From Paracholeplasma brassicae (GTDB lineage Bacteria; Bacillota_I; Bacilli_A; Acholeplasmatales; UBA5453): a stretch of DNA of 64,000 nt. The notes under the pieces are model-generated. The model ran no database searches and was not told the DNA's origin. It was given only the letters and a program-made list of their open reading frames with translations. Positions 1 through 64,000 of the stretch are shown piece by piece (positions within the stretch are counted from its first letter, which is position 1; each line of letters opens with the position of its first letter). Location: the NCBI RefSeq assembly GCF_000967915.1, contig NC_022549.1:1724366-1788365 (forward strand). The letters are read 5' to 3'. The position numbers were made by a program, and so were the translations under genes.

Positions 1-1293
1 CATTAACGATGGTAATTCTTCATCCTTAAGTGAATCTAATGATGGGATATTATTTATGTTCGTTGTCACATGATAGAACTTAGTTGCTTCCTTAAACATC
101 GATAATGCATACGCATGTAATTCTCTATATAATCCCGGGTCTTTCATCGAAACCACACGAACCGCTTCTAACCAATTAGTACCCGCAGTTTTCACATGGA
201 AGTGACCTTTGGTATGTTTACCGATTAATTCAAAGATCGAGAATTTATCAGAACCTGAGTGAATTGATAATTTGTAACCAAAGTGTTCAGCGATTGCCAC
301 ATGAATGATTAATTCTTGTTCAAATTGTTTGATATCGCCAATATAGTCAATACCCTTTTGGAATTCACCACAAAATCTAGGTGCTAATGTGTCGACTTTA
401 ATACCTCTTAATGCCAATTCATTTGCAACAAAGTAGTGTTCTACTGGTGTGGTAGGTGTTTCTGTTTCATCAATCGATAACTCAAAATTAGGCGCATTTT
501 TTTTACCTCTAAAGAACGTATCATAAATGTCTTCAACAAATGAAATTGCCTCTAAATACACTAAGACTGATCGTTTTAACTCATATTCACTAAACGTGAT
601 GGTTTGATCAGAAACATTAAATGATTGATTCAAATAGCGTCCTTTGAGTTCATCTGATAACACGTCTTGATCAAGTATTTCTTTTTTGCTCATTCGATTA
701 ACATCATTTCTAATGTGTTCACTTGCATCCAGTGTGATCATTGTAAAACCTAAGGATAGTGCGTATTCAATGTCTTTTTTCGTCTTCAAGTGATCCCCAT
801 CAGCGCCAAACCCGCGTTTGAAACCCACTTTATACACACCAAACGTTGCGCTATTTAATACATCTTCGTACGTACGATTTGTCATGTTTAACTCACGAAT
901 CGATTGTTGTGCGAAGATTGGGTAAGCGTCGTATTTTTCAAAAACACGCGCATGTCCTTCGGTCGCAAGACCCAATCGGTCACCAAGTCCAAAGCTTCTT
1001 TTTTGATGAAGTACTGGTACAGGTTTTGTAAAGCTAAATAGTTCTCTTAACACGTTAGCGTTATGAGACGATAAGGGTGCAATTACACCTGGTTTACCAA
1101 AAACCATAAAAGGTTTACCTTCAAATTTAGACGATAGACTGCCATACGCAATTAATTCATCAACTGTTTCTTTCTTTTGCATGAAAACCCAAGTATCTGA
1201 AACCTGATTAATGGATTTTTCATACACAGTCGCTTCTTTGATGCCATCCACTGAAGCCAATTCTTGTAACATTGTTTCTTTTGTCTGTTGCAT
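1..1293 (-). CDS. uxaE: Tagaturonate epimerase-like protein (UxaE family), 3' end outside window
   Basis: The reading frame starts at ATG 1293 and is open to the window edge, so about 430 N-terminal residues are visible and the C-terminus is missing. The translation carries GLGDRLGLATEGH, QQSIRELN and GFGADGDHLKT, blocks I associate with the UxaE family, which interconverts D-tagaturonate and D-fructuronate in hexuronate breakdown using a divalent metal. Histidines and acidic residues in GADGDHLKT and later IHSGSDKFS are probable metal or substrate ligands. No other uronate gene lies in the window, so the pathway context would have to be beyond the left edge. The upstream region holds a promoter-like pair and two small inverted repeats. 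The assignment rests on remembered family motifs. Confidence 0.72.
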   Translation of the reverse strand, partial: MQQTKETMLQELASVDGIKEATVYEKSINQVSDTWVFMQKKETVDELIAYGSLSSKFEGKPFMVFGKPGVIAPLSSHNANVLRELFSFTKPVPVLHQKRSFGLGDRLGLATEGHARVFEKYDAYPIFAQQSIRELNMTNRTYEDVLNSATFGVYKVGFKRGFGADGDHLKTKKDIEYALSLGFTMITLDASEHIRNDVNRMSKKEILDQDVLSDELKGRYLNQSFNVSDQTITFSEYELKRSVLVYLEAISFVEDIYDTFFRGKKNAPNFELSIDETETPTTPVEHYFVANELALRGIKVDTLAPRFCGEFQKGIDYIGDIKQFEQELIIHVAIAEHFGYKLSIHSGSDKFSIFELIGKHTKGHFHVKTAGTNWLEAVRVVSMKDPGLYRELHAYALSMFKEATKFYHVTTNINNIPSLDSLKDEELPSLM

Positions 1294-1394
1294 ATTTTTT
1301 CTCCCTTTTGTTTTTTTTCCTACTCGAATAGGATTTATAAATGCGTCAAAACCTTTCTTATTTTCATACATCCCCTCGATTCAAAGGGATGCCT

Positions 1395-1440
1395 TTATTA
1401 TCATTTTATCACAATTTGTAAAAAATAAACACCGTTTATT
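1395..1440 (-). promoter_or_regulatory. Candidate promoter and operator of the uxaE-like gene
   Basis: On the minus strand TTTACA (1417-1422) lies 16 nt before TAATAA (1395-1400). Just upstream is a perfect inverted repeat, AATAAAC-ACC-GTTTATT (1424-1440), and a near-perfect 14-nt palindrome sits at 1319-1332 in the leader. Sugar-acid genes are often repressor controlled, so these may be operators, but no regulator is adjacent. Confidence 0.35.
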
Positions 1441-1491
1441 ATTACAGACACTATAATTTAAGGACGCACGCGTACGTGAGTCCAAAATGAC

Positions 1492-2283
1492 CTACTTTTG
1501 ATAAATGAGGGTTTTGACTGCATGAGTAAACCCTTCCTCAGTCACTGATTTTGTGACGTAGTCTGAATGCTCTTTTAAGATGGCTTCTGCATTTGCCATC
1601 GCAACCCCAACACCCGCTTCTAAAATCATGGATAAATCATTTTCTTGATCCCCAATCGCAAGCACATCTTTTAAATCAACACCTAAGTACTTGGTTAAGC
1701 GTTTAAGTGCTCGTCCTTTACTCGCAAGTTGATTGCCAATATCCAAGAACTGTGGTTGGCTTTGTAAAAGATAAATTCCTTTAATCGTTTTTAACGTTTC
1801 TTTAAGTTCATTTAGTAGGTCATGATCTTCTTCGATCACTAAGAGTTTTAAAACACCATCTTCTAGATAAGCTCTTTCTTCTTCTAATTCAACTATTACC
1901 GATTCAAATGTACCAATTCGTTTTTCTAATTTGTCTTTAGCTACTTTACTAGAGACGATTTGCTTGGTCGTATAAATTAAATACGACACTTGTTTTTGGT
2001 TAATGATTCTAAGTAGTTGATCAAGTAAAGCCTTCTCTAACGTATCTTGATGAATGACTGTTTCACTTTGGTAATCATAAATGCACGCGCCATTGGTAAG
2101 AATAACCGGTAAATCGATGTTTAATTCCTCAACTAATGCTCTAGTGGCATCTTTATGTCTACCTGTGGCAAGCGTAAAGTAATACCCGTCTTCTTTTAAT
2201 TGATGAATCGTTTGACGGGTTTCTTTGCTCATTTTTTTTTGATGAACCAACGTCCCGTCCAAATCCGCTACAACCATTTTCAT
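1492..2283 (-). CDS. HAD-superfamily phosphatase, Cof/YwpJ type
   Basis: This 263-aa protein has HAD motif I near its N-terminus (VADLDGTLV, nucleophile Asp7 and acid Asp9), motif II in TLATGRH, and motif IV late in the chain (AIGDQENDLSM). The long insert between motifs II and III and the total length match the Cof (HAD-IIB) sugar-phosphate or flavin-nucleotide phosphatases. Members dephosphorylate small phosphorylated metabolites in the cytoplasm. The substrate cannot be read from sequence. It is monocistronic; the upstream neighbour is separated by a terminator. Confidence 0.85.
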   Translation of the reverse strand: MKMVVADLDGTLVHQKKMSKETRQTIHQLKEDGYYFTLATGRHKDATRALVEELNIDLPVILTNGACIYDYQSETVIHQDTLEKALLDQLLRIINQKQVSYLIYTTKQIVSSKVAKDKLEKRIGTFESVIVELEEERAYLEDGVLKLLVIEEDHDLLNELKETLKTIKGIYLLQSQPQFLDIGNQLASKGRALKRLTKYLGVDLKDVLAIGDQENDLSMILEAGVGVAMANAEAILKEHSDYVTKSVTEEGFTHAVKTLIYQK

Positions 2284-2360
2284 AAACTCATTCCCCTTTA
2301 ATTTTATTATACAACAAACTATAAATAATCAAATGTTTAAGGCTTTAATTCTTAGATATT

Positions 2361-2390
2361 AAAAAAAGACCGTCTATTTAGACCGTCTGG
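2361..2390 (-). terminator. Rho-independent terminator of the 278-aa gene
   Basis: On the minus strand the 9-nt arms AGACGGTCT/AGACGGTCT (2367-2375 and 2380-2388) pair with one central G-G mismatch around an AAAT loop and are followed by seven T. On the plus strand it looks like a direct repeat because each arm is itself nearly palindromic. Confidence 0.75.
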
Positions 2391-2447
2391 TTTATTTAGA
2401 CATTGAACCATAGATTACTGTCAATGGTATATCTAAAAATGAATATT

Positions 2448-3284
2448 TCACTTCAATAAACGTTCAAATTTGATTGAACTTTGTACAATAATTTTTGTTT
2501 TATTAAGGTAAGTCACTTCTAATTTATCATGTTCATTTAACTTCGATATCAATCTCATTTTTTCTTTAAATGCGTGGGTGTTTTTATCAGGTCTAATGAC
2601 TATATTAGAAGATAGAAAAGGATAGAACAATTTAGTCTTTTTTCCATCAATCAAACAATATATGTTTAGCCCAAATGTATCGTATATAATAGGTGGTCTT
2701 CTATTGGTTTCTAAGTATGTTTTAAAACGGTATTTGTAGATCTTAACTTCTTTTTGTATCCGTTTCCCAGTCTTTATAGCCTTCTTCATCTTAAAAACCG
2801 TAAAGTAATATAGATAAACATATAAGACTAGCACACTTGATAAAAGAACCTCTACTAACACTATCCATAATCCAACGATTCCATTTTGGCTAAATAGCGA
2901 TAGTAGTAACGTAAGAACGATAGAGATTGAAATTAATAGCGTTGCTTGTTGATGATACTTGAAAAATACCAATCTTGATTTAATACGATTAACAAATTCA
3001 TTTGCTTTATGAACATTAAAGTCATATGGTCTTTGATCTCTTTTGATTAACTCAATCTTAAGTAAATCTAAATCCATCTTTTGGTTATCATATAAAAATA
3101 ATGCTTGTGTCTCATTCATCTGAAGTTTATTCATTAAGCGTTTAATGACCTCAAGTCTATCTTCTCTTTTTAAACTTGGGTGACCATAATAGTAATCTTT
3201 GTTTTTTGTTACTTTAATGACTATTTTTCTATAAGTATGGATGATCTCATAAATAGTTAGACTTCTATAATCTTTTTTAAACAT
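2448..3284 (-). CDS. Uncharacterised membrane protein with two central TM segments
   Basis: I do not recognise this family. The ATG at 3284 is preferred because GGAGGG lies five bases upstream; an ATG at 3353 is in frame but has no ribosome binding site. The 278-aa product has a charged N-terminal region of about 120 residues rich in Lys and Leu, two hydrophobic segments close together (roughly residues 120-170), then a basic C-terminal domain of about 100 residues. That topology puts both ends on the same side, probably the cytoplasm. It is followed by its own terminator and sits beside another unknown small gene on the same strand. No catalytic motif is visible. Confidence 0.7.
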   Translation of the reverse strand: MFKKDYRSLTIYEIIHTYRKIVIKVTKNKDYYYGHPSLKREDRLEVIKRLMNKLQMNETQALFLYDNQKMDLDLLKIELIKRDQRPYDFNVHKANEFVNRIKSRLVFFKYHQQATLLISISIVLTLLLSLFSQNGIVGLWIVLVEVLLSSVLVLYVYLYYFTVFKMKKAIKTGKRIQKEVKIYKYRFKTYLETNRRPPIIYDTFGLNIYCLIDGKKTKLFYPFLSSNIVIRPDKNTHAFKEKMRLISKLNEHDKLEVTYLNKTKIIVQSSIKFERLLK

Positions 3285-3384
3285 AAGCCCTCCATTTGAT
3301 AACATATTATCTATATTAACATTATATAACAAGTCAAAAAAAACTAAAAACATTCATTTTATGTTCTTAGTTTTCTATTTTGAC

Positions 3385-3696
3385 CTATAAGAGGTCGTTA
3401 ATTTTAATTTGAATGACGCCGATACCATTTGTTAACTCTTTAAAATATAAGTTCTTCTCTTCTGCTAACTTGTGATAAATCTTTGATGTCAATGTTTCAT
3501 CATCTATATAAGATACAGCTAGTTCTTTAAAGTTTAACCCTTTTAAGCTCGTCGTTAATTCAATTTTGTTTTCTTTTTGAATATGTCTAACCTTATCAGT
3601 ATCTTTAACAACTAATGCATAATAGAACTCATCAATTGTTGTGATACTTAAAAAGCCTTCATGACCTTCAAATTTATATTTTAGTACTTTACTCAT
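3385..3696 (-). CDS. Small conserved-looking protein, possibly PPOX/FMN-binding split-barrel
   Basis: ATG 3696 follows AAGGAGTG at good spacing and gives 103 aa; the frame is open further upstream to 3771 but without a Shine-Dalgarno signal. The order of segments (GFLSITTID, a Val/Lys strand, then KENKIELTTSLKG and a helix near LTSKIYHKL) resembles small pyridoxamine-phosphate-oxidase-like split barrels, which bind FMN or related cofactors. The match is from overall pattern only, no diagnostic residues are clear, and it could equally be an unrelated beta-rich protein. Confidence 0.55.
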   Translation of the reverse strand: MSKVLKYKFEGHEGFLSITTIDEFYYALVVKDTDKVRHIQKENKIELTTSLKGLNFKELAVSYIDDETLTSKIYHKLAEEKNLYFKELTNGIGVIQIKINDLL

Positions 3697-3773
3697 GTAA
3701 TCACTCCTTATGAACCTATATCGATTATAACGGATAATAGTTCGAATCCAAAACATTATGCGCTCTATCAATC

Positions 3774-3802
3774 AAAAAATCCCCATTCAATGAGTGGGGA
3801 TT
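3774..3802 (-). terminator. Terminator after the decayed Ig-repeat gene
   Basis: Stem ATCCCCA/TGGGGAT with a 9-nt loop; the minus strand runs into six T at 3774-3779. It closes transcription coming from the lipoprotein pseudogene. Confidence 0.75.
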
Positions 3803-3835
3803 TTAGAATATAAATGTTATTTACGATAATCTGCC

Positions 3836-4524
3836 TTAGCCCAAGCTTGTGACATCGATTTGCCAAGTGACTTCATTATTCGTTGTATCTTATGGTAGCA
3901 CTTTATGCTGTTAACTGAATGTTTTGTCCGACTAATCCTTGATTTAATCTACTAATTGTAATTGATTCAGCAAGTACTATTGGATCACTTACTGTAATCA
4001 CATGGGTTTGTTCAATTACCCCAACCGTCGCTTTGATTGTGACTTTACCGTGCTTTTAATAAGCTAACGACACCATTTGTAACGGTTTCGATTAGTTCAT
4101 CACTTGAGGTCCATACCACGTCTTTATTGGTTGCGTTTGTTGGTAGTACTTCGGCTATTAAGGTGATTTCTTCACCAACAAAACCAACGTTATCTCCCGT
4201 AACGTTGATGCTACTAACTTCAACGACTTGCTGTGTCACTTTGACGGTAATGGTTTTTTCAATATCTTTATCCTTTACCTTGACAGTCAACATGACCTCA
4301 CCAGCAGAAACACCCGTAATTGAGGTTCCTTCTAGTTTTGCTACCGTTTCATTTGGTAGAAAAAACTCAAGTTCAAATCCTTTCGTCACTTCTGCGCTAA
4401 TTTGTTTTGTTTCCCCGACTTCTAGTTCAATGATATCATCTGTGAGTGAAATTTCTGGTGCCTCTTCACAAGATGCTAGTCCAAGACCTAGAAGGAGAAA
4501 CAATACAACCATCATTTTATTCAT
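3836..4524 (-). pseudogene. Decayed lipoprotein with bacterial Ig-like (BIG2) repeats
   Basis: The start (ATG 4524) encodes a lipoprotein signal peptide with lipobox LGLASC and one intact BIG2-like domain, then a second begins at about residue 105 (repeat signature EVLPTNATNKDVVW). The frame stops at 4045. Removing one base near 4050 restores a long matching frame through another repeat linker (GKVTIKATV ... QNIQLTA). Removing another near 3905 restores KVLP-stop-DTTNNEVTW, an exact repeat-like match containing a stop codon, ending at 3836. So there are at least two frameshifts and a nonsense codon. The intact form would be an anchored surface protein with tandem Ig domains, usually adhesive or structural. 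The N-terminal 159 aa could still be made as a short lipoprotein. Confidence 0.8.
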
Positions 4525-4882
4525 ATCGCCTTTTTTCCTCTCTTTGGCTCAATTGCGCATTTTCATTTATGTAAACGCTATTATAATTCATGCATAGTAA
4601 ACCACATCTAATCTACTTGGTCTAATTACTAAAAAACGTGAATAATTATTCCATTAAGAATACCACTTCGTCGCGCCTTAGTGCACTTATACAAAAAAAT
4701 ATACTAACTAATACTTTTTATATTGTCTTATAAAATGGCCTTATAAAGCCATTATCAACTTTATGAAATTGATTTTACTATTTTTTTTAAGTTTGAAATT
4801 AAGCCTGTCTCCATGAAAATAAAGCAAGAACTTCTTTGATCTTTTCAAAATCGTTTCATCACCATCAATCTGCCAGATGCTG
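4525..4882. other. Intergenic region without recognisable gene
   Basis: About 360 AT-rich bases between the Ig-repeat pseudogene and the terminator of the S-box gene. The region next to 4524 must hold the promoter of the lipoprotein (TATAAT on the minus strand near 4572), but no convincing -35 box is present. I see no RNA gene or open frame with a ribosome binding site. Confidence 0.5.
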
Positions 4883-4909
4883 AAAAAAAAGAAGCGAACT
4901 ATTCGCTTC
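4883..4909 (-). terminator. Terminator of the S-box controlled gene
   Basis: Stem GAAGCGA/TCGCTTC with a 5-nt loop (4891-4909), followed on the minus strand by eight T (4883-4890). Confidence 0.8.
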
Positions 4910-4962
4910 TATCGTTACATTCGTTTACCCTGTTAATTTTGAAAAGATAATTGATTTTCTCA

Positions 4963-5253
4963 TCATCTATTTGAGTCTTCAAGTAACTCTAAAAATTGAC
5001 GATACGAAAGAACTTCCCCGTTGACTGATGACAAACACGCTAAGATGCCGACCCGAATGCCACCAAAAGCTACTTTCTTTTCTAGGTCAACACAAATTAC
5101 TTTCGACAGCGTCTCTTGGTAGGTTAGTCTGTAGTCCATCTTTGACAACAGCTCAAATAACTGTTTTTCCTCATCTAACTTCACATAAATTTGCCTACTT
5201 CTTGAATCCGTTGGTAAATTCATTTTTACCTTTTCTACGTTGAATGTTTTCAT
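4963..5253 (-). CDS. 96-aa protein of unknown function downstream of a SAM riboswitch
   Basis: I do not recognise this family. The ATG at 5253 follows AGAGGA with five bases between. The protein is soluble, with no signal peptide or membrane segment, and has two cysteines (in KVICVDL and ILACLSS), so it is not an obvious metal protein. It is monocistronic: an S-box riboswitch and promoter lie directly upstream and a terminator directly downstream. S-box control normally marks genes for methionine, cysteine or SAM synthesis, transport or recycling, so a role in sulfur or methyl metabolism is inferred from regulation only. Confidence 0.75.
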   Translation of the reverse strand: MKTFNVEKVKMNLPTDSRSRQIYVKLDEEKQLFELLSKMDYRLTYQETLSKVICVDLEKKVAFGGIRVGILACLSSVNGEVLSYRQFLELLEDSNR

Positions 5254-5278
5254 TCATTTCCTCTTTTCTACCAAAAAG

Positions 5279-5303
5279 AAAAAAAACCATCTATGATGGG
5301 TTT
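5279..5303 (-). terminator. Short hairpin with U-tract inside the S-box leader
   Basis: On the minus strand CCATC-ATA-GATGG, extendable by AAACC/GGTTT with one bulge, runs into eight T (5279-5286). It uses bases that also form aptamer helices P1 and P4, so the two folds exclude each other. It may be the expression platform. Confidence 0.5.
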
Positions 5304-5391
5304 AGTGTTTCCCATCATTCAAGCTTTAGCACCTTGCGTCTGCAGGTTGCTGAAGGGTCATCGAGCTTGTCTCTTACCTTCTCTTTATGGT
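5286..5391 (-). promoter_or_regulatory. S-box (SAM-I) riboswitch aptamer
   Basis: The minus-strand leader contains the S-box core in order: AGAGAAG, then GAG-ACAAG-CTC, CGATGACCC, TTCAGCAACC, a short P3 loop, and GGTGCTAAAGCTTG. The conserved pseudoknot is kept by covariation: loop CAAG pairs with CTTG after the GCTAA element, where the well-studied B. subtilis yitJ aptamer has CUGG/CCAG as I recall it. P4 is ATGATGGG/CCCATCAT and P1 closes by ACCAT (5' end) with ATGGT (3' end). The RNA would bind S-adenosylmethionine and control the 96-aa gene 30-40 nt downstream. Confidence 0.85.
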
Positions 5392-5397
5392 AGTTTC

Positions 5398-5425
5398 ATT
5401 ATAGCATATCGAACTGATTTGTCAA
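5398..5425 (-). promoter_or_regulatory. Promoter of the S-box transcript
   Basis: Consensus TTGACA (5420-5425) and TATAAT (5398-5403) on the minus strand with a 16-nt spacer, placing the start just ahead of aptamer helix P1. Confidence 0.85.
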
Positions 5426-5431
5426 TAAAAT

Positions 5432-5460
5432 AAAAAAATCCACCAAAACGTGGATTTTTA
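5432..5460 (-). terminator. Terminator of the 4-TM protein gene
   Basis: Stem ATCCAC/GTGGAT around a 6-nt loop (5438-5455) with seven T following on the minus strand. Confidence 0.8.
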
Positions 5461-5466
5461 CCTCAA

Positions 5467-5964
5467 TTATCTTTTCTCTTTGAGTTCGGCCATAACCACC
5501 AAACTCCCCAAACCAAACACATGAATCCCCACAACTGAAAAAAACTGTCCTAAAAGTCGTTGGTTATTTGACTTTATGTTGTGATCGATTAGTTTAATAT
5601 AATAACTGCCCAAGACTTCTTGAGAAGCATCTAGTGGTGGTTCTAGAAATGTGACGTTTAGGTTAACGACGGCTAGACAATAACTAATCAGCCCGATTAA
5701 CGTCAAGGTTAGGCCAAAGAGTTGCACATAAAGTAATTTTCTAGATTTCGTTTTCAATTGATGACTCACCATAAAACTCGAAAATCCAATGAGTGTCATT
5801 AGTGACATAAAGCCGATTAAAAGATATAGAATATTGGGTGCACTTGAAAAACGATCATAAGACGCATCTTTAATGTTTAATGTTAATAGATAGTACAACA
5901 CACCAGTCAATAAGAGTGAACCAAAGCCAATCAAGTGATATACTTTATCGCTAATTTTTTTCAA
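5467..5964 (-). CDS. Small integral membrane protein, four TM segments
   Basis: The start is TTG 5964, supported by GGAGGGG six bases upstream. The 165-aa product has four hydrophobic helices (roughly residues 11-30, 44-66, 79-102 and 138-158) with a hydrophilic stretch between TM3 and TM4 that could be extracellular. There is no signal peptide or catalytic motif. It is a single-gene unit with its own terminator. I do not recognise the family. Confidence 0.7.
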   Translation of the reverse strand: MKKISDKVYHLIGFGSLLLTGVLYYLLTLNIKDASYDRFSSAPNILYLLIGFMSLMTLIGFSSFMVSHQLKTKSRKLLYVQLFGLTLTLIGLISYCLAVVNLNVTFLEPPLDASQEVLGSYYIKLIDHNIKSNNQRLLGQFFSVVGIHVFGLGSLVVMAELKEKR

Positions 5965-6057
5965 AAAAACCCCTCCAATTTAGATGATATCTATCGTTAA
6001 TATACCATAAAATCGTATACTTTGTTCAATTTTTTCTATTTTTTTCGTAATAAAACA

Positions 6058-6088
6058 AAAAAACACGACCAGTCACCCGGTCATGTCT
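6058..6088 (-). terminator. Terminator of the DUF2161-pepO operon
   Basis: Stem CATGACC/GGTCGTG with an 8-nt loop, then a T-run on the minus strand (complement of 6058-6063). Confidence 0.75.
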
Positions 6089-6099
6089 TAGCGTTGATT

Positions 6100-8001
6100 C
6101 TACCAAATACTCACCATTTCTTCTTTCTTTAAATACATCGGGTCATCTTCTTTTATTTCATAGAAGTTGATGAATTCTTCTAGATTACTTAACTGGCGAT
6201 TCGCTCTTAGAATCGTTGGCCCATGAACATCTACTCTAAGTAGTAGTTCTGCGTATTCTTTGGATGACTTGTTACGCCACACACGTGCCCAGTTTTGAAA
6301 GAACTCGTCATAGTTATGATCGTCTTTTTTCTTACTTGCTTCTAGCGCACAACGTAACCCGCCACTATCGGCGATATTTTCTGAGACCGTAAGGGTCCCA
6401 TTACATGGACCTACCCCCGTTTCAACGCCATCAAACAGCTTAATCATGTCTTGTGATTTTTGATTAAATGCGTCTAAGTCTTCTTTACTCCACCAATTGT
6501 TTAATGAACCAAATTCATCGAATTTAGCTCCATTATTATCAAACGCATGTGAAATTTCGTGTGCCATTACCGCACCAATGCCACCGTAGTTTTCTGATGG
6601 GCTTTGTTCAAGGCTGTAATAAGGTTTTTGTAGAATGGCCGCTGGAAATACAATTTGATTATTTGTTGGGCTATAATACGCATTGACCATACTTGCAGGC
6701 ATACCCCATAAATTACGATTTGGTGCTTGATTGTATTTTTGATAATTAAATGCGTTAATCAATCGGTTCATCTTAATCTTTTCTAAAACAAGGTTTGACC
6801 CCTCGTCGTAGTTTTTGATGTCAATTTGATCTAAGTATGGTGGCAATTCATCCGGGTAGCCAACGTGTACTGAGAGTGTTGACAACTTTTTGATTGCTTT
6901 TTCTTTGGTTTCTTCTTTTAACCAATCGTTCTTTCTAATTCGTTCTTCATAAATTCCGATGATTTCATGAACCATTGCCTTCACGTCATTCTTGGCTTTC
7001 TCACCGAAGTAATGCTTGCCGTAGTAAAGACCAACCGATTGTCCAAAACGGTTGTAGGCTTGATAAAATGCGAACTTCTCTTTACTTCTGGCTTCCTTAA
7101 TCCCCGATAGCGCGCGTGAGAACGCACCGCTTGCGACTCGGATTTCATCTGATAAATCGCTTGCAAATGCCATAGCGTTTGATAAAATCATCCACGACTT
7201 CATTAAACTAAAATGTTCTTCATTGATGATTGAATCAAATGCGTTAATGAAATCCAGATTTAAAACAATTAACTCATCAACTTTTTGATTAACTAGTTTC
7301 TCTGCTGTTTTTATCACACCAAACGAATTAATCTTTTGGTTAACCTCTTCTTTTTTAAGCGGGTTATACATTTTCACGTAATCGGCTTTCTCCACACTCG
7401 ATTTCGTTACTGGGACTAAAAGGGAATCAAACAAAATTGCGTCATCGATAATGGATTGTCCGTCTTGTTCATTATAACCAAATAGGGCTAAGAGCGCTTT
7501 TGATGTTTGTGTAAACAACCCAAGCATTTGTTCTTTGGATTGTTCATCCTTATAGTAACTGGTGTCAGGTAAAAATAAATCGGAGGCACCAAAATAGAGT
7601 ACTTGGTTATTACTATTCATAAAGTCTTGCATGACGTAATAACCAAATGGGGTTTCAATCCCATCGAGTGTTAAATCCACGTAGGAGGCCTCAAGATCAC
7701 TTAGGTTTTTTAGACCATTAATTCGATTTTTGATTACTTCAAATGGTTTTGAGCCTAATAAGTCACGTTTCTCAAAATCCTTAGTCATTTGATAATACTT
7801 AATGTACTTCTTTAGTTGTGGGTTTAATTCTTTGTTGTTACTCTCCCATACGCTAGTTAAATCCATTAGTGTTTTTTCAATGCCCAAATGCAGTTCTAAA
7901 AACGCCGACATGGATGGTTGATCCGCTGGTATCTCTGCTTTTTCTAGCCAGTCTTTATTGACTGCCTCATAAAAATTCTTCTTTATTAATGCTTTGTTCA
8001 T
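6100..8001 (-). CDS. pepO: Oligoendopeptidase PepO, M13 family metallopeptidase
   Basis: The 633-aa protein has the M13 (neprilysin/PepO) zinc site HEISH at 481-485 and the second-ligand motif ENIAD at 541-545, with the family block VNAYYSPTNNQIVFPAA ahead of them. There is no signal peptide or membrane anchor, so unlike neprilysin it is the cytoplasmic bacterial PepO type, which cuts oligopeptides and feeds amino-acid recycling. Length agrees with the family. Its ATG overlaps the stop of the upstream DUF2161-like gene as ATGA, so the two are translationally coupled. Confidence 0.95.
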   Translation of the reverse strand: MNKALIKKNFYEAVNKDWLEKAEIPADQPSMSAFLELHLGIEKTLMDLTSVWESNNKELNPQLKKYIKYYQMTKDFEKRDLLGSKPFEVIKNRINGLKNLSDLEASYVDLTLDGIETPFGYYVMQDFMNSNNQVLYFGASDLFLPDTSYYKDEQSKEQMLGLFTQTSKALLALFGYNEQDGQSIIDDAILFDSLLVPVTKSSVEKADYVKMYNPLKKEEVNQKINSFGVIKTAEKLVNQKVDELIVLNLDFINAFDSIINEEHFSLMKSWMILSNAMAFASDLSDEIRVASGAFSRALSGIKEARSKEKFAFYQAYNRFGQSVGLYYGKHYFGEKAKNDVKAMVHEIIGIYEERIRKNDWLKEETKEKAIKKLSTLSVHVGYPDELPPYLDQIDIKNYDEGSNLVLEKIKMNRLINAFNYQKYNQAPNRNLWGMPASMVNAYYSPTNNQIVFPAAILQKPYYSLEQSPSENYGGIGAVMAHEISHAFDNNGAKFDEFGSLNNWWSKEDLDAFNQKSQDMIKLFDGVETGVGPCNGTLTVSENIADSGGLRCALEASKKKDDHNYDEFFQNWARVWRNKSSKEYAELLLRVDVHGPTILRANRQLSNLEEFINFYEIKEDDPMYLKKEEMVSIW

Positions 8002-8693
8002 AAATTCACCTCTCCTTTTTCAATTTTATCATTAATTTCCTTTGTCAACGAGTCTAAATCCTTCTTACCAAGCTCAGATAGTGTGTAACTGCCTCTTCTT
8101 GGGTTTAAAAACCACCCATAATAATTCTTTCTTAGCATCCCTGGTGCTTCTTTAATCCCGGTATAGTTAATGATTTCTTTTGGAGACTTTTCACCAAATT
8201 CCTCTAGATATTTGGCAATCTCGATGACTTTTTCCTTGTAGGCGGTCATCTTTTTTCCGTTTGTGCCCCCAACGTTTTGGTTTGTTTTCCTTAGGGCAAA
8301 TTCATTTAACAGTTTGACTTTTTTCTTCTTTGACTGTGCCATGCTTTTTTTAAAATCAAAGCCAAACGTTTCAAGCCTCACCTCTGCGAAACCTTCGTCA
8401 ACCACAATTAACCCAATCTCTAAGCGTTTTAATAATAAAATAAATGATTTAAGACTCGAACGATTGCTTGTTGTTGCTTTCTTTGGCAGGCAAACATAAA
8501 CTTTGTCTGCGAACTTCTGGCGATCAATCGCTTGATAGATTAGCTTAAGTGATATACTTAATTTTAGTTCGATAATCACCACATAGTCGTCTTTGATAGC
8601 CATGATATCACAACTACCCACCTCAGCTTTTACCTCAAATCCTTGGTCTTCTAATAGCACCAGACAAGGTTCATAAAGGTCCGTTTCTTTCAT
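7998..8693 (-). CDS. DUF2161-like protein, probable PD-(D/E)XK nuclease fold
   Basis: The first ~100 residues show the PD-(D/E)XK pattern: an acidic helix (LYEPCLVLLEDQGF), a strand with GSCDIMAIK (Asp) and VVIIELKLS (Glu-x-Lys), then a helix with a conserved-looking Gln (YQAIDRQ). This matches the DUF2161 group, which is predicted to bind or cut nucleic acid. The C-terminal part (about 150-231) resembles a small winged-helix domain. It begins the operon and ends in a TGA shared with pepO. A link between the two functions is not obvious. Function unproven for the family. Confidence 0.72.
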   Translation of the reverse strand: MKETDLYEPCLVLLEDQGFEVKAEVGSCDIMAIKDDYVVIIELKLSISLKLIYQAIDRQKFADKVYVCLPKKATTSNRSSLKSFILLLKRLEIGLIVVDEGFAEVRLETFGFDFKKSMAQSKKKKVKLLNEFALRKTNQNVGGTNGKKMTAYKEKVIEIAKYLEEFGEKSPKEIINYTGIKEAPGMLRKNYYGWFLNPRRGSYTLSELGKKDLDSLTKEINDKIEKGEVNL

Positions 8694-8834
8694 TTAATCA
8701 CCTATCTTTCGATTGATTAGTTCTATTGTAGACCTATTTTATTCGTTTGTAAACATCTAATATCACAAAAAATAAAGAAAACCACCTCAACAGAAGTGGT
8801 AAATAGACTACGTGAAGCTTAAGGTTTTGTCACT

Positions 8835-9158
8835 ATGATTGCATCTAATGAAATACTGGTTTGTGCACAAATCGAGTTTAGTGCTCTAAATTTAATTACC
8901 TATGGCTTACCTATTTTGGCAAGTCTATCTTTATTCTTATCAAAACAGGGTTACCTATTCTCTTCAATTCTTTTTAGTTTTGGTGCAATCTTACTGTATT
9001 TCATTCCATCATTTACAACCGTAACAACCACACTTTTTGATAACGTTACGCCATTAAACATTGATTGGCTCTTTGGAAGTGGCCTAATCATCGCACTGGT
9101 TTTATCGATCATAGGCTCTATTTCTAGCCTATTACTAACCATACTCAACCGAGATTAA
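8835..9158 (+). CDS. Small hydrophobic protein, three TM segments
   Basis: A 107-aa plus-strand frame starting at ATG 8835. It has three clear membrane helices (about 18-37, 40-57 and 78-103). The ribosome binding site is weak (AAGG ten bases upstream), but a strong bidirectional terminator follows directly, which supports a real transcription unit. It is flanked by minus-strand genes. No family recognised. Confidence 0.5.
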   Translation: MIASNEILVCAQIEFSALNLITYGLPILASLSLFLSKQGYLFSSILFSFGAILLYFIPSFTTVTTTLFDNVTPLNIDWLFGSGLIIALVLSIIGSISSLLLTILNRD

Positions 9159-9169
9159 ACAAAGTTACT

Positions 9170-9209
9170 AAAAAAAATGTGCTTCTCTAAAAAGAGAGAC
9201 ACATTTTTT
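9170..9209. terminator. Bidirectional terminator between convergent genes
   Basis: Long stem AAATGTG...CACATTT with inner TCTCT/AGAGA, A-run on the left and T-run on the right. It serves the plus-strand 107-aa gene and the minus-strand DUF1905 gene. Confidence 0.85.
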
Positions 9210-9217
9210 ATCGTCTT

Positions 9218-9541
9218 TTATAACGAATCTAAGACCTCTTTAATCATTTCTTCACTATCGGTCCATTCCATCAAGTATAACGTAACGCTCACACAATCGC
9301 CACCGGTTTTATTGATCGCCTGACGAATTGTTTGATTAATCGATATCAGTTTATCCCCGTCTTTTCTTGGGGCAAGATTTAACTCTTTAATTTCATAATC
9401 ATCAATCTTACCAAACACCTTCATTCGTCCCCAAGTACCCGTTAAATCTTTTGTGTTAGGAATTCTAAGGTGATAAGTCCAAGCCCCAAACCCTTCTTTG
9501 TAGGTTAAGATGAGCGGTTCATTTTTTATAATCAGTTTCAC
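9218..9541 (-). CDS. DUF1905 domain protein
   Basis: Start chosen at GTG 9541, eight bases after AAAGGAGG; the in-frame ATG at 9568 lacks a site. The 107-aa product matches the DUF1905 pattern: an aromatic GAWTYHLRIP strand, GRMKVFGKIDDYEI, a central basic Pro-Arg-Lys turn, then INQTIRQAI and GDCVSVTLYLM. Proteins of this family are small beta barrels of unknown function, sometimes fused to a YdeI-type OmdA domain, which is absent here. It lies 30 bp after a diguanylate cyclase gene and is probably co-transcribed with it. Confidence 0.8.
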   Translation of the reverse strand: MKLIIKNEPLILTYKEGFGAWTYHLRIPNTKDLTGTWGRMKVFGKIDDYEIKELNLAPRKDGDKLISINQTIRQAINKTGGDCVSVTLYLMEWTDSEEMIKEVLDSL

Positions 9542-9573
9542 TTGTCTTTCCTCCTTTAAAGAATTCACTTATT

Positions 9574-10806
9574 CTAGCGTGTTTGTTTTTTCTCTTTTTT
9601 CTCTAAATACATCAATTGATCGGCCAAACTAATAAGTTCATCACTCGTTAACCCGTCCGTCGGAAAATAGGAAAGCCCGCAACTAAATCCTAAAAATGGT
9701 AATCCATTGTCAAGGTTAGCTTCAACTAATAAACGACAGGACTTGATGTCAAACTGCTCAATATGATTTTTGACGATCGCAATAAACTCATCACCGGCAA
9801 ACCGGTAAAACTCACCATAATCGCCTATGGCCCTTTTTACCGCCTCAGCAAACGATCTTAAATATTGATCACCTTCTTGATGACTATAACGGTCGTTAAT
9901 TTCTTTTAATTGATCGAGGTCCATGAAAACCAATAAAAACGGTCTAGCTTCTTTAATCAAAGAATCGATGTCACTATAAAGTGAATACCTATTTTTCACT
10001 CCCGTCAAGGTGTCCGTGTAGGCAATCGATGAGATTGTCTTTGACTCTTTTGCTAGCGTAGTTACTTGAGCACTAAGTTGTTCTTTGTCTTCAAGGGTTT
10101 TCATCTTCTTTTCAATTTCTTTAAATAAAAATGACATAATCACATAAATAAATACCGTTAGTCCAATCGCTATATAGCCATGGATGAAATAGATTGGTCG
10201 CTGAAATATCGCATTTGGGACAAACAAAATAAAATAAAGAAGCGCGTATGATAGGATCATCGCCCCGTTTAACACCCACCACCCCTTATCCAAACGATTC
10301 GCCATTTTTAAGTATGTGGGTCTTACATATTTAAACATCACAGATAACAACATCAGATAAGTCAAGATTCTAGCCAATAAATCAAATAGTGGGGCATCCT
10401 TACCAAAAAGTAAATAAGACGTCAGTAGCCCATTGATTATCGTTAGGTTACCAACCATTTGCACCGACAGTAGTGCAAAAATGACTTTAGCCCCACGATA
10501 ATAAGAAAAGATCAAAAACATGAATACGTGTGGTATCGTCAGCGTCAAAAAATAAAACCTAACGTAGAATTTAACCCCGTAAAGGCTAATCAAAAAAGCG
10601 TTGATTACCGTAATGAGTATCGCCCCAGCAACGACAATTCGTTGATTGTTTCTTACAGGTTCTTTAAGTGGTATCATCACCAACATCAAATAAACGATGA
10701 ACGCGTGAGAGCCAAGTAATCGTAAGACGGTTTCAAGTTCAGTTGTCATATGATTTATTCTCACAGCCTTCCTAAGGTAGTTACCTTTATAGCAAAAATA
10801 TACCAC
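9574..10806 (-). CDS. Membrane-bound diguanylate cyclase (GGDEF domain)
   Basis: The N-terminal half (to about residue 230) is a membrane module of six to seven helices of the kind found in sensory GGDEF proteins. A short coiled-coil linker (230-255) leads to a GGDEF domain with DTLTGVKNR, the metal Asp in FMDLDQLKEIND, and the active-site loop AGDEF at 337-341. The first Gly is Ala, a change seen in active cyclases. No RxxD inhibitory site is in the usual place, so product inhibition may be absent. It should make cyclic di-GMP in response to an unknown envelope signal. The start is uncertain; ATG 10749 (residue 20) is possible. Confidence 0.9.
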   Translation of the reverse strand: MVYFCYKGNYLRKAVRINHMTTELETVLRLLGSHAFIVYLMLVMIPLKEPVRNNQRIVVAGAILITVINAFLISLYGVKFYVRFYFLTLTIPHVFMFLIFSYYRGAKVIFALLSVQMVGNLTIINGLLTSYLLFGKDAPLFDLLARILTYLMLLSVMFKYVRPTYLKMANRLDKGWWVLNGAMILSYALLYFILFVPNAIFQRPIYFIHGYIAIGLTVFIYVIMSFLFKEIEKKMKTLEDKEQLSAQVTTLAKESKTISSIAYTDTLTGVKNRYSLYSDIDSLIKEARPFLLVFMDLDQLKEINDRYSHQEGDQYLRSFAEAVKRAIGDYGEFYRFAGDEFIAIVKNHIEQFDIKSCRLLVEANLDNGLPFLGFSCGLSYFPTDGLTSDELISLADQLMYLEKKEKKQTR

Positions 10807-10980
10807 GAATCACTAAGAGATGCAATGACGATAACCATGTGATTCATTGAACTTAGACATCAAAATTCTTTCTTAAGTCATTCTTTGAGCTTCAAATATC
10901 AATAAACAACATTTCAGGCGGTATAATGACCTTATCCTCATGTATGAACGATCACGACAAATAAGAAAGAGGTAAGAAAA

Positions 10981-11343
10981 ATGAAATTCGTAAAAATCAT
11001 CGCATGGCTTGGCTTAATCTCAATGACTCCCGTTTTACTTCACGGGTTTATCAATGAAAACTTCTTTAGTGATGGTAAAACTTTACTTGCAAACCCTTGA
11101 GGGTTGATCTCCTTTATTGATCTATACGTCGGATTCTTTTTAATGGCGTTATGGATTTTATTTCGTGAAGAGAAAAATTACTTGAAAATCCTTTGGTTTA
11201 TCCTACTGATGGTTTTCGGTTTTTTCACAGGCGCACTCTACGTACTAATTCAACTCTACCGCAGTCAAGGTGATTGGTTATCGTTTTTCTTAGGTCATCA
11301 AAAAGAACGTTTGCTCAAACAAAGCATAAAAAATCGGTCTTAG
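10981..11343 (+). pseudogene. DUF1475-like membrane protein interrupted by in-frame UGA
   Basis: ATG 10981 follows AGAGG by eight bases and a TATAAT box lies at 10922-10927. The frame runs 39 codons to TGA 11098-11100, then continues without a shift for 80 codons to TAG/TAA at the end. The joined 120-aa protein has three to four TM segments and reads ...LLANP-stop-GLISFIDLYVGFF, where family members, as I recall, carry NPWG followed by DLYxGF. The stop therefore replaces a conserved Trp (TGG to TGA). Other genes here use TGA as a genuine stop and TGG for Trp, so this is a nonsense mutation, or a rare readthrough site. Translation could also restart at TTG 11104, giving 79 aa. Confidence 0.7.
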
Positions 11344-11344
11344 G

Positions 11345-11629
11345 ATGAAAAAATTGTTTAAAGAACTTCTTCAAGAACTTACGTTGGTCTTAAAAGGAAA
11401 GACCTTAGACACACTGATTACGCCATTGATATTTATCCTTACTTTAAACTTATTTGACCTTAATACGGCCATCATCACGTCGGTCGTTGGCTATCCGCTT
11501 TTATTTCTTATCTTAGTAACTAGCTACATCTACGGCATCTACCGATTAAGAAAACTAAAAGGCCCTGGCATCGACGAGTTCATTCAAAAGAAAGAACCAC
11601 CGTTTCGTGGTCAAACAAGAGGCTTCTAA
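11345..11629 (+). CDS. Small membrane protein, two TM segments
   Basis: Starts one base after the stop of the DUF1475-like frame (AGGATG), so it is probably translated by coupling. The 94-aa product has two hydrophobic helices (about 24-41 and 46-65) and a basic C-terminus ending RGQTRGF. Family not recognised. A strong terminator follows. Confidence 0.65.
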   Translation: MKKLFKELLQELTLVLKGKTLDTLITPLIFILTLNLFDLNTAIITSVVGYPLLFLILVTSYIYGIYRLRKLKGPGIDEFIQKKEPPFRGQTRGF

Positions 11630-11633
11630 CAAA

Positions 11634-11694
11634 CAAAAGGACGATCAAGTCTAAAAGATAAAACCATCTTTTATCGACTTGATCGTCCTTTTTG
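11634..11694. terminator. Bidirectional terminator
   Basis: A 15-bp perfect stem (11637-11651 with 11676-11690) bounded by A-run and T-run; it ends the plus-strand small-membrane operon and the minus-strand lipoprotein gene. Confidence 0.9.
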
Positions 11695-11706
11695 ATTGAT
11701 ATTCAT

Positions 11707-12744
11707 TTAATAAGCGTCAAAGAAAAAATCACCATACCCTAGGTATTTAAACGTCTCATCCTCGTATTTAAAGTAATAATACGGTGTATAACTTTGCATA
11801 AACATCAAGCCACCAAAATAGCCCTGAAGAACTAAAAATGACCCATTTGAATTTTCAACAAAATACGTCTCGTTAAAGACAAACTGGCCTTCTTTCGCAT
11901 ACCCATGAATCTCTTTTAATGAATTTGAAAGTCCCATAAAATCATCGTATTGATACGTCTTACCCAGCCATGTGATTTCATAGGTGTACTCATCAAGATA
12001 AAAAGGGTCTTTAAACACTTGATCGTAATCACTAGTTTCTCCTGTTTTATAGTTATAGGCCACTTTATCACGTATACTAAGCAAGTAGTCTCCCTTGATT
12101 TGATTGTAGATGACCTCATCTGTCACGTATCGTGTTTCTGTGATGGTTGGCCCATCAAATGAAACAACGACTAGTTCTTCATCGATGTAGGCAAATCGTT
12201 GGTCTTTTCCATCACTAGCTAGTGGTTCTACCTCAAAGGTTTTTATAACCTCGTTGGTTTGTAATACGACGTACTCTATCGCATCCTTAGTTTTGATTAA
12301 CGCGTGGGTATGATCAAATAGATCAACAAACGTCTGTATATCAGTTACACCATATGCGCCAAACGTTCTAAGTATGCTTACCTTTAATGAGGTGGTATCA
12401 ATAAAACCTAAGACGTAATGTGATTTTCTTGGATCCTCTTTGTCCGTTCTTAGTTTGTATGTAAACATCACGTGTTTGTCTTTGTATGTTACTTGGTATC
12501 GAATGAAACGGTCTTTGTGATAAGTAATGTCTAAATCGTCTAGCGCCTCTATAATCAACGCATCAAAGTTCGTTTTCTTTTGATTTGTTTGGATGTATTT
12601 TCGAGTCACGATGCTGTAGCCATCAAGTTCAACCTTCATTTTAGCGGCTTTTTGTTTAAAACTAACGTTACCACCGTCGCATGCCGAAAGTAGAAAAAGT
12701 AGTAAAATCACCATCGTCAGTTTGACTAGTATCGGTTTTCTCAT
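11707..12744 (-). CDS. Hypothetical lipoprotein
   Basis: 345 aa with a typical lipoprotein signal: basic MRKPILVK, hydrophobic core, lipobox LLSAC with Cys22. The mature part is rich in Tyr, Asp and Thr with alternating short strands, suggesting an all-beta, possibly propeller-like fold with repeated YxxDxxxYxY segments, but I see no catalytic motif and recognise no family. It would be anchored on the outer face of the membrane. A GAGG site precedes the ATG. It is a single gene. Confidence 0.75.
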   Translation of the reverse strand: MRKPILVKLTMVILLLFLLSACDGGNVSFKQKAAKMKVELDGYSIVTRKYIQTNQKKTNFDALIIEALDDLDITYHKDRFIRYQVTYKDKHVMFTYKLRTDKEDPRKSHYVLGFIDTTSLKVSILRTFGAYGVTDIQTFVDLFDHTHALIKTKDAIEYVVLQTNEVIKTFEVEPLASDGKDQRFAYIDEELVVVSFDGPTITETRYVTDEVIYNQIKGDYLLSIRDKVAYNYKTGETSDYDQVFKDPFYLDEYTYEITWLGKTYQYDDFMGLSNSLKEIHGYAKEGQFVFNETYFVENSNGSFLVLQGYFGGLMFMQSYTPYYYFKYEDETFKYLGYGDFFFDAY

Positions 12745-12865
12745 TTGTCATCAACCTCATCTCTTTTATTTATCATTATACGTGAAAATGTGTCAAAGTG
12801 ATGAACTTCCATTTAAATCAAACTAAGTCTTTTGCTCATCATCTTTAAAACTGATAAGGTCGAGT

Positions 12866-12899
12866 AAAAAAAATCACCTAACAAAGGCAAACAAGTGAT
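12866..12899 (-). terminator. Terminator of the macro-VWA operon
   Basis: Outer stem ATCAC/GTGAT with a partly paired interior, followed by eight T on the minus strand (12866-12873). It lies about 100 nt past the VWA gene. The 12745-13005 interval shows nothing else. Confidence 0.55.
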
Positions 12900-13005
12900 A
12901 CTTATTTGACTAAATAATGTCTTTTAATTAATCGTTGTTCATATAATCCTTAGGACTTGAAGCCGGTAGCAATAGGATAGTCAACCAAGCCAAATCAAAC
13001 TAACG

Positions 13006-13662
13006 CTACTTCTTATGACGTGTTTGATAGTCTTCATCAATCTCATTTTTCCAATCGGAGCTGATTGATTTTTTTACCCTAAGTTCACTGATTGTTTCAG
13101 CAATCACTCTAAAGTTTAACTCTGTTCCTTCTTCATCGGCGTGATAATTAGCCACTCGGTCTTCTGAAATCCCGAAATCTTTAGCGGTATTAAGCGCATC
13201 CATATTGGCGCCTAAAAAAATAAATTCCCATTGGTATTTTTCTTTTTGGAACTCAATCATTTGTTTAATTTTCGCACTTGAATATTCTCTACTTGCATTT
13301 TCCATTCCATCGGTTGTAATAACAACAACAGTTCTCTCCGGTATTTCATCATTTTTTAGCTTTTTATGACATGCAATTATTTGTGTGACACTTCGACCAA
13401 TCGCATCTAGTAACGCGGTGGTTCCTCTAACAAAATATTCGTTTGTTGTCATGTCATTAACGTTACTGATTCGTTTTCTTTGATGAATTAATTCGTAATG
13501 ATCATCAAACAAAACGGTTGTCACAAGTGCTTGTCCCTTAGTTTCTTTTTGTCTTTTGATCATTGAATTAAACCCACCGATGGTATCTTTTTCTAAGCCT
13601 GCCATTGAGCCACTGCGGTCTAAGATAAAAATTAACTCGACTAAATCTTTTTTCATATTCAT
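13006..13662 (-). CDS. VWA domain protein
   Basis: The 218-aa protein is essentially one von Willebrand factor A domain. The MIDAS motif Asp15-x-Ser17-x-Ser19 (LDRSGSM) is intact, with the Thr in FVRGTTALLDAI and the Asp in VVITTDGMENAS completing the metal site. There is no signal peptide, so it is cytoplasmic and likely acts as a metal-dependent protein-interaction or chaperone-like module. It follows the macro-domain gene by 72 bp on the same strand, and this pairing suggests joint action. Confidence 0.88.
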   Translation of the reverse strand: MNMKKDLVELIFILDRSGSMAGLEKDTIGGFNSMIKRQKETKGQALVTTVLFDDHYELIHQRKRISNVNDMTTNEYFVRGTTALLDAIGRSVTQIIACHKKLKNDEIPERTVVVITTDGMENASREYSSAKIKQMIEFQKEKYQWEFIFLGANMDALNTAKDFGISEDRVANYHADEEGTELNFRVIAETISELRVKKSISSDWKNEIDEDYQTRHKK

Positions 13663-13734
13663 CTACCCTCTTTCATACCTTAAGGATACACGAATATTGA
13701 ATCCATTTGGTCGCCTAGAAAGCGACAAATAAAA

Positions 13735-14712
13735 TTAGATGCCTCCGATGGTTTTTTGTTCAAATGCGAAAAGCACTTGATTAATTTCATACAAATCATA
13801 ATTTTCATCTTCAATAAAATACGAAATGATTTTATCGAACTTTGAACTAGGTGATAGCGAATACCCCGCTTTATTCAGTAAATCTTTTGTCTGATCTAGA
13901 TTCAGTTCTAAGGCAATTGAAAAGGCAATGACTGTCAGTTTACTTGGTTGGTAATCGTCGTTACTTTTAATTTTTGAAAATAGTTTGCGATCAATGTTCG
14001 CTTTTTTATAGACGTCAACGTCAGTTAAATCACTTTCATCAATCAAACGAAACAAACACGAACTAAATGTCTCGTCTAAGGTTAAATCAATTTCTGATAG
14101 CTTTCTAGTTCTTAAAATTCTTCTAGCCACTGGACGTTCATATGCATCCACCAAATCCATTTTAAAGAAAACTCTGTTTGTCTTTGATTCATCCAAATCA
14201 CTTAAGTAATTTTTTACCTCATTGAAGCGGTCTAAAGAGACTTGATACGACGCCTCATCATAAACCACTAAATAAATCATCATCTCGTGTTTTTCTAAAA
14301 ACAGTTTAATTTCAGAAAGCGCTACTTCTAGCGCTTCTCCTCTTGGAAATCTGTTGGCACCTGAGGCGATTAATGGAAATGCAATCGACTCAAATTGGTG
14401 TGTGCTTGCTAGTTTTAAGGAAGCCTTATACGCTTGGCGTAATGCTTGTGTTTCATGATGTGATCCGTTTTTATAAACCGGTGATGCCACATGAATCACA
14501 TGCTTTGCAGGTAAATCAAAGCCTTTAGTAAGAACAGCCTCTTTAGCTTTGATTACACCATAGGCGTTTCTTTCTTCTTGCAAACCAGGGCCAGCTGCCT
14601 GATAAATATCGAATTCAACACCATCACTAACGTTTCGATGTATACTTGATGGATTTATAATCGCATCCACCTTCATTTTTGTTATATCACTTCTTAAAAT
14701 TTCAAAAGGCAT
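13735..14712 (-). CDS. Macro domain protein with C-terminal helix-rich domain
   Basis: Residues 1-170 form a macro domain: DITKMKVDAIINPS (adenine-binding Asp), the Gly-rich loop AAGPGLQEE, HVIHVASP, and the ribose/diphosphate loop IASGANRFPRGEA. Macro domains bind or remove ADP-ribose. After a linker the C-terminal ~120 residues (VYKKANIDRKLFSKI ... PSKLTVIAFSIALELN ... DLLNKAGYSLS) form a helix-turn-helix-like domain of a type I associate with macro proteins in Bacillota. It may bind DNA or a partner. It is first of a two-gene unit with the VWA gene. Confidence 0.85.
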   Translation of the reverse strand: MPFEILRSDITKMKVDAIINPSSIHRNVSDGVEFDIYQAAGPGLQEERNAYGVIKAKEAVLTKGFDLPAKHVIHVASPVYKNGSHHETQALRQAYKASLKLASTHQFESIAFPLIASGANRFPRGEALEVALSEIKLFLEKHEMMIYLVVYDEASYQVSLDRFNEVKNYLSDLDESKTNRVFFKMDLVDAYERPVARRILRTRKLSEIDLTLDETFSSCLFRLIDESDLTDVDVYKKANIDRKLFSKIKSNDDYQPSKLTVIAFSIALELNLDQTKDLLNKAGYSLSPSSKFDKIISYFIEDENYDLYEINQVLFAFEQKTIGGI

Positions 14713-15244
14713 TTATCTCACTCCAATCACTAATGAAAGCTTATGTAAAACCTAATAATAGATATCGTTAAAAATCGCTTCATAGTTGTTCCCGCACTTT
14801 TAATTTTTCTTTATTTTAAATAATTTTACCATAATATGAACTCTAGGTAAATAAACCGTTAAACCCATAGGACGAACATGCCTTCCTATAGAACTCAGTC
14901 TTAGGTGTTTAGGATGAATTAGCGCTAAATTCATGAACTAGTAGATTATAAGAAATTGCAATAACGTTCTAAAAAATGTAAGGCAACTAAGCTTAAACGA
15001 AATCATCATTTCTTTATCTTCGATCACTTATTTTTTATAGGAGGCTATTCTTTCGATTAGAAATACGATTTTGCCTGAAGGTATACTCATTTCAATCGAA
15101 TTTTGTTTGATTTATTATTCTTACAAAAAATATTTAAGGTGCCGTAATCCATCTATGAGTACAAAAAAAACCTGTCTTGTATGTTTTCTTATATGTTTTC
15201 TTGTATTAATCATATCAAGGATTTATACGATTATGTTTAAGTAC
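14713..15244. other. AT-rich intergenic region at the island boundary
   Basis: About 530 bases between the macro gene and the terminator at the island edge. A 71-codon plus-strand frame (15071-15286) has no ribosome binding site and runs into the tRNA-derived repeat, so I regard it as chance. No RNA gene or clear promoter is seen. Confidence 0.5.
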
Positions 15245-15312
15245 AAAAAAGCCCTTCTCAAAAAAGAGAAGAGCATTCTATATTAGTTATGGTGACCCGT
15301 AGGGGTTCACAT
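15244..15312 (-). repeat. Partial copy of the tRNA-Glu 3' end plus terminator (island border)
   Basis: This segment mirrors 19740-19810. Both have the A-run, GCCCTTC...GAGAAGAGC hairpin, a short AT spacer, then TGGTGACCCGTA, the complement of the last 12 bases of tRNA-Glu including CCA; afterwards it degenerates (GGGGTTCAC). This is what a site-specific integration into a tRNA 3' end leaves behind. The two copies lie 4.5 kb apart and have diverged, so the event is old. A palindrome GCCAG-TCTAGT-CTGGC follows at 15327-15342. Confidence 0.7.
15245..15274 (-). terminator. Terminator at the distal end of the island operon
   Basis: CTTCTC-AAAAAA-GAGAAG stem extended by GC pairs, followed by six T on the minus strand. 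It is part of the duplicated border and now ends the four-gene operon. Confidence 0.75.
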
Positions 15313-15441
15313 TTTTTTCAGTGTTTGCCAGTCTAGTCTGGCATGGATATCTTTAGTTAATGTGTTATTTTGGATACTCAGCGAGGCAATTTATATGATG
15401 CATCCTAATAAAAACTTTTATTATACATAGTTAATCCAACT

Positions 15442-17271
15442 CTAAACTTCTTTTGGAGTCAAATAAAAGCCAGGTTTTTCACTTTGATTCACTACATAGA
15501 AAACATGAATTTCATCTTTTCGATAATCACGTTTAACTATCTCATAGGCTTGGTCATATGTATAATATAAATCTTCAATCTTGTATAGATTATTTGCTAC
15601 TCTAACTTTTTCATTTAAGTGTTCCACTATCTCTGAATCACTCAATTTATATCTATATATTTCAAGTGGCAATATCTTATAAGAGAATTTATTGCTATTA
15701 ATAATTACATTATGAAAGCCTGATGATTTATCATCTTCTCCTAATCCTATAGAATCTTTTTCAATATAGGGGTTTAAATCATATTTCAGACTTTCAATAT
15801 TAGTAGTCATATTTAACTGATTGTTTTCAATGATTTCTTTTAGTTTCTCGTACTCTTCTAAACTAGTTCCAATTTTAATTGATTCAAGATGTTTTTCAAA
15901 TATCATGTTGACTATGTGATTTTCCAAAGTAGTATCGAGGAGATAAATTAAAACTTCATTGTTCATTTCAGTTATATTATTTATCCCAAAATTGATCACA
16001 ACCAACTTGTTTCGTTCTCCATCAAGAGAATTATTTCCAGCAAAATATTTCTCGCTATCAATTTCTTTTGTTGATGAAATAATCCCATCCTCTTCAATGA
16101 ACTCTTTATCCAGTTTTGTGTCTGATCCAATTGTATATGTGTTGTTGCATTGATGTCCATCTTTTTCCAATTTAATCAACTCAGAATTTACATAATTGAA
16201 ATAATCAACAAAACCCTGAGCTTCGATGTTCTTATTCCACTTGAGAAACTTAAGTAACTCCAGCGTTCTTGTTATATGGGTCTCTGCAATTTGGAGTTCA
16301 TCATTTTTGAAAGTAAAAGCCTCCAGAACTCTATTTAGAACTAGTACTCGTTTATCTATGCTTAACTGCTTAAACTTAAAAAATTCCTCTATATTTCTGC
16401 TGCGAGGATTAATTAACATTATTGAAATATACAAATCTATCATCATATGTTCTGTAAATACAGTACTCTTGAGAACTGAGTAATTGTTAGAATAATACTC
16501 TAAATCCATAAGGTCTGAACTCAGAAAATCAAAATCTTGAAAAGAACTGAAAAGCTCCTTTATATTTCTTTTCATCAAATCAATTAAGGATGCTTTTTGA
16601 TCAATAAAATCAATTGATACTTTCTTTTCTAAGGTATTATATACCAACGAGGAATGTACCTGATCTATTGATTGATCCATTCTTGTATATCCCCAACTTA
16701 AAATTAAAATATTGGCTAATACAAGCTTTTGAATGTTTTTCGATATTGTCATTGGATAATTATGTAAACTTACCAATGTTGCTTCTGAAAGAATTTTTGC
16801 TACATCGTTGTTTTCATTAAAACAGATTAAATTTTTATAAATATTTCTAAAGGTAGGAACAATAACCTCTATATAATCGTTTTTTGGATCAAAAACATTT
16901 AATAAATCAGTCATCATTTGCTTTAAAAACTGATTTCGATATTCACGTAAGGCTATATTTCTTGCTGTTCTACTAAACATATTGTATAAAATTGTTATTT
17001 TTAAAGAACTTTTAATTTGTTTAGAATAAATAACATCTTTTACTTGTTTCATAATGTTACTTTTTAAATATGTTTCTACCGAGCTGTATTCAATAGTGTC
17101 AAATTCTTCAAATAGTAATTGTCGAATTCGATTAAAATCTTCATTCTGGCTATACATATTATTAACGAATGTTTCGAATGCAAAGGAAAATCCTTTATTA
17201 AATACTATTTCATGGAATATTTTCTTCTCAGTTTCTAATATCAAGGGGGCAAATGAGTTAGTCTTTTTCAT
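15442..17271 (-). CDS. 609-aa protein of unknown function, last gene of Pycsar-like operon
   Basis: Not recognised. The ATG at 17271 follows GAGGTGG by six bases and overlaps the preceding gene by 14 nt, so it is translated as part of the operon. The product has no membrane segment or signal peptide. The first ~350 residues look mainly helical and repeat-like (many Leu/Ile/Phe helices separated by Asn/Ser turns); the last 200 include more strands (NKLVVINFGINN, HNVIINSNKFSYKILP) and end in DEIHVFYVVNQSEKPGFYLTP. No Walker, nuclease, protease or TIR motif is visible. Composition is markedly richer in AT, Asn, Ile and Lys than genes outside the island. By context it could be a second effector, a regulator of the cyclase, or part of a membrane complex with the preceding 4-TM protein. 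Confidence 0.8.
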   Translation of the reverse strand: MKKTNSFAPLILETEKKIFHEIVFNKGFSFAFETFVNNMYSQNEDFNRIRQLLFEEFDTIEYSSVETYLKSNIMKQVKDVIYSKQIKSSLKITILYNMFSRTARNIALREYRNQFLKQMMTDLLNVFDPKNDYIEVIVPTFRNIYKNLICFNENNDVAKILSEATLVSLHNYPMTISKNIQKLVLANILILSWGYTRMDQSIDQVHSSLVYNTLEKKVSIDFIDQKASLIDLMKRNIKELFSSFQDFDFLSSDLMDLEYYSNNYSVLKSTVFTEHMMIDLYISIMLINPRSRNIEEFFKFKQLSIDKRVLVLNRVLEAFTFKNDELQIAETHITRTLELLKFLKWNKNIEAQGFVDYFNYVNSELIKLEKDGHQCNNTYTIGSDTKLDKEFIEEDGIISSTKEIDSEKYFAGNNSLDGERNKLVVINFGINNITEMNNEVLIYLLDTTLENHIVNMIFEKHLESIKIGTSLEEYEKLKEIIENNQLNMTTNIESLKYDLNPYIEKDSIGLGEDDKSSGFHNVIINSNKFSYKILPLEIYRYKLSDSEIVEHLNEKVRVANNLYKIEDLYYTYDQAYEIVKRDYRKDEIHVFYVVNQSEKPGFYLTPKEV

Positions 17272-17899
17272 CGTGTTCCACCTCTTCTTTAACTTTTTTT
17301 ATAAAATCTAAAATTTGATTGTTTTCTTCCAGACTTCTATCAATCCATCCCTCAAGAAAATAATTATAGCTTGAATATAATATTAGATAACCATTCTCAC
17401 TTAAAGTCTTTTTATTGAGCAAGAACTTCCTAATCTTATCATCGTTCATAACATAGTTAAAATATATCACTGCACTTACTGCTAATACTACAATAATATA
17501 AATAAAATATAATCCTAAAATATAAATGTTACTAGTCATAAATGCTAAATAGGATAAAAGCATTGTAAGAAAAGATAGACTTGATAACTGATTAAACTTG
17601 ATTGGAAAACTATTAAAAGAATTATACCTATGGAAAGCAATGCCATAATATTTTTTATTAGAATTGGTTAATATTGAAAGTATTGTCATCGATAGCACTG
17701 ATATAGTGATAATTCCAGAAAACACACTTTGAAGATACAACTCATCGTCATTTAAAAAGTTAAACTTGATGGAATCACCAAAAGCCATCAAAATATGCAT
17801 AATAAAAATAGCAACCAAAAAAAACCAGTAAGAAAACATTGCCCTAGAAATGCCAATATGTATTTTGTTAAAAAAATAAACCAATGCTCTATAAATCAT
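17258..17899 (-). CDS. 4-TM membrane protein of unknown function in the Pycsar-like operon
   Basis: Two starts are possible: ATG 17899 with a weak AAGG site (213 aa, taken here), or GTG 17917 with none. The product has about four hydrophobic helices in its first two thirds, including a pair around GIITISVLSMTILSIL and LGLYFIYIIVVLAVSAVIYF, then a soluble C-terminal tail of ~60 residues ending in a Lys/Glu-rich helix. The arrangement is loosely like DUF2254-type membrane proteins, but the likeness is weak. The frame overlaps both neighbours and is open upstream through an A11 run in the preceding gene, so a fusion by slippage is possible. Confidence 0.75.
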   Translation of the reverse strand: MIYRALVYFFNKIHIGISRAMFSYWFFLVAIFIMHILMAFGDSIKFNFLNDDELYLQSVFSGIITISVLSMTILSILTNSNKKYYGIAFHRYNSFNSFPIKFNQLSSLSFLTMLLSYLAFMTSNIYILGLYFIYIIVVLAVSAVIYFNYVMNDDKIRKFLLNKKTLSENGYLILYSSYNYFLEGWIDRSLEENNQILDFIKKVKEEVEHDEKD

Positions 17900-18551
17900 T
17901 AATCTTACCTTTTTCACAATTAATTTTGTTTTTTGGAAAATTTTTTTTTTTACTAATATGATTTAGCTTAGTTAGTATGCCAAAAACTTTATTAGTGTAT
18001 ACAAGTTCAAAAAAAATGAATATTAAAAATATCCAGAAATTATATCCAGAAATGTATTCAGCAATCAAACCTAAAACAGTTATAAGTACAATGTGTCCCA
18101 AAATGTAAAATGCGATTTTATGTGTATATACTTTATTTTCAAGAATATTTGCATTTACATATATTTGCTTTAATAAATCTATTTCATCTTTTTCTGATTT
18201 TTTTGTATTGTATTTTTCGCTGTATTTTTCGATAAATACATCACAATCAACAAACTGAATTATTGATTTCCAATAAAAAATATTTAGCTCATCAGATTTT
18301 TTCTTTCTAAAGTTGAACTTGTTAGAGTATATAGGAACTAAAGACCATACCAACAGCAATAATGGTAATAATAAAAATAAGAATAAATATTGCATTCCAT
18401 TTAGTTGCTCTTGAGTATAAAGAGTGGCTGGTATGTCAGAAATAAAGGCAAAAAAGGCAGAAATAATAACTATAAAAATATTAGCCTTAGCATCTGAGTT
18501 TCTTTGCTCCTCTTTAATGATGTCATAAGATTTGATTAAAATATCATTCAT
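17889..18551 (-). CDS. PycTM-like transmembrane effector (DUF5706 type)
   Basis: The 220-aa protein has the layout of Pycsar TM effectors: an N-terminal amphipathic helix ending NSDAKANIF (residues 18-26), two TM helices (about 24-43 and 54-75), a cytoplasmic region of some 70 residues with QFVDCDVFIEKY, the helix DEIDLLKQIYVNANILENK (123-140), then two more hydrophobic helices (144-185). The D-x-K-A motif before TM1 and the D-L-x-x-Q-I-Y motif before TM3 are what I recall of the PycTM/DUF5706 family. Such proteins sense the cyclic pyrimidine nucleotide and damage the membrane. Its ATG overlaps the cyclase stop by eight bases. Eleven consecutive A (17941-17951) lie in codons 201-204, near the end of the gene. 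Confidence 0.78.
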   Translation of the reverse strand: MNDILIKSYDIIKEEQRNSDAKANIFIVIISAFFAFISDIPATLYTQEQLNGMQYLFLFLLLPLLLLVWSLVPIYSNKFNFRKKKSDELNIFYWKSIIQFVDCDVFIEKYSEKYNTKKSEKDEIDLLKQIYVNANILENKVYTHKIAFYILGHIVLITVLGLIAEYISGYNFWIFLIFIFFELVYTNKVFGILTKLNHISKKKNFPKNKINCEKGKINDL

Positions 18552-19299
18552 CTTTCATTCCTCCTGCAACCCAATTATTAAACTCCACATCGACAATACC
18601 ACATTGCACATATTCTCTATTCTTATAATTAAATGTAGAAAACCAACTATCAACATTCTTATTTGGATTGCGTTCTTTTATCTTGTCAATAATGAATTCC
18701 AAATTGTTGGCATTAATACCGATAGCCTTTCTTCCAGCTTTGCTCATACAATTTGATAATTTAGATGCAATATGTATTGCGTCTCCTATCCAAACTTTAT
18801 CATTAGCACCTGTTCCTTTTCGACCAGTTTTAACGATAAACTCGTAATCACAGGAAAACCCAATACCAATATCGATTTTCCTATATCCTTTCTCACTAAA
18901 TAAAGAATTCAGCATATAAACCAATGTATTTATTAAGATAGTCAGATCAAAGATTTTCAATTCATCTGAATCTTTTGGTGTTGAATATATACCGTAAACA
19001 CAATCCCCCCTAATACCTAACTCTCTTACTAAATCTTTTTCCAAATTTAATATTTCTAATGTCTCAGAAATAAATGATCGTAATATTTTTGACATTTCGA
19101 TGAACTCTTCTTCTTCCATCATTTGTGATGAATTTCTTAAGTCAACAAATATTGCACTAGTCCACGCTTTTATACCGTTATCATATTTAAAGTCACTGTC
19201 ATTAATGGGAATTGATTTTCTTTCATTTATTGAAGTATCATTATCTAATATTTGAATGACTCTACTTTTCCCATCCTTATATTTATATTTCAATGTCAT
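18544..19299 (-). CDS. Class III nucleotidyl cyclase, PycC-like (Pycsar)
   Basis: 251 aa with a class III cyclase homology domain: first metal Asp53 in IFVDLRNSS, second in GIRGD (Asp99), core strand KIDIGIGFS (141-149), and WIGDAIHIASKL (170-181), the position where adenylate cyclases have V-N-x-A-A-R. Here the Asn and Arg are His176 and Lys180, so the catalytic chemistry may be tuned as in non-canonical cyclases. There are no sensor, HAMP or membrane domains: it is a stand-alone soluble enzyme, which is typical of Pycsar. It is the first gene of the operon and directly precedes the TM effector. In Pycsar, phage infection triggers synthesis of cCMP or cUMP; which base is used here cannot be read from sequence. 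A GGGGG site lies close before the ATG. Confidence 0.85.
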   Translation of the reverse strand: MTLKYKYKDGKSRVIQILDNDTSINERKSIPINDSDFKYDNGIKAWTSAIFVDLRNSSQMMEEEEFIEMSKILRSFISETLEILNLEKDLVRELGIRGDCVYGIYSTPKDSDELKIFDLTILINTLVYMLNSLFSEKGYRKIDIGIGFSCDYEFIVKTGRKGTGANDKVWIGDAIHIASKLSNCMSKAGRKAIGINANNLEFIIDKIKERNPNKNVDSWFSTFNYKNREYVQCGIVDVEFNNWVAGGMKDE

Positions 19300-19537
19300 T
19301 ATCCCCCATACCCGTACAATTTATTTTTATTATAGCACTAATTTAAGAATTTTGGTAATTTTCATGAAGCTTCAATTACATTGCTAGGTTACTGTATATA
19401 AATATATCCACAATATCCTAAAGATATATAAGTTTCTCAACGACTGCAATGTGACTCACAGTTTATTATATTTGGAGTAAATGGAAACTGAACTAAATTC
19501 TTGACAAGGCTTATTATTTATCAGTCGAATAATAAAA

Positions 19538-19596
19538 ATGACAAAACTTATGCCAATATAAACTGGCTTTTATAGCATAAATCAATAATTTGTCAT
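19538..19596. repeat. Nested imperfect inverted repeat
   Basis: Three concentric arms: ATGACAAA (19538-19545) with TTTGTCAT (19589-19596), TTATGC with GCATAA, and GCCA with TGGC around an 8-nt loop. It would form a cruciform or a bulged RNA hairpin of about 59 nt. Confidence 0.7.
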
Positions 19597-19624
19597 GGAC
19601 TTTCAAAAAGAGGTGTAATTTTTG

Positions 19625-19640
19625 CTTATGTCGACATAAG
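19625..19640. repeat. Perfect 16-nt palindrome
   Basis: CTTATGTC-GACATAAG, sharing CTTATG with the nested repeat 30 bp away. It is a plausible dimer-binding operator or recombination accessory site. Confidence 0.65.
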
Positions 19641-19740
19641 TTTTAAAAAGTTTTCTCATTTTGATTAAACCCTACCTAATTTCAAATTTCCACTAATATT
19701 TGCCTGATAATGAGTTTAAAAACTCTACATAAATGTCTAG

Positions 19741-19772
19741 AAAAAAAGCCCTTCCCACGGGTGAGAAGAGCG
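19741..19772 (-). terminator. Terminator of tRNA-Glu
   Basis: Nine-pair stem with an ACCCGT loop and seven T on the minus strand, 15 nt past the tRNA CCA end. Copied in diverged form at 15245-15274. Confidence 0.8.
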
Positions 19773-19786
19773 TTTCATATCATTAT

Positions 19787-19862
19787 TGGTGACCCGTACG
19801 GGATTCGAACCCGTGAATGCATGCGTGAAAGGCATGTGAGTTAACCGTTTCTCCAACGGGCC
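19787..19862 (-). tRNA. tRNA-Glu (UUC)
   Basis: Minus-strand cloverleaf of 76 nt with acceptor GGCCCGU/ACGGGUC, encoded CCA, TUC arm CACGGGTTCGAATCCCGT and anticodon loop CUUUCAC giving anticodon UUC. Its 3' end is the probable integration site of the island at 15.3-19.8 kb. Confidence 0.96.
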
Positions 19863-19920
19863 ATATTTTTACCAGCTTTTTTAGTATACTATACTTAAAA
19901 CTTTTTTGCAACACTTTTTC

Positions 19921-19952
19921 AAAAAAAAGACACACGTTTTATTGTGTGTCTT
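19921..19952 (-). terminator. Terminator of the 4-TM gene after asnA
   Basis: Stem AAGACACAC/GTGTGTCTT with an 8-nt loop and eight T following on the minus strand. Confidence 0.85.
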
Positions 19953-19971
19953 AGAAATACCGTAATAACCC

Positions 19972-20355
19972 TTAGACTCTTTTAAAGAACCGGTATAAAA
20001 TCGGGCTAAAGTAAAAACAGATAAAGTAAAAATAGAACCCCAAAGTTTTAAATGGTGTTACGTCTCTAAAAATGATCATAACGAGAACCTCAAGTGACAA
20101 CAGACTCATGGTCCAATAAAAACTAATTTGATACGTCTCTTCAATGGTTTCTAGGATGCTATAGCGCTGCAAGAAATACCCGAGCCCAACCACACCGATT
20201 GAAGCCAAAAAATAGGTTGTATCAACGATGATACGGGAATCACTACTTGACTTAAATATCACATGCTCAAGTAAGATACCTAACAGTAAGCGGATCAACA
20301 AAACAGATAAAACATAAAACAAGCCTATCTTGATGTAATTATCTCTCGCTTTCAT
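19972..20355 (-). CDS. Small membrane protein with a G10 tract in its leader
   Basis: ATG 20355 gives 127 aa, MKARDNYIK..., with about four TM helices and no known motif. An in-frame upstream ATG (20376) would add MSGGGAY through a run of ten G. The G run (complement of 20361-20370) stands exactly where the Shine-Dalgarno sequence should be, six bases before the ATG. Family not recognised; it is probably an inner-membrane protein. Confidence 0.7.
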   Translation of the reverse strand: MKARDNYIKIGLFYVLSVLLIRLLLGILLEHVIFKSSSDSRIIVDTTYFLASIGVVGLGYFLQRYSILETIEETYQISFYWTMSLLSLEVLVMIIFRDVTPFKTLGFYFYFICFYFSPILYRFFKRV

Positions 20356-20360
20356 ATAAG

Positions 20361-20370
20361 CCCCCCCCCC
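20361..20370 (-). repeat. Homopolymeric G10 tract at the ribosome binding site
   Basis: Ten consecutive C on the plus strand (G on the coding strand), unusual in this AT-rich sequence. Length changes would move the upstream ATG out of frame and alter Shine-Dalgarno spacing, the classic arrangement for phase variation. Confidence 0.6.
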
Positions 20371-20380
20371 AGACACTTAT

Positions 20381-20409
20381 ATTATACCCCCATTTTTCTT
20401 TTACAACAA
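20381..20409 (-). promoter_or_regulatory. Promoter of the small membrane gene
   Basis: TTGTTG (20404-20409) and TATAAT (20381-20386) with a 17-nt spacer on the minus strand; the -35 box lies inside the last codons of asnA. Confidence 0.65.
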
Positions 20410-21378
20410 ATAGACGTTTTCTTTTGCTAGATTTTCTTTCATTTCTTCTGGCCAATGACTTGCCTGTACTTCACCGATGTGGCGTTTTTCTAAGTAAAAT
20501 AAACATAGCCTTGATTGTCCAATCCCGCCACCTATGGTTAGCGGCAATGTCTTGTTGATGATTGCCTGATGATATGGGTAATTTAGACGTTCTAAATTTC
20601 CCCTTAACTCTAGTTGTGATAATAGCGCTTGATCATCGACTCGAATACCCATACTTGATAATTCTAAGGCGATGTCTAGTGGTTCATGATAAACCAGTAA
20701 ATCCCCATTTAATGACCAATCATCGTAATCTGGGCTTCTGCCATCGTGTGCTTCATTGTTGGATAATAACCCGCCAATTTGTGTAATAAAGACCGCACCT
20801 TTTTCTTTTGTGATTAAGTATTCTCTTTCTTTTGGTGTCTGTGTTGGATACCTCATCAATAGTGCCTCAGAAGAGATGAAATAGATTGATTCTGGCAGCT
20901 TCTTAGTTAATTTAGCATAACGCTTGTTGATTTCATCTTCGACCTGTTTTAACGCCTCATAAATGCGTTTAACCACCGAGATTAAAAAAGCTTCTTGTCG
21001 TTCTTCTTTAGAGATGATCTTCTCCCAGTCCCATTGATCCACATAGATTGAATGAATTGGCGATAAGACTTCATTTGGCCTTAAGGCATTCATATCGGTG
21101 TATAGCCCTTCATCATAAGAAAAACCATAGCGATTAAGCGCCATGCGTTTCCATTTGGCAAGGGATTGAACAATCTCTAAGGTTTGTTCTTGAAATGAAA
21201 AACCTACGGGCGGCTCTGCCCCATTTAAATAGTCGTTAATACCGCTGTCTTTATCGACAATCAACGGCGATGAAATCCGTTTTAATTTGAGTGCCTTTGA
21301 AAGTTCTTTTTCAAACAGATCTTTGATTGCCTTAATGGCATCTTCGGTTTGCATTAATGATAACTTACTTTGATACAT
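20401..21378 (-). CDS. asnA: Aspartate-ammonia ligase AsnA
   Basis: 325 aa, close to the usual ~330. It has the AsnA N-terminus (a TEDAIKAIKDLFEKEL helix), SSPLIVDKDSGINDYLNG, the aspartate/AMP site around GFSFQEQTLEIVQSLAKWKR, and the class II aminoacyl-tRNA-synthetase-like motif 3 GGGIGQSRLCLFYL. It makes asparagine from aspartate, ammonia and ATP, forming an aspartyl-adenylate. Expression is controlled by the T-box leader directly upstream, which reads uncharged tRNA-Asn. The following gene has its own promoter. Confidence 0.96.
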   Translation of the reverse strand: MYQSKLSLMQTEDAIKAIKDLFEKELSKALKLKRISSPLIVDKDSGINDYLNGAEPPVGFSFQEQTLEIVQSLAKWKRMALNRYGFSYDEGLYTDMNALRPNEVLSPIHSIYVDQWDWEKIISKEERQEAFLISVVKRIYEALKQVEDEINKRYAKLTKKLPESIYFISSEALLMRYPTQTPKEREYLITKEKGAVFITQIGGLLSNNEAHDGRSPDYDDWSLNGDLLVYHEPLDIALELSSMGIRVDDQALLSQLELRGNLERLNYPYHQAIINKTLPLTIGGGIGQSRLCLFYLEKRHIGEVQASHWPEEMKENLAKENVYLL

Positions 21379-21400
21379 ATGATTTATCCTCCAATTAAAT

Positions 21401-21640
21401 AAAAAAAATCCTTAAGATCATAAAATCTTAAGGACGAAATATTCCGTGGTACCACCTTAGTTCTAGTAAATCAAAACTAGCTCATTTGATGTTAACGCCA
21501 TCCTACGTGTAAGTCTACTAGAGCAAGCTCGTTCTTTTACCTCATCAAAAGTGTTGGTTTCTTGGTGGTTATCTTAGTCTTTCACCCTCACTAAGTCGCT
21601 TTTAAAACCAGATCAAGTCACATCTTTATCATCGATTTAA
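21401..21640 (-). promoter_or_regulatory. T-box riboswitch leader of asnA
   Basis: The minus-strand leader contains the T-box signature GGTGGTACCACGGAA (21442-21456), which pairs with the tRNA acceptor end, and a terminator TCCTTAAGAT/ATCTTAAGGA (21409-21434) ending in eight T. Stem I elements AGTGA and GGGTGAAAG are visible at about 21580-21600. An AAC triplet (21553-21555) stands where the specifier is expected and matches Asn. Uncharged tRNA-Asn would stabilise the antiterminator. Confidence 0.93.
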
Positions 21641-21643
21641 CTC

Positions 21644-21672
21644 ATTATAGCGAAAAGACTTTGAAATGTCAA
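21644..21672 (-). promoter_or_regulatory. Promoter of the asnA T-box transcript
   Basis: Perfect TTGACA (21667-21672) and TATAAT (21644-21649) with a 17-nt spacer on the minus strand. Confidence 0.9.
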
Positions 21673-21691
21673 TTTTATCGTTAATAACCGC

Positions 21692-22573
21692 TTATTCATC
21701 CCCATAAAAGGATAAGTCGATTGAGCCATTTGATGTAATGGCTTCAATGTATGGTGTTTTGTTTGGGTTGTAGGTTGAAGACCCATAAACCGCATCATTG
21801 ATTCTAACGGTCCCGTTAGACGTCTTTGTTTTAACTTTATAATCCATAAATTGACCGTAAACATTTAAGTTGATTGAGCCATTAGACGAATGTACTTTAA
21901 GACGATTGGTTGTGATTTTAGAACCCGTAATCCGTCCATTAGACGTTTGTGCGTCTATTTCATCAATCGTGATGGTTTGAAGTTCGATAGCACCATTAGA
22001 GGTATCGAGGTTTGCTTTTGTTGCTGTAACACCTTCTAAAGAAATATCCCCATTGGAGGTATCTGCTCCTAAAAGCGTAATGCGACTTTCTTGAATCTCA
22101 ATTTTACCATTTGATGTGACAAATGAGCCTTGTTGTAGATTTACACCAGTGACACTTATCTTTCCATTTGATGTTTTTAAGTACACGTCTTCAATTGCCT
22201 CTGGCAGTTCAATAATGACTTCTTTTGGGTTCATCATGCGCGCCAAATTAAAGACTTGAATGCCTCGAGTAAATCGAGTTAAAAATGGGGCACGAACGTC
22301 TATATTGAGTTCGTTTTCAAGCTCTTTGATCGTCAGTGTTTCATAATCTTCATAAATGATGGTGATAATCAATTCGTTTGTTAGGGATGGTTTAAGAACG
22401 ATTTTTTCATCCTCCACACTAAGATAGAGTTTAGTAAAACGATCACTCTCATACTTCAGTACTTTTTCTTCTAATAATCTATCGGCATCATTGCCTGAGA
22501 GAAATAAGAATGTGGCTGCCCCAATCATCCCAAGAATAACAAATACAATACCAAATTTTAGTACGAGTTTCAT
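21692..22573 (-). CDS. DUF4097 beta-helix envelope protein (LiaG/YvlB-like)
   Basis: 293 aa with one N-terminal TM anchor (about 8-28) and an extracytoplasmic region holding eight T/SSNG turns spaced 15-30 residues apart, the hallmark of DUF4097 right-handed beta repeats. Proteins of this type often partner with HAAS-domain membrane proteins and PadR regulators in cell-envelope stress operons. It overlaps the HAAS gene by four bases and is last in a three-gene operon. Confidence 0.88.
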   Translation of the reverse strand: MKLVLKFGIVFVILGMIGAATFLFLSGNDADRLLEEKVLKYESDRFTKLYLSVEDEKIVLKPSLTNELIITIIYEDYETLTIKELENELNIDVRAPFLTRFTRGIQVFNLARMMNPKEVIIELPEAIEDVYLKTSNGKISVTGVNLQQGSFVTSNGKIEIQESRITLLGADTSNGDISLEGVTATKANLDTSNGAIELQTITIDEIDAQTSNGRITGSKITTNRLKVHSSNGSINLNVYGQFMDYKVKTKTSNGTVRINDAVYGSSTYNPNKTPYIEAITSNGSIDLSFYGDE

Positions 22574-23055
22574 AAGCGGCTCCTTCTTTCCTCAAAATAA
22601 GTCATTAGTTGCTTAATACGTCTTAGTGTAAAATAGATACACGCACTTGAGATAAAGATTACCCCAACAGCGATTAATGCTTCCGATAGAAAATACAAGT
22701 CCAAATAGAGGCTCTCGTATTGCCCCACACGAAGCAATGTCGTAAAAAATGAGATCCCCCCTGAACTAATCAAAGATATAAAGAAGAATAACGCGATAAC
22801 CGAAACAATCATTAATAAGACTTGCTTAAAAAGTGTGACTGACTCACGCTTTTTTGACAAATTCGCTGGGTATGTTTTTCCCATCGTCTGAATGATTTCT
22901 TTGACACTGCCCAACCGTTTGATCATTTCTTCTTCTGATTCCCCATCTAAGACAGCTTCATCGATTAATTCCTCATAGTACTTAAGGATATCTTGTTGCT
23001 CAACGTCATTTCCCAGGGCTAGTTTTAATTCATTTAAAAACTGTTTTTTTGTCAT
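22570..23055 (-). CDS. HAAS domain membrane protein (DUF1700)
   Basis: Residues 1-65 match the HAAS domain: FLNELKLALG ... YYEELIDEAVLDGESEEEMIKRLGS. Two TM helices follow (about 75-97 and 115-142) and a basic tail. HAAS domains are thought to link membrane or ABC partners with PadR-type control. It lies three bases after padR and ends in TGA inside the ATG of the DUF4097 gene. Confidence 0.9.
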   Translation of the reverse strand: MTKKQFLNELKLALGNDVEQQDILKYYEELIDEAVLDGESEEEMIKRLGSVKEIIQTMGKTYPANLSKKRESVTLFKQVLLMIVSVIALFFFISLISSGGISFFTTLLRVGQYESLYLDLYFLSEALIAVGVIFISSACIYFTLRRIKQLMTYFEERRSRL

Positions 23056-23058
23056 AAG

Positions 23059-23361
23059 CTACCTCAATATGTATTTATAGATGGTTTCAATCTCTTTAAA
23101 ATCCTTATACGCCGCATTAATGACGGCCATACCTAAATCCGTGATTCGGTAATACTTTCTTAATCTTGATTGGTGTTGTTCCTGGTAAGTTGTTAAATAC
23201 TTTTGTTGTTCTAACCGCTTTAAGATTGGGTATAATGTCGATTCACTAATGTCAATTAAGTTCGATAAGTCGGTGATAATTTTATACCCGTATGAAGGCT
23301 CTTCTTTCATCGCAGAAAGCACAAGTACTTCAAGAAACCCTTTTTTTAATTGCGCATCCAT
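23059..23361 (-). CDS. PadR family transcriptional regulator
   Basis: 100 aa, a minimal PadR winged helix: KGFLEVLVLSAMKEEPSYGYKI, recognition helix ISESTLYPILKRLEQQKYL, wing RKYYRITDLG. The short C-terminal helix is for dimerisation. It is first of the operon and most likely represses its own promoter through the inverted repeat at 23383-23403. Confidence 0.95.
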   Translation of the reverse strand: MDAQLKKGFLEVLVLSAMKEEPSYGYKIITDLSNLIDISESTLYPILKRLEQQKYLTTYQEQHQSRLRKYYRITDLGMAVINAAYKDFKEIETIYKYILR

Positions 23362-23382
23362 AAAGATACCCCCTCATACGAT

Positions 23383-23413
23383 ATACTATACATTGCATAG
23401 TATGAAAAGTCAA
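23383..23413 (-). promoter_or_regulatory. padR promoter with overlapping operator
   Basis: TTGACT (23408-23413) and TATAGT (23385-23390) with a 17-nt spacer. An inverted repeat ATACTAT-N7-ATAGTAT (23383-23403) covers the -10 box and part of the spacer and contains the ATACT/AGTAT half-sites known for PadR proteins. Confidence 0.8.
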
Positions 23414-23414
23414 T

Positions 23415-23450
23415 AAAAAAATCAAACATTCGTAATGATGTTTGATTTTG
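23415..23450 (-). terminator. Terminator of tRNA-Ser
   Basis: Stem AATCAAACAT/ATGTTTGATT with an 8-nt loop and seven T on the minus strand. Confidence 0.8.
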
Positions 23451-23461
23451 TCGTTATTTCG

Positions 23462-23554
23462 TGGCGGAGCAGGAGGGATTTGAACCCTCGCGCCGGTTTT
23501 AGCCGACCTACACCCTTAGCAGGGGCGCCTCTTCAGCCTCTTGAGTACTACTCC
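23462..23554 (-). tRNA. tRNA-Ser (GCU)
   Basis: 93-nt class II tRNA with a long variable arm, acceptor GGAGTAG/CTGCTCC, encoded CCA, and anticodon GCU in the loop of CCCTGCTAAGGG. Confidence 0.95.
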
Positions 23555-23614
23555 AAATGCGCTATTATATGATAACCTATTTTAGCAAAACTGTCAACAC
23601 AAAACCGTGAAAAA

Positions 23615-23649
23615 TAAAAAAAGCATCTTGGAGAGAGAATGCTTTTTTT
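23615..23649 (-). terminator. Terminator of tex
   Basis: Stem AAAAAAGCAT/ATGCTTTTTT with a 12-nt loop; the minus strand ends in a T-run, directly after the tex stop. Confidence 0.8.
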
Positions 23650-23656
23650 ATTTATA

Positions 23657-25834
23657 TTAACGAGGTTCGATCATGGAGAGAGAGACTTTCCCTCGTTTTT
23701 CATCTACACTTAATACCCAAACTTTAACAATATCCCCGACTGAGACAACATCTTTAGGATGTTTAACAAATGATTTTGATAATTTAGAAATATGTACTAA
23801 ACCATCTTCTTTCAAACCACAGTCAACAAAGCAACCAAAGTCAACAACGTTACGTACGGTGCCTTCTAATTGCATACCTGGTTTTAAATCTTCTAGGTTA
23901 AGAATATCACTTCTTAACACTGGTGCGTCAAATTGGTCTCTAGGATCTCTTAATGGAGCAATAAATGCATCTAGAATGTCATTTAAGGTGTACTTATCGA
24001 TGCCAAGTGTTTTAACCAGTTCGTTACGGTTAATGGCATCAATGAGTTTTTTTATTTCTGGTTTGCCAAACATCTCTGGCGTGATTTGATACATCGCCAT
24101 GATTTGTTTTGCGTAATCGTAACTCTCTGGGTGAATTGAGGTAATGTCTAATGGTTCTAACCCATCAGCAATACGCAAGAATCCAACCGATTGTTCAAAG
24201 GCTTTATCGCCAAGTCTAGGTACTTTTTTGATGTCCTTACGACTCTTAAATGCGCCAAATTCGTCACGATACTTGACAATATTTTCTGCAACGGTCTTAT
24301 TCAGACCAGAAATATAAGTTAATAATGCTTGTGAAGCACTGTTGATGTTAACCCCTACTTGGTTGACGGCATTTGTCACCACAAAATCAAGTGATTCACT
24401 TAATTTTTTTTGTGAGACGTCATGCTGATATTGACCAACCCCAATGGATTTTGGATCAATTTTTACAAGCTCTGATAGTGGGTCTTGAAGACGACGGGCA
24501 ATCGATGCCGCACTTCTTTCTTCAACAGAGAAATCTGGAAATTCATTTCTTGCGTAATCACTTGCAGAGTAAACTGAAGCACCCGCTTCGTTAACAATGA
24601 CGTATTTAACGTCAAGATTGCTTTCTCTAAGTAAATTCGCAATAAAACTTTCTGTTTCTCTTGAGGCTGTTCCATTACCAATGGCAATCAAGTTAACCCC
24701 ATATTTTGCAATAAACTGTTTAATGATTTTTTCAGATAGTTTGACTCGTTCGTCCGACATTTTTTCCCCAATGTATTTCTCATGTGGGTAAATGACGCCT
24801 TTTTGTAAAACAGTGCCTTGCTCATTAACCACACATAGTTTACAACCCGTGCGGTACGCTGGGTCAACACCAAGAACGATTTTATCTTTCATTGGTTGTT
24901 GTAAGAGTAAGTTTCTTAAGTTAATTGAGAACACGTCAATGGCTTGATCTTCAGCTTTTGAAGTTAAATCCGAACGGACTTCTCTTTCAATGCTTGGGTA
25001 AATCAAACGCTTAAGTGCATCTTCAATCGCCTCTTTAATCAAATGGACGACTGGTGATTTTTGGTTATTGATCACTTTCAAACCGAGATATTGTAACATT
25101 ACTTCTTGATCCGTGTCAAGAGAAACTGAAATAATTTTTTCATTCTCTGCGCGGTTCATCGCAAGCACACGGTGCGGTGCGACTTTATTGATTAATTCTT
25201 TATGGTCATAGTAATTGACATAAACGCCTTTTTCATCAAGTTCTTTGGCATTCTTCTTCTCTTTTGCAACAATCAAACCAGTTTTTTCAACGAGCTCTCT
25301 TAAATGCTTACGATACTCAGCGTTATCACTTACGTATTCACTGATGATGTATTTCGCACCAGTAATCGCGTCTTCAATCGTTAAGACTTCGTCTGTTAAA
25401 AACGCTTGTGCTTCTAATTCAATATCCACTTGGTTTGGTTGGCTAAAGATCAGATCCGCTAGCGGTTGAAGGCCTTTTTTAATTGCTTCGGTTGCTTTGG
25501 TCTTTTTCTTTTCTTTGTAAGGACGATACAAATCTTCAACTTCGATTAATTTGGTCGAACTCATAATTTGCATTTGAAGCGCTTCGGTTAACATGCCTTT
25601 TTCGTCAATCAAACGAATAACGTCTTCTTTACGTTTTGCCAAGTTCACGCCATATTCCCACTCTTTGTGAATGGTGTTGATTTGTTCTTCATCTAGCCCG
25701 CCGGTAACTTCCTTACGGTATCTTGCGATAAACGGAATGGTATTGCCTTCATCAAGTAATTTTAAAACGGACTCGACTTGTGCACCCTTAATCGATAGAT
25801 TTTGACTGATTTCTTTAATTAAATTTTGATCCAT
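23657..25834 (-). CDS. tex: Tex/YdcI S1 RNA-binding protein
   Basis: 725 aa with the full Tex architecture: N-terminal helical region (IPFIARYRKEVTGGLDEEQI), YqgF-like RNase-H fold (about 325-450, starting VLGVDPAYRTGCKL), helix-hairpin-helix pair (YISGLNKTVAENIVKYRDEFG, about 505-530), and a C-terminal S1 domain (about 650-722, GTVRNVVDFGCFVDCGL). Tex binds nucleic acids on RNA polymerase and is linked to transcription and stress. Length is normal. Confidence 0.96.
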   Translation of the reverse strand: MDQNLIKEISQNLSIKGAQVESVLKLLDEGNTIPFIARYRKEVTGGLDEEQINTIHKEWEYGVNLAKRKEDVIRLIDEKGMLTEALQMQIMSSTKLIEVEDLYRPYKEKKKTKATEAIKKGLQPLADLIFSQPNQVDIELEAQAFLTDEVLTIEDAITGAKYIISEYVSDNAEYRKHLRELVEKTGLIVAKEKKNAKELDEKGVYVNYYDHKELINKVAPHRVLAMNRAENEKIISVSLDTDQEVMLQYLGLKVINNQKSPVVHLIKEAIEDALKRLIYPSIEREVRSDLTSKAEDQAIDVFSINLRNLLLQQPMKDKIVLGVDPAYRTGCKLCVVNEQGTVLQKGVIYPHEKYIGEKMSDERVKLSEKIIKQFIAKYGVNLIAIGNGTASRETESFIANLLRESNLDVKYVIVNEAGASVYSASDYARNEFPDFSVEERSAASIARRLQDPLSELVKIDPKSIGVGQYQHDVSQKKLSESLDFVVTNAVNQVGVNINSASQALLTYISGLNKTVAENIVKYRDEFGAFKSRKDIKKVPRLGDKAFEQSVGFLRIADGLEPLDITSIHPESYDYAKQIMAMYQITPEMFGKPEIKKLIDAINRNELVKTLGIDKYTLNDILDAFIAPLRDPRDQFDAPVLRSDILNLEDLKPGMQLEGTVRNVVDFGCFVDCGLKEDGLVHISKLSKSFVKHPKDVVSVGDIVKVWVLSVDEKRGKVSLSMIEPR

Positions 25835-25880
25835 AGTTTCACCCTTTTTCGTACGAAAAGGCCTTATCGGCCTCTTGGTA

Positions 25881-26450
25881 TTATTTTGAAATTGTTGCTA
25901 ATTTATACTCGATTTGAGTTTTAACGGTTAAAACACCTTCGGTTTCTGCAATCGCTTCACCTTCGATGTGAATTAAGCCTGGACGGCTTGGTAATTGAAG
26001 TCCTGATACTTCAGTTTGGATTTCATTGTATTCGTTATAGTTTAAGACAAAGAAAGAGTAACCTTTTTCTTTTGCTTTACTTGCTGCATCTTTAACAATT
26101 TCTTCTAAATCTTCACAGGTTGTACATTCATCGTAATTTCCGTTATATACAAAAATATAAATGTCGTGAAAAACATCTGTGATTGCATCGTCTTGATCTT
26201 CGTTTGTACCAATTAAGTATTTGTACTCATCTAAGGTTAAGTGTTCTAAGGTTTCAAAACGATTGTAGTTTGGTTCTTTTTCAGTAAATACGTACTTGTC
26301 TAATAGTAAATACGCTAAAACACCAAGGATGGCAAGCAATCCAATGACCGCACCTATTTTAATGATTTTAGCATCTACTTGTTTCTTTTGATTCACTTGA
26401 TTCTTTTTAGCGGGTTGTTTGTTTACCGCTTTTTTCTCTACTCTAGGCAT
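25881..26450 (-). CDS. Membrane-anchored thioredoxin-fold protein with CxxC
   Basis: 189 aa: a basic Gln/Lys-rich N-tail (1-28), one TM helix (about 30-51), then an external domain with strand DIYIFVYNG followed by Cys109-Thr-Thr-Cys112 and helix DLEEIVKDAASKAKEKG, ending in a strand and a cis-Pro-like LQLPSRPGLIHI. This is the order of a thioredoxin fold with an active CxxC at the start of helix 1. It probably acts as an outward-facing thiol oxidoreductase. A GGAGTG site precedes the ATG. The gene stands between acpS and tex. Confidence 0.72.
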   Translation of the reverse strand: MPRVEKKAVNKQPAKKNQVNQKKQVDAKIIKIGAVIGLLAILGVLAYLLLDKYVFTEKEPNYNRFETLEHLTLDEYKYLIGTNEDQDDAITDVFHDIYIFVYNGNYDECTTCEDLEEIVKDAASKAKEKGYSFFVLNYNEYNEIQTEVSGLQLPSRPGLIHIEGEAIAETEGVLTVKTQIEYKLATISK

Positions 26451-26526
26451 TTATAAACACTCCTAACTCCTTAGTTATTATACATAAAAATTGGTTGTTA
26501 TACAAGACTATCAAGAATTATGTAAT

Positions 26527-26883
26527 TTATTTGTTTTTTATTAGTAACACAACCGCACTTGCGTAAGTCGTTGTGTGTGTAATTGATAGTTTGATTGTGA
26601 CGTTTTCTAAGAAAGCATTTTGCACAAAATAAGGCGCACCAGCGAGGTCATTCAAAACTGTAAAATCACGATAGTTCGCGGTTTTATCCCCTTGTTTAAA
26701 TGCCTTAAATAGCGCTTCTTTCGCAGCAAAACGACCACCCAAGAACGTCAGTTTTCGCACCTTGTCAGTAATACCCTCATAGATGTTAAATTCATCAACC
26801 GATAAAAGTCTATGAATTAACGCTTCACTTATTTTCGATTCCAGTGTCTTTAAATCCACCAAATCAATGCCAACTTCAAACAC
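26527..26883 (-). CDS. acpS: Holo-[acyl-carrier-protein] synthase AcpS
   Basis: 118 aa, the usual length, with the two 4'-phosphopantetheinyl transferase motifs VGIDLVDL (Asp binds Mg) and GGRFAAKEALFKAF, and the C-terminal SITHTTTYASAVVLL. It transfers phosphopantetheine from CoA to ACP for fatty-acid synthesis. It is one base away from whiA in a dense operon. Confidence 0.95.
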   Translation of the reverse strand: MFEVGIDLVDLKTLESKISEALIHRLLSVDEFNIYEGITDKVRKLTFLGGRFAAKEALFKAFKQGDKTANYRDFTVLNDLAGAPYFVQNAFLENVTIKLSITHTTTYASAVVLLIKNK

Positions 26884-26884
26884 A

Positions 26885-27814
26885 TTATCGCCCTTCTCTT
26901 ATTTGATCAGCAAGTTCTTTAATCTTTACTAAGCGGTGATTCATCCCAGACTTAGATAAGGGTTCGCCGGTCATTTTTTTATATTCGATGATTAATTCGT
27001 TCAAAGACGCATCCGGAAAACTTTCCCTAAGAACGATGGTGTCCTTTAACTTTTGATCTAATAGGTCAAAGTCACGGTTTTCTCTAATGAACTCAATGTC
27101 TTTTAGCATTTTATTTGCTGCCGTCAGGGTTTTTCTTTCATTGGCAATCTCAATGTTGATTAAGCGATTAATTGAGTTATTAAAGTCCCGTTTGATTCGT
27201 ATATCTTCGTAGCGAAACATCGATTCATTGGCGCCAATGACGCTTAAGAAATTACTGATTGCCTCTGCTTCCTTTAAATAAATAATCAACCCTTTACGTC
27301 GCTTTGTAATTTTCGCATTTAAATCAAAGTGATTCATCAAACGTTGTATGAAAATCGCTTCAATTTTATCTTCCGTGAAAATCTCAAGATGGTATGTTGG
27401 TTTGGATGGGTCATTAATCGATCCACTTGATAAGAAGCACCCTCTAATATAGGCTCTCTTCTCAACATCCGTTTGAGTCATTTTTTCATATACCCCAATG
27501 TTTTGATCAAACATCGAGTGATCTTCTACGATTTTTTTAACATTCGTTTTAATATTAACGATGTAACCTCGTTTTCGAAGCTTTGAAGATGACTTTGAAA
27601 GCAATTCAATTTCACTTTGATACAAATGCTTTAGAATGACGACAAAGCGTCTGGCAATCCCTGCATTATTCGTTGTAAACTGAAGGCTCATTCCCTCATT
27701 ATTAATCGAAATCGATGTGTGTAAATGAAGAAGCGCCGAAAGCTCTGCAAGCTGTTCAGCGTCACTTGATTTTAAATTAATAAGTTCATCTTTAACACTT
27801 TTCGCAAACGACAT
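26885..27814 (-). CDS. whiA: Sporulation-type regulator WhiA
   Basis: 309 aa with the family N-terminus SFAKSVKDELINL, a LAGLIDADG-like central part (AYIRGCFLSSGSINDP) and a C-terminal helix-turn-helix (SLNELIIEYKKMTGEPLSKSGMNHRLVKIKELA). WhiA is present in almost all Gram-positive genomes and affects division and chromosome organisation. It sits one base from trxB, its common neighbour. Confidence 0.96.
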   Translation of the reverse strand: MSFAKSVKDELINLKSSDAEQLAELSALLHLHTSISINNEGMSLQFTTNNAGIARRFVVILKHLYQSEIELLSKSSSKLRKRGYIVNIKTNVKKIVEDHSMFDQNIGVYEKMTQTDVEKRAYIRGCFLSSGSINDPSKPTYHLEIFTEDKIEAIFIQRLMNHFDLNAKITKRRKGLIIYLKEAEAISNFLSVIGANESMFRYEDIRIKRDFNNSINRLINIEIANERKTLTAANKMLKDIEFIRENRDFDLLDQKLKDTIVLRESFPDASLNELIIEYKKMTGEPLSKSGMNHRLVKIKELADQIREGR

Positions 27815-27815
27815 A

Positions 27816-28730
27816 TTATTCCCAAGTTTCTAAATATTTTAAACAGTTTTGTACCGCAATTGCCCCATCAGAGGTTGCCGTAACCACTTGTCTAATTTGT
27901 TTGGTTCTAACGTCTCCAGCCGCATAGATGCCTTCGACTTTGGTTTCCATTTTTTCATTGGTATCAATAAACCCATACGCATTTAAAACGCCCGTTTCCT
28001 TTAAGAAATCAGTCACTGGAATTGCACCAATGTATTCAAAGACCGCTTTGGTTTCAATCACGTTTTCATCCCCTTGATCCGACTTAATCTTAACCGCTTT
28101 AAGTTTGTCTTTCTCGTCAATGATGAATTCGGTTACGACGCTTTCTAAATGAATGGTCACGTTTTTTTGTTTTCTTAAAATATCTTGAGCCTTTTTATCG
28201 GCCGTTAACTCTTTTAAGTTTTGAACCACAGTCACGTGCTTACATAACGTGGCAAGATAACTTGCTTCTTCAACCGCACTGTTGCCGCCACCAACAACCA
28301 CCACGTCTTCGCCTTTATAAATCGGTCCATCACAAATGGCACACCAACTGACCCCATTAGAGGCAAGCATATCTTCGTGTTCTAACCCTAGGCGTCTTGG
28401 TAACATACCTGAGGCAACAATGATTGACTTGGTTTCATAGGTTTTATCCTCTGTAATTACTTTCTTAACATTGCCTTCTTGTTCTACTTTTAGAACGTTG
28501 CCATACTCATATTGAACACCTAAACTCATCACGTGATCAAACATGGCCATCGAAATATCCGCGCCACTTTGCTTTTTCAAGCCTGTGTAGTTTTCAATTT
28601 CCCACGTGTTCACCATTTGACCACCTGGTGCGCCTTTTTCAATTAGAACCACATTTAAGTTGGCTCTTTTAGCATAAATCGCTGCCGTCATCCCCGCAGG
28701 ACCGGCACCAATAATTATTAAATCATACAT
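27816..28730 (-). CDS. trxB: Thioredoxin reductase
   Basis: 304 aa. FAD-binding GAGPAGMTAAIYAKRA at the N-terminus, redox centre Cys130-Ala-Ile-Cys133-Asp, NADPH-binding GGGNSAVEEASYL, and C-terminal YAAGDVRTKQIRQV. It reduces thioredoxin with NADPH in the cytoplasm. It overlaps the ppaX-like gene by eight bases. Confidence 0.96.
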   Translation of the reverse strand: MYDLIIIGAGPAGMTAAIYAKRANLNVVLIEKGAPGGQMVNTWEIENYTGLKKQSGADISMAMFDHVMSLGVQYEYGNVLKVEQEGNVKKVITEDKTYETKSIIVASGMLPRRLGLEHEDMLASNGVSWCAICDGPIYKGEDVVVVGGGNSAVEEASYLATLCKHVTVVQNLKELTADKKAQDILRKQKNVTIHLESVVTEFIIDEKDKLKAVKIKSDQGDENVIETKAVFEYIGAIPVTDFLKETGVLNAYGFIDTNEKMETKVEGIYAAGDVRTKQIRQVVTATSDGAIAVQNCLKYLETWE

Positions 28731-29364
28731 GTTGTAGCACCTCTTTTAATTGGATTAGCGAATCAATATAAAAATCCGCGTTTGCTTTTAGTAACGCTTC
28801 TTTATGTAGTGAGTAGTTCATCCCACAACTCATGATATTGGCATTCTTTGCCGCCATGATGTCGTTTGGATGATCCCCCACGTAAATTGCTTTTTTGACT
28901 TCTTTAAAGAAACTCAATGCTTTTAGAATCGGTTCTTTGTCTGGTTTGTGTTTGATAACGTCATCTGACCCAATAATCACATCGAAAAAAGAAATAAGGT
29001 TGGTCACCGCTAACCCGCGTCTGACCATATGATTCATCTTTGAAGAAACGATGGCTAACTGATAACCTTCTTTTTTTAGTTCGGATAGCAGTAACGATGC
29101 CCCCTCAAAAGCTTTGACGTAATGATCGTGAAGTTCTAAGTTTTTTTCTTTGTAAGCTTTGATTAAATAATCAATTTCCGCTTCGCTTTTAGCGTAATTG
29201 AGAAACGATTCTCTTAAGGTAGGACCAATAAATTTGATATAGTCTTCTCGTTCTAATTGATGTTGTTTAAGATGCGTTTTAAACACATGATCCACAGTAT
29301 CAATGATGAGTTCATTCGTATCAACCAAAGTCCCATCCAAATCAAATAACACAGTATCTATCAC
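28723..29364 (-). CDS. ppaX: HAD phosphatase, PpaX-like pyrophosphatase
   Basis: 213 aa of the HAD subfamily IA: FDLDGTLVDT (residues 7-16), IVSSKM (motif II Ser), KHKPDKEPI (motif III Lys) and YVGDHPNDIMAA (motif IV). The hprK-lgt-ppaX order is standard in Bacillota, where PpaX removes the pyrophosphate that HPr kinase/phosphorylase releases. It overlaps lgt by four bases and trxB by eight. Confidence 0.88.
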   Translation of the reverse strand: MIDTVLFDLDGTLVDTNELIIDTVDHVFKTHLKQHQLEREDYIKFIGPTLRESFLNYAKSEAEIDYLIKAYKEKNLELHDHYVKAFEGASLLLSELKKEGYQLAIVSSKMNHMVRRGLAVTNLISFFDVIIGSDDVIKHKPDKEPILKALSFFKEVKKAIYVGDHPNDIMAAKNANIMSCGMNYSLHKEALLKANADFYIDSLIQLKEVLQHV

Positions 29365-30344
29365 TTGTTTGCCTCTAGTTCTTTTTTTCCATCATTATAG
29401 ACGTCAATGTAATAAGGTAGTTCTTTGAAGAATACTAAGTTTTTCAAGACTAAGTAGACCACACCACCACCAACAAACAATAATAAACTCATTAATATGT
29501 TGACTTTAAATAAGCTGAACGCAGCCCCTTCGACTGGCTTTCCAATCCAAAGAGGGTCTGTACGAAAAGGTTCAATTAAGAAACCTCTACCTAACCCATA
29601 CCAGATTAAGTAAACACCAATTAAATCGCCAATCTTAAAGACTTTTTTTCGTCTAAGCACTAAGATGATCGCAAGACCTAATAAATTCCATAACCCTTCA
29701 TATAAGAAGGTTGGGTGATAATAAACGCCACCTTTGTTCATGTTTTCAACGATGAACTCAGGTAGGTGAAGTGTGTCTTTTAAAAAGGTTCTTGTGGTTT
29801 CTCCGCCATGCGCTTCTTGATTAAAGAAATTTCCCCAACGACCCATAATCTGTCCTATCAAAAATCCTGGGGCTAAAATATCTAATACTTTCCATAGATT
29901 CATCTGTTTGTATCTTGTAAAGAAGATTAAAAAGAGAATGGTGGTGATTACCGCACCGTGGATAGCTAGGCCACCACCAGCAATATCAAATACCTCTGCA
30001 ATAGAAGTGTAGTTGTTATGTGGGTCAAAAATCACATAGTAAAGTCTAGCGCCAACAATGGCTAGAGGGACAGTAAATAATATCCCATCATACAAATCGT
30101 CTTTGTTTATCCCAATAAATTTGATTTCATAAAACCCCAAGATCGAGGCAAACACAATACCAGAAATAATAAAGACGGCGTACCAGGCAATACTAAAACC
30201 ACCAATGGCGATTGCTACGCTATCAAATGGCGGTTCTTGCCCAATGGTTGCCATTAAAAGTAAGAATAAAAACCAAAGGACCATGCCAAACCCTAAACCA
30301 TAACCCATGCGATATTTAAAGAAATGTGCTTTAATTTGATTCAT
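29361..30344 (-). CDS. lgt: Prolipoprotein diacylglyceryl transferase
   Basis: Start set at ATG 30344, preceded by AGAGGG; it overlaps the end of hprK. The 327-aa product has seven or so TM helices and the Lgt signature GRWGNFFNQEAHGG (about 175-190) plus GARLYYVIF and the late GLGRGFLIEPFRTDPL. It adds diacylglycerol to the lipobox cysteine of prelipoproteins, several of which are encoded in this window. Confidence 0.96.
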   Translation of the reverse strand: MNQIKAHFFKYRMGYGLGFGMVLWFLFLLLMATIGQEPPFDSVAIAIGGFSIAWYAVFIISGIVFASILGFYEIKFIGINKDDLYDGILFTVPLAIVGARLYYVIFDPHNNYTSIAEVFDIAGGGLAIHGAVITTILFLIFFTRYKQMNLWKVLDILAPGFLIGQIMGRWGNFFNQEAHGGETTRTFLKDTLHLPEFIVENMNKGGVYYHPTFLYEGLWNLLGLAIILVLRRKKVFKIGDLIGVYLIWYGLGRGFLIEPFRTDPLWIGKPVEGAAFSLFKVNILMSLLLFVGGGVVYLVLKNLVFFKELPYYIDVYNDGKKELEANK

Positions 30345-31275
30345 TTTCTTCCCTCTCATTCCGTTTCATACTTCTTGTGATTTCTCTTGTTAAGTTAAAC
30401 GCCGCGTGATACCCCATGTATTTAAGCTTTTGATTTCTTGCGGCACTCTCAACGAGTGTGGCCACATTTCTGCCAGGTAACACCGGAATCACAATCTTAG
30501 GGATTTCAGTATCAAAGTACTTTGTCGTTTCTAAATCCAACCCAAGTCGGTCATAGTAACGATTCTCTTCCCATTTTTCTAGCTCAACGACCATGCGTAT
30601 CTTCTTTGTTTCTCTAAACGCACTTACACCAAACATCGAAATGACATCGACGATACCAATCCCTCTAATCTCAAGGTATCTTTCTAATATCTTTGGTGCC
30701 TGACCAATCAAAATGCCGACGTCTTTTTGATAGATATCCACGCGGTCATCCGAAATCAATATATGCCCGCGCTTAATCAATTCAAGCGCTGTTTCTGATT
30801 TACCAATGCCGCTTTTTCCGGTAATTAGAACCCCAAGACCGCCAATGTCTAACAACACCCCATGAACGGTTTTTCTTGGTGATAAATAATCTTGTAGATA
30901 GGAAAATAGTTTGGAATTGAGTGCCGTGGTTCTAAGCTGACTTTTTAGAATCGGTACCCCATACTCATCCCCTAATTTTTTATAAACCTCAGGGACATCA
31001 ACGTTAACTGAAAAGATGACTGCCGGTGGTTTTAACTTCATAATTTGTCTTAAACGTACCTCTTGAATCTTTTGATCGAATAATAAGAAAAACGAATTTT
31101 CCTTACTCCCAATTAAAATGACACGGTTGTTGTCAAAAAAATCCATAAATCCCGCCAGCTCAATGCCTGGTCTTGATATCATTTGTTCCGTGATAAACGA
31201 ACTCATGCCGGCGTGTCCTGAGACACACTCGAGTTGATTATCCTTTGCCAAGTGCGCGACTTTAATTCCTCTCAT
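30331..31275 (-). CDS. hprK: HPr kinase/phosphorylase
   Basis: 314 aa with the P-loop GKSGIGKS (153-160), ISDDRVD, and the family signature EIRGIGIVDV (about 202-211). It phosphorylates HPr at serine in response to fructose-1,6-bisphosphate and ATP and reverses this with phosphate, steering carbon catabolite control. Confidence 0.96.
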   Translation of the reverse strand: MRGIKVAHLAKDNQLECVSGHAGMSSFITEQMISRPGIELAGFMDFFDNNRVILIGSKENSFFLLFDQKIQEVRLRQIMKLKPPAVIFSVNVDVPEVYKKLGDEYGVPILKSQLRTTALNSKLFSYLQDYLSPRKTVHGVLLDIGGLGVLITGKSGIGKSETALELIKRGHILISDDRVDIYQKDVGILIGQAPKILERYLEIRGIGIVDVISMFGVSAFRETKKIRMVVELEKWEENRYYDRLGLDLETTKYFDTEIPKIVIPVLPGRNVATLVESAARNQKLKYMGYHAAFNLTREITRSMKRNEREENESN

Positions 31276-31282
31276 CCTAGCC

Positions 31283-31774
31283 CTACTTTCTTAGTTTAAA
31301 TTGATGCATCTTAACGTAATAGGTCAACATAAAACGAAGACCTAAAAACACAATCGAAAATCCGATTAAATCCGTTACTTTGATAAACGCAAGTCCAGGT
31401 GTGACACTCACTGATGCATACATTAACACAACCGACAGCACCAATAAGAGTAACCCAAACGACTGTAAGACGTATTTTAATAAATACCTGAATACCATCA
31501 TTTTAACGATTATTTCCAATAATGTAAACAGCAACACACCAATAAAGAACCCAGGCACTTCACTTACTTTTAATAAAGAGGTTAGACCTGTGGTGACCAT
31601 AAAGAGAAGTAAATTGACCAAATACATCAATAGAACGTTTAGCCCGAAGTTCTTATGAAGCCCATAAGTTGTCACACTTAAAAGCTTATCTTTTTTTTGC
31701 TGATGCTTTAATTGTTCAATCAAATCATGCAACTCTTTTTCAATGTCTTCTTGATTTCTATCGTCGTCATCCCT
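31283..31774 (-). CDS. 4-TM membrane protein upstream of hprK
   Basis: A TTG start at about 31777 has AGGAGG seven bases upstream (end given to within a codon). The ~164-aa product has an acidic and Lys-rich helical N-terminus (1-45) and four TM helices (about 48-66, 74-95, 102-122 and 130-150). The helix pattern recalls small YvlD-type membrane proteins, but the match is weak. Its position before hprK resembles loci where a small membrane protein precedes hprK. Confidence 0.7.
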   Translation of the reverse strand, partial: RDDDDRNQEDIEKELHDLIEQLKHQQKKDKLLSVTTYGLHKNFGLNVLLMYLVNLLLFMVTTGLTSLLKVSEVPGFFIGVLLFTLLEIIVKMMVFRYLLKYVLQSFGLLLLVLSVVLMYASVSVTPGLAFIKVTDLIGFSIVFLGLRFMLTYYVKMHQFKLRK

Positions 31775-31796
31775 CAAAAATAAGACCTCCTTTTAA

Positions 31797-36624
<4,828 letters not shown>

Positions 36625-36713
36625 TCACCATGAATATTGTAACACAAAGACCCGTGCTTTTTATACTATTTAGACTCTATGTTATTAAAAGTTTGCTTGA
36701 TTAGATAAGTAAT

Positions 36714-37886
36714 CTATCTTAATAAATCCTCATAGAACAATGAGCGTTTTTTCTTTTGTTTTGGAAAAAACAGCACCAAGTGTTCTTCTGCTCTAGTCAT
36801 AGCCACAAAAAATAAGCGACGTTCTTCAGGTACTGGTTCATCTTTTAGCGGAAACTGATGCTTTTCTAATCCCACCACAAGAACGCATGGAAATTCAAGC
36901 CCCTTGGATTGGTGAATGCTCATTGTATTAAGTGCTCTAAACCCTGATTTTTGATTGATTAATTTTGCGACCTGATGGTGGCTTCGATAAAGCACGACAA
37001 CTTCATGTGGTTGATAACCCATGCTATAAAAACGCCCCACTTCCTCTGTGACCATTTGTTCAAATGTGGTATCGTAACTTTTAAAACTCAATGACCCCTG
37101 TTCTTTTTTGATACCATGAAGTTCCTTTTTAAGTCTTTTAGGGTTTTTATCGATTAATCGGTTGGCGTACTTAATGATGAATGCTTTTGATCGGTAATTA
37201 TTAAACAGCGTGTAGCGTGTTGCCTGATACGTCTTTATGTAATGATCAATGACTTCTTTAGACGCCCCACGAAACGCATAAATGCTTTGATCAGGATCAC
37301 CCACACAAAAAACATGTGAAGAAGGTTGAATCAAGCATTTAAGCAGTTCAAACTGAACTAAGGATGTATCTTGAAATTCGTCAATGAAAATATAGTGAAA
37401 ATTCTTTACTTCACAAAAACGATTGTCATTAAAAGCGTTTAGCGTTTGTTGTTCTAAATCGATGAAATCCATAAGCCCTTTTTCTTGTAAATACGTATCG
37501 TATCTTTTATTCAGTTCATTATTTCTATTTTTGTTAAACTGCTTGTTTAGGCCAATTTTCATAATCACTTCTTTAGAAAAAGATGCCTTAATCAGCTCAT
37601 CTTCAGTGACTAATGAAACCTCACGAATCGTTCTTAATAGCTGATAACATAACCCATGAAACGTCGTGGCTGTTACTTGGTTATTTGTTCCTAAACGTGC
37701 TTTTAGTTGTTGTGCGCTTTTTCTCGTAAAAGAGATGAGTAACATGTCTTTTTCATTGACGCCTGATTCGATTAGCCGTTTAACTCTAGAAATCAATACG
37801 GTCGTTTTACCTGAGCCTGCACCTGCAAGCAAAAAAATAAAGCGGTCGTTGGCATCGACCGCTTGCTGTTGTTCTTTATTTAACAA
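36714..37886 (-). CDS. Short UvrD/PcrA-like superfamily 1 helicase
   Basis: TTG 37886 is favoured by AGAGGTG five bases away, giving about 390 aa; GTG 37895 is in frame. It has SF1 motif I AGAGSGKT, Ia LISFTRKSA, II FIDEFQD, III VGDPDQSIYAFRGA, IV NYRSK, V SIHQSKGLEFP and VI VAMTRAEEHL. At 390 residues it is far shorter than PcrA (697 aa next door): the 1B and 2B subdomains are reduced. It is probably a compact DNA translocase. Its position directly after pcrA suggests an old duplication followed by loss. Confidence 0.85.
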   Translation of the reverse strand: MLNKEQQQAVDANDRFIFLLAGAGSGKTTVLISRVKRLIESGVNEKDMLLISFTRKSAQQLKARLGTNNQVTATTFHGLCYQLLRTIREVSLVTEDELIKASFSKEVIMKIGLNKQFNKNRNNELNKRYDTYLQEKGLMDFIDLEQQTLNAFNDNRFCEVKNFHYIFIDEFQDTSLVQFELLKCLIQPSSHVFCVGDPDQSIYAFRGASKEVIDHYIKTYQATRYTLFNNYRSKAFIIKYANRLIDKNPKRLKKELHGIKKEQGSLSFKSYDTTFEQMVTEEVGRFYSMGYQPHEVVVLYRSHHQVAKLINQKSGFRALNTMSIHQSKGLEFPCVLVVGLEKHQFPLKDEPVPEERRLFFVAMTRAEEHLVLFFPKQKKKRSLFYEDLLR

Positions 37887-37917
37887 GTAGATCACCTCTA
37901 CTTATGTTACCCCAGTA

Positions 37918-40011
37918 TCAATTAATTACTTTTTTTAATGCCGGATGCCCATTCGTAAATAGTTTTATCCCATGATGAATCGAAAATGCGACACGTGTTA
38001 CATTGTCGTCTTTTTGGACGACCGTACCAAACCCATATTTCTCATGCGTCACTTTATCGCCAATTTTAATGTCATCTGAACTTGTCATAAAGTCACTTGG
38101 CGCGACCTCTTTAACAATGACTTGTTTTCTTTTTTGAATGCGATCGTCTTCTAAGTTCATTTCTTCAATGAATCTTGATGGCGCGTTCATTTGAAGTTGA
38201 CCAAAACGGAACCGTTGTCTACTACAGGATAACAACAACCTTTTTTTCGCTCTGGTGGTTGCCACATAACAGATGCGTCTTTCTTCGTCTATTTCGCCTG
38301 AATTAAACGCTGTTTCGCTTGGAAAAATGCCTTCTTCAAGTGCCACAACAAAGACACAATCAAATTCCAACCCTTTGACTTGGTGAATCGTCGCGAGCTT
38401 AACGGTGTCTTTATCTTCAACGATGTCTTGGTCGGTTTTTAATGCCATGTCGTCCAAGATTTGTTCGATTTTTTCAAGATTGGTTCCTTTGTAGTCGATT
38501 GCGCCATTATAAAAGACGCTTTTTAATTCGAGTATGTTTTCATAACGATCTTTGCCTTCGTTACCCTCGTCGTTTAACATTTGTTTATACCCTGAGATGG
38601 CTAAAACCAAATCGACGACGTAGATTAAATCATCTAAGCGGGCAATTTCATTTTGCATTTTTATAATAATCTCTTTAAAATCGAGCAGGTTCTGTTTTGT
38701 GGTTCCTTTGATGTCCATTTGGTCAATCGCATCCCACATTGAAATTTTGTGGATCGTCGCATAGGTTTCAATCTTAGTGATTGTCGTTTGACCGATTTTA
38801 CGTCTTGGAACATTGATGATACGTTTCAAGGAGATGTTGTCTTGTGGAAACAAACATACCCTAACGTAGGATAGCATGTCTTTGATTTCTTTCCGTTGGA
38901 AAAAGGAGATCCCGCCATAAACGGTATAAGGAATGTTATACCTCAAAAACGCTTCTTCAAAAATTCGGCTTAGCGCATTTGAGCGATACAGTACCGCAAT
39001 GTTTTGATAAGGTGTGTGCCCTTGGTGAATGATTTCAATCGCTCGTGCAACGTAATAAGCTTCATCCTTATCTGAGTCTCTTTGTTCGTAAATCACTTTT
39101 GGTCCTTCATCAAAGCTGCTTCTTAAGTTTTTCTCACCTTGTCTATTTTTATTATGTCCGATCAACTGATTGGCAGCATCTAGGATATTTTTAGTCGAAC
39201 GGTAGTTTTGATCTAAGATGACCACTTCTGCCTTAAACTCTCTAACAAAGCGTTCGTGATTCTCATAATTTGCCCCACGAAATGCATAAATACTTTGGTC
39301 AGGATCACCAACGATGAACACATTCTTTTCCTTATTTGATAACAGTTTTATTAAATCGTACTGCACACTGTTGGTGTCTTGAAACTCATCAATTAATAAG
39401 TACTCGTAATATTGATTATAATAAGCTAACACACTGGGATTTTCTTTTAGTATCTTGATTGTATAATTAATCAAGTCATCAAAATCAAGTGAGTTGTTAT
39501 ATGCTAAGTAGTCGTTGTATTTTAGATATATTTCTTGTTCGATCGTTTCAAGTTCATCGTACTGTCCATTCTTGTATTTTGAAAAGAGTGATTTCAATCG
39601 ATTAGAATTGTAACGATTAGGGTCGTAATTGAGTTCTTTTACCGTGTCGCGAATGATTTGTTTACTATCGTCTTCATCGATGATTAAAAACCTTCGGTTA
39701 TAGGTTTGACCTAAATACTCAATTTCACTTCTTAGAAATCTTGCGCAAAAGGAGTGAAATGTGGATAAGGTTACGTCAAGTGCCTTTGGACCGACCAATT
39801 CTACAACGCGCTCTCTCATCTCTCTTGCTGCCTTATTCGTAAACGTGACCGCTAAAATGGACAACGGATTTACCCCTTGGTTAATCAAATAACCAATACG
39901 ATACGTTAGGGTGCGGGTTTTTCCTGAACCGGCACCTGCCACCACCGAAAGTGGACCTTTGATATGTTTTACGGCTTTTAATTGATTGTCATTTAAGATG
40001 CTTAAATCCAT
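37918..40011 (-). CDS. pcrA: ATP-dependent DNA helicase PcrA
   Basis: 697 aa with all SF1A helicase motifs (AGAGSGKTRTL, TFTNKAAREM, LIDEFQDTN, VGDPDQSIYAFRGA, QVKGLEFD, VATTRAKKRL) and a C-terminal Tudor-like RNA-polymerase-binding end (KIGDKVTHEKYGFGTV). It acts in repair and in removing roadblocks. It begins 40 bp after glnS. Confidence 0.96.
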   Translation of the reverse strand: MDLSILNDNQLKAVKHIKGPLSVVAGAGSGKTRTLTYRIGYLINQGVNPLSILAVTFTNKAAREMRERVVELVGPKALDVTLSTFHSFCARFLRSEIEYLGQTYNRRFLIIDEDDSKQIIRDTVKELNYDPNRYNSNRLKSLFSKYKNGQYDELETIEQEIYLKYNDYLAYNNSLDFDDLINYTIKILKENPSVLAYYNQYYEYLLIDEFQDTNSVQYDLIKLLSNKEKNVFIVGDPDQSIYAFRGANYENHERFVREFKAEVVILDQNYRSTKNILDAANQLIGHNKNRQGEKNLRSSFDEGPKVIYEQRDSDKDEAYYVARAIEIIHQGHTPYQNIAVLYRSNALSRIFEEAFLRYNIPYTVYGGISFFQRKEIKDMLSYVRVCLFPQDNISLKRIINVPRRKIGQTTITKIETYATIHKISMWDAIDQMDIKGTTKQNLLDFKEIIIKMQNEIARLDDLIYVVDLVLAISGYKQMLNDEGNEGKDRYENILELKSVFYNGAIDYKGTNLEKIEQILDDMALKTDQDIVEDKDTVKLATIHQVKGLEFDCVFVVALEEGIFPSETAFNSGEIDEERRICYVATTRAKKRLLLSCSRQRFRFGQLQMNAPSRFIEEMNLEDDRIQKRKQVIVKEVAPSDFMTSSDDIKIGDKVTHEKYGFGTVVQKDDNVTRVAFSIHHGIKLFTNGHPALKKVIN

Positions 40012-40033
40012 AGTCCCTCCTTAGAAATTAGAA

Positions 40034-40049
40034 AAGGGGAAATCCCCTT
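40034..40049 (-). terminator. Weak hairpin between glnS and pcrA
   Basis: Stem AAGGGG/CCCCTT with an AAAT-type loop just past the glnS end (actually between the genes on the minus strand); only a short T-run follows, so it may attenuate rather than stop transcription. Confidence 0.45.
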
Positions 40050-40052
40050 GTT

Positions 40053-41681
40053 CTATTTTTTGAATGAGCTTTTGAGCTCCACAATTCGGTTTAGGTGGAT
40101 GACTTCATCGGTGCTGTGTTTATCTTTTTTAAAGAAGCCCACACGCATTAATTGAATGCCTTCCTTTAATTCTAATTGCTTAAAGGCATGTTCAACATAC
40201 CCCATACGTTTTTCCCAAGAGTCTTTGTTAAGACGCTCAACAAGTGGTGCATCACCATCAAAAACCAGTGGACCGAACAGATTAAACTGTGCCTTTACCG
40301 CTGTCGTGGCTTCAACAAAATGAATGGTGCCATTTGGCTTTCTTTCATCAAATCCGGTTCCGCTCTTTGTTTTTTCATCGTAAGTAACTTTAAGTTCAAT
40401 TATGTTTCCTTCATCATCTTTAATCACTTCTTCACATTTTATGAAATACGCGTGAAATAACCTTACTTCAATGCCTTTTGCTAAACGTTTCCAGTGTTTG
40501 TTTGGCTTTTCTTCAATAAAGTCATCGTGATCTATGTATAAATGTTTTGAAAAGTAGATTGTCTTTGTCCCCATAGAGGCGTCGTTTGGATCTAGAGGTA
40601 CTTCAATGGCTTCTAAGCCTTTGTCGTAATTCAAAACCGTCACTTTAAGTGGGTTAATAACACCCATCATTTTAGCACTATGTGCTTGTAGGTCATCTCT
40701 AACAAACGATTCAAGCATTTCAGTTGAAACCGTTGAATTCATTCTTGATAAACCAGTACCTAGAATAAAGTTTCTGATGGCCGATGGCGTGTAACCTCTT
40801 CTTCTCATCCCTGAAAGTGTTGGCATTCTTGGGTCATCCCATCCATCGACAAGCTTTGAATCCACAAGTTCTTTTAAATAACGTTTGGACATGACGGTGT
40901 TTTCAATGTTTAGTCTTCCAAACTCGATTTGTCTTGGTACGAGAGGCATTTCTGTTTCTCTGACTACCCAATCATAGAGTGGGCGGTGGTCTTCAAACTC
41001 CAAGCTACAAAGTGAATGTGTGATGCCTTCAATCGCATCCTCTAACGGGTGTGCGTAATCATACATTGGATAAATACACCATTTATCCCCTGTGTTGTGA
41101 TGATGTGCAAAGCTGATGCGGTAGATGACTGGGTCTCTCATGTTCATGTTAGGTGAGCTCATGTCAATCTTCGCTCTTAACACTTTTTCGCCTTCTTTGT
41201 ATAAACCATTTTTCATATTCATAAAGAGTGTTAGGTTCTCTTCAACGCTTCGGTCTCTAAACGGTGAGTCAATGCCTTTAGAAGTTAAACTGCCTCTACC
41301 TTTTGAAATTTCATCCGCCGTTTGATCATCAACGAACGCCTTTCCTTTTTTGATTAGAATGATTGCACGATCAAACATTTCTTGAAAATAATCCGATGCG
41401 TAGTAAATTTGGTTTGGTGTGTACCCAAGCCATGCGATGTCTTCTTTAATTGAATTGACGTACTCAACGTCTTCTTTTCCTGGATTTGTGTCATCAAATC
41501 GTAGGTTTGTTCTACCACCAAAAGAGGCAGCCAACTCAAAGTTATTCACAATGGCTCTGGCGTGGCCGATGTGTAGATAGCCATTGGGTTCTGGTGGGAA
41601 ACGCGTGATAATTTCATCGTGTTTCTTTGATTCTAAATCCTGTATCATAATCGTCTTAATAAAATTCGAATGATTTTCCAT
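40053..41681 (-). CDS. glnS: Glutaminyl-tRNA synthetase
   Basis: 542 aa class I synthetase: PPEPNGYLHIGHA with HIGH at 37-40, the KMSKS-equivalent VMSKRYL, FDDTNP, and GlnRS-specific RDPVIYRI and the C-terminal anticodon-binding beta barrels. It charges tRNA-Gln directly. Most Bacillota instead use GatCAB transamidation, so a GlnRS is notable and probably came by transfer. It has its own promoter. Confidence 0.96.
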   Translation of the reverse strand: MENHSNFIKTIMIQDLESKKHDEIITRFPPEPNGYLHIGHARAIVNNFELAASFGGRTNLRFDDTNPGKEDVEYVNSIKEDIAWLGYTPNQIYYASDYFQEMFDRAIILIKKGKAFVDDQTADEISKGRGSLTSKGIDSPFRDRSVEENLTLFMNMKNGLYKEGEKVLRAKIDMSSPNMNMRDPVIYRISFAHHHNTGDKWCIYPMYDYAHPLEDAIEGITHSLCSLEFEDHRPLYDWVVRETEMPLVPRQIEFGRLNIENTVMSKRYLKELVDSKLVDGWDDPRMPTLSGMRRRGYTPSAIRNFILGTGLSRMNSTVSTEMLESFVRDDLQAHSAKMMGVINPLKVTVLNYDKGLEAIEVPLDPNDASMGTKTIYFSKHLYIDHDDFIEEKPNKHWKRLAKGIEVRLFHAYFIKCEEVIKDDEGNIIELKVTYDEKTKSGTGFDERKPNGTIHFVEATTAVKAQFNLFGPLVFDGDAPLVERLNKDSWEKRMGYVEHAFKQLELKEGIQLMRVGFFKKDKHSTDEVIHLNRIVELKSSFKK

Positions 41682-41705
41682 AAATTCACATCCTATTCTT
41701 GTAAT

Positions 41706-41734
41706 ATTATACTATAATATCGGTCCAACAACAA
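41706..41734 (-). promoter_or_regulatory. Promoter of glnS
   Basis: TTGTTG (41729-41734) and TATAAT (41706-41711), 17-nt spacer, 25 bases ahead of the ATG. No T-box is present. Confidence 0.65.
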
Positions 41735-41876
41735 GAAAAATCAAGAACTCTTAAGTCCTCTGTTCTGCTCTTGGAATGCTTTCTAGTCATCAAAGTGGTC
41801 TCTTTTAATTTTAATTAATTCACAACCGTTATAAGCTGCAAGCATGATGCTTGAAAAACAACGTTGTCAGATAAAG

Positions 41877-41922
41877 AAAAAAACCATCGAATTACCGCTT
41901 TTTTATGCGGTTTTCTATGGTT
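41877..41922 (-). terminator. Terminator of the tsaE-tsaB-rimI-tsaD operon
   Basis: Long stem AACCAT..ACCGC with GCGGT..ATGGTT around an A-rich loop and seven T on the minus strand. Confidence 0.8.
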
Positions 41923-41947
41923 GTAATTTAATCGTTTTCGTTAGCGC

Positions 41948-42946
41948 TTATTCTTCTAAATCAAGTGAAGAATGTCCCCCAAGGCGATAATCCTTTAATG
42001 CGCCTTTTTTCAAATAAGTGAAATAGGCTGCTGCCCCAATCATCGCTGCATTGTCGGTACAATACTTCAAACTTGGTATTAAAACATGCTTATCTTTAAA
42101 TCGTTCGTTGACTTTATTTCTTAAGCCACGGTTTGCTGCCACACCACCAGCTAGAACAATGTGATCAACCTTAAAGTCATTCACTGCTTTTTCTAACTTA
42201 AAACTTAGTACGTCAATTACGCTTGCTTGAAAAGACGCACACAGGTCATTCACATCAATGGTTTCACCCTTACGATTGGCATGATAGATTAAGTTATTAA
42301 CGGCACTCTTTAACCCAGAAAATGAAAAGTCATACCCATTAATGTCTAGGTAAGGTCTTGGTAAATGATACGTATCTTTACCAAGCACAGCACGTTCGTC
42401 TATGATTGGCCCGCCTGGGTAAGGCAATCCCATCATACGACCAACCTTATCATACGCTTCACCAACCGCATCGTCTAAGGTTTCACCTAGTAGTTGAAAA
42501 CTCATATGATCTTTCATGTAAATGAGTTCCGTGTGCCCACCTGAGGCAAGAAGTGCCACCAGTGGAAATTGAATATCATTTTCAATGTTTGCCGCGTAAA
42601 TATGACCAGCCAAATGATTGACTCCGATCAGTGGTTTATTGTTTGCAAACGCAAATGCTGCAGCTGCGTTAATGCCTACCAAAAGCGAACCAATCAAACC
42701 CGGACCTTCCGTCACCGAGACCGCATCAATTTCATCGATTGTCACATTTGCTTCTTTAATTGCTTCATCAAACACAATCGTCATATTTTCAACGTGGTGT
42801 CTTGAGGCAATCTCAGGAACCACACCACCATAAAGCGTATGTATATTGATTTGTGATAACACCACGTTGCTTAAGACTTCTTTACCGTCTTTTACTAGCG
42901 CAACGCTCGTTTCATCACAACTACTTTCTACCGCTAAAATTATCAA
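41948..42946 (-). CDS. tsaD: tRNA threonylcarbamoyladenosine synthase subunit TsaD
   Basis: The start is TTG 42946: GGAGGG lies six bases upstream and the protein then begins [14 protein letters not shown], the family N-terminus. 332 aa, with metal ligands in HHVENM and NHLAGHIYA (H-x3-H type) and GGHTELIY. It transfers threonylcarbamoyl to A37 of ANN-decoding tRNAs with TsaB and TsaE. One base separates it from rimI. Confidence 0.96.
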
Positions 42947-42947
42947 T

Positions 42948-43376
42948 TTAATCCCTCCATAACAAGACCAGTGCGTCTTCGTCCTTGTAATAGTTCTTTC
43001 GTTTATGACTTTGATGAAAGCCAAACGACTCATAAAGCGAAATTGCCTTGTGATTTGATTCTCTAACTTCTAAGGTAATCACACCAACCCTGTGTTCTTT
43101 AAACACACCCATGGCATACGTTAGTAATTCTTTGCCAAACCCTAGACGTTGATACGCCTTTTTAACTAAGAAATTAACGACCTGTCCAACCTCATCGTTA
43201 ATCCATAACCCGATATACCCTTTAATCTCATGGTTTTCTTCTAATACATAATAATAGGCAAACGGATGTTCTTTGATTTCTTTTTCGATAAAATCATAGC
43301 CTAAACTCTCGCTAAAGGCCTCTTCTTCAAGCAACACAACCGCTTTAATGTCTTTTGTTGTCATTAATCGAATCAT
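42948..43376 (-). CDS. rimI: GNAT acetyltransferase RimI
   Basis: 142 aa GNAT domain: acetyl-CoA site [15 protein letters not shown] (Q/RxxGxG/A form) and [18 protein letters not shown] near the end, typical of RimI N-alpha-acetyltransferases. Its place between tsaB and tsaD is the usual one. It overlaps tsaB by four bases. Confidence 0.92.
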
Positions 43377-43960
43377 TTTTCTAGGTTTCTTTCTGCCTCA
43401 GTAACTCGTAAATAATTAGGAATAAACCGCATCACATCAAGCACGTCGGTTGAAAATAATTGAATCACTTTAGTGTCAATTTCATAATGATATTCATCGA
43501 TCATAACAGGTCTTGCTTGATATGTTTTTGCAAGTTCTCTCATCTCTTCTAAACTTCTTAACCTATCGTCTAAGAGACAACGTTCTTTAGAATAAATCCC
43601 GCCAAATACATTACCGTTTCGAGCATCAATCATTGGCGCAACCACACCTTCATAGCCACTTGTCAGAAATAGAAGGCTTGAAACTTCTTTTATTTTTATT
43701 TTTTTAGTGTATCCTAGCATTTTAGCAACCATCACAGAAATTCGAATACCTGTGTAACTGCCTGGCCCACTGCCCACAACGAGCTCATCGATTTGATCAA
43801 GCGTCATGTGTCTTCTCTCAAGTACTTGAGCGATACGATCGACAATGTGTTTTGCATGATCCTTCTTGCCAATGCGAACCGAATAATCAATCATTCGTCC
43901 ATCTTTGGCAAGAGCAACAATTAAAACCCCGGTTGACGAATCAAACATTAATTGATTCAT
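43373..43960 (-). CDS. tsaB: TsaB, threonylcarbamoyladenosine dimerisation subunit
   Basis: 195 aa, ASKHA-fold protein with FDSSTGVLIVAL at the N-terminus and GSGPGSYTGIRISVMVAKML. It is the inactive paralogue that scaffolds TsaD and TsaE. Four-base overlaps on both sides. Confidence 0.94.
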   Translation of the reverse strand: MNQLMFDSSTGVLIVALAKDGRMIDYSVRIGKKDHAKHIVDRIAQVLERRHMTLDQIDELVVGSGPGSYTGIRISVMVAKMLGYTKKIKIKEVSSLLFLTSGYEGVVAPMIDARNGNVFGGIYSKERCLLDDRLRSLEEMRELAKTYQARPVMIDEYHYEIDTKVIQLFSTDVLDVMRFIPNYLRVTEAERNLEK

Positions 43961-44406
43961 AGGTACTTCACCACACCCTCATATATTAAGCCTTTGGCCT
44001 CAAAGCTAAACTTACGCTCATTCTCACCTAAGGTCTCTATCTTTATTAGTAAATAAGACGATGGCAATAAAGACTTTAATTTAAACGGCCATTCAATCAC
44101 AGAAACCCCATCGGAATTGATGTAGTCTTCTAAATCAAAATCAGACCCTTCATCATCTAAACGATATAGGTCGATATGGTATAACTTATTCTCATCATGG
44201 ACGTAACGCTTTAAGATTGTAAAGGTTGGCGAATTGATCGTACGCGAAATACCAAGCGCCTTACCAATGCCTTTGGTAAACGTCGTTTTCCCCGCTGCCA
44301 AATCCCCTTCTAATAATAGCACCATGCCTTTTTGTAGTAACAACCCCACTTGAAACCCTAAATGTTCGGTTTCTTTTGAGTTGTATGTGTATTTTTCTCT
44401 TATCAT
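43957..44406 (-). CDS. tsaE: TsaE, ATPase of tRNA t6A synthesis
   Basis: 149 aa P-loop protein: LLEGDLAAGKTTFTKGIG (Walker A), INSPTFTILKRY and YHIDLYRLDD. It drives turnover of the TsaB-TsaD complex. First of the operon. Confidence 0.95.
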   Translation of the reverse strand: MIREKYTYNSKETEHLGFQVGLLLQKGMVLLLEGDLAAGKTTFTKGIGKALGISRTINSPTFTILKRYVHDENKLYHIDLYRLDDEGSDFDLEDYINSDGVSVIEWPFKLKSLLPSSYLLIKIETLGENERKFSFEAKGLIYEGVVKYL

Positions 44407-45228
44407 ATCATCACCTCATCTATTTTAACATTTTTGACAAAAATGTATAATAGTTCGCTTGTGTTTTTTCGCTAATAACTTAGATAGTATACTACAATCA
44501 TCGCCTTTTTTAAAGTAGAAAACACCTGTATAATACGTTTTAATCTAATCATTGTGAATAATCAACCAGGGACTGAATTTTTGAGAACAAACTCTCACGA
44601 TTTAATCTAATCCAAAGATTGATAAAGCATTGACAAATATGATAGGAATTAACCATTGGTGCCAAGCATAATAATTATTGAGATTTGATTTCAAGTGATT
44701 AAACCTCTATTAATTTTGCTGTTTTGGATAAATAATAAAATTAGACTGATGTTTCGTGCATAAATTAGTCTTACTTTGAATACCTTTTTATACGAAATAA
44801 TATATGGCCTGTTAATTAAATCTGAAAATACTAACTTGATGTGTTCGACTACCATTTTTATACATATTAAATCCTGATATTTATTGTAGCTTCTCTAATT
44901 TTATAGTAACTATTGATTAGTTTATTCTAAACTATTTATAAAATTATAAAATTTCATATAAAATCGTGTTCAGAATATAAATCATCTTCAAAAACATTAT
45001 TAATACTTGCATTACGTTCACAAAATCAATTAAATTACATGTCAATTTTTTATTTTTTAAAGAAAAACATAATTTATATATTTATATTGAATAATGTGTT
45101 TACAATTTATATTTTGTATGATATATTTTAATAGAATGATGTAAGCATTTTCTCGTGGAGATGAATTTAAATTTCGTGCAACTCAATTTATAAGTGTTGA
45201 AACGGCAATTGTTTTTTAGAAAAAAAAT
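44407..45228. other. Long AT-rich region without genes
   Basis: About 820 bases of very AT-rich DNA between tsaE and the IS3 element. The first bases must hold the tsaE promoter. I see no open frame with a ribosome binding site, tRNA or clear hairpin. It is likely degraded insertion DNA. Confidence 0.55.
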
Positions 45229-46074
45229 TTAAATAGACATCGCATTTCTATATTCAACGGGTGATAAATACCCTAAACTGCCATGAATCCTTTTATTGTT
45301 AAACCAGTAAACATATTCAAATAGTTCTGTTTCTAATTGTTCAAATGAATCGAATCTTTTCCTACCAAACTCGATTTTAAATGATTTAAACGTTGATTCA
45401 GCTACTGCATTGTCATAAGGATTGCCTGGACGAGATAATGATCTTATAATCTCGAATACACTTAGTATCTCGTCAATGATCTGATTATCAAATTCTTTTC
45501 CTCGATCGGTATGGAATATATTGATATTCTTTATGGGAATACTTAGACTATAAAATGCTTTTTGAACTAGATTTGCATCCTTATGTTTTACATAGCTATA
45601 ACCGATGATTTCACGATTGAATAAGTCAATTAGTATACAAATATAATTCCACTTACCAGCCACGTTAACGTAGGTTAAATCACTGACAACGACTTCATGT
45701 TTTTCGTAGTTGTCAAATGATCTGGATACGATACTTTCAATTTTTTGTTCATTAGTTGAAGATTTGGTTGGCTTATACCTAAAGACTATATAACAGCTTA
45801 CTAACCCGTTTCTTTCCATAATCTTTCGTATTTTCTTCCGAGACATTATGATATTTTTCTTAGATAATTCAAACTTGATTTTTCTAGAACCATAACGGTT
45901 TGTTGATTCTTCAAATATTTGAATGATTTCTTTATCTTCTATTGTCTCTACCTCTGTTTGGATTCGGTTAATCTCATAGTAATAATTTGATCTTGGTACA
46001 CCTAAAAGAAGGCACATTTTTGTGATTGAATACTTATGGGTATTGCGGCTTATGAGTTGGATTAACACCCACAT
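45229..46074 (-). mobile_element. IS3-family transposase OrfB
   Basis: 281 aa with an N-terminal HTH_21-like segment (GVPRSNYYYE, RYGSRKIKFEL) and an rve integrase core carrying the catalytic triad Asp132 (VSDLTYV), Asp190 (FHTDRG) and Glu226 (VAESTFKSFK). It looks intact. In IS3 elements OrfB is normally made as an OrfA-OrfB fusion by frameshifting, but OrfA here is broken, so the element is probably immobile. Confidence 0.92.
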
Positions 46075-46262
46075 TCAGCGCTGCTTGATTTAAAATATCA
46101 TTTTCCATCTTAAAGCTCTGCCATGCGTTTCTTAAGTGCTTTTAGCTCTCTTTGTCATCGGTTAAATTATCATTGGTCTCAAATGAACCTGTAGTGTTTG
46201 AGTCTTTAATCCACTTATGAATCGTTGTTCTTGTCACATGATAATCTCTTCTAGTGTTTGTT
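46075..46262 (-). pseudogene. Remnant of IS3 OrfA
   Basis: Reading the minus strand across three frames gives RDYHVTRTTIHKWIKDS (a helix-turn-helix), then ELKALKKRMAEL and KMENDILNQAAL (the leucine-zipper part of OrfA). At least two frameshifts separate the pieces and the N-terminal ~25 residues are missing. TGGACAGTTTTAGAATAG on its distal side may be part of a terminal repeat. Confidence 0.75.
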
Positions 46263-46554
46263 TAATTTTAACATGTCTATTCTAAAACTGTCCAACTAAG
46301 TATAACCTATCTATACTAAGTCAGTAAATATAGTGTTGTTAAACGTTTTTTTTGTCCTATAGTCAGTAATTTGGTTAACTATTAATGATCGAACGATGAT
46401 ATCCAATTCATAAATGCTTATCCTTTATGCAACCTAAGTGCACTGAATGCCCTTAAATTACTCAATATTTCACAATAGAAGATATTTTTTAAGATTAATA
46501 TCGCTATATTTCTAAGTTCATATAATTATTCAAAATGGAAAGGAGGGAGAATAT

Positions 46555-46671
46555 ATGAACAATTTTAACATTGTGTCACCAAAAGAATTTGTAAACTTTT
46601 ATCCTGTATGTGATTGCACAATAAATGCATTCCCTGGATGTGGTGGGACGACAAATGTAGGCTGTATTTAG
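46555..46671 (+). CDS. 38-aa cysteine-containing peptide, possible bacteriocin/RiPP precursor
   Basis: ATG 46555 is preceded by AAGGAGGGAG, a near-perfect ribosome binding site. The peptide has an N-terminal half without Cys (MNNFNIVSPKEFVNFYP) and a core with four Cys (C-x-C, then P-G-C-G-G and V-G-C-I). A hydrophilic leader followed by a Cys/Thr/Gly-rich core is the shape of precursors of lanthipeptides, sactipeptides or disulfide bacteriocins. A second such gene and an ABC exporter follow. No modifying enzyme is seen nearby. Confidence 0.65.
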   Translation: MNNFNIVSPKEFVNFYPVCDCTINAFPGCGGTTNVGCI

Positions 46672-46713
46672 AAGTATTATAAATTAGTATTATTAAATAA
46701 AGGAGGTGAAAGT

Positions 46714-46815
46714 ATGCAAAATTTTTCTGGATTGATGCGACCAATGGGAATAAATATAGTACCAAAATGCTCTTGTGAGATAAACGTTTTAAAATGTTTA
46801 TGTACATATAGCTAG
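46714..46815 (+). CDS. 33-aa cysteine-containing peptide, possible bacteriocin/RiPP precursor
   Basis: ATG 46714 with a perfect AAAGGAGGTG seven bases upstream. The peptide ends in a four-Cys core (K-C-S-C, K-C-L-C-T-Y-S) after a Cys-free leader containing MRPMGINIVP. It differs from the first peptide in sequence but shares length, position of the cysteines and context, as in two-component bacteriocins. A 14-bp hairpin follows the stop. Confidence 0.65.
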   Translation: MQNFSGLMRPMGINIVPKCSCEINVLKCLCTYS

Positions 46816-46826
46816 GAAATCATAAA

Positions 46827-46863
46827 AATTATCCACAATACTATATAAATATTGTGGATAATT
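46827..46863 (+). terminator. Strong hairpin between the peptide genes and the exporter
   Basis: A perfect 14-bp stem (46827-46840 with 46850-46863) around a 9-nt loop, followed by a short T-run. It is likely a partial terminator that keeps exporter mRNA below peptide mRNA. Confidence 0.7.
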
Positions 46864-46890
46864 TTCTAATAACAAATAGGAGGTAAAATA

Positions 46891-48657
46891 GTGAGAACAA
46901 TTAAAAATTTCTTGTTCGTTTTAAAGGAAATATATGTATTACAAAAATCATATTTGGTTGTTAATTTTTTTTACGTGGTTTTTGCTTCCATGAAGCCTAT
47001 TAGTTCAGCCTTAGTAATAAAAATTGTAATAGATGGGTTAATTGAAGATGTTGAGTTAAGGGAAAATTTAAATGTAATTTTACTTTATCTCCTATTGATT
47101 TCTTCAATAGAGATACTACAAACAATACTAGGAAAATACTTAAACGAGATTTTATCCACAAAATTAAAGGATAAGTTAAAGTTAAAATTTTGTGACAAAG
47201 TCAAACATATTGACAACTCAGCTTATGAAAACCCCGAGTATTACAATGTAATGACTAGAACTATGGCAAATGGGGATTCTAGATATATCGCTGTATCGGA
47301 TACATTCTTTAATTTTTTCGGAAGTATTTTGGTGATTACTGGGTTAACCTCACTAATCATAGTATTAAATATAACGTTAATATATTCTGTACTGATTTTT
47401 GTAGTCCTTAAAATAATAATCTCCTCATTAATAAAGAAGTTAACATTTGATGAGTATATCAGCTTGACAAGAAGTAATCGATACATTGACTATTTTACTA
47501 GATTATTTAGATTACCGACTTTCATTAATGAAATCAAGTTATTTCCTTTAGAGGACGTTATTAGACAAAAACATATAGATGAAAGTAACCAACGATTATT
47601 AATGAAGATGAAATTTAAAGGTAAACAAAATATATATAATGTATTAAATAATGTTATAGATGTATCTTTTATGGGATTCGTTATTATTTTCTTAGTTATT
47701 GAAATCGGTAACAATAGAAGTAGTGTCGGTGATTTTGCAGCATTAATGAACTCAACGCAACAATTAGGGATGTCATTAGTGTCTTTTCTATTAATTATAC
47801 CAAACTTAAAGGAACACAATAGGTATATTAATGATATGAAAAGCTTCTTAGAGTATAAAGGTGAAATAGAAACTAATAACGGCGAAAATTTAACGACAAT
47901 TGACAAAATTGAATTTAAAGATGTATCTTTTTGCTATCCAAATACTCAATCAAATTCACTAAATAATATCAATATTACTATCCATAAGGGTAGTAAAATT
48001 GCACTTGTTGGTCATAATGGGGCGGGAAAATCCACTTTAATCAAATTGATTTTAAGATTTTTTGATCCAGTAACTGGTGTTATACTAATAAATGATAAAA
48101 ATTTAAAATTATATAATGCAAATAGTTACCGTAATCACTTTGGGGTTATTTTCCAAAACTATCAAGTTTATTCATTATCAATAGAAGAAAATATATTATT
48201 AAGAACTATTAATAGCGACGAAAGAATCGACGTTTTATGGGAATCATTAAACTTAGTAGAGTTAGCAGACAAAGTAAACAGTTTACCTTTGAAGGAAAAA
48301 ACTATTTTATCAAAAGAATTTAGTGAACAAGGCACTATTTTATCTGGTGGGGAACAACAAAAAGTTGCAATTGCTAGACTTTATTCAATCAATAAAGATG
48401 TTGTGATCTTAGATGAAGCATCGAGCGCTCTGGATCCATATACAGAACATAAGATTAATAATATGCTTTTAGATAGTTTTAAAGATAAAACCGTAATTAT
48501 TATATCTCATAGATTGTCAATCACAAAAAACGTTGACAAGATATTTATGATAGAAAACGGTAATATTATCGAGCAAGGTAATCATAAAGAGTTGATAAAA
48601 ATGTCAGGAGGTAAGTATGCTGAAATGTATAACTTACAAGCTAATAATTATAAGTAA
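46891..48657 (+). CDS. ABC exporter (membrane-ATPase fusion), lantibiotic-type
   Basis: GTG 46891 follows AGGAGG. 588 aa: six TM helices to about residue 310, with the SAYENPEYYNVMTR linker I recall from NisT/SpaT-like exporters, then an ATPase with Walker A GHNGAGKST (374-382), Q-loop FQNY (421-424), signature LSGGEQQ (484-490) and Walker B VVILDEASSALD. There is no N-terminal C39 peptidase, so it would not cut a double-Gly leader. It most likely exports one or both peptides encoded just upstream. Codon use is AT-rich. Confidence 0.85.
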   Translation: MRTIKNFLFVLKEIYVLQKSYLVVNFFYVVFASMKPISSALVIKIVIDGLIEDVELRENLNVILLYLLLISSIEILQTILGKYLNEILSTKLKDKLKLKFCDKVKHIDNSAYENPEYYNVMTRTMANGDSRYIAVSDTFFNFFGSILVITGLTSLIIVLNITLIYSVLIFVVLKIIISSLIKKLTFDEYISLTRSNRYIDYFTRLFRLPTFINEIKLFPLEDVIRQKHIDESNQRLLMKMKFKGKQNIYNVLNNVIDVSFMGFVIIFLVIEIGNNRSSVGDFAALMNSTQQLGMSLVSFLLIIPNLKEHNRYINDMKSFLEYKGEIETNNGENLTTIDKIEFKDVSFCYPNTQSNSLNNINITIHKGSKIALVGHNGAGKSTLIKLILRFFDPVTGVILINDKNLKLYNANSYRNHFGVIFQNYQVYSLSIEENILLRTINSDERIDVLWESLNLVELADKVNSLPLKEKTILSKEFSEQGTILSGGEQQKVAIARLYSINKDVVILDEASSALDPYTEHKINNMLLDSFKDKTVIIISHRLSITKNVDKIFMIENGNIIEQGNHKELIKMSGGKYAEMYNLQANNYK

Positions 48658-48696
48658 ATAATACTTTAGAATGAAAATCTATTAGAAAAATATGAT

Positions 48697-48843
48697 AAAA
48701 GGCGTTTATCGAATGGCCCGATAGAAAATATGAACTCTCAAATAAAGACGATTATTAAAACATCAAATGGCTATAAAGATTTCAGAAGATTAAGAAATCG
48801 AATCTTATACAGTTTAAACAAAGATACGCCTATCAAAGGGTAA
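48697..48843 (+). pseudogene. C-terminal fragment of a transposase (ISL3-like)
   Basis: A frame without start reads LSNGPIENMNSQIKTI then NGYKDFRRLRNRILYSL and stops at 48843. NGPxExxNxxIK followed by a GYxxFxxxRxRI block is the end of ISL3-type transposases. The rest of the gene is gone; the fragment begins 40 bases after the exporter. Confidence 0.75.
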
Positions 48844-48864
48844 GGATATTGTGTGTGGACACAT

Positions 48865-48904
48865 AAAAAAACACAGAAATCTAATGATTTTCTGTGTTTT
48901 TTTT
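48865..48904. terminator. Bidirectional terminator
   Basis: Stem AAAAAACACAGAAA/TTTTCTGTGTTTTTT with an 8-nt loop, A-run and T-run on the two sides. Confidence 0.85.
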
Positions 48905-48906
48905 AT

Positions 48907-48955
48907 TCACAACCTAGATTTGACAGGTCGAAAACCCCAATCACAACCTAGATTT
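48907..48955. repeat. Two copies of a 15-nt direct repeat
   Basis: TCACAACCTAGATTT occurs at 48907-48921 and 48941-48955 (34-nt period) between the terminator and pgi. Only two copies, so not a CRISPR; it may be the scar of a small duplication or an insertion-sequence target. Confidence 0.6.
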
Positions 48956-49041
48956 TATAAAGTCTTTTAATCCTCATTTCGTTACAGATCCTTATATTGT
49001 TCTATTTTCTTTATTATCCAATAAGAAAACAATTGTTTGAA

Positions 49042-50361
49042 CTATTTTTCTTCTAGTTTATTTAACAAGGTTTCTTTTAACTCTTCAAACCCTTTTTTAC
49101 CCAGTAGTGCAAACATGTTCTTCTTATAGGCTTCAACCCCTGGTTGGTCAAATGGATTAACATCAAGTAGGTAAGCGGACATAGCCACGGCTTTCATAAA
49201 GAAATAAACCGTGTAGCCAAAGTAATAAGGATTAATGGTAGGCACTTCTAAGATGATGTTTGGTGCACCGCCATCCACGTGGGCAAGTAGCGTCCCTAAG
49301 AATGCTTTATCATTCACGTGCTGAATGGATTTACCCGCTAAATAATTTAGACCGTCTAAGTCGTTTGGATCACTTGGGATTTGTTGGTCTTTCTCGGTTT
49401 TTCCAATTTTTATCACCGTTTCAAATAGGTTACGTTCACCTTCTTGAATGAGTTGTCCAATTGAGTGAAGATCGGTTGAGAAATTAGCGCTTGCTGCAAA
49501 TAGTGCCTTATTCTCTTTACCCTCAGATTCAGCAAACAATTGTTTCCACCATTCGGATAAGAAACTTAAGCTTGGTTCATAGTTCACCAAAATTTCAATC
49601 TTTTTACCACTCTTGTAAAGACGGTATCTTAATTTCGCGTATTTGTACGCTTCATTATCAAGCGATAGCATGTGATTGTAAGCATCTAGTGCCCCTTGCA
49701 TCATTTGATCGATATCTACACCACTAGCTGCGATTGGTAATAGACCAACAGCCGTAAGCACTGAGAATCTACCGCCAATGTCGTCTGAAATAACAAAAGA
49801 TTCGTAGCCTTCTTCTGTGGTTAGGCTTCTAAGTGCCCCACGAGATTGATCGGTTGTCACAAAAATACGTTCTTTAGAAGCCACTTTACCATAGCGTGAT
49901 TCTAGGTAGTTCTTCATAATTCGAAACGCAATTGCTGGTTCAGTCGTTGTGCCTGATTTTGAAATCACATTGATCGAAAACTCTTTGTCTTCTAAATATG
50001 AAAGCAGTTCATTCGTGTATTGTGCGGATAATTGATGGCCGACAAAAATAACCTCAACATCGCCTTTTTTCTTAAACGGTGAATTCAACATTTCAAGTGC
50101 TGCCTTAGCACCTAAGTATGAGCCACCAATCCCAACCACCACTAAAACTTGTGATTGGTTTCTAATTTTTTGTGCTGCCTTTTTGATTCTTGAGAACTCT
50201 TCTTTATCGTAGGTTTTAGGCAAATCTAACCAGCCTAAAAAGTCATTACCTTTGCCTGTTTTTTCATGAATTTGTTTGTGAATTTTAGCCACACGTTCAT
50301 TGAGTGATTGCTCATCACCTGTCAAAAAAGGTAACGCGTATTTATCATTTACTTTAATCAT
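49042..50361 (-). CDS. pgi: Glucose-6-phosphate isomerase
   Basis: 439 aa, Bacillus-type short Pgi. Contains [16 protein letters not shown], the signature region [29 protein letters not shown], and the catalytic Glu/His blocks in [11 protein letters not shown] and [12 protein letters not shown]. It converts glucose-6-phosphate and fructose-6-phosphate. Single-gene unit. Confidence 0.97.
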
Positions 50362-50455
50362 TGTTCCACATCCTTTTCATTTATTTATTATATCACTTAA
50401 TCCGCATTATCAAAACCGTTTATTGTTTGAACCGTTTACAATCGATCAAGATATC

Positions 50456-50494
50456 AAAAAAGTAGTGTGATGTCAAAAACATCTCACTACTTTA
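50456..50494 (-). terminator. Terminator of the sigma/RsgI-like operon
   Basis: Stem AGTAGTG-(T)-GATG with CATC-(T)-CACTACT around a 7-nt loop, six T following on the minus strand. Confidence 0.85.
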
Positions 50495-50546
50495 TAAATA
50501 CTGATTTCTGCCCTGTCTTTGACTTAAGACACGGTCTAATTATGTT

Positions 50547-51917
50547 TTAGTTACTCCCATGTTGTTTACGCATCTCAACTTCGATATTAATTCGAACTGA
50601 AACACTATTTTTTAATTCAAATATCGTTTCTTTTGTTTGTTGTATTTGTGTTAAGAGTTGATTTCTAATGGTGTTCATTTGCTCTTCTAAGCTCCATTCA
50701 AAAAGTGCTTCAAAGCCTTCAATCGATAACCCATAGGATTTAAAGATTTCATTATGTGTCTCATAAATTGCTTTATACTCTAATGCCATTTCTTTTGACG
50801 TTAATAGTTTTACCTCAAAATTCACATAGATGTAGTAATCAAGGTAGGCTTCATAATTCGTCTCTATGAGTTCATAAACACGTTCGTTGAGTTGATCAAG
50901 AATTTCAGTTCTAAGGACTAACTTCGCTTTTAATTCAGTGATAACCTGTGCTTTTTTCTCTTGATGATAAGAATCAAACAATGCTTTTATCTCTAAATCA
51001 ATTGCGTTTAGCGCATCCGTCTTCTCTATGATTACCGTATCAAGTAAAATCATTTGATTAATTTCTGTTTCAGCGGTAATGCTAGAAGTCGTATCGATTA
51101 GACGCAAATCGTTTTGATAGTCTTTATATAAATCAACCAAAGCGGTCTTTGTCAGACTGGTTTCTTTTAAGTAATCGTCATAAAACGTGGGTTCTAATAA
51201 TAGCTTTGACTGAGCAAGTGCAGCAATCAAATTCACTTTTGCTAATCTAAAGGTCATGTAGCGTCTTGCGATGACAGCTTGATACATGTTTTGATAGTTC
51301 TTTGGTAATCCATCACTTAACTGCGTTTGATGAGTACTTAAGCGAGACATAATCTCATTGACGCTCATTGCTTTTGCTTCTTCATAAGTTAATTCAATTT
51401 CAAATGCCATTAACGCCTCAATAAGTCTTAGTTTCCCAATGGATACTTGAAGTTGAACACTTCTATTTATCTCAAACGCATTTGGTTCTTGGTGATCTTT
51501 TGAAAGTTCAATAGCCGCTTGGTGTTCATTTTCATACGATTGTATTTTTTTCTCAATTTTAGCTTCAACCCTATTTTTGATTGATTCATCTTCAGCTAAA
51601 GTAGTGATTAAAACGTGTTTTTCATCGCCTTTAAAATACCCTTGTTGTTCAGCCTCATCAATCAACGTAACGACTGCTAAATCAATAGACATCCCAACCA
51701 CTGTCTTTTCGTTCATAGCGACAAGTGCGTCTTCATTGGTTTTATAAAAACCCGTTACTTTACCTTCGCTATTAACCATAAGTTCATAAGATGGGTTAAT
51801 GTCTACTGCAACATAACTCTCGTAGTTGGTGTCTTCGCTTGTTTGACAAGCCGATAAAAGCGTCAAACCAACAGACACAATTAAAGCAAGTGTTGCTATC
51901 ATAAAATACTTTTTCAT
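50547..51917 (-). CDS. RsgI-like lipoprotein
   Basis: ATG 51917 with AGGAGG upstream is preferred to ATG 51944 (overlapping rsgI). 456 aa: signal peptide with lipobox LLSAC, then a domain beginning YVAVDINPSYELMVN and continuing NEDALVAM, matching the extracytoplasmic domain of RsgI-type anti-sigma proteins; the rest (150-456) is long coiled-coil-like helices rich in Glu, Leu and Lys. It shares the DINPS domain with the preceding gene, so the pair arose by duplication, one membrane-spanning and one lipid-anchored. Confidence 0.8.
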   Translation of the reverse strand: MKKYFMIATLALIVSVGLTLLSACQTSEDTNYESYVAVDINPSYELMVNSEGKVTGFYKTNEDALVAMNEKTVVGMSIDLAVVTLIDEAEQQGYFKGDEKHVLITTLAEDESIKNRVEAKIEKKIQSYENEHQAAIELSKDHQEPNAFEINRSVQLQVSIGKLRLIEALMAFEIELTYEEAKAMSVNEIMSRLSTHQTQLSDGLPKNYQNMYQAVIARRYMTFRLAKVNLIAALAQSKLLLEPTFYDDYLKETSLTKTALVDLYKDYQNDLRLIDTTSSITAETEINQMILLDTVIIEKTDALNAIDLEIKALFDSYHQEKKAQVITELKAKLVLRTEILDQLNERVYELIETNYEAYLDYYIYVNFEVKLLTSKEMALEYKAIYETHNEIFKSYGLSIEGFEALFEWSLEEQMNTIRNQLLTQIQQTKETIFELKNSVSVRINIEVEMRKQHGSN

Positions 51918-51940
51918 ACTTATGTTACCTCCTTTAAAAC

Positions 51941-53257
51941 TCAATCTTCCATCAAATCTTCATAGAAATCCATGACTGATTCGTAATAGTCGCTCTCTAA
52001 TATGTCTTCTGAGACAAGTTCAGAGTCAATATAACTTTGTATCTCACTGTGGATTGATTGAACTAAGCTTCGATGAATGAACGACCCTGTTTTTTCATAA
52101 ACCCTTAAATGATTTTCTAATCGGTTTAATAAAATATAGAATGCTCGATCATTTTTTGAAGTCGTTTGAGCAGGTCTAAATCCCGCCTTGACTTGATCAA
52201 CAAACGATTCATTATAGTTTGATTTAATCGTAAGTTCTCCCTCATAATTGAGGTTTTTCCACGAATCAATGCTTGATTTAATATCCATATCAAATCCGTT
52301 ATCGAGTTCATCTATTCGCTCTTCTAGGTAGTCCTCTAAATCATCCTCTAGCGTTTCAATGATTATTTCTAACATCTCTTTTGATTCTACTATCTCTAGT
52401 GATGGAAAAAGACTTCTTAGTTTTTCATAGTTTTCTAAGGCTTCATCAAAATCTTCATCAATGGATTTTTCAAGTGCTTTTAAGTACGTTTTTACGTCCT
52501 TCTCTATTGTTTCAATAGATTCAATCAATTGTTCTTTTTCGATTTCTTGTTCATCTTTAAACTGATCAATCATTTCTTTAACTAGCCTCATCTTATCTTG
52601 ATCAAGTGCACTTAACATCTTCGTTAGATTACTAACCGATTCTTTTGAAAGTTGATCAAAGCTCAAGTTAGGTTGTCTTTCAAGTAAACGTTCAATGAGC
52701 ACAAGTTTTCCTGTAGAGATTTGTTCGATATTACTTGGTTTCTCATTAACAGTCACTTTGGGATTATTTAAAAATCGTTCAATGAGTTCTTGTCGTAGGT
52801 TTGTCTCAATTGTTTGATTGTCATTAATGACATTGATGGTCACTTGTTTGTCAACCAAATAACCATAGACTTTCGCTTCTTCAATTATTTTATTTACTTC
52901 AATGTCGTATGGTGAATTTAGTGTCAATTGAATGCCTGATAATAAGACAACGGCATCTTCATTTAATGGGGTATAGGCAACCAATAACCCGTCGTTATCA
53001 ACTTCAAATTCAATGGATGGGTTAATGTCGATTAATAAATAACTATTATAATAATTAACAGGTTCATCTGGTCTTGATTGGAGAATGCCAATCACCCCAA
53101 GAACAATTAATACCCCCATGAGTGCGAGCTTATAAGAAAATGAGAATCGCCTTTTAGTGATGGGTTCTTGTATGCAAGAAAGAACGCGGTTTTTGGTATC
53201 TCTAACGAAATACGCTTTTTCAGCTTTTAACATCTTCTTTAATTTTCTGTTGTTCAT
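51941..53257 (-). CDS. RsgI-like transmembrane anti-sigma factor
   Basis: 438 aa: a cytoplasmic N-terminus of ~40 residues (MNNRKLKKMLKAEKAYF..., likely sigma-binding), one TM helix (about 43-60), then an external YLLIDINPSIEFEVD domain and a long acidic helical region with many Glu/Asp residues. RsgI proteins hold their sigma factor inactive until an outside signal is sensed, often leading to cleavage in the external domain. ATGA overlaps on both sides tie it to the sigma gene. Confidence 0.82.
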   Translation of the reverse strand: MNNRKLKKMLKAEKAYFVRDTKNRVLSCIQEPITKRRFSFSYKLALMGVLIVLGVIGILQSRPDEPVNYYNSYLLIDINPSIEFEVDNDGLLVAYTPLNEDAVVLLSGIQLTLNSPYDIEVNKIIEEAKVYGYLVDKQVTINVINDNQTIETNLRQELIERFLNNPKVTVNEKPSNIEQISTGKLVLIERLLERQPNLSFDQLSKESVSNLTKMLSALDQDKMRLVKEMIDQFKDEQEIEKEQLIESIETIEKDVKTYLKALEKSIDEDFDEALENYEKLRSLFPSLEIVESKEMLEIIIETLEDDLEDYLEERIDELDNGFDMDIKSSIDSWKNLNYEGELTIKSNYNESFVDQVKAGFRPAQTTSKNDRAFYILLNRLENHLRVYEKTGSFIHRSLVQSIHSEIQSYIDSELVSEDILESDYYESVMDFYEDLMED

Positions 53258-53781
53258 TGATTGGCACCTCCTTCCAAGTAACCCCTTAATTTTGTTAAGG
53301 CTTCGTTTAGTTTAAATGTGACGCCTGAGGTCGATAAATTGAAAATTTCAGCCACTTCTCTTCTGGTTTTATTTTCAACGACACAGTACATCACAATGAG
53401 GAATGATTGCTCATCTAATACCTCATGTGCAAGATTAATCAGCGGTGTTTGTTCAACTTCCTCTGCCTGAATAAAACTGATCTTGTTGTCTTCAATGATC
53501 ACTTCTCTTTGTCTTTTTTTGATTAAATTCAGTGCTTCATTTCGAGCGATCATTAAAATCCAGGCCTTTGGGGACTGTTGGTCTTGATACGAATCAATTC
53601 GATTCACTACCTTCATATAGACGTCTTGCATCAAGTCTTCGGTTAAATTGTGATCGTGACAGATCTGATACACTTGATAATATACCAAACGATTGGTTTG
53701 GTCATAGATAACCTCAATGGCGTCTTTGTTTCCCTTTTTAAGGCTGTTCATCGCTTTTGATAATTTTTGATTATCAAACAT
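53254..53781 (-). CDS. ECF-type RNA polymerase sigma factor
   Basis: 175 aa: sigma region 2 (NKDAIEVIYDQTNRLVYYQVYQICHD to QDVYMKVVNRIDSYQDQ, Trp in KAWILMIARNEAL) and region 4 with helix-turn-helix (NKTRREVAEIFNLSTSGVTFKLNEAL). Region 3 is absent, as in ECF sigmas. First gene of the operon and presumably autoregulated. Its target promoters are unknown. Confidence 0.9.
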   Translation of the reverse strand: MFDNQKLSKAMNSLKKGNKDAIEVIYDQTNRLVYYQVYQICHDHNLTEDLMQDVYMKVVNRIDSYQDQQSPKAWILMIARNEALNLIKKRQREVIIEDNKISFIQAEEVEQTPLINLAHEVLDEQSFLIVMYCVVENKTRREVAEIFNLSTSGVTFKLNEALTKLRGYLEGGANQ

Positions 53782-54070
53782 TAAACATCACCTAGCTTTT
53801 CTTTCTTGCACCTATATAACAATTGAAGGTGCCTGTTTGAACAGTAAAATTAGAATTTTATTACTTACCTATATTATACGCGTGAACGAAGATAATAAAA
53901 ATAAGACTTGCTTAAACACATACTTAAATATAATTTTTTCACCTCTAATTGTTTTTATTCACGCACATGTAGTATTTGCAAGTTCAATACATAATATTGT
54001 CTGCTTAAGTTTTTGTCATCTAAATGCTTTACGCTAAGAAATAGTTTATTGTTTCTATATTGACTTATAC
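53782..54070. other. Leader of the sigma operon
   Basis: About 290 bases. On the minus strand TATAAT lies near 53875-53880 with no good -35; a GCCTGTTTGAACAG inverted-repeat-like patch occurs at about 53831-53845. No other gene is visible. Confidence 0.45.
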
Positions 54071-54112
54071 AAAAAAAATCACCCAAAGATTTCATAAGAA
54101 ATCCATGGATGA
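54071..54112 (-). terminator. Terminator of the S1-domain gene
   Basis: AATCA/TGATT outer and GATTTC/GAAATC inner stems with a TTAT loop, ending in eight T on the minus strand. Confidence 0.65.
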
Positions 54113-54171
54113 TTGATTGGTTAATGCCCTTATTTCGCGATTTACTTTTATACTTATTTTGAGTAAAAGTG

Positions 54172-54495
54172 CTACTTAGTGTATTTCTTAGAAATCCAAC
54201 CAGGCATTGCCGCTTTAAGTGAGTCAAAGCCGATTTCAGGCTTCGCTACGATGATGCGCTTGGCTCTTTGGCATTTCTTATAAGACAACTTTAGCTGATT
54301 GGTTTCTTCGTCACACTCAATAATTTGAGCTTTGATGATGTCACCCACACAAGCAAACGTTTGAATGTCTCTAACGTATTTATCCGAAATCTCTGATATG
54401 TGAATCAACCCGCTGCACTCGCCAACTTTGACAAACACACCATAAGGGACAACTCCGGTTACTTCACAATCGACGATTTGTCCTTTTTTATGCAT
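54172..54495 (-). CDS. Single S1-domain RNA-binding protein (YugI/GSP13-like)
   Basis: 107 aa, one S1 domain: GQIVDCEVTGVVPYGVFVKVGECSGLIHISEIS ... VGDIIKAQIIECDEE, with a basic C-terminal tail. Proteins of this size and type (YugI/CvfD) bind the 30S ribosome and regulate translation under stress. Confidence 0.88.
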   Translation of the reverse strand: MHKKGQIVDCEVTGVVPYGVFVKVGECSGLIHISEISDKYVRDIQTFACVGDIIKAQIIECDEETNQLKLSYKKCQRAKRIIVAKPEIGFDSLKAAMPGWISKKYTK

Positions 54496-54609
54496 AAAAC
54501 CACCTCATTAATAGTATTATATCAAATTTCCTTTCATCTGCCCAATAAATAGACAAATCCGTTATTCTGTGTTATTCTATCATTAATAAATTAATCGAGG
54601 TAAATCGTT

Positions 54610-55707
54610 ATGAAAAAATTATTAAAACTTTTTTTTGTCTATCTTCTCTTGTTAGTCTTTGGGTTTTTAATCGGTTTTGGTTTTGCTAGGCTTAATCTGC
54701 CTGTAAAGAACCCTTTTGCATTGTCTGGCTTTTTGATGATGCTATTGTGGTTCTTACCCGCATTATTCCTTACCGTTTTCTTCCACGAACTTGGTCACTT
54801 GATCCTTGGTCTACTCACTGGTTATGAGTTTGTTAGTTTTCGTGTGCTTAACCGTTTGATAAAAAAAGAAGATGACAGGCTAGTTATTAAAAAATTCAGT
54901 TTGAAAGGTACACTTGGACAATGTTTACTATTGCCCACCGAAAAGTCACTTAATCATCCTTTTTGGTATAATTTTGGTGGTGTTTTCTTCAATCTAATCA
55001 TCTTTTTTTCTTTGATTCCACTGTTATTTTTTGTAAAAAGCAATCTCTTATTTCTACCACTACTATTTACGATTGTTCTTAATTTGCTTTTTGCCTATAT
55101 CAACTGGGCAAAGACACCAGGTCTTACGAACGATGGCAATAACTATCGTGAACTAAAAAAGCATCCAACATCTAAAGCGTCTTACTACCAACTGCTTAGG
55201 ATCAACCATTTGTTATCAAATGGCGATGATCTTAGAAACGTTGAATTTACTATTGCTGAAGATAGTCTTGATTTATCAAAGAACATACAAGTGAACTACG
55301 CCATGTTTTTGGTTTTATATTATCACCTGACCTTTCAAATGGATAAAGCAAAAACGCTCGTTGACTCGATTGAAACGAACTACCCTCACAAGCAATCCAT
55401 TCTTGGTAGCATGTGGTTAGCTAACAAGCATTTTCAAGATTATTACTTTGAAGTGGCCGAAAAAACAGAAGACAAACGACTTAAACTCATTTTTTCTGAT
55501 AAAAACACCGATCCCGGCATCGCATTATTTCATTTTTACATCACCTATTTGAATACTGGGCAATACCCAACGGATTTGGATGAACTTTTTCAAAAGAACT
55601 TGAAAAATTCACCAAATAAGGGTGTCATTGAGCCATACTTAGCATTCAAATCATTCTTGATTGATGACGTGATAAAGAAACAAGAATCAATAGAACAATC
55701 AATATAG
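54610..55707 (+). CDS. M50-type membrane metalloprotease with C-terminal soluble domain
   Basis: 365 aa: zinc motif HELGH at 59-63 inside a TM helix and a second metal-ligand region TNDGNN (Asp175) after further TM helices, the order of site-2 proteases. About four TM helices cover the first 170 residues, and the C-terminal 190 are helical and TPR-like (RINHLLSNGDD ... QMDKAKTLVDSIETNYP). No partner gene is adjacent. Its possible substrate could be a membrane regulator such as the RsgI-like protein 1 kb away, but that is only proximity. Confidence 0.85.
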   Translation: MKKLLKLFFVYLLLLVFGFLIGFGFARLNLPVKNPFALSGFLMMLLWFLPALFLTVFFHELGHLILGLLTGYEFVSFRVLNRLIKKEDDRLVIKKFSLKGTLGQCLLLPTEKSLNHPFWYNFGGVFFNLIIFFSLIPLLFFVKSNLLFLPLLFTIVLNLLFAYINWAKTPGLTNDGNNYRELKKHPTSKASYYQLLRINHLLSNGDDLRNVEFTIAEDSLDLSKNIQVNYAMFLVLYYHLTFQMDKAKTLVDSIETNYPHKQSILGSMWLANKHFQDYYFEVAEKTEDKRLKLIFSDKNTDPGIALFHFYITYLNTGQYPTDLDELFQKNLKNSPNKGVIEPYLAFKSFLIDDVIKKQESIEQSI

Positions 55708-55734
55708 ATTGCATGATGCCCTAATAATAAAATG

Positions 55735-55770
55735 AAAAAACAGTTACTAATATAGTGAACTGTTTTTTTT
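55735..55770. terminator. Bidirectional terminator between M50 and degV
   Basis: Stem AAAAACAGTT/AACTGTTTTT with a 12-nt loop and T8 on the plus strand. Confidence 0.85.
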
Positions 55771-55804
55771 AGTTTTGAAGGATTTTGTTTCTATGTTTTG
55801 ATGA

Positions 55805-56656
55805 TTACTCGTTGGTCAAGTAAATACCTAAACCAGCACTTCCCACATGAACCGCGACAACCGCACTGATTTTTCCACTAAAGCTGACTTTAACGTCCTC
55901 AAACTTAGCTTTAATTTCTTTTTCTAGTTGGAGTCCTAAATCACTTGTGGTGGTGTAGGCGATCTTAACGATTGTTTTTGCTTTTTCTTGTAACTTACCG
56001 ACTTCTTGAACTAAGTACTTGATCACGTTGTCGCTACTTCTAACTTTGTGTTCAACCTCAAGTTTACCCTGATCAAATCGTAAAATCGGTTTGATTTTTA
56101 ATAAATTACCGATCATGCCTGAAAGTTTCGATAAACGTCCACTTTTGACTAAAATTCCAAGATCATCGACGGTAAATATCACAGAGCCTTGTGCCATCTT
56201 TTGTTCTAATTTTTCTAAGATAACGTTAAGCTCTGTTTCTTGACTTCTTAGTTTTACTAACGACTCTGCAATGTACTCTGAACCACAAATTGCGGTTCTT
56301 GTATCAATCACGGTCACACGATTTGGATCATCAAGCATTGATTTCGCTAGGTTGGCGCTGTTGTTTGTCCCACTAAGCGAAGCAGAAATCGTTAAACAAA
56401 TCACATGTTCGTACCCCTCATTTAGCAATTTATCAAATGCATCTTTAAACCTTGCCGGGGTTGGTTGTGTTGTCGTCACTTTTTTGTTATGGCTCATTGC
56501 CTCATAGATTGTTTCATTTGAGACCTCGCCATCTTTAAAGACCTGGTTGTCGACAATAATATCAAGATAAACCACCTCGATGGCTTCTTTTTCTTGAAAG
56601 TCCTTGTCTAATTTAAATGTGGAATCCACAACGATTCCGATTTTCTTATTATTCAT
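55805..56656 (-). CDS. DegV family fatty-acid-binding protein
   Basis: 283 aa with the DegV pattern: GIVVDSTFKLDK at the start, TTQPTPARF, ICLTISASLSGTNNSA (the Ser that contacts the fatty acid) and VHVGSAGLGIY at the end. DegV proteins bind fatty acids and work with fatty acid kinase. AAGGAGG precedes the ATG. Confidence 0.95.
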   Translation of the reverse strand: MNNKKIGIVVDSTFKLDKDFQEKEAIEVVYLDIIVDNQVFKDGEVSNETIYEAMSHNKKVTTTQPTPARFKDAFDKLLNEGYEHVICLTISASLSGTNNSANLAKSMLDDPNRVTVIDTRTAICGSEYIAESLVKLRSQETELNVILEKLEQKMAQGSVIFTVDDLGILVKSGRLSKLSGMIGNLLKIKPILRFDQGKLEVEHKVRSSDNVIKYLVQEVGKLQEKAKTIVKIAYTTTSDLGLQLEKEIKAKFEDVKVSFSGKISAVVAVHVGSAGLGIYLTNE

Positions 56657-56671
56657 TTTTTCTTTACCTCC

Positions 56672-57109
56672 TTATACGTAAAAATTGAATAAGGATATGA
56701 CTATACCGAGGATAACCCCAGCTAGTACTTCAATCGGTAGATGGCCAAGTGGTTCTTTTAACGGTCTACCCTCATTAATTTCATCGGTTGGTAATTCTAT
56801 TTTTTCTGCTATTTTATTAAGTAGGATGGCGTGTTTAGATGCTTCTAAACGGATGCCCATTGAATCATGAATGACCACAAGCGATAAAACAAGTGCAATC
56901 GCAAAATAGAGATTAACCCCTTCGTATAGGTATATGCTAAAACTCATCGCTGAGACAAGCGCACTGTGAGAAGAAGGCATCCCTCCGGTTGACACTAATG
57001 CTTTTGTGTAAATGCTTCGATTCTTAAAACTGCTGATGACAAATTTAAGCAGTTGAGCTAACGTCATCGCAAAAAGAGAATCAAAGATGATTTGGTTTGC
57101 ATGATTCAT
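56672..57109 (-). CDS. DUF212 membrane protein (divergent PAP2-like)
   Basis: 145 aa, four TM helices, with the motif STGGMPSSHSALVSAM and later GHLPIEVLAG, the divergent phosphatase/haloperoxidase-type histidine motifs of DUF212. Probably acts on a lipid-linked or phosphorylated substrate in the membrane. Confidence 0.92.
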   Translation of the reverse strand: MNHANQIIFDSLFAMTLAQLLKFVISSFKNRSIYTKALVSTGGMPSSHSALVSAMSFSIYLYEGVNLYFAIALVLSLVVIHDSMGIRLEASKHAILLNKIAEKIELPTDEINEGRPLKEPLGHLPIEVLAGVILGIVISLFNFYV

Positions 57110-57122
57110 AAAATACTCCTTA

Positions 57123-57350
57123 TTATACGTTAATTACTGCGATAACGCCTGGCACATTTTCAAGTAACATGGTTTCAATACCCTGTCTTAAAGTCACGTC
57201 AATTAAGCCACAACCATCACAAGCGCCTAACATTTTTACATAGACAATCCCATCTTCAACTGATACGATTTCAATGTCCCCACCGTCACGGTGTAGGTAT
57301 GGTCTAACTCTATCGATTAATTCATGAACTAATTTCGTTGTTTCATCCAT
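57123..57350 (-). CDS. NifU-like iron-sulfur scaffold
   Basis: Start at ATG 57350 with GGAGGGG upstream; 75 aa. It is the NifU C-terminal domain alone: RPYLHRDGGDIEIV and the cluster-binding Cys44-Asp-Gly-Cys47 in GACDGCG. It carries 4Fe-4S clusters for delivery to apoproteins. Confidence 0.95.
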   Translation of the reverse strand: MDETTKLVHELIDRVRPYLHRDGGDIEIVSVEDGIVYVKMLGACDGCGLIDVTLRQGIETMLLENVPGVIAVINV

Positions 57351-57413
57351 AGAAATCCCCTCCTTCTTTCGATATAAGTATACTTGATACGTCAAATATT
57401 ATCAATCATATTA

Positions 57414-57680
57414 CTATTTGATGCGTTTTAGTATGAAATAACCACACGCGAAATTACACGTTTCGTTGATGTAATCTGGAATGGTTTTTAGGTTTCTTTT
57501 TTCTTTGGTATTATCAAAAAAACCTTTGATTCGAAGTAGGTCTGAGGCCACATCACCAACGATGTAGTCGTATTTATCAAACGTTTCTGGTACATAGCGT
57601 TCTTGAAATTTCACAATATCAAACGCGTCTTTGGTTTGATCGATTAACGTAAAATTACCAAATTGGGTTTCAATGATCAT
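57414..57680 (-). CDS. yutD: YutD family protein
   Basis: 88 aa: FQERYVPETFDKYDYIVGD, LLRIKGFF, and the ending TCNFACGYFILKRI with two cysteines, matching YutD/DUF1027. It is found with core genes in Bacillota and its function is not known. Starts two bases after ispDF. Confidence 0.9.
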   Translation of the reverse strand: MIIETQFGNFTLIDQTKDAFDIVKFQERYVPETFDKYDYIVGDVASDLLRIKGFFDNTKEKRNLKTIPDYINETCNFACGYFILKRIK

Positions 57681-57682
57681 AA

Positions 57683-58798
57683 TTATCCCTTCTTTATAAG
57701 CACCGTCGCAGAAGCGGCAATGGCTCTTTCTTCGCCGATGGCGTCTAATTTTTCATTGGTTGCTGCTTTAATATTGACGTTACTTAACTCCGTTTCTAAG
57801 AGTCTTGCAACGCTTTGCTTGATGTCATCAATGTGCGGTGCTAGTTTGGGTTTTTCTAAAAAAACCGTCGCGTCTAGATTTGAAATTTGATAGCCTGTTT
57901 GCTTCATTTTATCAACGACAAACCCAACAATCACTTTTGAATCTAAGTCCTTATTATTTGGATCCGTATCAGGGTAAATCGTGCCTAAATCACCAAGCCC
58001 CAACGCGCCTAAGATGGCTTCGGCTACCGCATGCAATAAGACATCGGCATCGCTATGACCCATCAATCCTTTATCCGCTTTGATTTCTAAGCCACCTAAG
58101 ATTAATTTTCGATTGCTATCTGTTTGATGAATGTCGTAACTGTGTCCGATTTTATACATAACACCATTTCCTTTTTTATCTAAGTTCAACAAATCTTGTT
58201 TGGTTGTGATTTTATGGTTGTCATAACCATGAAAAATCAGCCCAACCTCGTCTTTATAACACGCCTGATAAAGTGATATATCATCCGTAAATAAGCCTTG
58301 TTGTTTGACATAAGCAAGCTTGATTTTATCGGTCTTAAATCCTTGTGGGGTTTCGGCCTCAAACAGCTTGTTTCTTTCTAAGACATGTAGTCCATCGTCT
58401 TGTTTTTCATAAATCGTGTTGATTACCGATTTGGCTAACATCACGGCATCATATTCAAGTAGTTGGTCTTCAATCTGAATGACCATGTCTTCATTAATAA
58501 ATGGTCTTGCCCCATCGTGAATCAACACATTTGGGTTGGTTACTAACTTCAAACCCGATAAAACGGATTCGCCTCTGGTATTACCACCATAAGTAATCTT
58601 AACTTCTTTTGGTAATGCCTCTTTCATAAAGGCTTCATCGTTTGGATTGATGACCACGATTACCTCGTGGCTTCGTTTTAAGAAAACATCAACGGAATGT
58701 AAAAAGATTGGTTTTCCGTTAAATAAATGCGTTACTTTATTATACCCAAGTTCGCTTCTTGACCCCAAACCTGCGCATAACACAATACTACTGTACAT
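57683..58798 (-). CDS. ispDF: Bifunctional IspD-IspF isoprenoid enzyme
   Basis: 371 aa fusion. Residues 1-213: IspD (LCAGLGSR, VLIHDGARPF, AETPQGFKT), cytidylyltransferase forming CDP-ME. Residues 214-371: IspF (KIGHSYDIHQ with zinc Asp222 and His224, GLMGHSDADVLLHA, IKAATNEKLDAIG), 2-C-methylerythritol-2,4-cyclodiphosphate synthase. The two steps are not consecutive in the MEP pathway, so the fusion implies a complex with IspE. It shows the MEP route is used. Confidence 0.95.
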   Translation of the reverse strand: MYSSIVLCAGLGSRSELGYNKVTHLFNGKPIFLHSVDVFLKRSHEVIVVINPNDEAFMKEALPKEVKITYGGNTRGESVLSGLKLVTNPNVLIHDGARPFINEDMVIQIEDQLLEYDAVMLAKSVINTIYEKQDDGLHVLERNKLFEAETPQGFKTDKIKLAYVKQQGLFTDDISLYQACYKDEVGLIFHGYDNHKITTKQDLLNLDKKGNGVMYKIGHSYDIHQTDSNRKLILGGLEIKADKGLMGHSDADVLLHAVAEAILGALGLGDLGTIYPDTDPNNKDLDSKVIVGFVVDKMKQTGYQISNLDATVFLEKPKLAPHIDDIKQSVARLLETELSNVNIKAATNEKLDAIGEERAIAASATVLIKKG

Positions 58799-58811
58799 AA
58801 TTTATCCTCCA

Positions 58812-59324
58812 TTATAAGATTTCATCAAGAGCGATGTCGTGTGATTCTTCATACCCTTGTTGAAATTTTGCAAAAGGCATCGTTACCCCAATCGTATACC
58901 CTTTATTTCGTTTTAAATACTGATCATAATAGCCCCTACCATAACCAATACGGTAACACCCCGTGGTTGCAACACACGGGATTAAGTAGAGGTCTAAGTC
59001 GTTCGACTTAGGTAAGGTCAACTTCGGTTCAAATAATTGAAATACTGTTTTCTCTAGGTCATTTAAATCGTTGACTAAAAAATACGATATTTGATTGTCA
59101 ACTACCCTTGGAAAATAAAACCGCTTGTCTTTATGTCTTGTCATTAATCTGAGCAAATTTGGCTCTTGATTGATTGGATAGTAAAGACCAATCCTTGTGG
59201 CCTTAGTAAACCTTGGGTGTGATTCAATGCGTTCTAATAACTCGTTTGTTAGGACCTCAAGTTCAGTATGATCCAAGCTTTTTCGTTTTAAAAGCATATC
59301 TCTTCTAATTGATTCTTTAGTCAT
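58812..59324 (-). CDS. 5-formyltetrahydrofolate cyclo-ligase
   Basis: ATG 59324 gives about 170 aa; the upstream frame overlaps the previous gene by eight bases. Motifs: RRDMLLKRKSL, IGLYYPINQEPNL, YLIPCVATTGCYRIGYGRGYYDQYL (the ATP/folate site). It rescues 5-formyl-THF to 5,10-methenyl-THF. Confidence 0.94.
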   Translation of the reverse strand: MTKESIRRDMLLKRKSLDHTELEVLTNELLERIESHPRFTKATRIGLYYPINQEPNLLRLMTRHKDKRFYFPRVVDNQISYFLVNDLNDLEKTVFQLFEPKLTLPKSNDLDLYLIPCVATTGCYRIGYGRGYYDQYLKRNKGYTIGVTMPFAKFQQGYEESHDIALDEIL

Positions 59325-60891
59325 GAATGTCCATGTAGTAACAACTATTCTTGTTGTAATTCGGATTTTTTGCAACATTCAATGCTTCTAAGGCGCAACC
59401 AACCATCTCTTTAGATGTCTTTGCGTCTTTGTATGAGGCAGAAACCCCAAGCATCACTTCAAGCTCGGTTTTAATTGAACCATAGTTCATTGTCAAATTT
59501 AAAAACGTGTTATTCGAATTGACCCCTTGTCTTAATATTTCCATTTTTCTTGGGTCGATTAACGTTACTGCAAATACCAACCCTGAAATTCGAAAGATTG
59601 ATGAAGATTCACTCATGAATGTTTGACGCATCTTTTTTAAATACTCACCCATTAACATATTACCAACCACACGCCCTGCCTCTTTATTAATTTGAGGTAT
59701 GTTCGAAAGTTCAAAAAGCGCCAGCTGAAAGTGTTTCTTTTTTTCAATTAAGCCGTCTAAATGTACATAGAGTTCACTCTCACCAAGTAACTGATCCATT
59801 TCCTCAACGCCTGTTTTTTGATAACTTGATTGCGTTAAGACACTGAGACTACCTAAAATGATATTAGAGGTTTTATCCTCAAAAATTCGTTTACCGGTTT
59901 CTTTAATCCAAATGTACCTGTTTTGATATAAGAAACGATACGTCATTTTATAGGTTTGTTTTCGCTGTGTTAAGCTACTTAAAACAGCCAAATACGCATT
60001 TAAATCATCCTCATGGATGTATTTATGATAATCCGTGATATCGATGGTTTGGTCTTGTAGCCCTGTCATTTGAACAAATCGTTGGCTTCCCCAAAGGTAG
60101 CGTTGATCCAAATCAATGTAGAATAGCCCATCCTCAACCAGTTCAAGTGTCGCAATGTATTTTAACCTTAAACTTTCAAGTTCATCTTGTTTTTCTTTAA
60201 GTGTTTTCTCAACACTCAACAAGTCAAAGTCGCTACGGATTTCACCGATGCTAATTCGTCCTTTGTATTTCCCAAAAATGAATACCGGTTGTTCGACCGT
60301 ATGAAGCATAACCGTCTTGCCGTTATAATTTTGAAACAGAATTTCATTCTCGTCTTTTTGATCCGAGCGTACGTTTTTTTCGTATTCATCGTAATACGTC
60401 TCAAGTGCCCGGTTGTTTGTATCGACACCGTTAAACGAGGTGATTCTGATGCTTCGGTTAAAAACATCAAAAAGTGGCTTACCGATGACTTGGTCTTTTG
60501 TAAAACCCAACTCCATACATAACCCATCAGACATCTCTTTAATTCTTGATTTTTTATCAACTACGTAATACGCATTCCATTTGGTCTTTTTAATTGACTT
60601 AATGAACAATTGGTAGTGATTCTTAGAAAAAATTCCTTTATAGAAAGAAATCATTGAAATGATCAAGAATATGCCTAAATTGATGTAGGCCACAATCGGA
60701 TAAATATCGTTAAGTGATACGATTTGATTGATTTGTTCATAGAAAATGCCCAAACCAACAAACAAAATCACATTAAGACTTAATATGATGAAAAACACTT
60801 TATAATTTTTTTCATCCATGATCGCCACTAAAAGTAAAAACAACAATCCCAGTAGTGAAACAATCATCGGGTAAATCAATTCAATACCCAT
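59317..60891 (-). CDS. Membrane PAS protein with degenerate GGDEF domain
   Basis: 524 aa: three or four TM helices (1-90), a PAS domain (about 110-200, NAYYVVDKKSRIKEMS), a second PAS (about 255-345, GLFYIDLDQRYLWGS ... YRFLYQNRYIWIKETGKRI), and a C-terminal domain shaped like GGDEF (VSASYKDAKTSKEMVGCALEALNVAK) but with FRISGLVFAV where the catalytic loop should be. It cannot be an active cyclase; it may sense a ligand or bind a nucleotide. It lies in the cdaA cluster. Confidence 0.82.
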   Translation of the reverse strand: MGIELIYPMIVSLLGLLFLLLVAIMDEKNYKVFFIILSLNVILFVGLGIFYEQINQIVSLNDIYPIVAYINLGIFLIISMISFYKGIFSKNHYQLFIKSIKKTKWNAYYVVDKKSRIKEMSDGLCMELGFTKDQVIGKPLFDVFNRSIRITSFNGVDTNNRALETYYDEYEKNVRSDQKDENEILFQNYNGKTVMLHTVEQPVFIFGKYKGRISIGEIRSDFDLLSVEKTLKEKQDELESLRLKYIATLELVEDGLFYIDLDQRYLWGSQRFVQMTGLQDQTIDITDYHKYIHEDDLNAYLAVLSSLTQRKQTYKMTYRFLYQNRYIWIKETGKRIFEDKTSNIILGSLSVLTQSSYQKTGVEEMDQLLGESELYVHLDGLIEKKKHFQLALFELSNIPQINKEAGRVVGNMLMGEYLKKMRQTFMSESSSIFRISGLVFAVTLIDPRKMEILRQGVNSNNTFLNLTMNYGSIKTELEVMLGVSASYKDAKTSKEMVGCALEALNVAKNPNYNKNSCYYMDIHD

Positions 60892-60914
60892 AGACTCACG
60901 CCCTTCTTTTTAAA

Positions 60915-61112
60915 CTAACCAATCGAAATGACTTTATTTAGATAGTAAACCGCAACCAATACCATAGCAGTCACAAAAAACGACAACAGTACTTTAAACC
61001 AAGGATTCTTATTAGAAAAATTAACTATTTTTTCGGATAAATCAGCATTGCCTGCTTTTTTCACTGGGTTCATTAATAATGCCCCCAAATTGATAATGAC
61101 TTTTCTTAACAT
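60915..61112 (-). CDS. Small single-TM protein next to cdaA
   Basis: 65 aa, ATG 61112 with AAGGAGG upstream: basic N-terminus, then one TM helix (about 38-61) near the C-terminus. It lies between cdaA (11 bp) and the PAS protein. In many Bacillota the gene after cdaA is cdaR, a larger YbbR-repeat regulator; this short protein is not CdaR-like. Confidence 0.7.
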   Translation of the reverse strand: MLRKVIINLGALLMNPVKKAGNADLSEKIVNFSNKNPWFKVLLSFFVTAMVLVAVYYLNKVISIG

Positions 61113-61123
61113 ACTTGGCCTCC

Positions 61124-61861
61124 TTATTTCATAAACATATTTAAATACTCATAAATCTTCTCACGGTCATTTATCTTCAACATAATACCTTCCATTACAA
61201 TTGAAATGGTCCCTGTTTCTTCTGAAACCACAATCGTAAATGAGTCCGTAACCTCAGAGATACCAAGTGCAGCTCGGTGTCTTGAACCCATCGTCTTATC
61301 GTATTTGGTTGATTCGGATAATACGTAATAAGCCCCAGCACATCTGATGGAATCACCTCGAATAATAACCGCACCGTCATGCAGTGGTGTGAGTGGTGTA
61401 AATATATTAATGAGTAACTCTTTGGAAACTAACGAGTTCATGATAATCGCACGATCCGCGTACTGATCAAGCGAATTGTGTTTTTCAATTGTAATCAGTG
61501 CCCCAATTTTTTGGCTCGACAAATACATAACCGCTTCAACGATGTGGTTTTTTGTCTCTTGAGAACCCAAGACCGCCATATCTTTTTTATTATCAAGTAA
61601 CCATGCCGTTTCAAAACTGCGTCTAATGTCTGGTGCTAAAATGACAATTAGCGCCAGTGGTAACCACGTTTCTACATAGGTCAATATCTCATAACTCGCC
61701 TCAAGTTTAAAGTGTTTGGCAAAGAATGTAATCAAATAAATAAAAACAACGGATAAGAAGATTTTAAAAACCCGCTTACTACCGATAAAAAAGCTAATTA
61801 AAAAATAAACGACAATCCACACGATATACCCATCGAGTAGAATTTTTACCCATTCGGTCAT
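61124..61861 (-). CDS. cdaA: Diadenylate cyclase CdaA
   Basis: 245 aa: three TM helices (first 75 residues) and a DAC domain with Asp162-Gly-Ala (HDGAVII) and Arg194-His-Arg (SRHRAALGISE). It makes c-di-AMP, which governs potassium, cell-wall and osmotic balance. Confidence 0.96.
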   Translation of the reverse strand: MTEWVKILLDGYIVWIVVYFLISFFIGSKRVFKIFLSVVFIYLITFFAKHFKLEASYEILTYVETWLPLALIVILAPDIRRSFETAWLLDNKKDMAVLGSQETKNHIVEAVMYLSSQKIGALITIEKHNSLDQYADRAIIMNSLVSKELLINIFTPLTPLHDGAVIIRGDSIRCAGAYYVLSESTKYDKTMGSRHRAALGISEVTDSFTIVVSEETGTISIVMEGIMLKINDREKIYEYLNMFMK

Positions 61862-62158
61862 ACGCCCACATCCTTTTAAAATATTATAACATAGTTATTT
61901 GTGAATATCGCCACAAACTAATTGAAATCAACTGACTTATGCTTACATAAAACCAAAACGTTTTATAAGCATCAAGCTTAAAAAATAAAAAATTAGCAAA
62001 GCGAATTGATTGACTAATTGCTAAAAATTCGCTTATGAATTGAAATACTCAATTTAAAATTAATCTAATCTAGACCTTAACGTTCGATTAATGGCTTACA
62101 TAAGAAATTATCGACTTTATGTCCTTATAAAACGGTATTAATTTTTACAAAATAGCCC
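61862..62158. other. Leader region between cdaA and nrdJ
   Basis: About 300 AT-rich bases. It contains a hairpin TTAGCAA...TTGCTAA near 61995-62022 and the cdaA promoter on the minus strand (no clear consensus). No cobalamin riboswitch core or open frame is visible despite the B12-dependent gene downstream. Confidence 0.5.
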
Positions 62159-62187
62159 TTGTAATTAAGACCTATTACCGATATAAT
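62159..62187 (+). promoter_or_regulatory. Promoter of nrdJ
   Basis: TTGTAA (62159-62164) and TATAAT (62182-62187), 17-nt spacer, 30 bases before the ATG; AAGGAAG serves as ribosome binding site. Confidence 0.65.
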
Positions 62188-62215
62188 GCATATTACAAGG
62201 AAAGGAAGTTGTAAG

Positions 62216-64000
62216 ATGAAATACGAAGATAAATTAGTAGATAAACTGAATCAAGATATTACCACTCACTTTAAACACCTACACCCGATTACGCCTGACA
62301 TGCACATGCGTTTTGAAGGTGTTTCTAGACTTGTAATGCTTGATAGATACACTCAAAAAGACCTTTCACTAAAAACCTTATCGGTTGGTGACTTAGTCGT
62401 TGCTGTTATCAAGCACGACCCAAAATTCCCAGCACGCGGGATCGGTTATGTGATCGCCCTTGAAAAAGATTCTGTTACAATCAAAGTAGAGGATGAATTC
62501 ATTGGACAAATCGGCGATGATCACGTGGATGGTGTCATCAAACGTAATTATAGAGAAATCGAAAAACCACTTGAAATTTACTATGAACAAATCGCAAAAC
62601 GTGTCGGTAAAAACCTAGGCGAAGGCGAACCAATGGACCGTCAAAACGCATTTGTTGAAGAACTTAAAAACTTAAGGTTAATCCCTGCCGGACGTGTCTT
62701 GTATGGGGCTGGTTCACAGTCTCAAGTGACTTACTTTAACTGCTATGTCATGCCTTTTATTGAAGACTCAAGAGAAGGCTTAGCAAACCACCGAAAAGAA
62801 GTCATGGAAATCATGGCTAGAGGTGGTGGTGTTGGAACCAACGGCTCCACACTAAGACCAAAAAACGCACTTGCTAAAGGTGTGAATGGTAAATCAAGCG
62901 GCTCCGTATCATGGCTTCACGATTTAGCCCAATTAACACACTTAGTTGAACAAGGCGGCTCTAGAAGAGGCGCACAAATGATCATGCTTGCCGATTGGCA
63001 TCCTGACATCATTGAGTTCATCATCTCAAAAATGCAAAACCCAAGAATCCTTAGATTCATCATCGAACAAACGGATAATGACTTCATTAAGTCACTTGCA
63101 AAAGAAAAGCTAAAATTCAAACCACTGTCTTTTGATGAGTTCCAAATGTATGAAAAAATCATTGAAATCAGTGAACAAAACCCACAAGCGTTTAACTCAT
63201 CTAGCATTGATGAAGCCAGACGTCTTCTATCGGATGGTGGACGCTATGAAGTTAACAATCCAGATTTCCTAACAGGTGCAAATATTTCTGTTGCCATCAC
63301 TAAAGACTTTATGGATGCCGTAGAAAACGACGCCATGTATGACCTTAAGTTCCCGGACTTAGATGGTTACACCAAAGAACAAAAAGCGTTTTATGATCAG
63401 GAATGGAAAAACATCGGTGACGTTAGAAAATTCGAAGCCCTTGGCTATCCAAGTAAGGTTTACCGCCAAATCAAAGCCAAAGATTTGTGGAACCTAATTA
63501 ACGTTTGTGCCACCTATTCAGCAGAACCTGGCATCTTCTTTATCGATAACGCCAATGACTACACCAACGCCACTTCATACGGCCAAAGTGTCGTTTGTAC
63601 GAACCCATGTGGCGAACAACCACTAGCACCATACTCAGTTTGTAACCTCGCAGCTATTAACCTAGCAACGATGGTAAACAAACATACCCATGAAGTGCTT
63701 TGGGATCAACTAGCAACGACCATCAAGAATGCCGTACGTATGCAAGACAACGTCATTGATCAAACCTATTACTTCCTTGAACAAAACAAACAACAAGCCC
63801 TTGGCGAACGCCGTATCGGTATGGGTGTCATGGGGTTACATGATTTATTAATTTACGCAAACAAACGCTATGGTTCGCTTGAGGGTAACCTTTTAGTCAA
63901 TGAACTCTTCCGTTTTATTGCAATCAAAGCTTACGAAACGTCCGTTGAAATTGCCAAAGAAAAAGGGTCTTTCCCTTTCCTTGAGCAATTTGGTTCAAGA
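62216..64000 (+). CDS. nrdJ: Class II (B12-dependent) ribonucleotide reductase, 3' end outside window
   Basis: Starts ATG 62216 and is open to the window edge (595 codons). It shows class II features: NxxCYV (FNCYVMPFIED, Cys), GGGVGTNGS, VEQGGSRRGAQ, NPCGEQPLAPYSVCNLAAIN and RRIGMGVMGLHD. It reduces ribonucleotides using adenosylcobalamin, so it works with or without oxygen. No nrdAB is nearby. Confidence 0.94.
   Translation, partial: MKYEDKLVDKLNQDITTHFKHLHPITPDMHMRFEGVSRLVMLDRYTQKDLSLKTLSVGDLVVAVIKHDPKFPARGIGYVIALEKDSVTIKVEDEFIGQIGDDHVDGVIKRNYREIEKPLEIYYEQIAKRVGKNLGEGEPMDRQNAFVEELKNLRLIPAGRVLYGAGSQSQVTYFNCYVMPFIEDSREGLANHRKEVMEIMARGGGVGTNGSTLRPKNALAKGVNGKSSGSVSWLHDLAQLTHLVEQGGSRRGAQMIMLADWHPDIIEFIISKMQNPRILRFIIEQTDNDFIKSLAKEKLKFKPLSFDEFQMYEKIIEISEQNPQAFNSSSIDEARRLLSDGGRYEVNNPDFLTGANISVAITKDFMDAVENDAMYDLKFPDLDGYTKEQKAFYDQEWKNIGDVRKFEALGYPSKVYRQIKAKDLWNLINVCATYSAEPGIFFIDNANDYTNATSYGQSVVCTNPCGEQPLAPYSVCNLAAINLATMVNKHTHEVLWDQLATTIKNAVRMQDNVIDQTYYFLEQNKQQALGERRIGMGVMGLHDLLIYANKRYGSLEGNLLVNELFRFIAIKAYETSVEIAKEKGSFPFLEQFGSR

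What the first reader, a model, noticed from the sequence alone, without database searches (positions are those of the whole stretch)
46555..48657. Minimal peptide-export locus with two tiny cysteine-rich peptides
Two short genes (38 and 33 codons) each have nearly perfect Shine-Dalgarno sites, Cys-free leaders and four-Cys ends, and are followed by a hairpin and a NisT-like exporter. No LanB/C/M, radical SAM or peptidase gene lies nearby, so the peptides may be disulfide-linked or modified elsewhere. They are below usual gene-calling limits and would be missed.
Basis: partly seen in the sequence, partly recalled or inferred. Interest (0 to 1): 0.82.

Follow-up and report, generated by a model that had tools for sequence, protein, structure and literature searches.

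The report
Small-peptide export cassette lacking its maturase
A small piece of acquired DNA carries two genes for tiny cysteine-rich peptides and the pump that probably exports them; it resembles known peptide-making gene sets, except that the usual enzyme that modifies the peptides is missing here and in the only relative found.

Summary
Two short ORFs (38 and 33 codons, strong Shine-Dalgarno sites, four Cys each) and a 16-bp hairpin precede an intact single half-size ABC exporter. All lie in a 4.6-kb AT-rich island, with transposase genes, that is absent from three same-genus genomes, where pgi and tsaE are direct neighbours. The peptides are related to each other and to a 36-aa peptide directly upstream of the related exporter in a goat-rumen Bacilli MAG (motif P-x-C-x-C-[ET]-I-N; 9 of 16 shared residues use different codons). 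No other member was found among about 85,000 species. Relatives of the exporter adjoin radical-SAM/SPASM RiPP maturases and Cys-rich precursors; one genome shows the full precursor-maturase-exporter trio. The window genome has no SPASM maturase, and its radical-SAM genes look housekeeping. The goat-rumen relative has only a 70-aa ORF resembling the maturase's leader-binding (RRE) domain. Best reading: a maturase-less derivative of a radical-SAM Cys-rich RiPP cassette, whose peptides are probably exported and disulfide-bonded; decay is the main rival. LanB/C/M and YcaO were not searched genome-wide. The 'would be missed' claim was not tested; both ORFs exceed the usual 90-nt minimum.

The parts
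44407..49041 (.). AT-rich island inserted between tsaE and pgi
   Evidence: tsaE and pgi are adjacent (about 37-87 bp apart) in three same-genus genomes; GC 20-33% inside versus about 38-40% in the flanking genes
45229..46074 (-). IS3-type transposase (OrfB-like, 281 aa)
   Evidence: Pfam rve, rve_2, HTH_21
46540..46546 (+). Shine-Dalgarno of pep1 (AAGGAGG)
   Evidence: sequence
46555..46671 (+). pep1, 38 aa: MNNFNIVSPKEFVNFYPVCDCTINAFPGCGGTTNVGCI
   Evidence: ORF; aligns with pep2 and the G291 peptide above shuffles (6 of 20,000 and 0 of 20,000 shuffles reach the score)
46700..46707 (+). Shine-Dalgarno of pep2 (AAGGAGGT)
   Evidence: sequence
46714..46815 (+). pep2, 33 aa: MQNFSGLMRPMGINIVPKCSCEINVLKCLCTYS
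   Evidence: ORF; 48% identical to the G291 peptide, 0 of 20,000 shuffles; 9 of 16 shared residues use different codons
46825..46865 (+). Hairpin between pep2 and exporter, possible attenuator
   Evidence: 16/16 pairs; -16.4 kcal/mol, z -4.7; not conserved in the relative
46878..46884 (+). Shine-Dalgarno of exporter (AGGAGGT)
   Evidence: sequence
46891..48657 (+). Half-size ABC exporter, 588 aa, GTG start, no C39 peptidase
   Evidence: Pfam ABC_tran 2.5e-30, ABC_membrane just below its cut-off; intact motifs; sister of the G291:C46 exporter, SH-aLRT 89, in the larger tree only
48670..48843 (+). ISL3-type transposase remnant (C-terminal end only)
   Evidence: Pfam DDE_Tnp_ISL3 7.6e-8, last 37 positions of the profile
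48865..48903 (.). Bidirectional terminator-like hairpin at the right side of the island
   Evidence: 15/15 pairs flanked by A and T runs; z -3.8

Best explanation
This is a horizontally acquired two-precursor plus exporter cassette, derived from the radical-SAM/SPASM Cys-rich RiPP gene sets of Bacilli, without the maturase gene. Inferred working: the two peptides are made in excess of the exporter (strong ribosome sites; a hairpin may attenuate exporter transcription). The homodimeric ABC exporter recognises the Cys-free N-terminal part and pumps the peptides out. Outside, the four cysteines (CxC plus two more) form two disulfides rather than enzyme-made thioethers. Shown: genes, island, peptide homology, exporter kinship, absence of SPASM maturases from the genome in model searches. 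Inferred: expression, export, disulfides, biological role (secreted antimicrobial or signal).
For: Peptide and exporter occur together in two distant Bacilli genomes, and the exporters are sisters in an 82-sequence tree. The peptide core is better conserved (64% over the best segment) than the exporter (34.5%), and 9 of 16 shared residues use different codons, so selection acts on the amino acids. Related exporters adjoin radical-SAM maturases: the G242 precursor-maturase-exporter trio, the lachnocin locus of a P. sordellii plasmid, a CXXX-repeat locus in G412, a truncated SPASM protein in G021. No SPASM protein in the window genome. No maturase remnant in the island. In G291 a 70-aa ORF follows the exporter and several of its best fold matches are RRE proteins.
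Against: No expression, export or mass data. No immunity gene was seen. The transposase remnants raise the chance that the locus is decaying. The sister pairing of the exporters is unresolved in the smaller tree. Leader cleavage has no candidate protease. The 70-aa RRE model is low confidence (pLDDT 58) and no fold match is significant alone (best E 0.31).
Confidence: 0.55

Rival explanations
1. Decaying orphan: the island once held a complete radical-SAM RiPP cluster; transposase insertions removed the maturase, and the precursors and exporter survive without function.
For: An IS3-type transposase lies on one side and an ISL3-type C-terminal remnant starts about 12 bases after the exporter stop. 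G021 and G291 also show what look like truncated maturases beside related exporters.
Against: All three genes are intact with strong ribosome sites; no maturase remnant is left in the island; the only other member also lacks the catalytic part yet keeps peptide and exporter intact, with the peptide core well conserved.
Confidence: 0.28
2. The peptides are modified in trans by an enzyme elsewhere in the genome, of a kind not searched here (lanthionine synthetase, YcaO, glycosyltransferase).
For: Exporters without a peptidase domain are common for modified peptides (own knowledge); genome-wide searches here covered only radical-SAM and SPASM models.
Against: The exporter's kin are radical-SAM systems, and such maturases are absent from the genome. 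The core of pep2 and of the G291 peptide has few Ser or Thr before its cysteines, which does not suggest lanthionine rings (sequence).
Confidence: 0.12
3. Secreted metal-binding peptides: the CxC pairs bind copper or zinc and the exporter is a metallophore or detoxification pump.
For: pep2 reads CxC-x6-CxC, a metallothionein-like spacing (sequence; resemblance from own knowledge).
Against: pep1 and the G291 peptide have other spacings of the last two Cys; no metal transporter or regulator lies in the island.
Confidence: 0.05

Closest known systems
Radical-SAM/SPASM Cys-rich RiPP cassettes of the TIGR04463 / CefB / Clo7bot / FlmE-OhkG kind (G242 trio, L159)
   Same: Tiny precursor with four Cys, one half-size ABC exporter of the same broad family, strong SD, compact same-strand operon
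   Different: The window has two precursors and no maturase anywhere found; its precursors share no recognisable sequence with the G242 one
Peptide-exporter locus of the goat-rumen MAG RGIG3506 (G291:C46, L107)
   Same: Homologous peptide (48% to pep2), related exporter, same gene order, no catalytic maturase
   Different: One peptide instead of two; a 70-aa RRE-like ORF follows the exporter; the hairpin is not conserved
Lachnocin locus of the Paraclostridium sordellii plasmid NZ_CP080292
   Same: Single ABC exporter (31% identity over the matched part) beside a short radical-SAM-modified peptide
   Different: Has its maturase and an S8 peptidase; the peptide sequence is unrelated
NisT-type lanthipeptide exporters
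   Same: TMD-NBD half transporter without peptidase domain
   Different: No LanB/LanC/LanM or LanP in the island; no NCBIfam equivalog cut-off reached by the exporter

Membership tests
Radical-SAM RiPP (ranthipeptide/sactipeptide) cluster | Radical-SAM/SPASM maturase gene | tested here: not met
   None in the island; no PF13186 in the genome; TIGR04085 only a weak sub-cut-off match in an AddAB-like protein; PF04055 matches read as MiaB, PflA, RlmN, HemW, NrdG and YtqA types plus one broken gene in an unrelated locus
Radical-SAM RiPP (ranthipeptide/sactipeptide) cluster | Short Cys-rich precursor next to an exporter | tested here: met
   pep1, pep2 and exporter
Radical-SAM RiPP (ranthipeptide/sactipeptide) cluster | Thioether cross-links in the product | not testable with these tools
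   needs mass spectrometry
Lanthipeptide cluster | LanB/LanC or LanM type synthetase | tested here: inconclusive
   None in the island; not searched in the rest of the genome
Double-glycine bacteriocin with C39 exporter | Exporter with C39 peptidase domain | tested here: not met
   Pfam finds only ABC domains in 588 aa; the membrane part begins near residue 24
Double-glycine bacteriocin with C39 exporter | Double-glycine leader | tested here: not met
   No Gly-Gly before the core in pep1, pep2 or the G291 peptide (sequence)
Peptide family of window and G291 (P-x-C-x-C-[ET]-I-N) | Shared motif and position upstream of related exporters | tested here: met
NCBIfam / Pfam families | Peptides match a described family | tested here: not met
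   No match for pep1 or pep2 in Pfam or NCBIfam at E up to 1; none for the G291 peptide in NCBIfam at E up to 0.01

The most novel reading that the evidence does not exclude
A secretion module that has dropped its modification chemistry: RiPP-type precursors with a conserved CxC core are exported by their dedicated ABC pump, in one member possibly escorted by a stand-alone leader-binding (RRE) protein, and mature by disulfide or metal chemistry outside the cell.
Probability: 0.3. Interest if true: 0.6.

Novelty: new variant of a known kind. Interest (0 to 1): 0.45.

Why it matters
Genome miners usually find RiPP-type peptides through the maturase; loci like this one would be passed over. If the peptides are really secreted, the family shows that precursor and exporter can persist without the maturase, which makes it testable whether leader recognition by the exporter alone is enough. 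The peptides match no Pfam or NCBIfam family.

Tried and rejected
Peptide searches in plasmids, phages and viral contigs found nothing. Phylum-wide peptide matches at E 0.002-0.01 were read and are chance. Many good exporter hits are heterodimeric pairs in housekeeping surroundings without Cys-rich peptides. Remnants of a maturase in the island: none. A possible link through an M50-like protein at 54610-55707 and one near the G021 exporter: the two are not alike. The 70-aa ORF has only a sub-cut-off, chance-looking Pfam match; its similarity to the G242 maturase N-terminus is E 5e-6 in a small set of maturase N-termini but only 0.018 in 5,203 frames. Papers naming Clo7bot, FlmE or lachnocin: none in the library.

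Full report
Observation. The three genes are at the stated coordinates with strong ribosome sites. The two peptides are the only ORFs in the window with ATG, strong SD, 25-60 codons and at least four Cys; 60 simulated windows gave one such ORF, and in 978 kb of comparison loci the same filter hit only small genes in loci that hold radical-SAM RiPP-type maturases. The hairpin is strong but not conserved in the relative.

Setting. In three genomes of the same genus pgi and tsaE are direct neighbours (about 37-87 bp apart); the window has 4.6 kb between them. This stretch has 20-33% GC against about 38-40% in the flanking genes and carries an IS3-type transposase and the C-terminal end of an ISL3-type transposase. 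None of the six same-genus genomes has an exporter this similar (E at or below 1e-55). The cassette was therefore most likely acquired.

Relatives. Exporter searches of 160 order-level and 395 class-level genomes led to a single-exporter locus in G291, with a 36-aa peptide directly upstream. That peptide shares M-x-N-[FY] and P-x-C-x-C-[ET]-I-N with pep1 and pep2. Shuffle tests: pep2/G291 0 of 20,000, pep1/G291 0, pep1/pep2 6. Nine of 16 residues shared by pep2 and the G291 peptide use different codons. A scan of about 85,000 species with the peptide alignment found only this genome, the goat-rumen MAG RGIG3506; the pattern used was strict, so more distant members could be missed. The two exporters are sisters with SH-aLRT 89 in an 82-sequence tree; in a 26-sequence tree with long-branched additions the fork is open.

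What it derives from. Related single exporters lie beside a truncated SPASM protein (G021), a CXXX-repeat radical-SAM maturase with Cys-rich peptides (G412) and a lachnocin peptide with its maturase. G242 shows the complete trio: 31-aa four-Cys precursor, 446-aa radical-SAM/SPASM maturase, one exporter. After the G291 exporter comes a 70-aa ORF. It resembles the N-terminus of the G242 maturase (E 5e-6 among maturase N-termini; 0.018 among 5,203 frames). Its single-sequence fold (pLDDT 58) is strand-strand-strand-helix-helix, and its best fold matches include TbiB1 and McbB at the top, and LasB1, ThcOx and CteB lower down, all RRE-bearing proteins, though none is significant alone (best E 0.31). 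RRE domains are known as discrete proteins under 100 residues with a three-stranded sheet (PMC7470986) and at the N-terminus of radical-SAM RiPP enzymes (PMC8326336). I take it as a probable RRE, either a maturase stub or a free protein.

The missing enzyme. The complete window genome has no SPASM match; TIGR04085 gives only a sub-cut-off match in an AddAB-like protein; the radical-SAM matches read as housekeeping types plus one broken gene in an unrelated locus. Lanthionine and YcaO enzymes were not searched outside the window.

Mechanism. I commit to export of the peptides by the dedicated pump without enzymatic cross-linking, followed by disulfide formation (0.55), with decay (0.28), modification in trans (0.12) and metal binding (0.05) as rivals. 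Against decay: every gene is intact, and the only other member also lacks the catalytic maturase while its peptide core is conserved at 64% against 34.5% for the exporter. For decay: transposase remnants abut the exporter.

Verdict. A real, rare peptide-exporter pair, a new variant related to the radical-SAM Cys-rich RiPP cassettes that lacks their defining enzyme; it cannot be filed as a member of that class.

Noticed in passing
window 50547-53781 (-): An ECF-type sigma factor gene followed by two RsgI-like anti-sigma genes lies between pgi and an S1-like gene that are neighbours in the sister genomes, so it looks like a second insertion.
   Followed up: partly
window 54610-55707 (+): A 365-aa membrane protein with an HELGH motif, not found at this place in the sister genomes.
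   Followed up: partly
L108:94-6677 (G000:C1 about 608-615 kb): A helicase/AAA gene row with matches to PADLOC defence models (MkoA, PDC-M37B) ends in a radical-SAM (NrdG-like) gene broken into two short frames.
   Followed up: partly
L155:4090-6367 (G291:C46): Two adjacent radical-SAM-like genes, the second apparently fused to a signal-peptidase-like part, on the same contig as the relative of this cassette.
   Followed up: no
L160:2498-9808 (G367:C29): A radical-SAM maturase, a 53-aa Cys-rich precursor, a 607-aa protein and two ABC exporters: an apparently complete RiPP locus.
   Followed up: no
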